A stretch of DNA of 64,000 nucleotides from Selaginella tamariscina (taxonomy: Eukaryota; Streptophyta; Lycopodiopsida; Selaginellales; Selaginellaceae): NCBI GenBank assembly GCA_003024785.1, contig PUQB01000008.1, positions 312,868 through 376,867 of the forward strand. The letters run 5' to 3'. Each line of letters begins with the position of its first letter. Positions within the stretch are counted from its first letter, which is position 1. The notes under the pieces are model-generated. The model was given only the letters and a program-made list of their open reading frames with translations. It had not been told where the DNA came from and did no database searches. Positions 1 through 64,000 of this stretch are shown piece by piece. Position numbers and translations under genes: made by a program.

Positions 1-1240
1 TTATGAACTTAACGGTGCCTGTTGAGTCCGCTTCTGTTAGCAAGCATTAACCGGGTTAGTCTTTTTTTTCTTTAGCGTCTTGTTTATATAGCGAGTTTTG
101 CAAAGTTGCTTATGTATATTCTAAGTATATAAATATTTGAGAAACTCAATGTTTTCATAATACTTAACTGTATTATGAGTATCATGGTAGCTATTCAATA
201 CAAACCGGTTTGTTTATTGTAAGTATATGAATACATATAGTTGTTTTAGTTATGCTTGTGTATGAAAACACACACAACAAGAGCAGAGACAAGAAAATAC
301 TAAGAATATTATGCAGGATGTATATTGTTAAGTATAATCATGTTTAGATGAACTCATTTACTAAAATTAAAGTTGAAATTCCATGTTTTAGCGTACAGCT
401 TTGACATGTCAAATAAAATATTATTAATATTTTTTAATATTTTACAATTATAAATTTCAACTACATAATTAAGACATAATTTTTTATTATTATATTAAAT
501 AAAATTTAAGGCTAAATCATTTAATATAGAATGTTATTAATTTTGATAACCTTAAACATAGAATGTTATTAGTATATTATAATTTTACTACTAAAATAAA
601 ATTTAGATCATCCTAATTTTGTGAAGAATATATATAAGTAAATTTAAATACATATATAAAGATTTATTTGTTTATATCTTTTATTTCTCATAAATAATGC
701 TTTATATATTATATAACATAAATTTGAAATATAAAAGTAACCAAGCCGTGAAATTGTTTGTCAAACGTATATATATGTTGTGTGTGTGTGTGTGTGTGTG
801 TAACAATATTTATAGATATATACATTGTTTATAAATATGAACATATGATTATGTATAATGAATATATATATGTGTGTGTACATGTATTTTTTGATATTTC
901 ATGATAATATCAATATAATTATTTAGAATTCTTTTTAAAACTTTGAAGTTCCAATTCCAAGACTTTATATCTTAATGCTTTTAAAGTGTAACAATGTTTT
1001 TTTAACTCTAAGGATTAAAATTTTCAAGTAAGATTTATTGTTTTTATTTTAAAAAAAAGTAATTGAGGTTTTGTAATAAATACTAAGCAATAAAGCTAGA
1101 TGCCTATTGTTACTTTGTCTTATAAATATTACTTTAATATATTTTAATATAATCTTTAATAATTTATTTATATTTATAACATACATATGTATATTCTGAA
1201 TGCATATTGTAAAGTATACAAATATATAATATGCATGTGT
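1..1240. other. AT-rich intergenic DNA
   Basis: Very AT-rich sequence with no convincing coding region. It holds a short TG dinucleotide run at about 779-802 and many short ATAT tracts. Base composition changes abruptly near 1,240, where GC-richer retrotransposon sequence begins, so this looks like the junction at which the 3' end of element A was lost. Confidence 0.6.
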
Positions 1241-1244
1241 GGTG

Positions 1245-2749
1245 ATGGTTGCCTCGCGTAGCGCGATCACCCTTCAGAGCTTTGCCTCGAACCTTGCCTT
1301 TTAGCTCCCGAACCTGCTTGAGCTGACCCTCTAGGTCCTGCGCCAATTCTCGCAAGTGTTGCAACTCATGTTCCCTTGCCGCGAGGAGTTGGGCCTGTAG
1401 CTGGGTGTGTACTTCTAGCTCCCTGATGGTTCGTGTCGAGTCCTGCGGTTCTTCGACTGGTTGGCGCTCCGCAAGTGGGGAGACAGTCACTAGAGCTCCG
1501 TACGACTCGGGCGTGGGTCTCTCTGAGGAAGATGCGAGGATGATTTCGAGCTGGGTGGTGGCTCGGTGTAGCTCTTCCTTGGCCACGGCTAGCTCTTGGT
1601 GAACCCGGCTGAGCTTTGCTTCGTGATGCTCAAGTGTGGATCCTAGCTCAAAAACCTGTCGCTCCTTCTCTGCCATGACCTACTCAAACTCCCATTTTAG
1701 TTGGTTGTGGAGCTTTTGGATGTGGTTATACTTGATTTGTAGCTGATCCAAATTGTCGGTTAACTATTGACACGTCTCCTCTGCTTGCTTCCTCTCGGCC
1801 TCCGCGATGTCCCAAAGTTGGATTCCCTTGATGAGCTGGTCCGAGTACTCCCGGGCCTTCTTTTGAGCGGTTCGGTAGTTATCCGTGAGCTCCTGTATTA
1901 TTGCGTCGTGCTCCGCGGTAGCCCCTTGAGATCCAACCCATTGTACACCGCTATGGATTTCTGGACTTGGCCGAAGGCCTTGGACAGATCCATATGCACT
2001 GTAGAGGTCCATAGCCCCTTCGCATTGAAGTGTTTGTACGTCCCCTTCAACACGTTGCCTATGTCTTCCTCGCTATTCACTTCGTTGGCTTGTGAGGGGC
2101 CGGCGGGGCCCTCCCCTATGTTCTGTAGGCCTTGGGTTGGTGGGGCCTCTAATCCTAGAGTTGCCAGTGGGGACACTGTGGTGGAGGCCCTTTGATCCTT
2201 TCCCCACGGTCCTCTTCCCCTGGCTTGCTCCACAGGGGAGTCTTCTCTCGCACGTTTTCGCAAAGACTCCAGAGTGTCCAACTGTTTCCCTTCTTCGGTT
2301 TGGTTGGGGCCCGCATGTTCTCCTGCCCCTGATTCCCCGATAGTGCCTGAGTAGAACTGCTTCGGTAGGAGAATCGGAGTTCGATTGACTATCCAGGCGA
2401 TCATCATGCTGAGGTGGCCCACCGTTGTGAGCCTTTGTCCGATTCCCTTTCGGATCCCGTTGATGCCGCTGGTCAGGGCTGGTATCATGTAGTGCCTGAG
2501 GTAGTCCGCCCAATCCACTGCAACTCCTTCCCAGGCGTTGCAGAGGGCGCTCGCCAATCGTGTGGCAACCTGCCTCTTTGTCCTTCCGGTGAACATAAAC
2601 ACCGTAAGCACCAGGAACTCGTCCACTTCGTCCCCTTCCTGTATGGAGAGTCGGGACATCGCGATTTCATTCCGGTTGGTGGGGAACCACTGGTGTTTGG
2701 GTTCCCCCAGGTCGTCCAGGAGTATGCCGTTTTTCGGTAGACAGAACAT
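1245..2749 (-). pseudogene. Extra 3' ORF of element A with C-terminal coiled coil
   Basis: Downstream of integrase on the same strand lie three minus-strand reading frames (2,749-1,898, 2,012-1,764 and 1,676 to about 1,245). They read as one broken protein of roughly 480 residues. The first part is globular with hydrophobic helices, followed by a low-complexity acidic, Gly and Pro linker. The second and third parts are Glu, Gln and Leu-rich with heptad-like spacing, typical of a long coiled coil. I do not recognise the family. Additional ORFs after pol are known in some plant Ty3/gypsy lineages, so it is probably an accessory element protein and not a host gene. One frame change and one stop separate the parts. 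Confidence 0.55.
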
Positions 2750-3449
2750 TGCGGCCAGCTCGTTGAGATCAATGCAGAAGCTCGCAGAGCCGCCTAACCT
2801 GAATCGCAGCTCCTCTCGCTTGGTTTTCCCTATCTCCAGCTGTACGGTCTGGATGAATTGGCTGGCTCATGCTGCGAATCTGGGCTTCTCTACTTCTCCC
2901 CAAGGGGCATCAAAAAGTCTGAGCAGTCGCATCTGCTTTCGCACCCTGCGCACGTTGGGCTACGAGTGCCACGCTCCTATCTTGGCCTTTGTACCGCACC
3001 CGAACGTGCTAGATGGTCACCGGCTTGTTCTACGTGGTCCACTCCATCGGGGAATTGGTCGATCTTCCTGTGAAAAGTGGCATGCCCTGGCTCACCCCTT
3101 GTTGTCTTTTTGAAGATGGTGCCTACATGGTGGCCTACCTCGCTGGATACGGCTGGCGCGTCCTTCCATGCGCCATAATCAGGGCCTTCATGGTGCCGCC
3201 TGCCATTATTGCCCCGTTTTATGTGCTCACGCATGTGGTCCACCCTCGTGAACCATGTGACCTTGTGAGCTGGCCACTTGTGTGGGACTAGAGTCCCGCT
3301 CCCCGTTGGGTGCCCCTCCCCTGGTCCTTAACACCGCTACTTCGGCCATGCCTTCCCCCGAAGGCTCATGGGGTTTACCTCTCTCTCTTGTTCCCTCCAA
3401 GCCAGTGTTCTTGTTGGGTGAACGTATAGCTTGAGATGGTTGCTGTTAA

Positions 3450-4400
3450 CCTTCTATTGCAACGACTGCCCATTGGCCCCTAGGAGAATCATGCCATTGT
3501 CGAAGGTTTTTAGCACCTCATATGGTCCTTTCCACCCTGGTCAGAATTTGCCTTTCCGGAGTGCATGTGGTTTCTTGAACCATCATACCCACTGCCCTGG
3601 TTTATATTCTCAGAGTTTCTTTTTCCTGTCTTTAGTTTGTTTGGTCTGCTGTTGTCAATTTTCTCTCGTTAGCTGTGCTAGAAATCGTACTTCATCCAGT
3701 TGCTCTAACTGTTCCAGTCTTTTTCGCACAGCCGCTGGTTCGTCCGTGATCTTGTGGTCCAGGCTCGTCCGTAAGCTGGGTATGGTGAACTCCCATGGCA
3801 TGATGGCCTCCAGACCATAAGCTAGCTAGAAGGGTGTTGCTCCTGTTGCGGTTTTGAACGTTGTCCGGTACGCCCATAACACTGATGGTAGCATTTCTTC
3901 CCAACGCCTGGGTTCCCTGTGGCAGAGCTTCTCAAGATGGTGACCAGCACCTTGTTTGTGGACTCAGCCTGTCCATTCCCCTGTGGATAGTAGGCTGTTG
4001 ATGCGATGCTTGATGACAAATGCCTTGACCAATTCTCGGACTGTCTCGTTGATGAAGTGGCTCCCTTGGTCGGACACCAGCTCCAGCGGGCATCCGAACC
4101 GTGTCAGAATGTTTGTATAGATGAACCTTGCTGTCTGTCCTGCCGTTGCGTCCTTGAGTGCCTTCTCTACCCATTTTGTGGCGTAGTCCGTTGCCACTAC
4201 TATGTACCTAGAGTGTGTTGTGTGGGCCTTTGGGTTGATAGGTCCTACAAAGTCCAGGCCCCACTTCTCAAATGCCGCCATTCCTGCCGAGGGGTGGTAC
4301 TCCATGCCTTGGCCTGCCGTGGGTTTGCCTATTCTTGACAATCGGTACAGCTCCTTGCTACCTTGGTGGCGTCCCAAAGATTGTTGGCCACCAGAGTCCA
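3450..4400 (-). pseudogene. Element A integrase, broken
   Basis: The frame at 4,377-3,964 carries an integrase catalytic-core pattern: WGLDFVGP, then VATDYATKWVE, then a VSDQGSHF motif with the second catalytic Asp. The core continues in another frame at 4,019-3,822, where AYYPQGNGQAE carries the catalytic Glu region. Further frames down to about 3,450 hold the C-terminal GPY-like segment. This would have been the enzyme that inserts element cDNA into chromosomes. At least two frameshifts separate the segments, so no functional protein can be made. Confidence 0.85.
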
Positions 4401-4799
4401 GTCTGTAGGATCTTCCTGGTGTTTTTGTCTCCCCGAAGTGTCCTGCCCCTGGTCCTGCGTGAGTGCCTCGACAATCTCGGGGATTTCAGAGTCAGTGGGC
4501 ATCTCTGGAGTATGTCATCCCTCCCTCGCTTGTAGAGCTGATCCTTGATCAGCTGGATCGGTAAACACCTTTGAGCCAGCTCTGTCTATGTGTCACCGAT
4601 GTGCCGGAGAGGCTGTGTAACCCACTGATGAGGTAGTGCTGTATTGGTCGTTGCCACTCTGGGACGTCTGGGCCGTCCTTGGTTTGGTGGTTTGTGGCAC
4701 TATGCCTTGGTCAACAATTGTCCGAAAAGGTCAGTGTCTGGTATGTCGAGCAGATCGGCGGTTTGCTGGTTTCACTGCTCGTTATTCGGGAGAGGAGGT

Positions 4800-5990
4800 C
4801 AGTGATACGTGTAGTTTACCTGCCTTATGGATTACAGTAAACTCGAACTCCTGCAAGAGGAGTATCCACCGCGTCGGCCTCCCGGTGAGCTGTGGTTTGT
4901 TCACAGGTACAGTAGGGCGTGGTGATCTACGATCAGTATGAAATGGTTACCCAGAAGGTAGTGGTGAAACTTGGATACCCCGTAAATGACTGCCATGCAT
5001 TCTTTGTCGGTCGTCGAGTAGTTGCGTTCGGCGCATCATGAGTCGACTTCCGTATGCTATGGGTTGAAACATGCTCTCGTTGTCCTTCTGAGACAGACCG
5101 CACCCGCCGCTATGCTTGAGCCATCCGTCTATAAATGGAACTGGCAGTTCCAATCCGGTGGAATGAGGATGGGTGCTTCCACCAGTTGGCGCTTTATGTT
5201 TTCAAAGGCTGCCTGCCAGTGGGTGGTCCATTCGTACGAGCTCCCTTGGTGAGTAATTCAGTCATTGGTTGGGCCCTATCAACATACTTCCGGATAAACT
5301 TACAATAGAACCTGCTTTCCCCAGGAATCTTTGGAGTTCCGTGATGTTCTGTGGAGGAGGCATTTCGGCCAGTGCTCGTACTGAACCTGGGTCCACCGTG
5401 ATGCCTTCCTTGAAATGATGTGCCCTAGCAACTTCCCCGCGGTCATGCCAAATACGCACTTTGAGGGGTTAAGAGATATCCCATATTCCTGGCGCACTGG
5501 AATACCCATTCCAGGTGCGTCACATGGTCTTCTGTTGGTCCGTAAGTTGTGAAGTCGTCCAGGAATGCCCAGCAAAATCTGCGAGGTTGTCCGAGAACAC
5601 CGTTGGACCAACCTTTGAAACATGGCTGGAGCGTTGCAGAGTCCAAACGGCATAACTCTGAAGGCGTAAGCTCCCTAATCCGTGATGAAGGCAGTTTTGG
5701 CTTGGTCGTCCACTGCGATCGTCACCTGATTGTATCCACTGAAGCCGTCCATGAACGAGTACATCTCTGGCATGCCATATCTTCTAGAATGGCCTCTGTG
5801 AATGGAATAGGGAACGGGTCCTTCTCCGTGGCGGCATTCAGCCTTCGGTAATCTACGCAGATTTCAGTCGGCCGTCTTTCTTTGGCACGATCACAATTGG
5901 TGACAACCATTTGGATTCTCGATGGGGTAGACAAAGTCCGCTTCGAGCCACTTGTTGATCTCTTGTTTGGCTTTTCGGGTGTAGTTTGGG
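4800..5990 (-). pseudogene. Element A reverse transcriptase and RNase H, broken
   Basis: On the minus strand 5,934-5,722 includes the reverse-transcriptase segment CVDYRRLNAATEKDPFPIPF. Frames at 5,653-5,300 hold the 'MPFGLCNAPA' palm segment, and 5,459-5,262 holds the connection segment before RNase H. RNase H-like sequence (QPIAYGSRLM) follows at 5,153-4,947. The segments lie in different frames, so the polymerase is dead. Order and spacing are normal for Ty3/gypsy pol. Confidence 0.8.
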
Positions 5991-6331
5991 TTGATGCGGT
6001 AGCATTGTTGCCGGCTGGGTCGAGTGTCGGGTTTTAGTTTAATTCAGTGCTGGCACAATTCCGGCGGTACCCCCTTAGGTCGTGATAGGTCCAGGCGAAT
6101 ATCTCTTGTATCTTCGGAGACAGTCGGTAATCTGCTCTCCTTTGATGTGAGCGTTAATATTTACTAGTCGGGGTTTTCGTTGGTGCCTATGTTGACCTGC
6201 TTGACCGCTGCTTCGGGAGTTATGTTCCACCCATACATTGGTTTGCTACGGTACTCTTCCTGGGCGAGGGGGCTAGACTCCTCATTTCCTTCCACAGAAC
6301 AGGCCACTTCGGATTTGAGCTTCCGGAGTGT

Positions 6332-6880
6332 CTACACGGTTTCTAACCAAGTCATTAGGTACGTAGCGACCGACTCGTACTTCCTGTCGAGGATCACCTC
6401 TCCTATGACGAATAGCTCTAGCAAACACGCTAGGATGGCCGCTTCCTCCTCATCATCCAACCCCCCCCAGTCCGGGAGATGGTATTCCTGGGGTTGGGAC
6501 TCCGAGGGTGGCGCCGGGACTTGTCTTGCAGTGATGGATACAACCCCCTCCTTGACAAGAAATCGAATATGCTGCTTCTCCCAATCATGTTGTACCCTTG
6601 CCCCAAAGGCACGGCCGACCCAGGAGTAAGTCGAACCCTCCTTTTGCATGCATGTCGAGGACGACCACGTTTATCAGGAACTTGATGTCTAGATCCTAAT
6701 GCTTACCTTCCTCATGATGCCCTTAGGGACCACCTTGGTTTGGTTCGCCATGCGTATGAGGAAGGGTGAGGGCTCCGGGGTGGCATTCCCAGTTGTTGAT
6801 GGAGTTCTATGGACATGATGTTCACGCCTTGATCCCCCATCTATGATTACGTTGTGGACTGTACGGCTTGCCATCTGAAC
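6332..6880 (-). pseudogene. Element A protease and protease-RT linker
   Basis: A retroviral-type aspartic protease core with the motif VIIDGGS lies at about 6,830-6,870, with an unusual Gly after the catalytic Asp. The frame at 6,649-6,332 continues with a segment resembling the protease C-terminus (QHDWEKQHIRF) and a Glu/Asp-rich linker. Element B is inserted just upstream in coding order, at 6,891, separating this protease from its gag at 14,130 and beyond. Confidence 0.65.
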
Positions 6881-6891
6881 GGTATGGCCGG

Positions 6892-7658
6892 TGTCGAAGG
6901 AAAATCATTCGGGGACTCGTATGTTCGGGACTTGATGGCTTTAATGATAGCGCATCGTAGTAGTCCTTGCTAATGATTACACACATGAATAAAAATAGAA
7001 AAGAAAGGAAAACATGAGATGAAACTCATGACACGAAAGATACACTAACTAATTTTTATATTTCATCATAGGAGCACACACAAAATAATGTCATCACACC
7101 TATTTACAAAGTAAGAAGAAAAGAAGAAGAAACTAGAGACTCTTCTCTATATCTCTATATCTATATGTGTCCTCTCTCTTGAAACCCTTGAGCCTTGGTT
7201 CCTTATATACCCAAAATAATATAAAGAATGCATGTAGGGTAGGGTAGGGATGTAAGAGAGGGTGTAAGATGGGGGTTACATAAGAATAATGGTAGGGGGT
7301 TATGGAAGAAGGTGGGCTTGACCCATAAATGATGGGGGTTATGGAAGAAGGTGGGCTTGACCCATAAATGATGGGGGTTATGGAAGGGGTGACTTAACTT
7401 TGACTTGGGAAGGTGACTAGGAAGGTGCATGGAAGAAACAAAGAAAATGTGCATGGTCAAAGCAGGCACTAATCATATGGATTAACATAATAATGTTGAC
7501 TAGTTTGACCATGCAAGAAAAGACAAAGAAGGTGAATAGTAAAGTGAAAATGTAGACGTATAATACGAGTAGAAGACTAGTATAATACGAGTAGAAGACT
7601 AGTCCACTACATGCATACCAGGGGCTACCAAGGTGATGGTCCAAATTTTCCCGTGACA
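6892..7658 (-). repeat. Element B 3' LTR
   Basis: Long terminal repeat starting TGTCGAAGG and ending CCGTGACA on the plus strand, matched by 13,352-14,119. Inside it are two tandem copies of a 39-bp unit at about 7,296-7,380 (GTGGGCTTGACCCATAAATG in each) and two copies of a 22-bp unit containing ATACGAGTAGAAGACTAG at about 7,559-7,602. A G-rich tract resembling a polypurine tract lies just inside the element next to it (about 7,659-7,670, GGGTGGGAT on the minus strand). Confidence 0.95.
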
Positions 7659-7717
7659 TAAATCCCACCCAAACAACACGCATTGCCACGCGATGCGGGT
7701 TGTTTGAAAACTCATAG

Positions 7718-10700
7718 CTACTGTCGAACATGAAAGCGCTTCAACCTGTAACCATTAACCCGTGTGCCATGCTGTTCTCCATCCAAGTTTGCCAAAAGAT
7801 ATGACCCATTCTTATAAACCTCCACAATGATGAAAGGTCCATCCCATCTTGGTAAGAACTTCTTTGAGAAGGTCTTATCCAATCGACTATCATATCGCAT
7901 CACTAAATCACCCACCTTGAGTGGTCGTTCTCGAATCTTCTTATCGAATTTGGCCTTCCACTTCTGCTGCATTGCCTCCACAAGTTGCAAGGCTTGTCTT
8001 CGTGATTCATCCATGCTCTCCAACTGAACCAACCTTGCTTGCAATCCTCACCATCTCCAAGCCCATGCTTCAATGCTAGACGCAAGCTTGGTATTTCCAG
8101 CTCAATTGGGAGTATTGCTTCTATACCATAAACTAATTGAAATGGTGTGTACCTGGTAGCAACTTTGTGTGTTGTCCTGAAAGCCCAAAGTGCTGCTGGT
8201 AACCACTTGTTCCAATCCTTCTTATGATCCACCGCAAGCTTAGCTAATATATTGCACAACACTCCATTTGTTCGTTCCACCAGTCCATTAGCTTGAGGGT
8301 AATAACTTGTTGATTGTCGCCGTGTGATGGACAATTGAGAAAGAAGAAGCTCCACCACTTCATTACAGAAATGAGAACCCTGATCTGTTACTATCTCTAA
8401 TGGGCACCCAAACCTGGTGACAATGTTCTGGATGATGAAATTTGTTGCGACCTCCTTGGTACAAGCTCGAACAGAGACTGCTTCCACCCACCTCGTTAGA
8501 TAGTCAGTACCCACAATAATGTATCTCTTTTGTGAAGAAGCCACTGGCAAGGGACCAACAAAGTCTATTCCCCACTTCTCAAATGGACCTGTTGGTAAAA
8601 TAGGATGCAAAGGTCCCTTGTACAGCACTCTTCTTCCAAAAGTCTGACAAACCTGGCAAGTCCGACACCACTCCTTAACATCCTTGAAGAGGGTCGGCCA
8701 ATAATATCCTGCATTGACTATCTTCTTGGAAGTGTAGTCGTGTGAGAAGTGTCCACCGCAAAATCCTTCATGGCATTGCTCCATGATCTGTTTTCTCTCC
8801 TGACGACCCACCGCTCGTCGAAGCACACCATCTCGCCCTACCCTATAAAGTAACTCACCCATTACCATATAAGGTCGAGATTGTCGCATGATCGTCTTCT
8901 TCTGGGTTGTTGTACATCCTTCTGGAAACTTCCCATCCATCAAGAAATTGTAGACTTCTTGATAATCCTCCATGTCGGGTGAAAGAGCACAAACTTCCAA
9001 AAGATAATGGAACTTCTCAATGTCACCTTGGTCCAACATTTCTGCTAAACCTGCTCTTGTGCTCTTCTCATGTTGAAACTCAAAATCATACTCAGCCAAG
9101 GTCGTGATCCACCTAGAAAACTTCCCTGTGAGCCCAGGCTTATTGGCAATGTACTTAAGTGTTGCATTGTTGATGAGGAAAACAAAGTGGCCCCCACAAG
9201 TAATGCTTGAACTTCTCCACTGCATATATGATTGCTGCTTGCTTCTCCAACAATGGGTAGTTGAGCTCTGGCCCTTGTAATTGCCTTCCTGCATAATAAA
9301 TGGGAAACAAGTATCCGCTTCTCCCTTCTGCATCAGGATCACAGTGATTGAAACTTCTCCAACACTGAGATTGACATAAAATAACTCTTCCCATTTAGGT
9401 GCCACCAAAATCGGATGTGAACTTAGTGCGATCTTAAGCCTCTCAAATGATGCTTGGCATGAAGAAGTCCATTGAAATGCAACTCCCTTACGAAGTAGCT
9501 GGTTCAATGGATATGCCATCTCTGCAAATCCCTCCACAAATCTACGATAGTACCCTGCCAACCCTACAAACTTTCGTACCTCCTTGACACAAGTCGGAGT
9601 TGGCAACATGAGTAGCTTGTCCACCTTGTCTTGACTTGGCTCAATGCCATCCTTTGAGATCACATGTCCTACTAAGGTGCCCTTAGTACTACCAATCTGA
9701 CATTTTTCCGGGTTCAAACATCCTTTTGCATCATCCATCCTTTGGAATGCTAGTTGTACCTTCTCCAAGTGGCTCATCCTATCGCTATAGATGCAAAAGT
9801 CATCGAGGTAAACCCTAATGAATGAACCAAGATATGGTTCAAACACCTTGTTCATCAATCGTTGAAACGTTGCTGGAGCATTTGTGAGTCCAAACGGCAT
9901 CACCCTATACGCAAAGGTTCCCCATGGTGTGGTGAAGGTAGTCTTCAGTTGGTCCTCTTCTCGAATCCTGACTTGGAAATACCCAGAGTACCCATCACAA
10001 AATGTGTACATCTCATGCCCTGTCACTTCATCCAGTATCTCATCCATGAAAGGAATGGGGTGATGATCTCGATGTGTGCCATCATTTAATCGTTTGAAGT
10101 TGACACAAACTCGCCACTTACCATTTTTCTTTGGGGCTACCACCACAGGAGAAACCCAATCTGACGTTTCCACCTTAAAAATGAAATCCGAACGCTGTAG
10201 CTTCATGAGCTCCTCATAAACTATGCTCTGTTTCAAAGGACCCATCCTATAAGCCTTTTGTGCAACTCCCTTCATACCTGGTTTAAGTGGGATCTCATGT
10301 TGCACAATATCTACTTGACGAAGCTCCTCATATGATGTCGCAAACAACTTGGGGAACTTCAATAGCATGCTCATGTATTGCTCCTTCTCCTCAGGAGTCA
10401 AACTTGAACTAAGCATCTTCTCCAAAAGAGCTCGTCGCTCCACTTCCTTTGCCTCAAACTTGTTGCCACTACTTGCTTCCTGCCCCTTTTCAACAACCCC
10501 TACTACCCCTCCTTGAGCCTCCTGCTCCTGGGTGAGTTGTTGATCATAGACCTCATGTCTATCGTGAGGCTCCACACGCGTAGCAACCTTAGGAATCGCC
10601 TTGAGGGCATACAATTCCTTCTCCTCTTGCTCACTCTCAGAATCTGAGGTTGTCACCTCACTATTACTGCTAGAATCATATTCCTCACTGGAAGATGACT

Positions 10701-11328
10701 CCTCATCTACAACCTTTGTTGTGTTCTCCTTGATGGCTATTGTCACTCGTCTTGACTTATGACCAATAGTCATCTCCCCCTTTTTCCAATAATTCTTAGC
10801 ATCAACCTTATAAAGCCAAGGTCGACCCAAGATCATAGGATAACCATGTGCATCCCGTCGTAGTTGCATGACATGCACATCTATAGAGGTAGTTATCCCG
10901 TGCACTGTGATCGGCAAGTCAATAATCATTCCCACTGGCTTGACACGTCGATCATCGGCCACCCTAATCCTCCAATTCGATGGTTGGTTGCACTTGAGAC
11001 CAAGTTTCTCCATCAACCAGCTACTCATGACATTGATCTCTGCACCACCATCTACTAAAACACGTTGCACACGTATTCCATCTACTACCACATCCACAAT
11101 TGGTGCCACGGCATTCGTATTGGATTCTCTTGTTATCATTTGTACATTTCGCATCACCTCATCCTCACCACTAGGACGTACCTTCTTTGCACGAGTACTA
11201 ATCCCTTGTCGAAGCTCTCTCCTCAAGCTTGGGCATTTTGACAATAATTGTGCAACTGTAATGTTGGCACGAGTATCTCCTAGATCCTCGACAATTGAAT
11301 ATTCCTTCTGCCCCTTGCCAATCCCCAT
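7718..11328 (-). pseudogene. Element B pol polyprotein (protease, RT, RNase H, integrase)
   Basis: The ATG at 11,328 opens a frame of more than 1,100 codons. An aspartic protease lies near residues 90-130 (VLVDGGAEINVM, Gly in place of the usual Thr/Ser after Asp). Reverse transcriptase follows with [13 protein letters not shown] and the catalytic YLDD box. Integrase has an HHCC zinc finger, the D,D core (WGIDFVGP, VTDQGSHF) and STSYYPQANGLVE with the Glu. The RNase H stretch is open in another frame at 9,394-9,155 (SGYLFPIYYAGRQL), so two compensating indels interrupt it. Another shift near 8,044 moves the C-terminal GPF-containing part (8,044-7,718, RWDGPFIIVEVYKNG) out of frame. All catalytic motifs are present but the frame is broken at least three times. 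Confidence 0.9.
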
Positions 11329-12427
11329 ATCCTGTATACCAACCTTACGTCGTGGCTTGGTACCTTCCTTCCTTTTTTCTTGCTTGCACGTGTCTCCACT
11401 TGTTCAGGTTGCTCCACTTGTTGCTCCCCTCTGGCTCTCTTAAGACCTAAGAGATCCAAGTCACCTTGCTCGGTTGTTAACTCCACCAAATGAACACTAG
11501 GTTGGTCCCTCTGTTGTGGTGCAGGAGTTGATTGAGGTTTCTGAGGACACTCATTTGCATAGTGTCCCACCTGTTTACATGTAAAACATGTCACCTGTGG
11601 TCGTGGTTGTTGACATTCAGTGGCATAGTGACCTTGTTGTTTACAAATGTAACAAGTGACATTAGCTCGATCCCTGGGTGGCCTTGGAGGTTTTGGTCCT
11701 GTTGGCTTTGCTTGAAGCAAATGCAACTTGAGTTCGTTGAGATCTGAAGTTAATTTGGCAATACTACTCTCCAACTCAGATGATTTGACTGGAACGGTTG
11801 CAGGAATCACAACTTGGGGTGTTTGTAGAATTGGTGCCAACCTTGGTTGTGGTGCTACGTTGAGATTGAGGCTTCATCAAAATCCATGAGAAGTGCCTCC
11901 TTTTTCATAGCAATCTTCACAGCTTCCTGCAAGTTACTAGGCTCTTTGTTCTTTACCTTCTGGCGTAATACCGGCTTCAATCCAGTAAGAAACTTGTTGA
12001 ACACCAATGCATCTATCCCCACAGCTGGTTTGGACTCCTTGGATGCATCCTCCTGTCCTTCGGAGGCCTCCACTCCCAAACCACTTCGTAGCTTACATTG
12101 GAGTTCCAACACACGCTCACTGAATGCCTTGACACTCTCTTCTTCACTTTGCCTCAATTGATCCAATTGCTTCATAACCTCATCCAATGTCTCTGGCTTT
12201 CCATACTCTCCTAGAAAAGCCTCACTCAACCTCTCCCAACTAGCCTTAACATCACTAGTTTGACGTTCAAACCACTTCAATGCTCCATCCTCCAAAAAGG
12301 ATGGTAGAAGTTCTGCCCAAGTGGTAGAACTTCTATCTCCATTCGAAATGCATGCTCGCTTAAATGAACGTAAATACCTATCTGCATCCTCATTTTGCAG
12401 ACCATGATATACTGGAATAGACACCAT
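11280..12427 (-). pseudogene. Element B gag with two zinc knuckles
   Basis: The ATG at 12,427 opens a capsid-like frame of 190 codons (12,427-11,855) with the retrotransposon gag core (DGALKWFERQ, FLGEYGKPETL). One frame shift later, 11,840-11,280 encodes the nucleocapsid part with two CCHC knuckles, CYICKQQGHYATEC and CFTCKQVGHYANEC. Gag packages element RNA into particles. The frame offset to pol at about 11,330-11,280 (a 48-bp overlap) would fit a -1 ribosomal frameshift, the usual gag-pol arrangement. The earlier shift near 11,860 looks like a one-base deletion. Gag starts two bases after the stop of the preceding RNase H frame. Confidence 0.88.
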
Positions 12428-12429
12428 CT

Positions 12430-13314
12430 TTACAAGTGTAAAAATGGCAAAGGTTTCACCTGATTACAAGTAGATGAAGAGACGTCACTTTGACGAGGCA
12501 ATGCCCCCCTCTGTGCAAGCTCGTCAGCCTCTAGATTCTCTCTTCGAGGAACGTGCTTTATCTCAAAAGTGTCGAATCCCCTTTTGAGATCTTGAACACG
12601 CTCAGAAAGCACCAACAACTCAGGCTTTCTCACTTTCCACTGACCTTGCACTTGGTACTCACCACCAACTTAGAGTCACCAATCGCAACCACGTTTTTCG
12701 CTCCTTGTTTCCTTGCCTCCTTCAATCCTCGAATCAATGCAGAATACTCCGCTTGATTGCAAGAATTAGCACTAGAAGTTGGCTCAGAAATTTTGATTCG
12801 CTTCCCTACTGGATCAGTTAGCACGACCCCTACACTCGCAACTTGCTTCTTTGGCTTGTATGCTCCATCAAAGTTGACTTGCCACATTAACAAGCACAAC
12901 CGAACCTCTCACAACGCGCGCAATACTCTTGCTTCACCAAACTCCACACTCCACAAGATTCCCAAAGACTTGGATGAATCCAACGAGATATTGTCACGAC
13001 TGCGATGTGAGGATCAATGTATGGAAGATCCATACACAAACGATGTGCCTCATCGATATCACCACTATCACATGGTGCCAAATCTTGATCCATGCTCGAT
13101 TCACCTCTCGCCTCCTCAAAAGCACATTCGCAATTGCAAGTTGTATTCCAAACTTGAATTCTTCAAATCCCCACGCTTGAATGACCACCAACTTGTTATT
13201 TAAAGCAAACCCATGTGGATGCTCAAAACAACACTTCAATATTTGATTTTGAAGAGACCTTGAAAGTTGAAAGAACCTTCTCCAGAAAGGACGCTCAGGC
13301 TCATTCATAAACAA
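12430..13314 (-). pseudogene. Element B ORF0: unknown N-terminal part plus plant-type RNase H
   Basis: Between the primer-binding site and gag, on the coding strand, three consecutive frames (13,314-12,994, 13,093-12,887, 12,899-12,430) read as one protein of about 295 residues. The first roughly 130 residues are unrecognised and contain several Cys and Trp. The rest matches plant and archaeal-type RNase HI: VNFDGAY with the first catalytic Asp, NQAEYSALIRGLKEA with the Glu, GDSKLVV with the next Asp, then HVPRRENLEADELA with the last His/Asp. The canonical gypsy RNase H is still present in pol, so this is a second one. Extra archaeal-type RNase H domains are known in some plant LTR elements, but upstream of gag is not where I would expect one. 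A one-base deletion near 12,645 breaks the RNase H frame. Confidence 0.75.
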
Positions 13315-13329
13315 TGCACATTAGCATTC

Positions 13330-13345
13330 CACGCTCACCGCACCA
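13330..13345 (-). promoter_or_regulatory. Element B candidate primer-binding site
   Basis: Six bases inside the 5' LTR the coding strand reads TGGTGCGGTGAGCGTG. It begins with TGG, as expected for pairing with the CCA end of a tRNA. It is not the common initiator-Met type (TGGTATCAGAG). I cannot name the tRNA. Confidence 0.55.
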
Positions 13346-13351
13346 AAAACA

Positions 13352-14119
13352 TGTCGAAGGAAAATCATTCGGGGACTCGTATGTTCGGGACTTGATGGCT
13401 TTAGTGATAGCGCATCGTAGTAGTCCTTGCTAATGATTACACACATGAATAAAAGAATAGAAAGAAAGGGAAAACATGAGATGAAACTCATGACACGAAA
13501 GATACACTAACTAATTTTTATATTTCATCATAGGAGCACACACAAAATAATGTCATCACACCTATTTACAAAGTAAGAAAAGAAAAGAAGAAACTAGAGA
13601 CTCTTCTCTATATCTCTATATCTATATGTGTCCTCTCTCTTGAAACCCTTGAGCCTTGGTTCCTTATATACCCAAAATAATATAAAGAATGCATGTAGGG
13701 TAGGGTAGGGATGTAAGAGAGGGTGTAAGATGGGGGTTACATAAGAATAATGGTAGGGGGTTATGGAAGAAGGTGGGCTTGACCCATAAATGATGGGGGT
13801 TATGGAAGAAGGTGGGCTTGACCCATAAATGATGGGGGTTATGGAAGAGGGTGACTTGACTTTGACTTGGGAAGGTGACTAGGAAGGTGCATGGAAGAAG
13901 ACAAAGAAAATGTGCATGGTCAAAGCAGGCACTAATCATATGGATTAACATAATAATGTTGACTAGTTTGACCATGCAAGAAAAGACAAAGAAGGTGAAT
14001 AGTAAAGTGAAATGTAGACGTATAATACGAGTAGAAGACTAGTATAATACGAGTAGAAGACTAGTCCACTACATGCATACCAGGGGCTACCAAGGTGATG
14101 GTCCAAATTTCCCGTGACA
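13352..14119 (-). repeat. Element B 5' LTR
   Basis: Partner of 6,892-7,658, with the same termini and the same internal tandem units. Differences are few, for example TTTAATGATAG versus TTTAGTGATAG near the start and small changes in A-runs. CCGG at 14,120-14,123 duplicates the bases just before 6,892. Confidence 0.95.
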
Positions 14120-14129
14120 CCGGTACATC

Positions 14130-17097
14130 GTCCACAAAGTTTACCGCTGTTGTTGCGACCCTTGGGGCCATGATTGTGGCCCATGCAGTTCTCTGGTGAG
14201 GACTTCATACAGCCATGGGGATAAATGTAGCAGTTCCCCTAAGGTTACCGACACGTGGGTTTCTCGCATCTTCCCAGCGAGGGCCTCGTGCATCCCCGTT
14301 GTGCCCCTGGCCTCTACGTTTGTGCCAGTCTTACCTGTTCTGCAGCTGCTTCCGCTTCAACACGTTTTTGCTCCCACTAGCCTGGTTTCTTAAGTTCGGC
14401 TGCCACTTCCTCTTCACTGGACTCCCCATTGTCTTCCTCCTCCAAGTTGACTGGTCATCTGGTCTGTTGTTGGCGATGTTGTGATTGCCCCGCATTGCAG
14501 CTCGGGGGTTGACATTTCTACATGGTATGTGGTGTGGAACCTAGTGTTGCGTGGCCAGGGCTGGTCCCTCGGCCATCCCTGTGGCTTTTGGTACATGTGC
14601 TTTCAGCATGGGTTTGAGCATTGCGATCCAGGGGCATCGATACAGTGGATGGTGTTCGCTGCACAGCGTGCATATCAACTCCCGGCGTTCTGACCGTCTA
14701 TTTCTATAGTCGTACCTTGGTCGGTTTTGTTGTCGCTCCCAGGAACGCGACCTCTGGTTGCGGTCTCCTGACCACGATCTACGGCAGGGTTGGCCACTAC
14801 TACGGCCCCATACCATTGGTCCCCAAGTGATCTGCCTCCTATCGCTCAATGCCCTAGGCGCTGGCCTGGGTGGTGTGCTACTTAGAAGCTTAGTTAGCTG
14901 GTAATAGTCATTTGTGTTGTGGGATCCATGGACATTACACTTTGCAATATCTATCCCTGTGTGTTGTGTATCCTAACTGAGCAAGGGTCACCGCCAAGTT
15001 TCCTGCTTTGAAACAACTCTGTAAGTTTCCCTTTGTTGGGATTTCTCTGCTCCCTGGTCCCCTCCTGTCTCTCCCTCCATGTCGGATTGGGGACGTCCAA
15101 GAGGTCGTCCTTGTCCGTGGTGGTGTCGTTGGACTCTTCTGCGTCCGGTTTGTCCTGCGCCTTCCTTTCTTGGCGTCTTTCAACTTCCCGCTTTTCGGCC
15201 TTCTTGGCGTACCAGAGTAACTTGTCAAACATCCAATCGTCATCCAAGCCGATCCACTTGCGAATCTCCAGCTGCAGTCCCTTTTGGTACACATTTCTTG
15301 GTCACGTCTCTTAGCCGGGCAATATACCCCAGCATGCGGACCGTGTACTCATCGACCAACTCTCCTGTTTTCTGTTTCAAGTCGTTAGCTTGTGGATCAC
15401 CTCCTCTTCACTCTTTTCCTCCTGGTATCCAGAAATGCCTTCGTGCGGTTTCTCAGCAGGCTCCTTCGTTCGCCTTGTGGAATCGCATCCACCAGGCGTG
15501 TGACTTCTTGTCCAAAGTGCATGCGAAGGCAACTCAACTTCTTATGATTGTCGCTCACACTCCAAAGTTCACACACCTGTTCAAACTTGTGTACGTGTTG
15601 GTCTGCGTCTTCCCCCTTCGCTCCATGGAACGTGGTAAGGGCACTGTTACGGTGCTCTGCTGCATCCGATTGAGCACGCGGGCTAATAAGGTGACTGGGT
15701 CGGTTCCCATGGCGTCCCGTTGTGCCTAAGAAGTGTTCCGATCTGGACCATCCGCTTTGGACGTGGTGTAGTCCATGTCCTGGTATTTGTGGGCTTCCTC
15801 CTTCCTTGCGGCCTTGCCCTCCCATTGAGGGTGGGTGACGAGGACGGGTCCTCCCGACTGTCCCTCGGGGCCCCCACCGTGGGACCAATCTGACAGCTGG
15901 TGGCGAGGCTTACCTTGCTGGACGATTTTCCCTCCTCCAGCAAGTAGTTTTGTATGACTGTGCGCAAAACCTGCGACGTCTAGACGGTCATGATCAATGG
16001 GGCGATTCCTCCTCACCCCAAGATGGTATCCCCCCGTTTGGTGATGGTTGCGGCTCTGCCGTGTGCCCTGGCGGATTTCCCTGACGGGGCCAGTGCGATG
16101 GCGAATCTCTCCTGCCCTTGGACGAATTCCTCTCGTCCCTTCTCCAAGGTAGCCATTGTGCGGCCCCTCTTTATGGTGCCTCCTCCCAGTCCATTAGCTC
16201 ATCGACATCCATGCCTTGCGCAGGCGATCGTCCCATGTGTACCCCGGCCTTCTAAAGCCTTGGTTCTTATCCTGGTAACCACCTGACCTACTGTGTCGTT
16301 CGATCGGCTGAACTCCTAATGCAGAGTTGCCTTGTTGGCAATCGATGTCCTCCCTACGGGGGCCTTCTGGATGAGCTCTTCCTCCCTCTTTCCGGGCCGA
16401 CACGGGCCCCCCTGCATCACCCTGGTGGGTGACGATGGCCTGGGTTTCCTATCTTACCTCCATCGTGGCGCTGGTCACGCTGGGCTTCTGGCTCACGCCC
16501 CCGTCGCTATCCGTGTTGCTTTTCCCCCTCAAGATTCTTGCCTCCGTCGCAGGCCTGCACTTTCCTGGGTTGTCCTGGGCGAGGTTTCCTCCTTCAGGGT
16601 TACTCGTCAAACACTAGTTCTGCTCGTTGGTATGGGGGCTCTTCGTGGCCGTCACTTTCACCTACGTCGAGAGGTGGAGGGCTTTCGTCGTCTTGCCATC
16701 CATCCCGCTCTGCATCGTAGGTTACTGTCTGGCGAAGTCGCCCGTTCAGGTGCTGTTCATTCCTGCATGCTGCCATGCTTGGATTGTCGTCCGGGCATGC
16801 TACGGTTCCTTCATATCCTTCTTCGTCGTCAGCGGCGTGCGACCACCTCTACCACTGGTGTGCCGAGTTTATCGCTGCTCGAAGATTTGGCCATGCGGCA
16901 TGACCGTCGTTCCCTCAGGTAGGTGAGGCAGGGGCCGATTGTAGCAACCGAGGTGCCTCGCCGCCTTCCATTAATCTCCCTCGGTCGGCCCATCGCATTC
17001 TCCTGGCCAGCTGTTGCTCGTCAATCTCTATTTGTTCGAATGAGTTAATCCCGGCTCTTCGTCGAGCCGCCACTCTACTTGCTACAGTGAACTCCAT
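14130..17097 (-). pseudogene. Element A gag, broken
   Basis: Minus-strand frames at 15,888-15,397, 15,292-14,951 and 14,849-14,541 together resemble a gypsy gag. A capsid part includes LTTFHGAKGEDADQHVHKFE. A charged Glu/Lys/Arg-rich middle follows, then an Arg-rich tail with one zinc-knuckle-like motif, CTLCSEHHPLYRC (one residue shorter than the standard spacing). Upstream frames (17,097-16,915, 16,403-16,194) are Arg/Gly-rich and uncertain. Element B was inserted between this gag and the protease. Confidence 0.65.
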
Positions 17098-17099
17098 CT

Positions 17100-17823
17100 A
17101 TGTGTACTATCTATCCCTCCGTGGTTGCCTCAAATGGTCGTCAGGGACTCCGCAGGCCAGATGTGGTGCTTCTCAGGAAGATGCAGTGGTCACCAGGACG
17201 CTGTTGAGAGTGTCCAACTCTAGGGGTTCGGCTGTCAAGCCGGGCCTTACCTCAAGAGTAATGGAAGGTATTGGATGGCCTTTACCCGGACGCCGCGAGG
17301 GCCCGTGTACAGGTAAGATGGAGTTCTACTGAGAGAGTGTTGCGGTGCCCAAGAGTCGGGCAAGCGGGGAACGCCCGCTTGTAAGGTGAATAGAAGGAAA
17401 ATGGGTATATATATATATTGCCTGTCTGAGTACAAACTATCTCCGACAATGGAGCAAGATATAAGACGCAGACCTGACTCTAAAAAGACCATGACCCACT
17501 ACCCGCCTTCCGGCTTATATAGTGGGTTACCTACCGCTAGACCCTAGCTACAGGTGGCGCTCTCCCACTGGTCTGCCGCCTGGTGACAGAGTCTTGCCTG
17601 TCACATTTATGCCCCTCCCCACGCGTGTTGTCCTTTGTACCCTGGGTAGTTGGTCCGAACGATCGGATCTCCATCTGGTTATGCCGCCGCCTAACATTGA
17701 TCGCCATCAGTTTGTTCCTGAAGTACCTCCCTTATCTGGTGCTTCGTCCCGTTGCTCGTCCGCACTGGTGGACGTCCCCGCCAGCTGGCCGTGTGATAGT
17801 GTCGGACCACTGTCAACTAATGG
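17100..17823 (-). other. Probable leader or 5' LTR remnant of element A
   Basis: GC-rich sequence with no credible coding frame, lying upstream of element A gag in its direction of transcription. It includes a short TA run at about 17,407-17,421 and a TATA-like stretch. By position it should hold the leader and 5' LTR of element A, but no second copy exists at the left end to define LTR borders. It stops sharply at 17,823/17,824, where sequence matching element D (37,265 onward) begins. Confidence 0.4.
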
Positions 17824-19390
17824 CCAATTGCAAATGGATGTCCTGTAGAAGTGTTGAATTTGCTGGAGCCTGATGAACCTGTAGTGCTGCAAGCCAAAAT
17901 CTATCAGGACCCAACAACACTTGCTTTTGACAGTCATATGCAGGATTGCCCGGGGTCGGTGTAAGGTAAGAGCGCCTAGACAATGCATCTGCTTTACCAT
18001 TCCGAAAACCAGGCCTGTAGACGATGACAAAATCAAAACGTGATAGGAATTTCGCCCACCTAACCTATCGCCGACTGAGAACTCGAGCCATTTGAAAAAA
18101 CTCCAGGTTCTTGTGATCTGTAAGAACTTGTACAGGAAGTGCCGCCACTCCGAACGAATCCACAATGGCCTTAAGTTCCTTGTGATGAATCTCGTAATTG
18201 ATCTCCGCTAAAAGGAACTTACGAGAGTGAAAGGCTACAAGATGGAGTAACTTGTCTTCTCCAACTTGTGATAGGATAGAACTTATTGCAAAGTCCGAAG
18301 CATCTGCTTCAACGAAGAAGGGACGAGAAGGATCAAAATGTGCTAAAATTAGAGCTGTTGCGAAGGCGTCCTTGAGTGTTGTGAATGCATGTTCTGCCTT
18401 ATCGGACCGAGAGAAATCCCTTGTGCGCTTGGTGAGTTCCGTGAGTGAAAGTACATGCTTGGAGAAGTCCTGTATGAATTGCCTATAAAAGTTTGCAAAG
18501 CCAAGGAAACATTGTATGTCTCATACAGACTTGGGCCTCTCCTACTTCATAATAGTCTTCACTTTGTGCATGTCCATGGAAACGCCAATAGGAGAGACAA
18601 TGTAGCCCAAGAACTCCATAGTATTTCTGTCGAAAAAACACTTCTCCAACTTTGCATACATGCCATGCTCACGAAGCTTCTGTGGAACTAGTCGTACATG
18701 CTTGTCATGTGCCGCCTGGTCCTTGGAAAAAATCAAAATGTCATTGAGGTAGATCACTACAAACTGGTCCAAGAAGTCATGAAAGATGTCGTTCACCATG
18801 TGTTAAAACACGGCTGGGGCATTTATAAGTCCGAAAGGCATCACCATGTATTTGAAATGTCCATACCTTGTATGGAAGGCAGTCTTCCATTCATCGCCTA
18901 GACAAATGTGTACAAGATTGTAGGGCCTTCGTAAGTCGATCTTCATGAACACCTTTGCTCCTCATAGCCGATCGAGAAGTTCCGGGATCAATGGCAATGG
19001 GTACCGATTCCGGATGGTGACTTGATTCAAACCCCTATAGTTGACAACCAAACACAAACTCTCATCTTTCTTCTTGATAAAGAAGATAGGTGCTCTTGCA
19101 GGGAACTTTGAGTGAAGAATGAAGCCAGATGCTAAGTTGTCCTCGATGTACTGGTGAAGAACCTCCAATTCTATAGGTGACAGTGCATAAATCGGTCCGA
19201 ACAGTGGAGTCTTCCCTTCTGAAAGATCGATAAGACAGTCATAGGACCTATGAATAAAAAGAACTACAGCCTTATGCTTATCAAAAATGTCCTGGAATGA
19301 GTGATACTTAGATGGCAAGGAAGAAGTAAGAGGAGAAAGGGATTGAAAAACAAGAGAGTCAAATACATAAGAGGTAGAAGAGGACATAGG
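17824..19390 (-). pseudogene. Element C reverse transcriptase and RNase H, inactive
   Basis: Minus-strand frames at 19,387-18,962 (NYRGLNQVTIRNRYPLPLIP) and 18,799-18,542 give a chromovirus reverse transcriptase. The catalytic box reads YLND instead of YLDD, losing one of the two metal-binding aspartates. RNase H continues to about 17,850 in other frames. The homologous box in element D ([12 protein letters not shown]) is intact, which makes this a clear inactivating change. Confidence 0.85.
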
Positions 19391-19732
19391 AGTTACTTAA
19401 AAAGCAAAGAGATGAAAAGGAGCAGGATCAGTGACAAGTTCATGCATAGTAGTGGTAAGAACTCGAAGAGGAGAAGGAGGGAGCTGTGAATGAAAAAGAT
19501 GAAGGGTCTTAGGAGATGGAACAAAAGCAAAGTAATGAAAAGAGGCAGGATTGGGAAAAACCTGTGCAAATGTTGATGAGTGTACAGAATTGGAAGAATC
19601 CTGTACAGAAGTTTGTGAATGCACAGGAGTGAGGAGAGCCTGCGAATGTGCTGACAAACTGATAGGAGGTGGATCCTATTGAGGAGGAACCTTTGACACT
19701 GATACATGATTGGAAGAACCCTGTATAGGAAT

Positions 19733-21268
19733 CTATGAACTTACAAGAGTGGAGAGAACCTGCGGATGTGCTAACGAACTAACATGAGGTGAATCTTGTC
19801 GAGGAGGAATCTTCAACATTGATACAGGAACAGGCACGGTCAATTCTATAGCTTGTACTGCCTCAGACACTAAGGTCATATCCTGCATGCAGGAAGGTAC
19901 AGGATTGATCTTGGCTATGGAAGAGAAAAACGTGAGCGTCCTAGACCTCCAGTCAATCTGAGGATTTGCAACCACGAACCATGGCATGCCCAAAACAATG
20001 GGAGTCATCCGAGTCTTTATCGAGTTGAAGAAAATCGAACAGTTGAATGCGCCATGAGTGCAAGAGAGAGGTGTGGTAGCATGGGTAACTACGCAAGAAG
20101 CAATCAGATGACCATCTACAACCTCAGGAACTGCATGCTTCAACTTCACCACCAGAATGCCATGCTAAGTTGTAAAAGTGTCATTCATGAAGCATGCATT
20201 TGCACTAGTGTCTAACAAGGCAAACTCCTTGAGCTCTCGATCATTGAGGCGAATGTGTATAGGAAACTTGAATGATGGGATGGTATGAGCAACACCACCT
20301 ATGTCCAACTTTGCAACTCCTAGACGAAGTGGACATTGAACTTCAACTTTAACTTCATGCGTCTTGAACTTCCTAGCTTTAACAGGACATTCTGCCACCT
20401 TGTCTTGCTTCACCACAATACAAACATAAGTTCTCACCACGACAACGTTGCTTCTCAGCAGTTGGAAGTGGGCCACGCTTGTATTTGTTAACCTCTATAG
20501 GAACTACTCTAGAAGGTGTCATAGGAACATGTGCTACAGCTACAGGATTGGCTTGCAGGAACTGATGACGAAATTTTCCTAACGACGCTCGAACAAATAG
20601 TTGTCGTAGCAAATGACATGTTGCATGATCTCCGCTAAGGTTTGGGCATCTAGTAACGTAAGGAGAAGATCCTTCACGTCATCCCTCAACCCAAACAGAA
20701 GTGTTCGATCAATGTAGTCTCGTCCCATGGAATGTTCGTGGAAATTCGGATGCATAGACGGAAGCTGGTCAAAATCCTTATGTGAGCTTCCTTAACTTCG
20801 TGCATGCAGAATGGTACTTATTAAGATCTCCAAAGCAGGCTTCAAAGGCAACCATGAATCCTTCAAAGTTGTCCATCAATGGGTTGTCATGCTCTAGCAA
20901 AGGGGCAACCCAAGCCCATGGGATCTAACTAGTAAGGATGCCAAAAGGCCAACCTTTTGTGCATCAATCGAGTAGTGGCGTGGTTACATACGGATCAAAA
21001 GCCTGATCTGATGTAGAAAACCTTGAAAATTGGCACAATTGCCACTGAACTTCTCTGGTATGCTGATCTTTGGCTCTAAAAAAGAATTCGATGGAGAGGA
21101 AACCACGGATGCTTGAGAGAGAGCCTGCGCAGTAGCCTTGGAGGATGCATCAGCAGCAACATGTGCTACGTTGGTGAAACCTTGCAGATCTATGACAACT
21201 TGGCGCAAAGTGGCCAGCTCATGAAGCAACATTTGGTACTCGTGTTGAAATTGCTCAAAATCTGCCAT
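19733..21268 (-). pseudogene. Element C gag and protease, broken
   Basis: The ATG at 21,268 begins MADFEQFQHEYQMLLHELAT, a coiled gag N-terminus nearly identical to that of element D at 40,738. The nucleocapsid-like segment with LCLYCGEA lies near 20,390-20,430. The protease active site reads ALLDTSANACFMND near 20,200, with Ala where Gly is usual; D has the same DTSA, so this is a family feature. Frame changes separate the parts. Confidence 0.75.
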
Positions 21269-21367
21269 GATCCATAAAAGAAAGAAAAAGGAGGAAAGCA
21301 AGGAAGAAGAACCAAGAAAAAAAAGTAATTGAAAATCAAAGAGCTATGAAAGCAATTACTATCAAAC

Positions 21368-21747
21368 TGTCAAGCCATGATCCAAGAGCAAGGAGGCTTG
21401 ACTCAAGAGAGGACGAGAACTAGGAACAAGACGAGAACATGAGGCAAAGGAGCAAGACAAAAACAAGGAATAGGATAAGAATGATTATAGAATGATTAAT
21501 GTTGATAGTAACTGATTGTACAACAATTGAATCAGAGCTTTTATGCTCACAACTCTAAGAGCTAATCTAGGCATGAGCTAAAAATATACTCCAAGAGCTA
21601 ATCTAATCATGAGCTAAAAATAATGTTCCTTATCCTATAGGTATATCTTGTAAGCATATCCTGTAGGTATATTCTGTAGGCATATCATGTAGGTCTTGTA
21701 GGCATATCCTATATCCTATATCTTATATCTTGTATCGGGTCGTGACA
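21368..21747 (-). repeat. Element C 5' LTR
   Basis: Begins TGTCAAGCC and ends GGGTCGTGACA on the plus strand, as do the two element D LTRs (35,216-35,810 and 40,833-41,423). It carries the same TATCCTGTAGGCATATCCTG-type short repeats near its right end but lacks most of the internal minisatellite. It directly abuts the 3' LTR of element E. Confidence 0.85.
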
Positions 21748-22045
21748 ACAAACTACGCATGTCGGTGGATAAAAGTTATGACGAGAATTGAGATTGAATT
21801 AAAAGGAGTGATACAATAGTGAAGAAAAGTGTGTTCATCGCTTTGAGCTTAGGCTTTATACTCAAGCCCATGCAAGCATGCCACTAAATGTGTGGTTATG
21901 GATCCCATGCAAGTATGCCACTAAATGTGTGGTTGTGGATCTCGCTAGGTGAAGGTGATGCCAGGTGAAGGCGAAACTTCACCAGGCATAGGACATGTAA
22001 ACTTGCCAGGTGTAGGTCATGTGAAAATTTGTCCAAATCCTAACA
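21748..22045 (-). repeat. Element E 3' LTR
   Basis: Matches 44,893-45,211: both carry AACAAACTACGC, then GCAAGCATGCCACTAAATGTG twice in near-tandem, and end CCTAA[C/T]A. The first few bases present in the other copy (TGGA) are replaced here by the terminus of element C. A G-rich tract (AGAGGGGGA on the coding strand) lies just inside at 22,046-22,056 and is a good polypurine tract. Confidence 0.85.
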
Positions 22046-22505
22046 TCATCCCCCTCTTCTATGTCGAGCATCAACGAGGCAAAGGACCAAGCTTGTGTGG
22101 TAATGTCAATGGAAAGCAGCAATAAGGTCAAAAGCATTCTCAAGGTGATTGGCAGGCTCCCAAGTTCGATCACTTGGAGAGAATCCTTTCCAACTTCAAT
22201 CAACAAGGTACTAGAGTTGGCCATACATGTGACAAGAATCCAAAACATTAGCAACTTCAAGTTCAAGTTTGTCTGCAATGATGTCAGATGGTGGAGGTGG
22301 TGGAATACAATCGGGTATGTCACTCTCGTAGTAAGGTTCGAGAAGAGACACATGGAAAATGGGATGTAGCCAAACTTGAGCAAGGAGTTAAAGATGGTAG
22401 GAAATGTCTGAGAGGTAGTAGACAACCACGAAGGGTCCTAGACATTGGTAATCCAACTTATCATTGGGTCAGGAGGAAGGCCAATGTTGATAAAGGAGCC
22501 AAACA
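22046..22505 (-). pseudogene. Element E integrase C-terminus and chromodomain
   Basis: Reading the minus strand from the F junction, the frame gives an integrase tail (VWLLYQHWPSS), then a chromodomain pattern with the aromatic YLVDWKGF and a following TWEPANHLENA helix, near 22,260-22,110. Chromodomains steer chromovirus integration to marked chromatin. In-frame stops are present, so it is not functional. Confidence 0.75.
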
Positions 22506-22509
22506 TGCA

Positions 22510-22531
22510 AGTTGTAACTAAAATGGGCATG
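22510..22531 (+). repeat. Element F left terminal inverted repeat
   Basis: Reads A then GTTGTAACTAAAATGGGCATG (split here as GTTGTAACTAAA plus ATGGGCATG). It is complementary to 34,395-34,416 except at the outermost base and one internal A/G. TGCA lies immediately outside. Confidence 0.85.
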
Positions 22532-23003
22532 GCTATAGTCCCATTTCCTAATAATTAGCAATTTTAGCTATTTAATTAGCATTTTCTAATATTAAAGGAA
22601 TATTCTTTAAAATATATGTTTGAAAATAGAATATTCTTTAGAATATTCTATTTTGTATTCTACCCTTTAATAAATTATAGCATTCATTGAACAAAAATTA
22701 ATAACATTATAAAAGTAGAAGGTATTAAATTATATAATATACCTAATATAACAATTAAGGAAGAGCATAAGAGGTACATTATATAAATATTGATGTTGTT
22801 ATTAAATATTAATATTTAAATATAACATTATTAATTAAAAATTTAGTAGTAATAATATATATATATATATCCTATAATAATATAGTCAATCTTCCATATC
22901 ATTTTTTAAATTTATATAGTTAAGTATACAATTTGGTACTATTATTAAAGAGTTTATAATAATTATGAATATTAAATATATATTTTATAATTTTGTAATT
23001 GCT
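22532..23003. other. AT-rich subterminal region of element F
   Basis: No coding sequence. It contains several GAATATTC or AATATTCT motifs (about 22,600-22,665) and a TA run near 22,855-22,870. Similar GAATATTC motifs occur near the right end (34,215-34,255), as expected for transposase-binding subterminal repeats. Confidence 0.5.
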
Positions 23004-26000
23004 TTAAGCTTCAGAAAACATACATTCCCTTGCAGTTTTGTTAATCGTGACTTTATCAACGTTTCTTGACATCCACCCATATCGAATGGATTTAACATTT
23101 ATAAAACATGCTGGGTCTTTTTGATTGGGAGACCATGTTTTCTCTAAGCATTCATTATATCTTTCGCTCTCCTTCTCGTGTCGCCTTTTTTGTGGTTTGA
23201 ACCATGCAACCTTAACAATACTATTTTTTGTGATTACTTCAGGTGTGTCGATAATTTGACCCATCCAAATAGGCTGATTATATGACGCATCTGGAGTAAT
23301 GAGAACCATCATTAGTTTTTGAAGATCCTGGCAACAATCAAAGTATGCTTTAGGTTTTTGGTTCCTTTGTCCAACAAAGTGTGGGGTTTGCACTTCCACA
23401 TCACTACTGGCTTCTATGTCGTCTATGCTCAGTGATGTCATTTCAATCTCCTCTCGCCACCTTGTTTTTTAGGCCAGAAAGGGTGTTGCAATTCTGTACT
23501 TGTGACAGTAGGCCCTTCCAACTCTCGAACAATAGTCTCCCAATAGTCGACCACATGCTTATATAGTTCTGAGTAACCAGTTGTCTTATCAGAATTCTTT
23601 GGCATCGATTTTTGAACCCATGCCACATATTTTTTGATGCCATCAATAATAACCTCTTGTTCCTTGAGCTGGGCACTCAATGGAATAAGGTCTGATTGTC
23701 CTTCTGGGAGAAGTGGCTTTCCATCCTCTCCACTTTTGAAGAGCATTAAGCCCTCTTTCGGTAACCACTCCTGCTCTGATGGCCGTAACTTGTACTGCAT
23801 AATAGGTATACCATCTCGTATGGAGAAAAAGAATTGTAGCGGCACAAGGTGACCAACTAAAGAATCACTCCCTTCTTTTATATACTTCTTGAGAAATTTT
23901 TTGAAGTCTGGCACCTCAGTCACAAGCAAAGCACAACTTTTTTTGGAGATGCAATTTTCAAAAAGATTCATCATATGCGGTAAAGTAAGTGCACTTGTCC
24001 TTTTTGTAGAGTTGGAGACCTTGCTGAAGAACGCATCAATATCTTCATGAGTGTGACCAACCATAAGGAAACTGAGCGTGATTGTTTCAAACACACCTTT
24101 GGCAACAAGCATTGACAAGTATGCTAGCACATATCTAGAAAATAAAAGTAAGTATGAGCTTGAGAAACCCTTAAGTAAAATGATTTACCTATTTTTGTTC
24201 TCGCCTGCACAATTATCCATCTATAAAAGCAAATGACGAGGAAGCTTATTTGATGTTGAGGACACATGTACACTATTTGAGCTAGATCCCTCCACTGAAC
24301 CAGAACTCTCAACATGGCCATCTGTTTTCTGTGCAGGCTGTTGACAATGCCTCTCATATTCCAAGTAGCCTCAAGTGCAGACGTGTTCATGAGAGCATTA
24401 TGTAAAGGTTGAAGGTGTTGTTTCTTCACTTTGAGATCACTGATAGGACTTGTCTATGAGTGGGCTTCAAGGTTTCTGAAACACATGGCTAACGACCCAA
24501 TAGTGAAATTGGAGTCGCTAGACCAATGTGGAAGTGAAAAGTGTCCATATGACTCACAACCGTGTCCATGTGTTAGCACACCTATCAATGAAATCGGAAG
24601 TTTCATGACATTTCCAAGGCACTTTGGTGTGTGCAAAGAGCTTTGGAATGCTGGTCTTTGAATGATCCATCTTGTCATGGATCAAGCACAGGTACTCTGA
24701 TGGGCGTGACACAGAAAGCATGCGGTGTGCATAGTACTGAGACCGGCAAGTTTGTTGTACAATCATGTGGGCCTCCATCTTCTTTTGAATGGCAGTGATC
24801 TCCACCAAGGTTTTTGCACAAGTCTCTGCAGCCTTCAATGATGTAACAAGTGTCACACTTGGAAAAGCTAGAGTGTTTTGCAATCTCCACATCCTTAAAA
24901 TGAGTATTCCATATGTTGTTGAAGGTACCAGTGCAGATTGCTTGGAGCCCCATCAAACTGAGGCACTTGTTCACATGTTCACACAACTTCAATTGAGTGT
25001 AGATTGAAGGCAAAACCTTGAGATTTCCCTGACCCCTGCATTTGTGGTTCGGCATTTGTGAGGCATCCTGTCTGCATTTGCTTCCACAAAAGCCTTGAGT
25101 ATCTCTATGGCTGCCATGATGTGAGAGCGGGTTTTGACCAAGCGAGTGTTCCCATGAACTGAGGTTCGCGCTCCATCTAGCCACTCATCCCTCCGACGGT
25201 AGAACGTGGTCTTTGGGATCCCGTATATACTGTACCAAGCTTTTAAGCAGATGGCCACCTTATTAAATACCATGGATGTACTCTGATAACTTGTGTCCGA
25301 GGCCATTCCATCAATACACCCAGTTAGTGCAGCATATACAAACTCATGCCTTTGCTTTTGGGTGAGCATACGAAAGACATGTCTACATTGGGTAATTTCA
25401 TTCCGGTCTGCCATCTGACAACACTTCTTCTTGCAACAGTCAATCGTGGAAATGCTCGTAACACTTTCGGAAGATGTAGGATCCATCTTTACCCTCTTGC
25501 TGAAACTTGCAGGGGAAGATCTACAACCCATGAATCGCCTTTTTCTTACAATAGGACCAATGCAAGGAACCTCTTCAAATATGAGTTGTTCTTCCGGGTT
25601 GTTATTATTGAAATCCAACCCAGAATATGTTGAACCATCTTGCCGTCTTAATTCAGATGTTCGCCACCTCACGAGGGATCCAGGATACAATGTGCCATTA
25701 GGTGAAACCTCTGTCACAACTACACCCACGAAGTCGGACCCTAGTTTCTCTCTGACACTGCTTCCATTGGATTTATAGCTGTGATGATGCCTCTTCCGAC
25801 TTCAATCTCACGAAGAAAGAGAATCACCTCATCCATCACAGCAGGCAAGCCATCATCTGGTAAACTCGTGCTACTATTTATTTGTGACTCTGCATATTCT
25901 GTGTCAGCCTTGACTTCATCCAAATTCCACAATACAGGAGAACCCTCCTCAAATTCCATTCCCAGAACCTCAACATGCTTGTAAATGGTGTTCACCCATA

Positions 26001-26135
26001 CGTACACACAAGATCCTTAGGCAATATTTGTGACATGATGCATTATTATCTCGAACTTCCACAGTTCCAGTGCCAATTATCTCGTTATTCCGAAGAAGAC
26101 ATACTTTATCTCCAGTATTAAATATATTGTCCTGC
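23004..26135 (-). pseudogene. Element F transposase-like gene (DUF7869 type)
   Basis: Successive minus-strand frames give one protein. A small leading domain (26,135-26,010, GDKVCLLRNNEIIGTGTVEV) comes first. A Cys-rich N-terminal region follows (25,729-24,989), then FSKCDTCY, then IHDKMDHSKTSIP with two Asp, GVLTHGHG, MDNCAGENKNR, and GHTHEDIDAFFSK (24,130-23,438). A basic C-terminal part ends at 23,004. Spaced acidic motifs of this kind suggest an RNase H-fold nuclease. A clean GT-AG intron lies at 24,188-24,135 inside the ENKN motif. At least four frame changes and a TAG at the residue before MDNC (probably from CAG) show it is dead. The family name is from memory of motif patterns. Confidence 0.7.
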
Positions 26136-26399
26136 ACATAAATAATTGTATTATTTATGATATCTGTTTATGCAATATTTCTAAGAAATCTGAATTATGG
26201 TTACTTAATAATATGCATATGCAATAATACATAATTATGTTTAGAGATAACAATCCCGCCGCCTCTTCCTCCTCGGGGGGAGTCCGGCGGGATTAATCCT
26301 GCCGACTCTCTCCGAAGGGGTTGAGTTGGCGGCGGGATTAATCCCGCCGACCGTTCCTCGTCGGAGGGATTCGGGCGGCATTAATCGGCGGCGGCGGCT

Positions 26400-26414
26400 G
26401 TGCACACAGGTGAA

Positions 26415-26466
<52 letters not shown>

Positions 26467-26732
26467 ATATGTATAGGAGTGTGCGTATAATTTTATTTAT
26501 TGATCTATTTCTCGCACACACACGCACACTTCTGTGTATATATAGTGTGTGTGGGTGTGTGTTTATTTATCTGTATGATTTTATTTGTTTCGCTCACACA
26601 CGCATACACACGATATACATATACACATATATATATATACCTATATACATATATACATACATATATTATGTGTACCAGTATCTATAAATTTTTTTTATTG
26701 ATCTATCTCTCCCACACACACGCACACTGCTT

Positions 26733-26766
<34 letters not shown>

Positions 26767-27525
26767 CAATGCATATTAACAAATAGTATACAACACTAGT
26801 TTATATATATGCTTATATATTCATATGGGTTATATATCTATATACACACATATATATGTGTGTGTGTTTATCTGTATAATTTTATTTATTTATTAGTTTT
26901 ATCTCTCGCACACACACACACACTCCTGTGTATATATATGTGTGTGTGTGTTTGTTTATCTGTATGTTTTATTTGTTTTGCTCACACACACATACACACA
27001 ATATACATATACACATATATATACCTATATACATATATACATACATATTATGTGTACCAGTATCTATATAATTTTTTTTATTGATCTATCTCTCCCACAC
27101 ACACGCACACTGCTTTACATATATATATATATATATAATATATATATTATATATATATAATTAATGCATATTAACAAATAGTATACAACACTAGTTTATA
27201 TATATGCTTATATATTCACAGACTCTCTCTCTTTCTCTATGGGTTATATATCTATATACACACATATATATGTGTGTGTTTATTTGTATAATTTTATTTA
27301 TTTATTAGTTTTATCTTTCGCACACACACGCACACTCCTGTGTATATATATGTGTGTGTGTGTATTTGTTTATCTGTATGATTTTATTTGTTTCGCTCAC
27401 ACGCATACACACGATATACATATACAAACATATATATACCTATGTACACACATATATTATGTGTACCAGTACTGTATAATTATTTTATTTATCTATCTCT
27501 TGCACACACACGTACACTCCTATAC

Positions 27526-27568
<43 letters not shown>

Positions 27569-27640
27569 TATATATATGTGTGTGTTTTTCTCTGTATAAT
27601 TTTTTTATTTATTAATTTTATCTCTTCACACAACACGCTA
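26400..27640. repeat. Microsatellite block in three tandem units of about 400 bp
   Basis: Long TG runs (for example 26,415-26,456), CA runs and TA runs dominate. The larger order is threefold: markers such as TGTGTACCAGTA recur near 26,670, 27,051 and 27,461, and TTTATATATATGCTTATATA recurs near 26,800 and 27,196. Plus-strand frames through it encode only Tyr/Ile/Thr/His repeats and are not genes. It interrupts the palindrome array. Confidence 0.85.
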
Positions 27641-28261
27641 AGCCCCCTCGGCGGCGGGATTTAATCCCGCCGCTATAGGTTTATGGCCTTGGCGGCGGAT
27701 TAATCCCGCCGCCGAGGCCCTTCACGTAGGCTATGGGCGGCGGGATTAATCCCACCGCTCTAGGACAAACCGAAGAGCGGCGGGATTAATCCCGCCGCCC
27801 ATGGCCTGCGTGAGGGGCCTCAGCGGCGGGATTAATCCCGCCGCCCACCCATGCCTGCGCGGAATGCGGCTATTTCGTCGGCAATGGCCTGTGTGAAGGC
27901 CCTAATGGGCGAGATTAATCCCGGCGAATTCCGCGCAGGGCATTTACAGGGGATGGGCGGCGGGATTAATCCCGCCGCTCATGAGGCTAACCAAAGAGGC
28001 CTGCATGACATGTCCTACGCGTAAAGGCGGTGGGATTAATCCCGCCGCCCAGGGAATTCACGCAGGACATGAACGGCGGGATTAATCCCGCCCACGCTCA
28101 TGCCCTTCGCGGAGGGCGGCGGGATTAATCCCACCGCTTAGGCACTTCCGCAGGATATAAGTGGCGGGATTAATCCCGCCCCCACCCATCCCTGTTCAAA
28201 ATGCCCCGCCGAACCTTCATTGCCCGGTGGCGGGATTAATCCCGCCACCCTTCTTTTTTTC

Positions 28262-28336
28262 CTCCATTGGTATGTTGAATCAATCCCGACTAACTATGTC
28301 TGAGACGGAAAAGGTTTACAAAATACCAATGGAGGG
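28262..28336. repeat. Inverted-repeat unit, copy 1
   Basis: CCATTGGTATGTTG on the left pairs with AAATACCAATGG on the right, giving a hairpin of about 75 bp with CTGAGACGGAAAAGGTTTAC inside. A second copy lies at 28,951-29,023, in the same orientation and also between palindrome sites. Confidence 0.6.
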
Positions 28337-28950
28337 AACTGAGAAGGGTGGTGGGATTATTTCACCATCCCTTACATAGTGGGCGGGATTAATCCCGCCG
28401 CCTTTTCGGAGCCCCTGAAGGGGTGTGAGAAATAAATCCTGCCCAATTCTCTCTGAGAACGAGAAAGGTTGCGTCCAGCGGGATTAATCCTGCCGCCTAC
28501 GGCCGAAGTGAAGGGCCTGGGCGGCGGGATTAATCCTGCCGCGTACGCATGCCCTGCGCGGAATTGGGCGGGATTTATCCCGCCGCCATTGGCCTGCTTG
28601 AAGGGCCTAGGCGGCGGGATTAATCCCGCAAGATTTCGCACAGGGCATTGGCGTTCGGCGGGATTAATCCCGCCGATTAAGGCCCGAGTGAAGGGCCTGG
28701 GGGGGGATTAATCCCGTCGAACGCCAATGCCCTACGCGGTATCGGGCGGGATTTATCCCGCCGCCATTGGCCTGCCTGAAGTGCCTAGGCGGCGGGATTA
28801 ATCCCGCCCGATTCCGCGCAGGGAATTGGCGTCCGGCAGGATTAATCCCGCCGCATAGGGACCGAGTGAAGGCCCTGGGCGGCGGGATTAATCCTGCCGA
28901 GTCTTCAATGCATGTTGGAGGAATGAATCCCGCCACCCTTCGCTTTTTTC

Positions 28951-29023
28951 TCCATTGGTGAGTCGGACCAATCCTAAACGTTTCTGTCTGAGACGTAAAA
29001 GGTTTACAACATACCAATGGAGA
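28951..29023. repeat. Inverted-repeat unit, copy 2
   Basis: Related to 28,262-28,336: CCATTGGTGAGTC on the left, CTGAGACGTAAAAGGTTTAC inside, and ACATACCAATGG on the right. The left arm has diverged more than the right arm. Confidence 0.55.
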
Positions 29024-29379
29024 GAATTGGGAAGGGTGGGGAAATTCATTTAACCATCCCTTACATGGTGGGCGAGATTAATCCCGCCTCCTTTCTGGAG
29101 TCACTGAAGGGGTGTGAGAAATAAATCCTGCCCAGTTCTCTCTGAGACCGAGAAGAGTGGCAAGATTAATTCCGCACTCCCGTTCAAGGCCTCCAGAAAG
29201 GTGGCGAGATTAATCCCGCCCACTCTTTCAGGAGGCATTGAAGGGGTGGCGAGATTAATCCCGCCGCACCTTCCATGTGAATATATATGTGTATTAGTAT
29301 ATATAAGTTGCATATCTCATTTTATTTACTTTTATCATTTTATCATAATATTTCGAGTAAAAACTAGGAATCTATGTAA

Positions 29380-29466
29380 AACTGTCCAGAGCTCACATTT
29401 GTGGTGGTTCTAAAACGAAATGTTATCTTTCTTTTGCACTAGCACAAATGTGAGCTTCGGACAGTT
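29380..29466. repeat. Hairpin with 24-bp arms upstream of the ParB-like gene
   Basis: The left arm (29,380-29,403, starting AACTGTCCAGAGCTCACATT) and the right arm (29,443-29,466, ending TGAGCTTCGGACAGTT) are complementary except for about two bases, with a loop of about 40 nt. It lies about 140 bp before the first candidate ATG of the cargo gene. Confidence 0.7.
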
Positions 29467-29607
29467 AATTACGTCTACTTCTCTCTGTGTATTATTTTGT
29501 ATATTCGGGTTTATCAAGTGTGTGTGCGTTTTTATATGATTTGTATTCATAGTGTATTATTTTGCAGAAGGACGATTTGATCAAACAAGGAGATCGAGTC
29601 ATTAGTA

Positions 29608-32600
29608 TGGAGTCGTCGTCAAATTCTGGTAAGAATTAAAATAAAATCTGTTATACTCGGATACTTGAACTAATCATTTTTGTATTCAGATGTGGAATTG
29701 AGGTGACATTAAAGACAAGAGCAGGAGAAGAGATGGGCAGGGGGATTCTGGAATCAACTTGGCCATATTTTAAGATAAATGGGAAGCGCATTGGAGCAAC
29801 CATGGTTGCTGTCAAATTAACCTCTGTCACATCTCATGGACAAGCAAAACAATGGAAAGTAGATTCGCTAGTCAAGCACCCGAAAGCAGGCTGCGAACCC
29901 AGATTGGACGATTCTCGACACATATGCCTTGTTCCATCCAATGTCACGTTCTCGGATCCAGAGGTCGTCAGTTACAACATTAATTTCGGGTGGTTTTGTC
30001 GACTTGTGGATAATGACGTTCACGTGTTCACTAATGATGTTGACCTTGGAGTTCTTCTTCAACTCAACGAAAGCCCATCTATGGAGGGGATCCATCTGGA
30101 TGTCTACTTCGAAAATCTTCAGACTCATCGAGTAGGTGTATTGTCAGGAGATATTGCTTCACAATACAGAAAATCAGCAAGTGGAGCAATCTTCCCTCTT
30201 CACATTGAAGAAGAACACAGCGACATCATAAGGAGATTGAGAGGGTGGCTCGGTCTCAGGTTCTCTACAGATCACGTTCAATTTGCTTAGGAAGCTTTGG
30301 GAGCTGGAAGAGTGTGCCGAGAACACTAGAACAGCTGCAGTCGGGGATCACACATGTTGATTCGGATCGCAAAAGAAAATCATCAATCGTTTTGTCAGCT
30401 GCACCTGTGGCATCTCATGCTGCAATAAGTCACAAGGAAATGATGTTGGATGAAAAGATTTATCCTTGTAGGGTTAAATATTGCAGCGTCAACCCAAACT
30501 TCAATTACAGGCCACTCAACCAGGAACGTGTAGCTGAGCTCATGGAGAAGATGAAGGACGACAATTCTTATACCGTTCCACATAATGCTGTTTTGTGTCC
30601 ATACTATGAAAGAAGGAAGGGCGCTGACAAAGTCTGGATCACAACACCAGAACAACTCATGAAGATTCAGACGGAGAATAGAAAATCTATCAAGTACTAC
30701 ATCATTAGTGGCCAGCACACAATAACGGCAGCCCAACGACTTCTCGATGAACACAACAAAGGAACGATGGCAACAAAACTTTCCGAGCATACCCGTGAGA
30801 AGCTGACAAAAAGATCGGCGTTTTTAGCTAAGCCGAATCTCACAATCGAGCAGTACCATAAGTTATCGGCGGAATGGGACGCTGCCGACACCAACCACTA
30901 CAACAGCAAAATATGGGAGAAGTTTAAACACACGCGAGCCGTGTGGGAATCTCAGCGACCACAAAGAGCTACTGCAGGGAATACACAATCTGCGAAACCG
31001 GGTAAGCAAATTGTGGGCGGGATTTATCTCGCCGGTATATTAATCTGTCTTTTTTCAGAGAGTTGAAGAAATTGCAGCAGTTGATTTTGCCCAGGTGGGC
31101 GGGAAGGAAACATCCTTTCTGATGATGTTGATTTCTTGCCCCGAAGATAGGATCTTTGCCAAATGGTTGGGGATTATGGAATCCTTTTCAAAAGGAACAC
31201 TGAAGAAGAAGCAGACAAGTGAAGGGGAGCCCTCAGAAAAGTCTGCAAAGAAACCCAGTAAGACGCCGAAGGCTAAGTCTGTTCAATCTACAAAGGATGT
31301 AGACAACGATTTCAAGCTCACATGGTTGAAGCCTTTAAATGGAACAACGATGGAGGAGATGGAAGTCTTGGCTGATTTGGTGATCGATGGCAAACTACAA
31401 ATTAATAACAGCAGCCCAACCTCTCCTTTTCATCTCAAGGCAATGGAGTTGAAGACGGTCAGGCATTTCAAGGAGTGGTTGGGAATACACTGCCACAAAC
31501 TGGGTTGGACCTCGACTTCAACATATGAAGAGGTCAGCAAATATTTGCATGTGACGAACGATGATATGCTTGTCGAATGGGTGAACCAATCGGAAGATCT
31601 AGGCAAGAATCTATTGCACGCCAACGCCAAAAAGGAGAACATTGGGATGACGCCTTCTCTTATGGCAGTCCTTCAGCAGCGGAGAACCGAATTGAACCTT
31701 ATAAAGGAGGATGCTACGAATCACGACAAGCCCTACAGATGTTTGTTGTTAGATTCGGAGACTTTATGGGGTAACATCACTGCTTGTAGGAAACCGTTTC
31801 AATTGTTCGTGATGGATCGGCGGGTGTCAAAAAATCTTTCGACAGATAGGGCACTAGAGGATCTGGTGGAGAAACTTAGCCGTGCAAGCATATACATAGA
31901 AGGTATTTATTATTGAATTCATGCTTGCGCTCTTCACTGATACCTACTTTTTCAGGTATTTATTTCTTGATTCTTGCTCATGTCACCGATACTTTTGCCT
32001 TCGCCTTCGCCAAGAAGAATAGACATCGTTGGACAGGATTTTATATGAACGATGCTAATCCCAAGTGCATTGATACCGTTGTTCACTTGGTTGTTAGGAA
32101 TGCGCCAAACAATTTCAAGCTTCCAAATGACTGGCCAGGCATCTGTTTGCACTCCAACGGCCCTGAACCTCCATCCGATACACCGATAGGTATGAGTGAC
32201 GTATTCGGCAATGTACGTTATCCAAACATTACAAGTCAAGCGGCACGGAGCATCGTCAACTTGATTAGGGGTCCTCACAGTGATGCGTGGGTTTTTGACT
32301 ACTGCACTAGGGGGTCCGTCTTGAAGGAGTGTTACCTTCGGCATACATGTGTGTTTGCCGTTGAAAAGGATAAGACCATGGTTGAGGACCTGAACAAGTG
32401 GATAGATTGGGTCTCAACTGAGTACCCCAACGAATCCATAAAGGCGTATTTGAGAAAGTTCCCTCCAGATAAGTGCGATAGCTCTGAAGGTGAATCTGGT
32501 TCAATCTCGGAGTCTGAGAACGAACTTCAATCAGATATTAGACCGGAAGTTATCTCGAGGAGTACAGAACATTCGCACACTCCAGGACCCATGGAAACAT

Positions 32601-32701
32601 CAATAGAAGATGCAGAAGATCTTGAACCATCTCACAAGCGGCTTAGACCTTCTTCGCCTCACTCAGAAGGTAATAGCGAAGAAGAATTGATAATGAATTG
32701 A
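29608..32701 (+). pseudogene. Element F cargo gene: ParB-like domain plus methyltransferase-like domain
   Basis: The part at 29,700-30,290 is an unrecognised domain, mostly beta by composition. The part at about 30,360-31,000 reads RPLNQERVAELMEKMKDDN, then YYIISGQHTITAAQRLL, the layout of the ParB/sulfiredoxin-like fold. The part at 31,100-32,700 resembles a beta-class DNA amino-methyltransferase: FVMDRRV where a DPPY-type catalytic motif is expected, then FLILAHVTD. Later WVFDYCTRGSVL and CVFAVEKDK occupy the place of the SAM-binding FxGxG strand and the next strand. An intron at 31,903-31,955 splices cleanly, and another lies near 31,000-31,058. An acidic tail ends at 32,701. The frame is broken near 29,700, 30,290 and 31,058. 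ParB-methyltransferase fusions are familiar from phages; function here is inference. Confidence 0.6.
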
Positions 32702-32973
32702 TAGAGTGATGAATAGTTGTAAATGAGTGTAACATAAGGCATTTTTGTATATTTCTTTTATATTTGTACAGAAAATAAATTCTCAAGGATTAATGAAGCT
32801 TTTAGTTCAAACATGGGTCACACATTAACAAGGTAAATAATATACCTTGATAATTTTAAGGTCAGCTAATTATCATTTTGCAGATGTAATGAAATAATTG
32901 AGAACATGGATTTTCAGCATTGCCATGAGGTAAGAGAGGGGTTTGGCGACAATTTCTTGTGCCACATGTCAGA

Positions 32974-34025
32974 ATGACAGAGTTCATGCAGGAAATGGAT
33001 AATAATGCAGCTCAAAACATCGTTACCATGGGGGCCACTTCATCATCATTTTTATTGGCTTCAATTCCGAAATCAATTTCTTCAGCGCATGCAATATCTG
33101 AATCTTGTAAGGATGATGTACAATTAAATGATGAAGGGATAGGCAACGAGATAGTGGCAACGGATAAATGTGAAAGGGAGCAAACAAGTGATTTGCAAAG
33201 TATTCAAGAGGCAACGCTATCTCATGTTACTCATGGCCATATTGTGTTGTTGGATGTCAATGGTGTTCTGCTTCATCGACAAAGGCCCAGGATAGAAAAA
33301 AGAAATCAAACAAGGAGATTTCATTCCTTGTCATGGTAAATTTCGATATGATATTATTTTTCGTCCAGGGTTGGATCGTCTCTTTCAAAAGCTTAAGGAG
33401 ATGGGTGCGCTTGTGGGGATTTGGTCATGCATGCAGATTCATAACTTAACACCGCTGTTGAATTTACTTAAGAAACATTGTAGTGTTGCAGAAGAGGTGA
33501 TTCGTAAAGATTGGATTTTTGACCAGCGAATGTTATAAACCTCTCGAATTTCACAATATAAGAAAGGAAAGCAAGCCGTACTTCTTCAAGAATGAAAGAA
33601 TAATTGGGACTCATGGGGAGATCAGTCGCTTAAGGATAATGAAGAACGCACAGATGTTAGTAGTAGACGACTCTCCTCAGAAGGCTATGCTCAACCAAAA
33701 CATTGCTTGTATTCATCCAATCACTTTCGATCCATATTCTGATACCGATATCATGGATGAGCTAGTGAACTACTTGGATACGTGCCTCAGAAAGAAGAAT
33801 CTCGAAAATTTTTGTGAGCAGTATCCACCGTATCATACATTTCCTGAAGCTTTTCTTTCTCGTGATATTGAATTTTATAAAATGAAGGATAGCAACCGGG
33901 CGCTTTATAATATTATTCTTAAGGAACGTCAGTTTTTAGATGAGCCTTTATGCAGACCTTCTCTTATCACATCTTATGTATTAACAAGGATGGCAACTCC
34001 CAATTGCATTCGTGAGAGTGGTTAA
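32974..34025 (+). pseudogene. Element F cargo gene: FCP1/SCP-type HAD phosphatase, broken
   Basis: The ATG at 32,974 opens an N-terminal Ser/Glu-rich region of about 85 residues, then IVLLDVNGVLLH, the HAD motif I position with Asn for the second Asp. The frame shifts near 33,300 into a stretch with FRPGLDRLFQKLKEMGALVG and GIWSCM, then again near 33,520. The last part holds KPYFFKNER and VVDDSPQKA, the conserved DDSP motif IV of the FCP1 group. The tail runs to a stop at 34,025. These enzymes remove phosphate from serine, as on RNA polymerase II tails; a DxN motif I also occurs in plant relatives. Two frameshifts make this copy non-functional. Confidence 0.75.
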
Positions 34026-34394
34026 GTGGTGGCAACAACATCAAGATATTGACCAAAATGATTTGATTAATCCGGAGAGTGATGATTTAGACAAAATAAA
34101 GATTTCTTTGTATGATAGAAAGAAAGTATTTATAAAAAAATTAACATGTTGATAAGAAAATGATTTCATTTGTAATTATGTTTGATAGTATTTCTTCATT
34201 ATTGTAAACTATTTTTAGAATAATATGAATATTCTAAGATATTTTAGGAATATTCCTTACTAAGTAAGGTTATTGAAGGATTAATTAATTAATTAATTAA
34301 TATTTAAGGCTTAATTACATATTAATTAAATGATTAATTAATAATTAAAACTTAAGTATTAATTAATTTATTTTATATTCCCATTTTCACGTAT
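34026..34394. other. AT-rich right subterminal region of element F
   Basis: No coding sequence. It contains an ATTAATTAATTAATTAAT run (about 34,280-34,305) and GAATATTC motifs at about 34,227 and 34,247 that match those at the left end. Confidence 0.5.
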
Positions 34395-34416
34395 CATGCC
34401 CACTTTAGTTACAACG
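34395..34416 (-). repeat. Element F right terminal inverted repeat
   Basis: CATGCCCACTTTAGTTACAAC plus one base, the inverted partner of 22,510-22,531. TGCA follows at 34,417-34,420. Confidence 0.85.
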
Positions 34417-34420
34417 TGCA

Positions 34421-35215
34421 TAAACTTTACTGCATGATTGAAACATCAAGGTAGGCAAATGGTTCCAATCGGCCATCTACTAGTAAGATTCATGAGTGCG
34501 GTTTAGATGATAACGAACTTCATTATGAAGAGCATGTAGGGTGGCAACATGATCTTGAGCATGATCATTAGAGATAAGACCAATGAGGATGATGTCCGTA
34601 AATGGTTAAGAATGGAGACTGGTGGCCAGTGGAGGAGTGTGCCAAGTTGTTGTAAGCGAATTCAACCAAGGGAAGCATATCAAACCAGTCATCCTGCTGG
34701 TGCAAGAGGAAGCAACGAAAATATTGTTCAAGGTTCGCTCTATTTGACCATCAAACTATGGATAATGAGCACTGGTCAGGTGAACATCGACTCACAAGGC
34801 ACGGAGGAACTATTGCTAGAATGATGGATGAACTAAGAACCCCGATCACTGACAATGTCATAGGTAAATCGTGAAGCTTAAAGACACCACAATAAACCAG
34901 ATTAGCTGCATCAGCACTAGTCACTGAGGAAAAAAATGGGCCATTTTCTAGAATTGATTGACAATAACTAGGAGACAGTCAAAACCACATGACGATGGAA
35001 GTTCTAAAAGAAAGTCCAAAGAAATGGAACGCCATGGGCTGGATGGGACGAGAAGCAGATGGAGAAAACTAGTAGCATGATGTTGAGGAATCTTGGAACG
35101 CTGGCAAAGATCACAAGATTTGACAAAATGCTCAATGAAAAACCCCATGCCAGGCCACTAGAACATGCATTGAACTAGCTCGACAGTCTTGTGTAGGCTA
35201 AAATGGCTAGTAGAC
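34421..35215 (-). pseudogene. Element E integrase middle part
   Basis: The minus-strand frame 35,148-34,948 holds the zinc-finger end and start of the integrase core: FVKSCDLCQRSK, then PWRSISLDFL with the first catalytic Asp, then LLVIVNQF. Sequence down to 34,421 matches the later core of element D (compare 34,690-34,740 with 36,555-36,600) but is full of stops. It is bounded by element D on the right and element F on the left. Confidence 0.75.
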
Positions 35216-35810
35216 TGTCAAGCCACGATCCAGGAACCAAGAAGACAGCAGGATTCCAAGAACAAGAAGGCTTGACTCAGGAGCAGGACAGAGAGCAAGA
35301 CAGGAACCTAGGAACTCAGGAGCAAGACCAGGCGCAGGACAGGATCCAGGAGCAAGACAGGAACAGGATAGGATCCAGGAGCAGGACAGGATCCAGGAAC
35401 AAGACAGGAACAGGACAGGATCCGGGAACAAGACATGAGCAAGACAGGATCCAGGAGTGAGACAGGAGAGAACAAGAAGCAAGATAAGAACAAGACAAAA
35501 CAAGATTGATCGTAGTAAGACTGGTGTTGATAGTAACTAATTGTACAACAATTAGGTCGGAGCTTTTATGCTCACAACTCCAAGAGTTAATCTAGGCATG
35601 AATGCTAAAAGTAGTTGCATGCATCTAAAAGTGACTGCATGCATGCAGAGGCTAAGATGAGTCCACATGTCCCTTATCCTCTAGGCATATCATGTGGCAT
35701 ATCCTATAGGAATATCCTGCAACCATATCCTGTATCCGGAATCCCTGTAGGAATATCCTGCAACCCGTATCCTGTATCAAGAATCCTGTATCCTGTATCG
35801 GGTCGTGACA
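35216..35810 (-). repeat. Element D 3' LTR
   Basis: About 595 bp. It contains a minisatellite of the type CAGGATCCAGGAGCAAGAC / AGGAACAGGATAGGATC (about 35,320-35,460) and, near the right end, repeats of ATATCCTGTAG and CCTGTATCC. Minus-strand and plus-strand frames through it are repeats, not genes. Confidence 0.93.
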
Positions 35811-37011
35811 GCACCTCCTCCCTAAAGACGAGTTCTACAAGTCTTAGGACCTGGTTTAGCAGGATAATGCCGATGGAAGGTAGCAACCTTGGAAGAAGCA
35901 TGGAGTAAGTTGGATGCAGGTTCCCAAGTGCGATCAGTAGGTAAATAACCTTTCCAATCCACCAAGTATTGGAGTGGCGGCGATGAAGATGAGAATCAAG
36001 GATGGCTGCAACTTCGTACTCAGGTTCATTGTCAATGATCACATGAGGGGGAGGAGAAGAAGCACGACCGGGAAGAGAAGAAGGATGATACAGCTCCAAC
36101 AAGGAGGTGTGAAACACAGGATGAAGTTTCACTATAGGTGATAACTCGAGTCGAAAAGCTACAGGATTGACCTCCGCCACAATCCTGTAAGGGCCTAATC
36201 GTTGAAAATCCAACTTAGAAGAAGGCATGTTGGTGCGAATATGTCGACGAAGAAGCCACACGAGATCACCAATCTTGTATGCAGGTGCCGGCTGACGGTA
36301 AGCATCAACATGATGCTTGTATCGTTCATGTGCCTGCTGAAGATGAACCCGGAACTCATCCTATACCTGACGAAGATGCTGGAGACGATCCTGTACTGCA
36401 TGAGTGGAAGAAGGAGAAGCGGGAGGAGCAAAGTCAAAACTTGGATGGTGGCTTGTAAGAGCAAAGAAAGGTGTCTGTCCTATAGATGCGTGAACGGAGT
36501 TGTTGTAGGCAAACTCCGCCATTGGAAAAAGGTCCAACCAGTTGTCCTGCTGGTAACTAATGAAGCAACGAAGATATTGTTCCAAGGTCTGAATTGTGCG
36601 TTCGGACTGCCCATCAATTTGCGGATGATATCCTGAAGAAAGATCCGCTTTAACCTGTAGACTTCGAAGAAGCTCTCGCCAAAACTTGGACATGAATTGT
36701 AGACCTCGATCGGAAACAATGCTCTTAGAAAGACCATGATGTCGGAACACTTCACGAATCACCAACTCAGCAGTTGTCTGACCTGTAGCTATCTTGTTGC
36801 AGGGTAGGAAATGAGCCTGCTTGGTAAAACGGTCAACCACCACAAGAACTACATCGAATCCACGAGAAGGAGGAAGATCTGTGAGGAAATCCATAGAAAT
36901 GGATCTCCAAGGAGCAGAAGGAACATGAAGAGGACGAAGAAAACCAGAGGGTGCATGATGAGGCATCTTCGACCTGTTACAAGTGTCACAGCTCCGTACA
37001 AACCTTTCCAC
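35790..37011 (-). pseudogene. Element D integrase and chromodomain
   Basis: The frame 37,011-36,361 holds CDTCNRSK (end of the HHCC finger), PWRSISMDFLTDLP (first Asp), VSDRGLQF (second Asp) and GYHPQIDGQSE (Glu), the complete D,D,E core. The frame 36,261 onward gives the C-terminal LGPYRIVAEVNPVAFRLEL (GPY/F motif) and the start of a chromodomain, [15 protein letters not shown]. The rest, with YLVDWKGY and RTWEPASNL, is in a different frame, so a one-base shift truncates the chromodomain. Integrase itself looks intact through its core. Confidence 0.9.
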
Positions 37012-37121
37012 AAAACCTCACAACCCATGCCACCAATAGTTGCGAGTCATTAACTCCACTGTCTTGGCCACACCAGAATGTCCTATAGCCGGGGTATTAT
37101 GACAATCCTGTACCACACGAG

Positions 37122-38600
37122 TCATAGAAATACCAACAGGAACGTACAGAAGACCTTCCCGGTATAGGAGTCCATCTTGTAGTCTAAATGGGAACTAGAG
37201 GAAGAGGAACTTGCAATGTCAGGATGAATGTGTGAGAACACATTCTTTGCCAAGTCGTCTGTAGCCAACTGCGAATGGATGTCCTGTAGGAGTGTTGAAT
37301 TTGCTGGAGCCTGATGAACCTGTAGTGCCGCAAGCCGGAATCGATCAGGACCCAACAACACTTGTCTTTGACAGTCATATGTAGGATCGCCCGGGATCGG
37401 TGCAAGGTAAGAGCGCCTAGATAATGCGTCCGCCTTGCCATTCCGAAAACCGGGCGTGTAGACAATGACAAAATCAAAACGTGATAGGAACTCCGCCCAC
37501 CTAGCCTGTCGCCGACTGAGAACTCGAACCGTTTGAAAATACTCCAGGTTCTTGTGATCCATAAGAACTTGTACAGGATGCGCAGCACCTTCCAGGAAAT
37601 GCCGCCACTCCTCAAACGAATCCACAATGGCCTTGAATTCCTTGTCATGAATTTTGTAATTGATCTCCGCCGAAAGAAACTTACATGAGTGAAAAGCTAC
37701 AGGATGAAGCAACTTGTCTTCTCCAACTTGTGATAGGACGGATCCTACTGCAAATCCGAGGCATTTGCTTCAATGAAGAAAGGACGAGAAGGGTCGGGAT
37801 GTGCTAAAATTGGAGCTGTTGTGAAGGCGTCCTTGAGTGTTGTGAATGAATGTTCCGCCTTGTCGGACCAAGAGAAAACCCCTGTGCGCTTGGTGAGTTC
37901 CGTGAGTGGAAGTACACGCTTGGAGAAGTCCTGTATGAACTGCATGTAGAAGTTTGCAAAGCCAAGGAAACATTGTACATCTCGTACAGACTTGGGCCTC
38001 TCCCACTCCACGATGGTCTTCACCTTGTGCATGTCCATGGAAACGCCAGCAAGAGAGATGATGTAGCCCAAGAACTCCACAGAATCCCTGTCGAAAAAAC
38101 ACTTCTCCAACTTCGCATACAAGCCATGCTCGCGAAGCCACTGTAGAACTAATCGTACATGCTTGTCATGTGCCGCCTGGTCCTTGGAGAAAATCAAAAT
38201 GTCGTCGAGGTAGATCACACACAAACTGGTCCAAAAAGTCACGAAAGATGTCGTTCACCATGTGTTGGAACACGGCTGAGGCATTGGTAAGGCCGAAAGG
38301 CATCACCGTGTACTCGAAGTGTCCATACCTTGTATGAAAGGCACTCTTCCACTCATCGCCTGGACGAATCCGTACAAGGTTGTAGGCCCCTCGTAAGTCG
38401 ATCTTCATGAACACCTTTGCTCTTCGCAGCCAATCGAGAAGTTCCGGGATTAATGGCAACAGGTACCGATTCCGAATGGTGACTTAATTCAAACCCCTGT
38501 AGTCCACAACCAAACGTAAACTCCCATCCTTCTTCCTTGACAAAGATGATAGGTGCTCCTGCAGGGGACTTTAAGTGACGAATGAAGCTGGATGCCAAAT
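37122..38600 (-). pseudogene. Element D reverse transcriptase and RNase H
   Basis: RT: 38,598-38,166 with [19 protein letters not shown], then [13 protein letters not shown]. The frame 38,242-37,745 holds [14 protein letters not shown], the intact YLDD box, and FLGFANFYMQFIQDFS of the connection domain. RNase H: 37,712-37,122 with HPVAFHSCKFLSAEINY and [15 protein letters not shown]. Frame changes near 38,230 and 37,740 interrupt an otherwise complete enzyme. Confidence 0.88.
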
Positions 38601-39173
38601 TGTCCTCGATGTACTAACGAAGAACCTCCAACTCTGTGGGTGACAGTGCATAAATTGGTCCGAATGGTGGAGTCTTTCCTTCCACAAGATCAATAGGACA
38701 GTCGTAGGACCTGTGAACAGGAAGAACTACAGCCTTGTGCTTGTCAAAAACGTTCGGAAAGGAGTGATACTTGGATGGTAGGAAGGAGGAGAAGGAGGAA
38801 AAGGAGATTGAAAAACAGGAGAGTCGGACACAGGAAAGGTAGAAGAGGACGTAGGAGTTACTTGAAAGGCAAAAAGGTGGAAAGGAGCAGGATCAATGGC
38901 AAGTTCATACATGGTAGTGGTAAGAACTTGGAGAGGAGAAGGAGGGAACTGTGACTAAAAAACAGAAGCAGAGTAACAGAAAGAGGCGGGATTGGGAAAA
39001 ACCTATGTGGATGTTGACGAGTGTACAGGATTGGAAGAATCCTGTACATGAGTCCGTGGTTGCACAGGAGTGGGGAAAACCTGCGAGTGTGTTGACGAAC
39101 CAACAGGAGGTGAATCCTGTTAAGGAACCTTCGGATACAGGATTGGAAGAACTCTGTATAGGAAACCGCAAAC

Positions 39174-39760
39174 TTACAGAGTGGAGAGAGCCTGCGAATG
39201 TGCTGAGGAACAGACATGAGGTGAATCCTGTCGAGGAAGAGTCTTCAACACTGATACAGGAACAGGCACGGTCAATCCTATAGCTTGTACTGCTTCAGAT
39301 ATTAAGGATGTATCCTGCATGGAGGAAGGTACAGGATTGATCTTGGCTGCCAGAAAGGAAAACGTGAGCATCCTAGACCTCCAGTCGATCTGCGGATTTG
39401 CAACAACGAACCATGGCATGCCCAAAATGATGGGAGTGGACCGAGTCTTGATCAAGTTGAAGGAAATTGAACAGTTGAATGTGCCATGACTGCAGAGAGA
39501 GGTTCGGTAGCATGGGTAACTGCGCCAGAAGCAATCAAACGCCCATCGGCCACCTCTACAGGAACTGCATGCTTCAACTTCACCATCGAAATGCCATGTT
39601 GAGTTGCAAAAGTGTCATCCATGAAGCATGCATTTGCACTAGTGTCTAACAAGGCAAACTCCTGGAGCTCTCGATTATTAAGATGAATGTGTACAGGAAA
39701 CTTAAGTGATGGAATGGTATGAGCAGCACCAATGGAGCCTGCACCTACGTCCAACTTCGC
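39174..39760 (-). pseudogene. Element D aspartic protease
   Basis: The frame 39,754-39,452 holds EFALLDTSANACFMDDTF, a retropepsin-like active site with Ala in place of Gly (DTSA). The same form occurs in element C, so it is a family trait. The next frame, 39,455-39,174, holds IILGMPWFVVANPQIDWRS, the second conserved protease strand plus linker. Confidence 0.8.
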
Positions 39761-40738
39761 GGCTCCTAGACGAAGTGGACATTGAAGTTTTCCGACTGAA
39801 CTTCAGCTTCAACTTCACGCGTCTTGAACTTCCTGGCTTTAATAGGACATTCTGCCACCTTGTGTCCTGCTTCACCACAATACAAGCATAGGTTCTCACT
39901 GCGCGACGTTGCTTCTCAGCAGCGGAAAGAGAGCCACGCTTGGATTTCTCAACCTCCATAGGAACTACTCCAGAAGGTGGTGCAGGAACATGTACCACAG
40001 CTGCAGGATTGGTTTGCAGGAACTGCTGACGGGATCTTTCCTGACGACGCTCGAACAAACGGTTGTCGCAACGAACAGCTTGTTGCATGATCTCCGCTAA
40101 TGTTTGGGCATCCGGTAACGTAAGGAGAAGGTCCTTCACGTCATCCCTCAACCCAAAACGGAAGTGTTCGATCAATGCAGTCTCGTCCCATGGAATGTTC
40201 GTGCAAAGTTGCTGAAATTCGGATGCATAACGGAAGCTGGTCGGGATCCTTGAGTGAGCTTCCGTAACTTCGTGCATGCGAACGGTACTTATCAGGATCT
40301 CCAAAGCAGGCTTCAAAGGCAGCCACGAAACCTTCAAAGTCTTCCATCAATGGGTCGTCACGCTCCAGCAAGGGGGCAACCCAAGCCCGTGGAGATCCAC
40401 TTAGTAAGGATGCCAAAAGGCCAACCTTTTGTGCATCAGTCGAGTAGCGCGTGGTTGCATGCGGATCAAGAGCCGGATCTGATTCAGGAAACCTTGGAAA
40501 TCGGCACGATTGCCACTGAACTTTTCTGGCATGCTAACTTCGGCTCCGAAGAAAAGTTTGATGAAGAGGGAACCACCGATGCCTGAGAGAGAGCCTGCGC
40601 AGCAGCCTTGGAGGATGCATCAGCAGCTGCATGTGCCGCATTGGTGGAACCTTGCAGATCGGTGACCACTTGGCGCAAAGTGGCCAGCTCATGAAGCAAC
40701 ATTTGGTGCTCGCGTTGAAAGTGCTCAAAATCAGCCAT
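39761..40738 (-). pseudogene. Element D gag with zinc knuckle
   Basis: The ATG at 40,738 starts MADFEHFQREHQMLLHELAT, a coiled N-terminus. The frame 40,416-40,141 has WVAPLLERDDPLMEDFEGF and FGDPDK of the retrotransposon gag domain. The frame 40,337 onward has FRFGLRDDVKDLLLTLPDA. A CCHC knuckle (CLYCGEAGHKVAEC) lies near 39,855-39,895 in a third frame. Several one-base shifts break the protein. Confidence 0.85.
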
Positions 40739-40832
40739 GATCTATGAAAGAAAAAGGAGGAAAACGAAGGAAAAGAATCAAGGAAAAAAAGTAGCTGGAA
40801 AACGGAGAGCTATGAAACAGTTACTATCAAAC

Positions 40833-41423
40833 TGTCAAGCCACGATCCAGGAACCAGGAAGGAGCAGGATTCCAAGAACAAAGGCTTGACTCAGGAGCAG
40901 GACGAGAGCAGGACAGGAACTAGGAACTAGGAGCAAGACAGGCAGGACAGGATCCAGGAGCAAGACAGGAACAGGATAGGATCCGGAGCAAGACAAGAAG
41001 GCACAGGAAGGATCCAGAACAAGACAGGAACAGACAGGATCCGGAACAAACAGGAGCAGGACAGGATCCAGGAGGAGACAGGAGAGAACAAGAAGCAAGA
41101 AAGAACAAGACAAGAAAGATTGATCGTAGTAAGACTGGTGTTGATAGTAACTGATTGTACAACAATTAGGTCGGAGCTTTTATGCTCACAACTCCAAGAG
41201 CTAATCTAGGCATGAGTGCTAAAAGTGGTTGCATGCATCTAAAAGTGACTGCATGCATGCAGAGGCTAAGATGAGTCCACATGTCCCTTATCCTCTAGGC
41301 ATATCCTGTGGCATATCCTGTAGGAATATCCTACAACCATATCCTGTATCCGGAATCCTTGTAGGATATCCTGCAACCCGTATCCTGTATCCGGAATCCT
41401 GTATCCTGTATCGAGTCATGACA
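40833..41423 (-). repeat. Element D 5' LTR
   Basis: About 591 bp, matched by 35,216-35,810. Differences are mostly small indels in the CAGGA minisatellite. No primer-binding site of the initiator-Met type is visible just inside it. Confidence 0.93.
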
Positions 41424-43050
41424 CATACAACAAATCATAACAAGCCTGAACTATTCACAGCCAGTAATCTTCGTCAGGAACAAAGAGTTGTCTGTGATGG
41501 TAAATAAGTCCATCCCAAAATTGCAAAAAGTGGTACTCCCCCTCATGTGCTAGCAATTGGCTTGGAACCACATGTTGGCAAGTTGCTTGAACAAAGGAAT
41601 TGTTATCTTGTGCAACATGGATTTCCTGGGATAAAGAAGCATCAAATGGCACTAGGTACTACTAGAGAGCACAAAGTTGGAGTTGGGAAGAGTCAAGAAG
41701 CACTTGTTCTTATAGATCAAAAATAGGTTCAACAAGAGCAAAAATTAGTTAACTTTGATGGGTCAGGGCATCCGCCTTACTATTTGCCCTGCCTTGCCAA
41801 TGAATGGTGACAAAATGGAATAGGGAGAGAGATTGTGCCCAATGGGCCTGATGACAATTTAAAACTCGTGCCGTGGACCAGTATTGAAGATTCTTGTGAT
41901 CACAGTAAACTATAACCACATGAGGAGCACCTTCAAGAAAGAGACACCACTCTTTAAAAGTTAGAAGTTCTTTGTTTAAACATCGTAGTTGATTTCGGCA
42001 AGAGTGATTTTTCGGGAATGAAACGCAATAGGATGAAGATAGTGATTTGGACCATCCTGGGATAATACTCCACTAAGAGCGAAGTTAGATGCATCAGCTT
42101 TGACTATGTACGACTTGGTGTTGTTTGGATGGATCAGAACGGGAGCAAAAGTGAAGGCCGTCTTGAGAAACTGAACGGCATGTTCAACTTCGATAAGCTA
42201 GGCAAAAGGCAAGGACACAAGCATAGGGGAACTAGAACCATGCAAGTGAACACCAGAGTTGGCCATAGAAGTCTTAAACGCAAGAACATGCGGAGCCTTG
42301 GTCGTCAGTTTTGTCAAAGGAAGGGCAATCCTGGAAAATTCCTTGATGAAATGATGAAAAAAGTTGGCAAAACCAAGAAAACATTGGGCATCACGAACAA
42401 ATAGAGGACGTTCCCAGTTGGCAACGGTTTGGACCTTGGATGGATCCATCTTGATGCTGTCAATAGTTACAATGTAACCAAGAAACTCTACCTCGATCTA
42501 GTCAAAGGAACATTCTCAAGCTTGGCATAAAGATTGTGTTCTCACAAGTATGAAGGACCAAGCGAACGTGATGGTCATGCTCTTCCTGAGTTTCAAAAAA
42601 ACTTAGAGATATATCATCACGAACAGGTCCAGGGAGTCACGGAAGACATTGTTCGTCATATGCTAAAAAACGGTAGGTGCATTGGTGAGTTTGAAAGGCA
42701 TTACCGTGTATTCGAAGTGACTATAGCATGTCTTGAAAGCCATTTTCCACTCGTCCCCCTCTCAAATGCGGATCATATTGTACATGCCCAATCTTTGTGA
42801 AAAAGTGAGCATGAGAAAGATGTTTGAGGATCTTAGAAACAAGAGAAAGTAGGTACTTGTTGGGGATGGTGATTTATTTAGGCAAAGATAGTTAGCTACC
42901 AAGCGTAGCGAGCCGTCTTTCTTGGCAACAAAGAAGACACGAGCTCCAATAGGGGGACAACAATGCCCATGGTCATGTTCTCCTCGATATACTCCCACAA
43001 GGTCTGAAGCTCAGCAAGAGATAAACCATAGATGGGACCGGCATGCGGCT
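41424..43050 (-). pseudogene. Element E RT, RNase H and start of integrase, heavily decayed
   Basis: The minus-strand frame 42,998-42,762 holds ARVFFVAKKDGSLRLVANY (RT start). The frame 42,449-42,198 holds DAQCFLGFANFFHHFIKEFS (connection). RNase H-like sequence runs to about 41,800 with many stops. The frame 41,652-41,455 holds FWDGLIYHHRQLFVPDE, the strand pair before the integrase zinc finger. The sequence ends where element D begins. Confidence 0.75.
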
Positions 43051-43458
43051 GCTTTCCCTCCGCTAGGTCGATTGGACAATCGTACAGTCTATGAGGAGTA
43101 GCCTTCTACTTGTCAAAAACATTAGCAAACTCTTGATACTTGGCTAGAAAAACAATCAAATTCTTGGCCTACTTAGAGGAGCATAGAGGAAAGATGTACT
43201 GCAACAGCGAAGACATAAAGGATCCTCTTGGCTAGTTGCACGAAACTCTTGTAGAGAGATATGGGAGATCCGAATGACAAGCATAAGTAAAGATGTAGAG
43301 GAAGGCATAGGTGAATGCAAAAAACCCGAAACATGAGAGTTGGCAAGAAAATCAACAGTTGAATGAGAAGACTCGAGAAGCTGTTGAAAAGAAGTTCCGA
43401 CAGCATGATCAGAAATCCAAAAAGATGGAATTGCTTCAAAAACAGGCATGGAATACCA

Positions 43459-43848
43459 TCAAGAGTGCCAATTGACTATAGGATTCACCAATTCTAGCCA
43501 AGGCAAGCTTAAGATGACCAGCAACTTTTGAATGGAAAAGACATTGAAGGCAACTTTGTTGTGGGCAAAAAAGGCAACAATGTCTAAGAATTCAGTTTCA
43601 TGTGTCAATACCCAGGAAGAAATCTCTCGACCATTGACGACCTCGACAAAATGATGATGTCTACTTAGCAATAGCTTGATACCGTGTGCAACATCGAAAT
43701 CATGGTCAACGAAGTTGACATTAACCCCACTATCAATCAGGATGCAGCATGGGTGGAACATAAAAGGCACTAAAATGCTAGAAGTTAAGATGGAACCTAG
43801 AGATGGGTAAAAATCAATGGAAAGCACGGAACCTTGATATTCATCCAA
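43459..43848 (-). pseudogene. Element E aspartic protease
   Basis: A single open frame of 129 codons includes CILIDSGVNVNFVDHDF, a retropepsin active site DSG, followed by VILSLPWLELVNPIVNWHS. It is the best preserved protein segment of element E. Compared with D it keeps a canonical Gly at the active site. Confidence 0.75.
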
Positions 43849-43869
43849 CTAAATGGTCCCTACTTGGAT

Positions 43870-44890
43870 TGGCAAACTCTATTTTCTAACAGGGCAAGCG
43901 GATCAGCAAATGTTGAAAGAGTAGCAACACAAACTAGCCGGTGAGTGCAAGCATTGAGTTGGTGTCTTGGATCAACACAATAGTGGCATAGATTGTTAGT
44001 TGCTCGTCTCTGGCATTCGGCTTGAGGTAGTCATTGTCATTGCTAGAAAGTGCCTAGTTATGTAGGAACAAGACTAGAAGCTGCAAGCACATGAACAGAA
44101 CCAAGAACATGTAGAGAACTGGAAGCCTCAGCTTGAGATGGGGAATCAAAAGTGAACGATTTGAAGAAGTCTTCTCCTGACATTGCTCAAACAGGCGATT
44201 ATTGCATTGAACAACAAATGCAACTACTTCTAAAAGCATCTTTAGATCCAGCAACATGAGGAGAAGATCCTTTACATCATCTCAGAGACCAACACAGAAA
44301 TATTGTTTGAGAGACATCTTTAAACAGGATGTTGTAGGAGATCGCCATGAACTCTGAGGTGTAAGATGAAATAGACTTGGAACCCTACCACATGCAAGAC
44401 AACTTTGATGGCAACTTGTTCTCGATCCATATCACTAAACATCTCAGTGAAAACTCATTCAAAATTTGAAAAGTTTGGAAGGGCAAATCTAGAGAAAAGC
44501 GATCCAATAAATATTACCTTTAGCTCATCAGTCGAATATCGATGAGCATGAGCAGTCATGCATAGCTTGGCCTGGTTGAGGAAACCACAAAAAGAAGAGC
44601 ATGACCCATCAAACTTATCTAGTAGACTCAGCTTGGGTTCACCTCGTGGAGCAACAACTTAAAGTCGAGAGAGATCAGCCCGAAAAGAGGATGGCTGCAT
44701 GTTCAATTATGCCTGCACCGTGGATCTTGTGGCAATGAGCTTTTCAACAAGTTGAACATCCACATGCTACAGGTAGGCCTGAAGGGCTTCCAAAGCATTC
44801 CGCAACTCTTGAACTAACACCATGGAGTAGTTGAGAACAATCAAATTGTCAGGAATTGGAATTTGAGTAGGAATACTTTGTATGCTTGCA
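43870..44890 (-). pseudogene. Element E gag, decayed
   Basis: Only fragments are readable. The minus strand near 44,215-44,160 gives VQCNNRLFEQCQEK, which parallels VRCDNRLFERRQER of element D gag. A His/Cys-containing stretch near 43,960 may be the knuckle. No continuous frame remains. Confidence 0.55.
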
Positions 44891-44892
44891 GA

Positions 44893-45211
44893 TGGAACAA
44901 ACTACGCCTGTCGATGGATAAAAGCTATGGCAAAAACTGAGATTGAATTAAAAAGAGCAATACAATGGTGGAAAAAAGTGTGTTGATTGCTCTGCGGGTT
45001 TTGGCCCTCAAAACTCAGGCTTTATATTCAAGCCCATGCAAGCATGCCACTAAATGTGTGGTTGTGGATCCCATGCAAGTATGCCACTAAATGTGTAGTT
45101 GTAGATCTCGCTAGGTGAAGGTGACGCCAAGCGAAGACGAAACTTTGCCAAGTGCATAACAAGTAAACTTGTCAGGTACAAGTCAAGTGAAAACTTGTCC
45201 AGATCCTAATA
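44893..45211 (-). repeat. Element E 5' LTR
   Basis: About 319 bp, matching 21,748-22,045. The outer terminus reads TA on the coding strand where the 3' LTR has TG, a likely transition. It includes two near-tandem copies of ATGCCACTAAATGTGT[G/A]GTTGT. Confidence 0.83.
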
Positions 45212-47842
45212 AAGTTTATTTTATTGGCTGAACATGTCTGCCAATGTGGTCATGTACATTTAGAGTTGTTCAACTTGCCAAACTTGAAACTCCAACACAA
45301 CATGAGCAGTATAGGTGTTAGAATTTATCAGTGTCTCTTACCTTTTTGAGCTAGTTGCAATTGATTTGATGAGATACTTTTTCTATGATTTTCTCAAAGG
45401 AACCAATATATTGCAGTCTCTAATGGGTAAAGGCTGGTTCACTTCCGAATGCAATTATTATATCAATAGCACTGTTTCTGTTCAATCATGTTATTTTGCA
45501 ACATTCATGTATAGAGTGGATATTCTCAAACAATGGTCCGACTTTTATTACATAGGTATTAATGATGTTATACACTCGATTAGGTATTAAATTCATTCAT
45601 CTCTTTATATCATTTACAAAAGGATGGTTTTGTATAATGATTGAACCTTACATTCAAAGGTATAATCTTTAAACTTCATACATACGAACTAGGGTTGGTA
45701 TTTGCAATGTTTAAGGTTTGCATATGTAATAAATATTTAAATCTTGATTAATATTTTTCTATTTAAGGCATTGTATGGATATAATTTGAAAATGTCTAAT
45801 ACCACCCATTGAGGATACTAAGATGTGGGCTCAACACATGATCATGTTCTACCTCTTCTTCTTGTACTGTTTGTTAAACATTTTAGTCAAGCCTCATCTA
45901 ATATGTAAATGGTGATTTAGTTATTAATATAGTTTTCAAAGTTAATCAAACATGGTTTAAGCCAAAAGTTTATTACACAAGTGACTTGGTCTTACTAAGT
46001 ATTTCCAAGGATGGGTTCTCATATGTACCAAGTACAGCTGGAAGAATAATTTATTCACGTGGTTCAAATAAAGTAATTTGTGATTAGAGATTTGTTGAAA
46101 ATATTTGGGAATGATAGTGTAAAGTATATAGCATATAATATATATGTATGTATATACTACATGTAGTATACACATATGCACAACAACACATGGGGGCCTC
46201 TAATGTGTTAGCACCATACGTTGCACGTGTGCCACATGGCATGGGAGACTACATTCAATTTATACATTTCCTTCTCTTTCATAAAATTTTGAAGGTTATT
46301 AATTAATTTATTAATTTTAATTTTACTATTTGTAAATTTCATAATTAAACTTTTTGTGGTATAAAAATTAAATTTAATTATCGAATGGATAAAGAAATAC
46401 TTAAATTAAATTAACATTCCATGAAATAAATAGATTTAAATGAATACTTATAATTTTAAAACATATTTAAGTAATAATGGATAAAGCATTTAAGTGGGAA
46501 CAAATATAACTCACTACTTTAAAATCACCTAATGAATTTAAATGAATTAAAAATAACATTTATTATTTAAATAATGTTTTTTAAATAATAAAACACAATA
46601 AGTTTGACCCGAGGTTAATTATGACATTCTCAAAAGATAGCATCATCAACCCTTAAAATAAATTACATTTTTCTATTAGAAAATATATAAAATCCAATAT
46701 ATATATTTTACATAAAACTATAAATATTGTATTGTAAATGTTAAATTGAAAATATTATAATGTAAACATTATAATTTAGACAATAATTATAATATTAGAT
46801 TATTAGAGTCAATTGTAAAATTACATTAATTAATTATAATTAAGGGTACTCAGACATATATGCAAACGTCAACAGTGTAATATGTTCCATATTCGAGAGA
46901 GTAAAATATGGATAATGTATGTGGTTGGAAATTTGTGAAGTACTTTTAGATTTATGATATTTTAGCATTGTGTGGTGAGTTTTTCTCTCACGTGTTCCAT
47001 ATGTGTACAGTATCAAATAAGATATATTGAATTTTAATTATTTGCATATTAAATATATTTTTCTAATATTTTTTCCGGATATCATCTTACAAATTATAAT
47101 TTAATATAATTAATTCATATTTAACGTTTTCAATCCTAATCAATGTCCTCAACCCTTATTAAAATTTAATATGTAGGTTTGAATTTTAATAATTAATAAA
47201 TTAATGAATTTAATAAAGATTGATTTGTTGAGAACATTAAAAATTAAAATGTTTTTTTATGAGTTATAATTTGTAATACTTTAACTTGAAACAATACACT
47301 TCAAATATTGTTATAAATTATAATAAAAAGAATACACTTCAAATACTTAATTTGAATTTGATTTTTGTTAATTGTAAATTGGAATAAATCTAATTGAAAT
47401 AAACAATAAATAAATACACTTCAAATACGTCATTAGCTTATTATATAGATATATTTTTCAATTTCTGAAAAACTTTTAAAAACTTAAATTATTTTTTTCT
47501 CATCTGAGCATATTATTTCCAGACCATGGACAGGCATGTCTTCGTCATAGCGGTAACATATTCATAAATTAAATTAGAATATACATAAAATAAAACTAAA
47601 AATGTGTTTAATAATTGTTTCACGTTAAAGATTTTCAGTGAAATATTAACAATATGTCAGAATATTCTAATTTTATTGTAGTTTTAGAAGAAAAAAAACT
47701 GTAGAATATTAAAATATTTATCATAAGAGATCGGTATTATACAAACACTGGTTGCTCTCGTTATAATGGTATTTACACGCACACACACAAGGAGATCTAC
47801 TTCAAATAATAAGATAAAAGTAACAAAAAAAATAGAACTTGC
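45212..47842. other. AT-rich intergenic region
   Basis: No gene recognised. A 91-codon plus-strand frame at 45,315-45,590 has no family resemblance I can name and is not supported. The stretch 46,300-47,760 is very AT-rich with AATTAA-type runs. Repeated AATACACTTCAAATA motifs occur at about 47,296, 47,333 and 47,414. Confidence 0.5.
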
Positions 47843-49359
47843 CTACAATGCCGGCATTTGTTCCACTAGTGTTCCATCCATGTTCATCCTCCATCCTTTA
47901 TCCACAAGCCCCATCAATTCCCTGCACAAAAGCAGCCATTATATGTACACACTCATGTGTATATGGAAACATACTACACAAGTACTATCTTTTTAAACAA
48001 ATACCTGAGGTCATGGCTGACAACAATGACTGTCCTCTCTTTCTTTAGTTTCGACACGAGCCTTACTACATCTGCTCGCGCTTGCCAATCTGCATACAGA
48101 ATCCCATGAGTAAGCTTTTAACTCTTAAACAAATGTACCAAGTCCAGCGAGAGGCTCGTCCAATAACAGCAACTCCGGCATACGCACCTGTATGTTATTA
48201 AACTACTCGTTAAGCATAGACTATCATATATAGATAATATAGATGATCATAGCATCATACATATACACATACATACATATACATATATATATATATATAA
48301 TAAGAGACCTCTATGATTATATATTAATGATACATACGTACCAACTGTACAGCTAATGCAAGACGCCGTTTGTATCCGTCACTCAAAGCGCGAGGATTCG
48401 TATTCCATGGTATTTCAGCAAGACCAACCTATATATAACTCCATATCAGTTATATATATAATATGCATACATATAGCATGTACACTACTTACAGCAGATA
48501 CGGCTGCTTGTACACGTCCAGCTAATATTTGCCTAGTGAAGAAATCGACTCCGCCACTTGGCCATCCAAAGCTGAGCTCTTCCAGGACAGTATCTGTCAA
48601 AAAGTACCTAAGAAAGAACAAACGTGTCAAATACTAATAAAAATAAATAAAAATTTTATTAAGTCTCACATCACCTTTCAGGGAATTGAAAGACTAGGCC
48701 CACTTTACTGCTGAGGTCTTCTTCACGTTTTCCTTTATTGCCAATTGACACAGTTCCATTGGTAGGTGATGTTAAGCCTGCTAATATCTACAAAAAAGAA
48801 TCTAAATTCATATTTTAATATACCCGTGTGTGTGTGTGTGTGTGTGTTGTAATATTCATCAGAATAACATTTTACTATTTCAGTCCTAAAGACAAGTCTT
48901 CCTTACCTGGAGTAATGTTGTTTTACCACTGCCACTTCTTCCATAGATCAATCCCAAGCTATGTTAAAAGAAAAAGGACCTAAGAAAGTCGTAAATGAGC
49001 ATATAAAGATGACATTCTATATGTACTTGCTTACCAAAGTACTTAAGATACATTTATTAGATACTATCATAAAAACGCAGTAGAAAGAAGCATGGAGGGT
49101 CGAATCATACACTTATGTAATCACGCACACATACCTATTTTGGGGCAGGGAAAGGTTCACATTTCTCAAGATTGTATCTTCTGTTCCTGGCGGCTTGAAA
49201 CTTACACTAGAAACCTGCAAAAGATAGAACATAGTCATCTCTCTCGCACGCACACACAGAGGAATTCCATTAAACCTGAACATAATCTGCGTTATTCGAT
49301 GTACACTGAACCTTGAATCCATCGCGAGGAGCTCCAAAGCGCATACCCCCGGCCGCCAT
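47843..49359 (-). CDS. ABC transporter ATPase, ABCI11/NAP14-like
   Basis: Nine exons on the minus strand (49,359-49,276, 49,214-49,135, 48,958-48,907, 48,787-48,675, 48,607-48,493, 48,428-48,342, 48,187-48,139, 48,089-48,005, 47,921-47,843) join in frame to 247 residues with GT-AG introns. Walker A is GRSGSGKTTLL, the Q-loop VFQFPER, the signature LSDGYKRRLALA, Walker B LLLLDEPLAGL and the H-loop VVSHDLR. The order and the exact wording of signature and Walker B fit plant ABCI11, a soluble ATPase half without membrane segments, linked in Arabidopsis to plastid metal homeostasis. The chosen ATG gives only about 28 residues before the domain. No plastid targeting peptide is obvious, so an upstream exon may be missing. 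Confidence 0.85.
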
Positions 49360-49958
49360 AGCCGCTCTCCAATACTCTGTATTAGGGCTCTTCAAAAATG
49401 CAACGAATTTGAAAATTCGAATTGAAAATTTGAAAATTTCAGTCTTCTAGGTATACCGTGAACAATATATAGATGCAGATCTATTGTGCATTTGGAGGAA
49501 CAGTGTCATATTAGAAACTAAAAGCATGACTAGAATCACACACGCACGCACGCACTTTGTATAAGGCTTGCCCTTGATCCTCAGACCTTGCAAGTGATAT
49601 CTCCTATACACTTGAAGGTTAGAGAATCAAAGGCAAGCCTCATATCAAAGACTTCCACATAAGATACCAATAAGGGGGGCGTACTCCTTATAAACTCATA
49701 TCTTAATTAATTAAAAATTAAGTAAGCTTAGTGGGAATCGACCATTTTCTTGTTTGTGGTCCTCTAACATGGCTCGAGGCATCTATTGATTGCAACTATT
49801 TCTTGTCTAACAATGTATCAAATGGTATCGGAATATCCCATCACCACTATATATATATACACACATATATTTATAATCGCTGCAGTACCCTCGTGTCTCA
49901 CGAGCTTTGAAAGGCACACACATACGCACACACACACACACACACGAAAAAGTTGAAG
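49360..49958. other. Intergenic region between ABCI11-like and RBR genes
   Basis: The two genes are transcribed in the same direction. This stretch holds the downstream region of the RBR gene and the upstream region of the ABC gene. It includes CA runs near 49,920-49,945 and an AT-rich tract, with no coding frame of interest. Confidence 0.5.
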
Positions 49959-51730
49959 TTAACGAGTTATAAGTTTATCCTCATCCCAGAATTTACAGTT
50001 ATAATTCGAAACATGGTCGTTACTCCACTTCTTCCCGCACTTATAACAAAATTGATACCCACACCTGCACATTAAGAATGCTTAAAACACACACGCACGC
50101 ACGCATACACACGCGTACACACACCGGCATGTCATATGATGGCAACCCTGAGTGTGTTCTACTATGCTTCCGCAGTTACTGCAGTCCATCCATTTCTGTG
50201 CTTTTGCAAGCTTATGAAGTTTAGCACCTTCAGAGTCTCTGAGTTTTGCAGGTAGAGATTGGAAGCTCGCACATGACATGTCATCGTGCCACACAACCTG
50301 ACACGTCAGACAGAAGAGGTTGCCACATCTGCAGCACTCCACGCAACTCGAATGTGACATTGACGATGATGAAGATGACATGCACGCGTTGTGCGTGTGC
50401 AGGTCCCTCTTGTCCATCAACTCCGAGCAGTCCCTATATGGGCAGTACACCTACAGGTTGTTGAATAATATATTGTAATTTATTTAGTAAAGTATGTTGT
50501 ACACACACGCACGTTTTACACACACGTATTCTTACTTTATGCTCTGTTGGAATGCTCAGGTCACGAATACGCTTTGCCAGCATCTCTGAGCTCTTCTTTG
50601 TAAGCAGCTTATAACACTCGTTTGATGAAAAAACTGCAGTGCAACCCTCTGCCGGACAGTGAATGTTCACCACTCCTTCCTTAAAATCCAAAGGTAATAT
50701 ATATATATATATATATATATACATCCCTCACACACACACGCACGCACGCACGCACACACACACACCATGACTTTCATCTCTGCATGCCTCTCAACACACT
50801 GCGAGCAGAACCTGTGCGAACATGTCTTTAAGGAGGTCATTTCACTTTGATAACGATCTTCCATGCATATCATACACATTTCCATTGCAACTCCATCCCC
50901 TATAGTATAATAATAATAATAATGTTATATACAATTTTTCTATTTGTTTGCTCACCTCCCATTTGAATACTGCCGGAACATAAACCTCACCGTGGTTAGA
51001 ATTACTACCATTACCACCACTGAACCTTTCCATGTATTCATTATCCACGTCATCAAATTCATTAGATAGAGGTTCATCTCTCACGCTTCCAAACCTGTAC
51101 ACGTACATACATAAACAAACGGACATATATACTCGTATACGGATGTAGAGGCACATGTACGTATACGCACGTATAGACACCTTTGAAGAGTCTGTGCCAG
51201 CCTTCGATCGTGATCTATTTGGCGCATCCGACGGCTCTCCTTGAGAAACTCCAGTCGTGCAGCATTTCGGTCGTTTTCTTCTTGCTGCCAATGCTGTATG
51301 TCAGACCACTGTATACGAAGAGCAGCCAAAAAATCCGGATCTAAAGATTCCATAGAATCCACACCAAGAGGTCCCGGGTTCGATTCTGCAGCCGCAAGGG
51401 CTTGTATTGAGTCTATTCCTAGTGAAGCTGTCATTGCCTCCATTACCTGCAAATTGAAAGCAATCTCACCGTCTTCCTCCTAAAAGAACAAGTTAATTCT
51501 ATTAATGTTTGTGCGTGTGTAGTCAAATATATCTGCATAATCTTTTTAAGAAGGTATGTATTAGCATATTTCGATAAAGATACACACACATATATACCCC
51601 TGTGGTGTATAATGTTCAAAGTCCACATAAATATAAACAAAAGTTTTAATATTGATTATCTATTGTGATCTTTCAAATTTTGTACTGAAAATAATTTTTT
51701 GAATAATCATCTTACCTTGGCAGAGTGCAT
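49959..51730 (-). CDS. RBR-type (RING-IBR-RING) E3 ubiquitin ligase
   Basis: Seven exons (51,730-51,716, 51,479-51,181, 51,094-50,991, 50,899-50,766, 50,679-50,536, 50,450-50,125, 50,064-49,959) close in frame to 375 residues. A helical N-terminal part (QWSDIQHWQQEENDRNAARL) precedes RING1, CMICMEDRYQSEMTSLKTCS with further Cys/His. The IBR segment follows (CPYRDCSEL to CCRCGNLFCLTCQVVWH), then RING2 (WMDCSNCGSIVEHTQGCHHM, then CGYQFCYKCGKKW). The catalytic Cys expected in RING2 is present in the HTQGCHHMTC stretch. Such enzymes pass ubiquitin through a thioester on RING2. The first tiny exon (MHSAK) is tentative. Exon 3 was ended at the donor at 50,990 because the later GTGAGC donor breaks the frame. 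Confidence 0.85.
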
Positions 51731-51973
51731 GATCAACTCAACAAAAGCAATCAGTTTTCAGAAGAACTTGAAATGTGTTAAAAGCCACTGCCAATTCTAT
51801 ATTAAGCAAGTATAAATAACAGAATATCCTCTCATGCAGACTCACTTCAATGCAAGAAGAATCTACTCTATCAAATCACAACCGTCGATAATCGCTCATT
51901 TACCAGGAGACACGTTTCACGTCCACACGATTCTCTGTATTTCTAAACAACGTTTGCGTAGCACTTTTTACCA
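51731..51973. promoter_or_regulatory. Shared upstream region of RBR (-) and TLC (+) genes
   Basis: Only about 243 bp separate the two proposed start codons, which point away from each other. It contains CAATGCAAGAAG and short A/T tracts but no clear TATA box that I can assign. If the RBR start lies further upstream, the shared region would be smaller or overlapping. Confidence 0.5.
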
Positions 51974-52924
51974 ATGGAGAATGCCATACTTTTGCAAACG
52001 GAGTTAGATGTTTTCCTTGGAAATTTTCCGTACAAGAAGTCTATGATATTTACTACTTCAATCCTAGCCGGACTCCTCATGTCAAAAACGGTATAATAAA
52101 GAATAATGTGTGTGTGTATATATATATATAGGTATATATATTGCAGGCCTTTGAAGTCATGAGGTTTTGTAGCCCTAAATTGTTCCCAGAAACATACAGC
52201 AAACTCTCAGACAAGGACAGACTAGAATGGAACAATAGGTAAGCCAAGAGTTGACTTCCGTACAACCCCGTACGGGTGTTCAAGAGTCAAAAGTCAACGT
52301 AACAGGATGTGTTGACCGTCAACTGTAGTGCAGGTTGATAGCCAAAATCACAGTCTCTCTTTCTCTCACCACACGTGTACAAACACAGTTATACTAATTA
52401 TTACTGATTATGTGTAAACAGGGCAATATCATTCACACATGCAATTGTATCTACCTTGGTAGCCAGTTACTTGTTCTTCTTAACGGACCTGTTTTCAGTA
52501 GATGGGGGTTATGGACCTGTGGTCTTCAGAAGCACTATACTCACTCAGTTCTTTCTAGGGGTGTGCAAAATACTATAACATTCTATAAATAAACTATATA
52601 AATGTGTAACTAATGCATATATGTAGGTCTCTAATGGATACTTCATTAGTGACGTGTTGATGGTATTGCGTCATTACCCAAACTTGGGAGGAATGGAGTT
52701 TGTAAGTGAATCAATCGCTCATAACATCTATTTACTAATTACAATATTAGTATTATGATTACTAATTACCTGGTTAATAGGTTGCTCACCACGCTCTTTC
52801 CATAATCTCCTTGTTCCTGGCAGTGCATAGTGGCTGTGCACACATTTATATCTACATGGTTCTTCTATCAGAGATCACAACACCTTTCATAAACATAAGA
52901 TGGTACATAAACAACAATGAAATA

Positions 52925-52962
<38 letters not shown>

Positions 52963-53379
52963 GAGCGTGTGCAGGTACCTGGCAGCCGCAGACAAGAAGA
53001 AATCCAAAGCATATATCATTAACGGTGTTGCCTTGTTCCTCAGTTGGCTAGTAAGTAAACATCTAGAAATAAATATAGCATTATAATTAGTTTATTTAAG
53101 TTTTAAACATTATAAACAGGTCGCCCGCATACTTCTCTTTGCATACCTATTCAAGCATATGTACGACCACTATGACCAGGTATGTACATGCACAGACACA
53201 ACGTGTGTGTATCTCTATATATTAAACTTAACTGCTTTCGCTCCCAGATAAGAGAAATCAATCCGGCTGCCTTCTACTTCATCTTCGTACCTCCACCCGG
53301 GTTTGCACTGATGAACCTGTACTGGTTTGGGAAAATCTTCAAAGGCCTTGTTAAAACGTTAAAACGTAAAGAAGCTTGA
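51974..53379 (+). CDS. TLC domain-containing membrane protein (TLCD4/TMEM56-like)
   Basis: Eight exons (51,974-52,090, 52,147-52,238, 52,422-52,560, 52,627-52,701, 52,781-52,902, 52,975-53,050, 53,120-53,179, 53,248-53,379) close to 270 residues. Several hydrophobic segments fit a multi-pass protein: SMIFTTSILAGLLM, FTHAIVSTLVASYFFLTDLF, HHALSIISLFLAVHSG, NGVALFLSWLVARILLFAYL and FIFVPPPGFALMNLYWFG. Family signatures are DRLEWNNR, the HH pair in VAHHALS and SEITTPFINIRW. It ends with a Lys-rich tail that could act as an ER retention signal. It closely resembles plant TLC proteins such as Arabidopsis At4g10360. The molecular role of this subfamily is not settled; TLC proteins generally handle lipids or act in lipid membranes. 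Confidence 0.88.
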
Positions 53380-53488
53380 AACCATGTGTGTGTGTGTGAG
53401 CGCGCGCGCGCGCGTGTGTATATACATACATACGTACATACACATGAAATTCAAAAGAATGTTTAGAAAAAAACTATATACAAACAGA

Positions 53489-54573
53489 TCAGAGCTCTAC
53501 TGCACCTTGTCGACCATTTGTGGCATTTGGTTTAGCTGTTTTGGCTGCTCTTTTCTTCTTTAAGTACATGGTCCATGTAATAACCTCAAGAATCAGAGAT
53601 ATAATAGCTAACACTACAAGAATACCCGTATATGCCTTACGCCACTTGTGTTCTGGTTGGAGAATATTCAGACCTTTGTAAATGTTTATGAATGATAAAA
53701 GTAGTATAAAATATCCAATCGTGTGATGATATGCATTCCAGTAAGGTCGCATTTTGTGATCCAATCCCGGCCTCAAAACCATAGCTAACACCTGTGATGT
53801 ATAACATGTGTATATGTGTGTGTGTGGGTGTGTGTGTGTGTTTATATGACTTACCTGTAATGTTCCGAAGACGAAGAGTGTTATACCAATGTTACGATGA
53901 ATTCGTCGAATACCACTTGAGAAGCTTCCAAGCTTCAAGCCTATTCCAAAGCCAGATACTCCAAGAATATACCCTGTACTTTGACAAAATACATGTAGAT
54001 AGAACCAGCCTGGGTCATGGAACATTCTTAAGTATCGAGCAGACATGGCACCAATTGGAAGCAATATTCCCCAACCAACCGCGTTGATGAATCCGTGTGC
54101 CTGCACGTACACGCATACTGTATAATATATGTATATACATATATTAAAAACTCATGACAGCTATGTGAATGATTATATGTATACAATACTGTATATACAT
54201 ATTAAAAACTCATGACAGCTATGTGAATGATTATATGTATACAATACTGTATATACGTACATTACGTGTATGCAATATGTTATTAATACTTACATTCTTG
54301 AGTTTTTGGTGAGGAGCACCTGAAGTAGTTATGGTACCTGAGGAAATATCAAAACTCCTCTGCCAGTTAAATCATTGGTGTTCTGTGGATGTGCCTGTGG
54401 AAGGAAGTTGGTAACTCCGGGTCCTCGATTCCATATATGGTTAAGCTTTGTCTGGTTCGGTTGCAGTTGAATAACAGCGTAGAGATTCATATTCCTGCCT
54501 TGAATATCCACGGCCCTATATACAATACACGTTAGTTTTATTGTTGCGTGTGTGTGTGTGTGTGTGTGTGTGT

Positions 54574-54619
<46 letters not shown>

Positions 54620-55319
54620 GTATTACTTTACAATTATAAAAACAACTTCAATGTGATGCTCGTGTTCGACAGATGCAAACAGATAGTTGTGTGTAATAGA
54701 TAGCTATACTATGATGTATAACATGTATAGCAGGCGCACCTGTCCAATATTATAAGATCGATGGGACTGCATTTCAGAGGTGAATAAGCTTGAGTTTCAG
54801 CAGTAAGCTTGTAATCCAGCATGTTGCTTCCATTTGCTGATTAATAGCAAAATTAGAGAACGTATACAAAGTCGTATTTGTGAACAAACTCTTATAAATA
54901 TCACAAGGTTGAGTGTTAACAGCTTAATACGATAGTGGTATCATAAATATGTACATATACATACCCACGGACAGGTACACGTGCATATATATACGCACAA
55001 CATACGTACCTGCTCGAAATGCAACCAACGCGTTGCTCCCTATCATAAGAGGCTGTGATCCAAGGTTTATACCCCAACCGACCCACCCTGAAGAAGAAAT
55101 TGCAACTCCAGAAAACACCACGCTCAACGTGTTGTTTGAAGATGCATACGACCACGCTAGAGAAGCCTGTTGTGCAGGAAGCTTTACACACGCTGCAAAT
55201 GTCATAACAGGCCTCTTTTCAAATGTGAATGACTTTGAACATGTCTGAGAGAGAGAAGTTGGTACGAAACCCAGGAGCAGACTCCATAGAACCATGAGTA
55301 TTCTGTTTCTGCCTGCCAT
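53489..55319 (-). CDS. DOMON and cytochrome b561 domain protein (CYBDOM)
   Basis: Exons 55,319-55,010, 54,836-54,740, 54,515-54,338, 54,100-53,855 and 53,791-53,489 close to 377 residues. A signal peptide (ILMVLWSLLLGFVPTSLS) is followed by a DOMON domain (AWSYASSNNTLSVVFSG, GWVGWGIN, ALVAFRA). The b561 core then has the four expected His: AHGFINAVGWG, FYLHVFCQ, RRIHRNIG and AYHHTIGY. Membrane helices lie around each, and a basic cytosolic tail ends the protein. Such proteins move electrons from cytosolic ascorbate across membranes. The stronger donor for exon 3 at 54,293 (GTAAGT) would add 44 nt encoding family-like residues (SGAPHQKLKN) but in another frame. The in-frame model uses the CAG|GTACCA donor instead. 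Confidence 0.82.
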
Positions 55320-55718
55320 TCTAGAGAAATAGAAATAGACATAAATCAGTATCGGTGTGTCGATGTGTCGGCGTCTGGGTGTATATATACATGAACAGTA
55401 GATAGTAATATATGCCCCTCTACTCTCTCTCTCTCTCTCTTCCCCCACATACATATATGTATGTATGGTATACCTGGAGATCTAGAAGTGTCAATCACAA
55501 GACCAATTACGAGAACTGTAGGACCTCCATCAATGAAAACGCAAACTTAAGCATCTATTTAAGATCTGCTCATACTTACCCTCTAAGAAACCGTAGATGT
55601 GAAGTGTCCATTCACTTCTGACATCCTACATAAACGAGAAAATAACTTTACCATGTGGTTAACATTATTGAATGAACAGATATAGTGCCAGAAATGTACT
55701 TATCCCTGTAGCCATGTA

Positions 55719-55774
<56 letters not shown>

Positions 55775-56330
55775 AAGCAAATTCAAAAAGACCTTTCCGT
55801 TTTTTTTACGGCAAATTCAAGATGAAATATGTAACGCCTGATATAACATATACACGCACGTACACATATAACATACTAGGGTCGTCTCTGTTATGAAAAT
55901 CCAAGCCATATGCGGGAAATGCAAGAGCGGCAAGCAAAGCAAGCGAAATTAAGAGAGTTTAAGATCAGATTTCTATGTAATTAGTGGATCATCCCTTGAT
56001 TTTCTACTGTGTTTAAAGATTGCATCGTATTTACCTGGATTTCTAACGCCAACTCGATCAACGCCTCCAAGAACCCTAGCGACTATGGAGTTCTAAACCA
56101 AAGAACAAATACAAAGAGCGGGAGGGGAGTGAAGTACATACTGGCCATTTGCGTAGACCAGGCGCCAGGGTCCAATTCGTACGGGTGACGTGGAGGGATC
56201 GGGGTCGTTGGGATGGGTAGGAATGTATCGCAATCAACGGATGCGACTAAAACTCTGTCCCATACGTCTTCATCTGCATCATCAACGGCATTAGTTTTGT
56301 TTCCTACCTTACCAGACGGCATTTGTCATT
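55320..56330 (-). other. Upstream region of the CYBDOM gene with a possible separate exon
   Basis: Contains a long CT/GA run (about 55,721-55,760) and short frames. The minus-strand frame 56,322 to about 56,140 (MPSGKVGNKTNAVDDADEDV onward) is acidic, then Pro-rich, followed by a GTATGT donor-like site. I found no partner exon that keeps the frame. It could be 5' leader exons of the CYBDOM gene or a small unrelated gene. Confidence 0.3.
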
Positions 56331-57000
56331 CCACAATCATTATAAAAAAAAATTCCACTTACTCTCTAGAACACTGAAGAAATGAAGAAATCTCACATAT
56401 TTAATTATATTATGTAACAATACATATGTCATGCAAGTATAAAACTATCTAACGTGATCTCACGATCTATCGAATGTTAGACTTTAGACGTGCATACACA
56501 TGCACGCATACACCAGTGTACGTATATGTATACATTATATGTACCTTGAAAACAACTGCAACTGGTGTTTTTATTTGTTTGGATGATGTTGAGAGCGGTT
56601 GAATTAGCTTGAGTGTGTGTGTGTGTGTACGTGCGCATGTGCCGTGCATACATAGTTTCCACAATAAAATCTACAAACAACCTCTAATTTTTGTTTAAAT
56701 CAAGTACCAATAATTAAACATTTGTATAAGATCATTGTAAGAACACAATTCCTTACATGAACTATGTGTGTGAGTGTGTGTTGTGTATGTGTGTGTGAGT
56801 GCTTGCATGCACGTGGGTGTGATTAGATGTAATATATAAGAAATATGAATAAGGGAAAGGAACATTCTTAAACAATAATTAATTTATCAAGTGATCAACA
56901 CACTACAAAGAAGATATGATTTTTTATATATATGCCATGAAAGAGTAACTTGGTACAGGTTAGCTTCAAACACAGCAAAGTTTTCTTTGCTTGTTCTCTC
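56331..57000. other. Intergenic region with TG microsatellites
   Basis: Holds TG runs at about 56,613-56,629 and 56,765-56,806 and AT-rich sequence. Two overlapping minus-strand frames here are Thr/His repeats from CA runs and not genes. The right part probably contains the 3' untranslated region of the NAC gene. Confidence 0.5.
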
Positions 57001-58428
57001 TTACACTTTACAACGCCGCCAGTTACGTGACCGGACTTGACTGCAGTGGTGACTAGTAAGCACCAGTGTGTAGATTGAAAGAGCCATTACTGAAGTTGAG
57101 ACTGCTGCTGTTGATCTGAGGGGCGGGAACAAAACCGGAGTAGTCGAGTCATCTACAACCTCCCCATGGTGCTGCTGCTGGTGGTGGTGGTGGTGTTCAA
57201 GGTTAAACTGTAAGTTATGCTGCTGATAATCATGCGCCTGTTGACGCTGTAGGCTGTCTAACAGTACCAAGCTTGTTGTTGTACTCTGATCCTCCTCCTT
57301 ACCTTGTCCCAGCATGCTCCCAAACTGCCACATCTCTTTGTTGTTGGGGCTCGGAAACAGCATTTCCGTCTGCTGTTGCCGGTTCCTGAGCAGCTCTATT
57401 GTCGCGACTGGATTAAGTTCATAATTAGATCGTCCATGTCCGGGCATCGTCGAGCCACCGGATAACAGGACCTGCATGAACGGATCATTCACTGCAAGTC
57501 TGGGAAAACCTTGATCGTCTATCTCAGGCAGGGATGCCAGAATATCCTCCTCCAGAGAAGGAATGTTCCTTCTTGTGTTCTCCTGCTTTGGTGCTCTAGT
57601 GTAGGCCTTTGCTTTCTTCTTATATATACGACACAGAACCCATTCATCGAGCTGAAACGTTAACAACGTCAGTCTATACTAGACTACAAACCGAGACAAA
57701 CACATTGTGGGGCAATGAAGTGACATACATGACGCATACAGTGAGAGAATTGAGACCATGTACAAAACCTGCTCTAATGATGCCAAGTTCATGCACATGA
57801 ATGACAAGACATAAAGACATTAATGCTCCCAAAATGGCCAGCAGTATAACTCCCAAATGAATAGTCATCATAGGAACCCGGGAGTTCCTAAATCAAACTC
57901 TAATCACCTTAACGCTTAGAAGAAGACGCTTACCCGGAGCGAGCCTTTCTTTCGTGCACAGAGAGCCTTGTTAGCCGCATCAACGAGACGATACTCGTGC
58001 ATTATCCAGTTAGACTTGACGCCCTTGGGAGCGCGGCCTTTGTAGAAGACAAGTGCCTTTTTAACTCCAATCTTCCGGCCATCGGTGGAGCTGTGAATGA
58101 TCTTGTCGGTACCGGTGGCTTTCCAGTAGCCGGATGCGGCAGCTCTATTCGGTCGGACTCCATTCGGATACTTCCTGTCTCTGGGACTGAAGAAGTACCA
58201 CTCCTTATCGCCGAATGTGGACTGCTGCGGAAGCTCCCAGGGGTCGTACTTGTATAAGTCGAGCTCCGTGATGATCGGAACCGGCTTAAAGCTGCTACTT
58301 GTAAGCCTCCTGGCCAGGTAGTGTGCTACCAACTCCTCGTCTGTCGGGTGGAATCTGAAGCCCGGTGGGAGATGAAGATCGACGGCACTGGGAGACGATT
58401 GTTCGCCGGAAACTGGCTGCAATTCCAT
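57001..58428 (-). CDS. NAC-domain transcription factor, ATAF/NAP type
   Basis: Exon 1 (58,428-57,934) and exon 2 (57,651-57,001) close to 381 residues. The NAC domain covers residues 18 to about 180 with all five subdomains: [61 protein letters not shown] and [17 protein letters not shown], ending NWIMHEYRL, then [13 protein letters not shown]. The intron falls at the usual place before LDEWVLC. The first intron of many NAC genes is absent. The C-terminal region has Gln and His runs and is probably the activation region. Wording of the domain places it near ATAF/NAP stress and senescence factors. The last roughly 40 residues are Arg/Ser-rich and unlike a NAC tail; another frame ends in Asn/Ser-rich sequence at about 57,047, so a late frameshift is possible. 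Confidence 0.92.
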
Positions 58429-59290
58429 GTTTGGTGGTGAGAAACTGTCTATGTATACATTTCAAATTTTTTGTAACACTATTTGGCTAACAAAGGGACC
58501 CTAGGCTTTCCCAAACAGGACAACACACTTGTTACCAGACATTTTCTGCCAACAGAGAGAGGATTGAGAAAAGATAATCAGATACTAAGGCATATGCCAC
58601 CACCTGAGCATCCCTCTCAAACATTTGCATAAAGCTTTAAAGGCCTCTGGAACCACGTGTCCCAAAATCTCATTCTATGGTCCCATACAACACGAGCGGA
58701 CACTTTATACAAAACGCCAAGACATTAGCAATGATAAACTAATTATGATTAGCTCCACAAAAATCTAGGAAAATAATTAAAATAAATAAAAATGGTGCAC
58801 TCACTCTGTAATCTTGTGGTTAAGCTTGAACACATCAAATCTAGCTACTTAAGTGGGCCACCAAAGATAGTTTTTATATAACTAATATGCTATTTAATTG
58901 GTAAAAAAAAGTCGTTATGTTTGGTTTTGAATGGGCGAGAGCAAGTTAAGAGTTCCTATAACATCAACAATACGTATTCCTCACAGGATTCGAGGTGGAA
59001 TGCCGTACAAGTAAGAGGGGAAGTGTACTTGTTTGTGTGATATATATCATGCATAAGACACTGGGGGGTTGGAAGATTCTGTGTTGTATATACAAGTGGT
59101 CCATATGTAAATAGGGGTGTAGGATACATGACCTTCTGTCAATGCCGTCGATGAGAGTTTCAATGCAGTGGATGGGTTAGGAAAGTATTACAAACAACCT
59201 CAACAACTTAATCAAATTCATTTTTATATATATGTGGATATACTGAAGAATCAATAGTAATACATTCCAAGCTTATTTTAGAGTAAAATA
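58429..59290. promoter_or_regulatory. Intergenic region upstream of the NAC gene and downstream of NINJA
   Basis: About 860 bp between the NINJA stop and the NAC start codon, both genes on the minus strand. It must hold the NAC promoter and the NINJA 3' untranslated region. CACGTG-like core is seen as ACCACGTGTC near 58,652, a possible bZIP or ABA-type element. No coding frame. Confidence 0.45.
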
Positions 59291-59296
59291 CATACC

Positions 59297-60920
59297 TCAG
59301 ACAGGCACAGGGATAGCATCACCTGCAATGCCTTTAACACTGCCATCCAAGTTACCAGCATGCTTAACAAAGTCAGTTGGAGACATATGCAGGCCGTGAC
59401 AAGAACATACAATCTTGTACTGCCCTTGGAAGAGCTTGTAAGCAACTCCACTGATGGTTTTGCCACCTGGACCAGTGGCAGAAACCCATGGTAAATCCGG
59501 CGAAGTACCGGAGCCACCGATGTGACCGGTAGGCTGGACGTTAGTGAGTTCAGGGTTTATCCTCTCTGCAGACGGAACGTCTACCGTGGTTCCTAGTTGC
59601 CACATACTTAGTAAGTGCTTGGTTTCGTCCGGTATACCATTCTCTATTGCTCTCACTGGATCGGTTGTCTCCTCTTTCGTACCGTCACCAGTTCCTTCTT
59701 CCTTCTCTTTTGGGATCTGGCCACCGGCGCTGCCTGTGGGATCCGATATGGTTCTCCTCATCATCAGTTGTGATGCCAGTACTGCCATTGATGCGGTGCT
59801 TGGTTCCATCCCTCTGTTTTGGAATGTACCTAGAGATCCCACTCTGTGTATCGGTGGAAGCACTGAGTTCTCTGCACCATCTTGACCTGTAAACATATTC
59901 ATATGCTCTCTCTCTCGTGTGTGTAGACATATCCAATATGCTCTCTCTCTCTCTCTCGTGTGTATGTGTGAAGAAAGAACAATTTGCATTGTGTGTGCGT
60001 GTGTGAAGAAAGAAGCATTTGCATTGTGTGTGTGTGTGTGTGTGAAGAAAGAACCATTTGCATTGTGTGTGTGAGAGAGAGAGAAGAAAGAATCATTTGC
60101 AACTAGGATAGATTTACACAGTTACAACGGTAGGACACTATCTAGAGTTTATGGTGATATATCCGTTTAACTAAATATCATCCTGCTTAACTATTGTTCC
60201 TTGCCTATAGGCCAATAATGGATCTATCCATGTATGTGTAACTCTCTCTCTCGTGTGTGTGTGTGTGTGAAGAAAGAACCATTTGCAGCAAACTCAGACG
60301 GAACTGATATACATACTATGACATGTACTTTTAACTAAATATCATCCTTGCTGTGTAACTCTCTATATATTTGTATATGGTTACATTAGATAACTACTCT
60401 CTCTATCATACATGTGTGCACGCACACACACACATATGCTATATACATATGTATATGGAAGTTTACCGGGTTTGTCATCGTCTTTGGACTTCTTCTGCAG
60501 TTTCTGCTCATCAATGAGCATCTTCCGCTTCTTCCTGGCTTCCTGGTGTAGAGCAAACTTCTTCTGCTCCGTTGAATCGTGATCCTTGTCCTCCTCGTGG
60601 TCCGACCGCTGTGAAGTCTTCCCCAGAAACTTCCCAAACTCAACCGGTTTATTGTTAGCCTGCGCCCAAGGAATCTGTTGCTGTTGACTGGAGTGGACTT
60701 CGGGTAGAAACTCTCTCATCTTAAGCGTTGACTGCAGATGCATTCCCTCTACTGCTTGCCTTCTGGCATCTAACCACAGATTGGCATTGTTCTTTCCATC
60801 GATTGGTCGATCTGGGCTCGATCTTCTGTCGGAAGATGAGTTGCCACACGACAATCCCAGGCTCAATTCTAACCCACTCTCGTCTTCTATTATGTACAGC
60901 TGCTTCTTCTTGTTGTCCAT
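59297..60920 (-). CDS. NINJA/AFP-family protein (JAZ adaptor)
   Basis: Exon 1 (60,920-60,467) and exon 2 (59,886-59,297) close to 347 residues. The N-terminus carries an EAR repression motif, LELSLGLSCG, near residue 20. A basic stretch of Lys/Arg (ARKKRKMLIDEQKLQKKSKD) near residues 125-150 looks like a nuclear signal. The C-terminal domain reads PDLPWVSATGPGG, GKTISGVAYKLF and IVCSCHGLHMSPTDFVKHAG, the C domain that binds JAZ proteins. Wording is closer to NINJA than to the AFP branch. In flowering plants NINJA links JAZ repressors to TOPLESS in jasmonate signalling; seed-free plants use a related ligand. The ATG at 60,920 was chosen because the family starts shortly before the EAR motif. 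The region upstream of it lacks similarity. Confidence 0.9.
59940..60300. repeat. Minisatellite in the NINJA intron
   Basis: Four copies of a unit of about 30-37 bp, GAAGAAAGAANCATTTGCA joined to a variable TG run, lie at 59,969-60,100. A fifth copy lies near 60,270. CT/GA runs sit beside the TG runs. It occupies most of the intron 60,466-59,887. Confidence 0.8.
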
Positions 60921-61079
60921 AGCTAATTCAATTCTATATATCCATACTATGTTGAATTGTGGCAGGATTTCAATACATTCTAGAGATTTTGAGTACCATT
61001 CTACCGTACCTGTCTGTTCGCCATTGGGTCGCTTCCCACTGCTCAAAAGCCCTATCCATGTAGAGGGGATATGCTTATC

Positions 61080-62700
61080 GTTCCGTACTCTTTAATACAT
61101 TACTTTGAATTATTTAAAATAATACATATATAATCATAAATTCTTGATAATCTAAGCCAAGAAACAATTACCTCACACAAGAGGTATATAAGAAAATTAA
61201 CTCTTCGACCGTACATATATGGTATCACTCAATAAGATTATATATTATAAAGACAAATCACACTCGTGGAGCGCGTGCCACCAGTTTGTTCAAAGTGTGG
61301 TTATTTTTTATATTTTTAAGTTTTTATTTTCTAGAGTCAAAGATATGACACGTGGCACTTGGCCCAAATCTTCAAGGAAGCATCGTACAATGTTCATCAA
61401 TGTCCAATTGTCCTTTCGGCCACCCCATTTTTCGCTTAGGGATATTTCTCTAATGAATTATGCCCTTTGAAGAATAGTATATTCACCACCAGAATTAGAG
61501 TAACCAATTTGATTCTCTAACATAGCTTGATAGTGCTGTTTCCCATAGCTCCACATCCCTATGACCAAAGACCTCCAACAAACGACCATTTTCGACACCA
61601 ATCAACTTTTGGAATTACTTAAACACTTGTCGCTCGCGCATTAGGTACCCTACAATTTACCTCATAAGTATTTGACTCAATAATAGTGTCCATATTTCAT
61701 AACTTGGCTAGTCATGCCACAACCGTGCATACAATTTCTCCCTCATGTATGGAGGAACCAGCTTCATCACCCCTGCCTGGACCTGGATTGAGGGCATCTC
61801 TGCCTATGCCCTTGTCGTATGCATGGCCATAACCACGGCCATGTGGTCCTCCAGCAACCCACAGAGCGTCAAACTTGCTTGCGCTATGTCTTGGTAATCA
61901 GGACAGAAGGAGCCAATGTTTTCTAGTTGGATTCATGCAGTGGCATCACAATCTCTGTGTGTATTTTCCGGTGCAAAATTGACATTTTAAATGTCAAGGT
62001 TGCACTTTTAAAAGATTAGCAAAACTTAATCAGATGTGATTCTGTAACGGCAGCTACTAGTCAGAAAAGGCACTAAATCGTATAGTCAACTTCAAGTTAC
62101 CAAAAATGATTGCTGAAAAAACACTGCTTTGATACAATCCCCAAGATAGATTATATTTCGAGATTTTGAGCAACCAATAGCACTACCTTCCATACCATCC
62201 CAATGCTCCTGGAGCTTGGCCACAACATCTTCAAAATTGTCGCCAACATGGAAATGACTTTCCTCGATCGTAGTCTCAATCATAAACACTTTGGAGATCA
62301 TGAGAATTCCATAGTGATTGAGCAGCTAAACTCATATTTTATTGGTTGAGAAGTTCCTGACGCGCATGAAAATAACGTTAGCAAGTTTAGATGATTGTCT
62401 TTGCTCTGTCTTTTTCTTTGCTTCTTCTGCTCTTCATCTATAATTGGTTCTTCATTGAGCAACTCACCTTCTACCGCTTCAAACTCACTAATGCGCCTGC
62501 TCCACACCACTGGGATCCACCACATCCCAAACACGCTCAACATTTTCTCTACCTATGTAAAGAAAACATGTTTGCCATCGAACTGAACAATGCTTTGCAA
62601 CACGACGATTGAAAGCTTGTTGCTGCTCCTGTAAGAATTTTACTAAGTTAACTTCATAGCATGTCGGTTATATGCTACACACCTCTCAACAAGCTGACGT
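61080..62700 (-). pseudogene. Decayed Ty1/copia remains
   Basis: On the minus strand about 61,515-61,360 reads like a shortened copia integrase: NSGGEYT, then after an internal deletion GGRKDNWTLMNIVRCFLED, the counterpart of the NGVAERKNRTL region. The part 61,530-62,300 reads like copia gag in broken frames. The part 62,301-62,600 holds an acidic frame (EFEAVEGELLNEEPIIDEEQ) I cannot place with certainty; it resembles the linker before the copia polymerase. No intact ORF. Confidence 0.5.
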
Positions 62701-63100
62701 GGAAATCAGCCAGGATCGTTGATGTGGTCATCTTGTGTTTTCCCACACTCCCCCTCAAGGACAGCGTTGTTAGCTAGCCGGAGTCGCTTATGGAAGATCT
62801 CGTGCTTGATTCGAGGAAGTGGCTTTGTTAGGCAAAACTCCAGGAGAATTGCACCTTTCTGAACTTGTTCCCGGATGAAGTGAAAGCACATCTCCATGTC
62901 TTTTGTCCTTGAGTGGAACTTGGTGTGTCACACCATAGCTTGATTGAGTGCGATGTCTTGGAGCAGCCTCTTTTGAGTTCAGCCATGGACCACGACACTT
63001 GTCGATGTATATGGCGATAGAGTCTTTCGGGTCCATGCGCATGTTCAGGAATTTTTGGGTAAGCATCACTTTAGCATTCTCAGTCTTGGCCAAGAAAACA
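62700..63100 (-). pseudogene. Ty1/copia RNase H end and polypurine tract
   Basis: The minus-strand frame 62,897-62,706 includes MCFHFIREQVQKGAILLEFC, the last part of copia RNase H. Just before it, 63,093-62,950 holds DSIAIYIDKC in another frame. A polypurine tract (TTGAGGGGGAG on the minus strand, about 62,746-62,757) is followed by TGTGGGAAAACAC, the likely start of a 3' LTR. Confidence 0.65.
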
Positions 63101-63574
63101 ACAAGAAGAGCATCCAGTTTGTGTGTGCATCCTTTGCAAGATCGAGCAAGTGTATGTACTCATCACCCAAGGTTTAGGCTTTGTTCCGTCCACGGTACCC
63201 TAGCAGTCCTTAGCAAGGAGGATGAGTTGGACTTTGGTACGTCATGTCATGAAGTTTGTTCCCGTGAATTTATGAAGCATCTTCTCCCAACCCCAAGAGA
63301 CGAGCCTAGATTTGCAGGAGGTGGGGGAGGAAGAAGTGCAGTAGGAGGAGGATTAGAGGAAGACCTAGCCATTGTTAGAATCTAGAAGAAATCTATTAAT
63401 GAGGTGGTGGTGGAGAATGGTTTGGCTTAGAGCAACGAGGGCATCACTGCATCACTTCCTGCCTCTTGCACTCTTGCAAGTGTTGCAAGCACTTGCGCCC
63501 TCTCCTCCTTGTATGTTGGTGGCCTTTTGACTAGTTCGGAATGGCCATTGGATTGTTTCACTCTGATACCATGT
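63101..63574 (-). pseudogene. Start of another Ty1/copia element with primer-binding site
   Basis: On the minus strand TGGTATCAGAGTG at about 63,562-63,574 is a standard initiator-Met primer-binding site directly after an LTR-like sequence. A Pro/Ser-rich gag start, MARSSSNPPPTALLPPPPP, begins near 63,373. The body of the element is missing, and sequence passes into the unrelated copia end at about 63,100. Confidence 0.6.
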
Positions 63575-63729
63575 AATGTTGAGGATTGCTAATATGTTAT
63601 CCTCTGATCTGCCTACTAGGTCATTGATCCATTAGTGTAGAGTCATGACTATTCATTTATATATATTTTTTTATGACTATGATGATTTAAGAGACACATT
63701 CCATCTCTATGCTCCTGCTTAAATTTTGA
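63575..63729. repeat. Short LTR-like repeat with outward primer-binding sites on both sides
   Basis: About 155 bp starting TGTAATGTTGAGG and ending AATTTTGACA, so TG...CA in both orientations. On the left the minus strand continues with TGGTATCAGAG. On the right the plus strand continues with TGGTATTGGAGCC, also primer-binding-site-like. Confidence 0.5.
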
Positions 63730-64000
63730 CATGGTATTGGAGCCTTAAGGCTTGATTTTGGACCTAAAAAAGATGGAGATTGTTGGCCAAGATGCTAGGG
63801 AGGAGGATGAGCCACCAGACAATTATGTGGAGCAATGTGAGCACAAAGAGGCGCTGCTGAGATTAGTGTTGCTGCATTTGAGGGTGTTGCCCTATACACA
63901 TGCATTTAGAACACTCAACATTGAGATTGGCACTATTGCATTTAGGGGCGTAGAGGCAAATACACACATGGACCATGTTTCTTCTTGATCTCTAATGTTG
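63730..64000 (+). pseudogene. Possible Ty1/copia gag fragment on the plus strand
   Basis: After the plus-strand primer-binding-like site a 78-codon frame (63,752-63,988) is acidic, with KMEIVGQDAREEDEPPDNYV and a Leu-rich stretch. It could be the beginning of a plus-strand element running out of the window. Evidence is weak. Confidence 0.3.

Follow-up and report, generated by a model that had tools for sequence, protein, structure and literature searches.

A cargo-bearing, probably Sola1-like DNA transposon family with a three-gene set and internal palindrome arrays in Selaginella tamariscina

The DNA between positions 22510 and 34416 of the window (the whole 64,000-nucleotide stretch of Selaginella tamariscina contig PUQB01000008.1 that we analysed) is a DNA transposon of 11,907 bp, whose bounds we could confirm. 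A transposase gene, an accessory gene, a phosphatase gene and palindrome arrays go together in a family that was amplified recently and is inserted at ATGCAT. We are nearly certain that the transposon and its three-gene set are real. Our reading of the whole, to which we give a probability of roughly 0.6, is that of a DDE-type cut-and-paste transposon that is probably Sola1-like and keeps a fixed set of three genes, and whose accessory protein would act against silencing by way of the palindrome arrays.

Structure of the element

The window copy has the following features:

22506-22509, no strand: left target-site duplication TGCA (target ATGCAT), read directly beside the left end
22510-22531, plus strand: left terminal inverted repeat, A-first type; the 35-base left end has 1,097 exact copies in the genome
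23004-26125, minus strand: DUF7869 (PF25273) transposase gene; exon 1 26125-24189, exon 2 24134 to about 23004
26286-26348, no strand: palindrome array beside the 5' end of the transposase gene; two units here, longer in fuller copies
26400-27640, no strand: remnant of an AT- and TG-rich spacer, mostly absent in the window copy by comparison with fuller copies
27693-29265, no strand: main palindrome array GGCGGGATTAATCCCGCC, GC- and CpG-rich; units about 44-46 bp apart over 28477-28881
29607-32701, plus strand: accessory gene, 976 aa where open; exons 29607-29629, 29690-30997, 31059-31902 and 31956-32701
32974-34135, plus strand: NIF/HAD-type phosphatase gene, about 391 aa where open (PF03031, E = 5.8e-12)
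34395-34416, minus strand: right terminal inverted repeat, C-first type; the 35-base right end has 1,097 exact copies in the genome
34417-34420, no strand: right target-site duplication TGCA, read directly beside the right end

The initial annotation had proposed 22-bp inverted termini and TGCA duplications, and both are borne out: the two ends agree at 20 of 22 positions, and TGCA stands at 22506-22509 and at 34417-34420. The ends start with A/C-GTTGTAAC. We were not able to find any further match to the 21/22-base left end in the 64-kb window with up to 5 mismatches allowed, and a search of the whole window against Rfam gave no matches at the gathering thresholds. Genome-wide, ATGCA precedes 2,633 of 2,926 exact termini (90%), and the target is therefore ATGCAT; in the sampled loci, ATGCA was found outside 18 of the 22 distinct ends that were read. 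Matching duplications on both sides were read in the window copy, and none of the 20 sampled stretches held both ends of one copy. Joining the short flanks, which had been thought to restore an integrase frame, gives a hint of a Ty3-like pol region when read by eye, but this region is full of stops, and the frame across the junction is open only between two nearby ones.

The minus-strand gene that had been described as transposase-like does match a transposase profile (DUF7869, PF25273, E = 3.3e-27), with a score of 95.8 bits against a curated cut-off of 26. The same profile is present in all 47 transposase homologues found, and the motifs DxMD, DN and GHTHEDID are invariant across 14 aligned homologues. 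The Physcomitrium patens protein A0A2K1KXP1 is likewise a DUF7869 protein, with 33% identity to the element transposase; the homologues, A0A2K1KXP1 among them, were compared as proteins only, apart from any element structure.

The palindrome array of the earlier description was recovered as 29 matches to GGCGGGATTAATCCCGCC (at most 3 mismatches) in the 64-kb window, every one of them within the element, while mononucleotide shuffling of the element, done 20 times, never gave one. Both divergent genes have an array on their 5' side (in the window copy and, as a block layout, in one fuller copy). The arrays are internal in the window copy, about 4 kb and 5 kb from its ends, and not subterminal. 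Of the proposed pair of divergent cargo genes, it is correct that both diverge from the transposase gene, but both are on the plus strand and not divergent from each other.

The window copy is a shortened one: its spacer lacks about 2.7-2.9 kb relative to fuller copies, and all three genes are broken, with frameshifts and one or more stops in the transposase gene. When the 20 sampled copies and the window copy are taken together, we counted 232 distinct frameshift indels against 189 substituted variants, and this excess suggests assembly error no less strongly than decay. Most of these indels (200 of the 232) were each seen in one copy only. Some others recur, in up to 8 copies, so that part of the frameshifts may be inherited or may result from recurrent error.

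Gene content of other copies

The pairing of ends was calculated from 190 listed ends, that is, 90 of the 100 listed left ends and 100 right ends; the other 10 listed left ends lie beyond contig C191, the last contig with listed right ends, and were left out. Of these 190 ends, 86 fell into 43 pairs and 104 stayed unpaired. All 43 pairs had the order left-right, with a median length of 14,591 bp among the ends listed.

The 20 sampled copies are a non-random set (10 were reached by right-end matches, 5 by phosphatase matches and 5 by left-end matches), and their mean substitution difference is 0.2-0.9%. Where the respective region was fetched, accessory exons 2 and 3 were present in all 20 copies and exon 4 in 19, the phosphatase in 16 of the 20, and transposase exons 1 and 2 in 18 and 7 of the 20, respectively. 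Palindromes were seen in 20 of 20 copies, and in one of them (C803) all four accessory exons are open.

Among the places listed, an exact 35-mer from the region labelled as ParB lies inside 29 of 35 end-bounded copies, and in 27 of these 29 it is found 3.5-3.8 kb from the right end. For contigs up to C147, which hold 98 of the 100 listed places of this 35-mer and 77 right ends, it is located 3-4.2 kb inward of 57 of the 77 listed exact right ends, and 56 of the 98 places have a listed exact right end at a distance of 3-4.2 kb. In summary, other copies of the termini do carry these genes, both in the sampled copies and in 29 of the 35 end-bounded copies among those listed. The cargo is therefore element-borne, and the element is rightly read as a large DNA transposon with cargo.

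The accessory protein and the phosphatase

The accessory gene had been annotated as ParB/methyltransferase, an identity that we could not sustain. Both labels go back to two short motifs spotted by eye, SGQHTITAA at residue 348 and DYCTRG at residue 843. The protein has no Pfam and no NCBIfam match at E up to 5 and no match in the PDB, and its single PHROGs match (E = 0.051, residues 358-417) is to a family of unknown function. We found no homologue of the pieced-together protein among the 7,998 scored candidates with the most shared words, and none of the long accessory exon of a sampled copy among 4,025 candidates. In viral contigs, one stretch fitted a pattern and none was confirmed as an accessory homologue; phage genomes gave no match at E up to 10. 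The usual catalytic motif of amino-methyltransferases, [DNS]PP[YFW], has no match in the 976 residues, and because this motif is missing, DNA methylation by the accessory protein seems doubtful. With no ParB or methyltransferase match in any of the libraries, the DNA-marking function that had been suggested is not upheld either.

The N-terminus of the accessory protein resembles that of the element's own transposase, with E = 9e-5 in BLASTP and about 1e-5 in a profile comparison (each a single comparison). In two hhalign runs the scores were 20.4 and 19.5, compared with 16.2 and 14.6 for the best shuffle, and none of 100 shuffles in each run scored as high; the hhalign probability of the match is weak (13% and 9%). 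BLASTP of the accessory N-terminus against the Physcomitrium transposase gave no signal.

The phosphatase cargo was confirmed (PF03031, 46 bits against a cut-off of 21.8), and the best 40 scored genome matches are all at 99-100%. The classical catalytic motif of NIF phosphatases is DxDG; in the phosphatase frame of one copy (C811) we see DVNG in its place, at position 112, and DDSP at 251. RNA polymerase II tail phosphatases are among the members of the NIF family. Among the variants common to at least two copies, 8 are nonsynonymous and 4 synonymous in the phosphatase gene, and 19 and 13 in the accessory gene (neutral expectation 2.2-2.9), so that selection on these two cargo genes is not clear.

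Possible function and relation to known elements

We propose that the DUF7869 transposase would make a 4-base staggered cut inside ATGCAT, giving rise to the TGCA duplications. The accessory protein, which has a short N-terminal region in common with the transposase, would recognise element DNA, most likely the palindrome arrays adjoining the two divergent promoters, and would keep the promoters active in the face of silencing by the host, in the way VANC does for VANDAL elements. The transcription machinery may be the target of the phosphatase, which may likewise favour expression. The anti-silencing role, which is suggested by analogy, is put forward tentatively, at somewhat less than even odds. 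A more specific version is speculative and rather unlikely: a eukaryotic, transposon-borne and parS-like self-recognition, in which a catalytically dead ParB/methyltransferase derivative with a transposase-type DNA-binding region would coat the periodic arrays at the divergent promoters and, with a phosphatase of the RNA-polymerase-tail type as partner, hold the element active, allowing the recent burst to about a thousand copies of about 14.6 kb.

Potentially, the accessory protein could instead be a second transposition protein (compare TnpA of En/Spm or the second protein of Harbinger), with the arrays as binding sites for synapsis and not for anti-silencing. This would agree with the N-terminal region common to both proteins, with the co-occurrence of the accessory gene and the transposase in sampled copies, and with Harbinger, which in the consulted part of the literature requires two element proteins; however, the internal position of the arrays (about 4 and 5 kb from the ends of the window copy) is not the subterminal one, and we regard this explanation as possible rather than probable. 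It is unlikely that a host factor reads the arrays as CpG-rich bidirectional promoters, with the accessory protein not bound there. While nothing speaks directly against it, and both the two CCCGCC half sites of the palindrome, which we take to resemble E2F sites, and the array blocks at the 5' side of both genes fit such promoters, the common N-terminal region suggests an element protein that recognises element DNA.

Quite improbable is the reading of the accessory protein as an active 4mC/6mA methyltransferase, guided by ParB and marking the DNA of the element itself. The gene is positioned as the published ParB-methyltransferase gene of Sola1-1_Ec32 in the consulted part of its description, and the motifs SGQHTITAA (348) and DYCTRG (843) and the lone PHROGs match could be counted in its favour, but the protein has neither a [DNS]PP[YFW] motif nor a methyltransferase profile match. 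Finally, accidental capture of host genes by a Pack-type element is largely refuted for the present family and hardly tenable: although PF03031, the family of the phosphatase, is eukaryotic, so that this gene may ultimately derive from the host, the genes are found time and again, in the sampled copies as well as in 29 of 35 end-bounded copies among the places listed, and an exact 35-mer of the accessory gene occurs 1,427 times in the genome.

We therefore return to the reading that we prefer, a probably Sola1-like transposon with an anti-silencing accessory protein. Sola1 elements have a 4-bp target-site duplication, and TGCA stands on both sides of the window copy; the element is set beside Sola1 by this duplication and by the opposite strands of its accessory gene and transposase gene. 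VANDAL elements have a transposase of another type. Helitrons have no inverted repeats and no duplication, and both are present here. A KDZ transposase profile exists in Pfam, and neither pieces of the window nor two homologues matched any KDZ family at E up to 1; the duplication is 4 bp, not 8. In the consulted sections of one source (PMC12730594), the Dileera family has 8-bp duplications, and CACTA/EnSpm elements have CAC...GTG ends and a 3-bp duplication, whereas the ends here start with A/C-GTTGTAAC and the duplication is 4 bp. The same sections describe fungal transposons, including KDZ, with TET/JBP genes as cargo proposed to act against methylation-based silencing (PMC12730594); these have dioxygenase cargo and other transposases, and the element here has a ParB-like protein and a 4-bp duplication. 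VANC of the Arabidopsis VANDAL elements is a sequence-specific anti-silencing protein whose targets are often tandem repeats (PMC5735166, consulted in part). The proteins are different, and anti-silencing is shown there and proposed here.

The sections of PMC12477816 that we consulted describe Sola1-1_Ec32 of Ectocarpus as a giant element of 21.5 kb (with Sola-1 as 1 family, 0.17%), in which an accessory gene of about 1,000 aa, described as ParB-like plus DNA methyltransferase, lies on the strand opposite to the transposase. Going by these sections, algal transposons have already been described with ParB-methyltransferase accessory genes, and one of them, a Sola1 element, shares the divergent layout seen here. 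On the other hand, Sola1 is a minor family there, compared with about a thousand copies here; the phosphatase and the palindrome array do not figure in those sections; and the protein here lacks the usual catalytic motif. The phosphatase, the arrays, the target and the burst look new.

How transposons escape from silencing is an open question, and to our knowledge few element-encoded anti-silencing proteins have been described. Since the copies of a young, very high-copy family hold both a fixed accessory protein and a striking candidate for its target, binding and methylation tests are straightforward. The element would extend the algal class of ParB-methyltransferase transposons to a land plant, with a new phosphatase partner, and would add to the giant transposons one whose target, ATGCAT, is strict.

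The element and its gene set

The initial annotation had described a large, cargo-bearing DNA transposon, and the analysis bears this out, as we find inverted ends, TGCA on both sides, a transposase gene and two further genes. The element is a member of a family of giant DNA transposons whose gene set is fixed, and this family is real.

Features of the element in the window
22510-34416 (11,907 bp), inserted element; inverted ends that agree at 20 of 22 positions, TGCA flanking both sides
minus strand, transposase gene; match to Pfam DUF7869
plus strand, accessory gene; four exons
plus strand, NIF-type phosphatase gene

The divergent genes of the element are separated by palindrome arrays together with a spacer rich in AT and TG; the window copy is shortened, with most of the spacer between the two array blocks missing. 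By eye, the flanks of the element (21979-22509 and 34421-34820) resemble a Ty3-type pol region, one interrupted by numerous stops.

To compare the gene content we used 20 copies sampled from the same genome, ten picked by the right (C-first) end, five by the phosphatase and five by the left (A-first) end. Exons 2 and 3 of the accessory gene are present in all 20 and exon 4 in 19, the phosphatase in 16, and exons 1 and 2 of the transposase in 18 and 7, respectively, the best pieces having 96-100% identity. Most missing pieces coincide with N or with the limits of the sequence retrieved; partial losses are seen in C837c and a few other copies. The cargo had been proposed to be borne by the element, and this is upheld by the recurrence of the genes in the sampled copies and by an exact 35-base stretch of the accessory gene, found inside 29 of 35 copies bounded by both ends (its distance to the right end being 3.5-3.8 kb in 27 of the 29). 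The same 35-mer lies 3-4.2 kb inward of 57 of the 77 right ends listed. Its absence from a copy can be either a sequence error or a real loss.

Copy number, length and target site

The genome of the window comprises 300.7 Mb in 1,391 contigs. In each search we scored the best 40 places out of 1,870-2,233 first-look candidates, and all 40 had 95-100% identity for the left end, 99-100% for the right end and 99-100% for the phosphatase region. Exact 35-base stretches of the left and of the right end occur 1,097 times each, that of the accessory gene 1,427 times. Among 190 ends listed, 104 are unpaired and 43 neighbouring pairs can be formed, every one of them a left with a right end; their median length is 14,591 bp (range 7.1-23.0 kb, with 27 of 43 at 14.0-15.5 kb). 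About 1,097 copies of 14,591 bp would amount to an estimated 16 Mb or so, roughly 5% of the genome, a figure on the upper side as some copies are shorter. In the C452 copy (L035/L036), the fetched stretch also contains a left terminus, oriented like the right one, which means that copies lie nested or next to each other. In the C860a copy (L009/L010) the match to the transposase part runs against the orientation of the remainder, which points to an inversion or a second copy at that locus.

We count 2,926 occurrences of the 21-base terminal core in the genome and 0 of its reversed control; in 2,633 cases (90%), ATGCA plus one base precedes the core. In the loci read, ATGCA stands directly outside 18 of 22 distinct ends, the exceptions being in C860b, C1063, C1004 and L003. 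Since ATGCA faces outward at both types of end, we infer that the palindrome ATGCAT is the target and that its TGCA is duplicated. The window copy is the only one in which matching duplications were seen on both sides; 0 of the 20 sampled stretches spanned both ends. Alongside the A- and C-first types we also see T-first termini (ATGCATGTTG...; G000:C68:30228-30254, C68:32453-32479 and C84:8008-8034, G000 being the genome of the window), which may be another subfamily or imprecise junctions.

Age, reading frames and constraint

The family is very large and young: in pairwise comparison, copies differ by a mean of 0.0018-0.0092 substitutions per site, depending on the module, with 0.0231 as the largest single value. 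There are 232 distinct frameshift indels (200 of them each confined to one copy) against 189 substituted variants. Because natural decay rarely yields as many indels as substitutions, or more, we attribute most frameshifts to assembly error; on the other hand, some of them are shared by up to 8 copies. All four accessory exons are open in one of the sampled copies, C803 (976 aa). Of the 20 copies, 16 include the phosphatase gene, and in 3 its frame is open for 403 codons or more. We did not read a complete transposase frame in any copy, and the C1004 splicing (648 aa) is not open. Near-identical copies very often carry single-base deletions. The assembly is therefore probably poorly polished, in which case gene calls elsewhere in this genome would break too.

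Variants found in at least two copies are 12 nonsynonymous to 13 synonymous in the transposase (75/21 for single-copy variants), 19 to 13 in the accessory gene (13/7) and 8 to 4 in the phosphatase (4/0), compared with neutral ratios of about 2.2-2.9; six stops occur among single-copy variants. With small numbers and error-prone sequencing in all three cases, these ratios hint at constraint on the transposase and weakly hint at it for the accessory gene, while the shared-variant ratio of the phosphatase gives no hint of it.

Proteins, palindromes and a putative role of the cargo

A protein search gave 47 homologues of the transposase with up to 47% identity, all carrying PF25273 (DUF7869), among them proteins from Physcomitrium patens, Mytilus edulis and Saccostrea echinata. 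In an alignment of 14 of them the motifs DxMD, DN and GHTHEDID are invariant and contain candidate catalytic acids. Our literature search found no publication on DUF7869. The family is probably Sola1-like; a review table reports Sola1 from Physcomitrella (PMC9033089).

The accessory protein had been labelled ParB/methyltransferase on account of the motifs SGQHTITAA (348) and DYCTRG (843). We could not confirm this identity: no usable match was found in the profile and structure libraries searched (Pfam, NCBIfam, PDB, PHROGs), and the usual methyltransferase catalytic motif is missing. Among the papers listed in our literature searches on ParB, methyltransferases and transposons, we noticed no other such element besides Sola1-1_Ec32 of Ectocarpus (PMC12477816), whose accessory gene, opposite the transposase, is described as ParB-like plus DNA methyltransferase. 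This literature did not mention a NIF phosphatase carried by a transposon.

All 29 palindromes (at most 3 mismatches) of the window lie within the element; across 28477-28881 the units are about 44-46 bp apart, and a degenerate unit is found in an intron of the accessory gene (31016-31033). The 12-base palindrome core occurs 9-40 times per copy in all 20 sampled copies. A fuller copy, C1063 (L039/L040), has two GC- and CpG-rich array blocks, one 5' of each divergent gene, and telomere-like CCTAAAC runs in its AT-rich spacer (element positions 5956-5981 and 6407-6444). These runs, together with the Physcomitrium homologue of the transposase, suggest a plant as the likely host.

Residues ~10-70 of the accessory protein resemble a repeat in the N-terminus of the transposase (BLASTP E 9e-5, profile E ~1e-5, each from a single comparison). 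None of 100 shuffles scores as high; the hhalign probabilities are low (13% and 9%), and BLASTP gave no match between this N-terminus and the Physcomitrium transposase. We regard a kinship of the two N-termini as a lead, not as proof. In Arabidopsis transposons, element-encoded, sequence-specific anti-silencing has been demonstrated for the VANC proteins, whose targets are often tandem repeats (PMC5735166). We consider anti-silencing the most likely, if putative, use of the cargo, and an N-terminal region in common with the transposase would explain how the accessory protein could recognise its own element.
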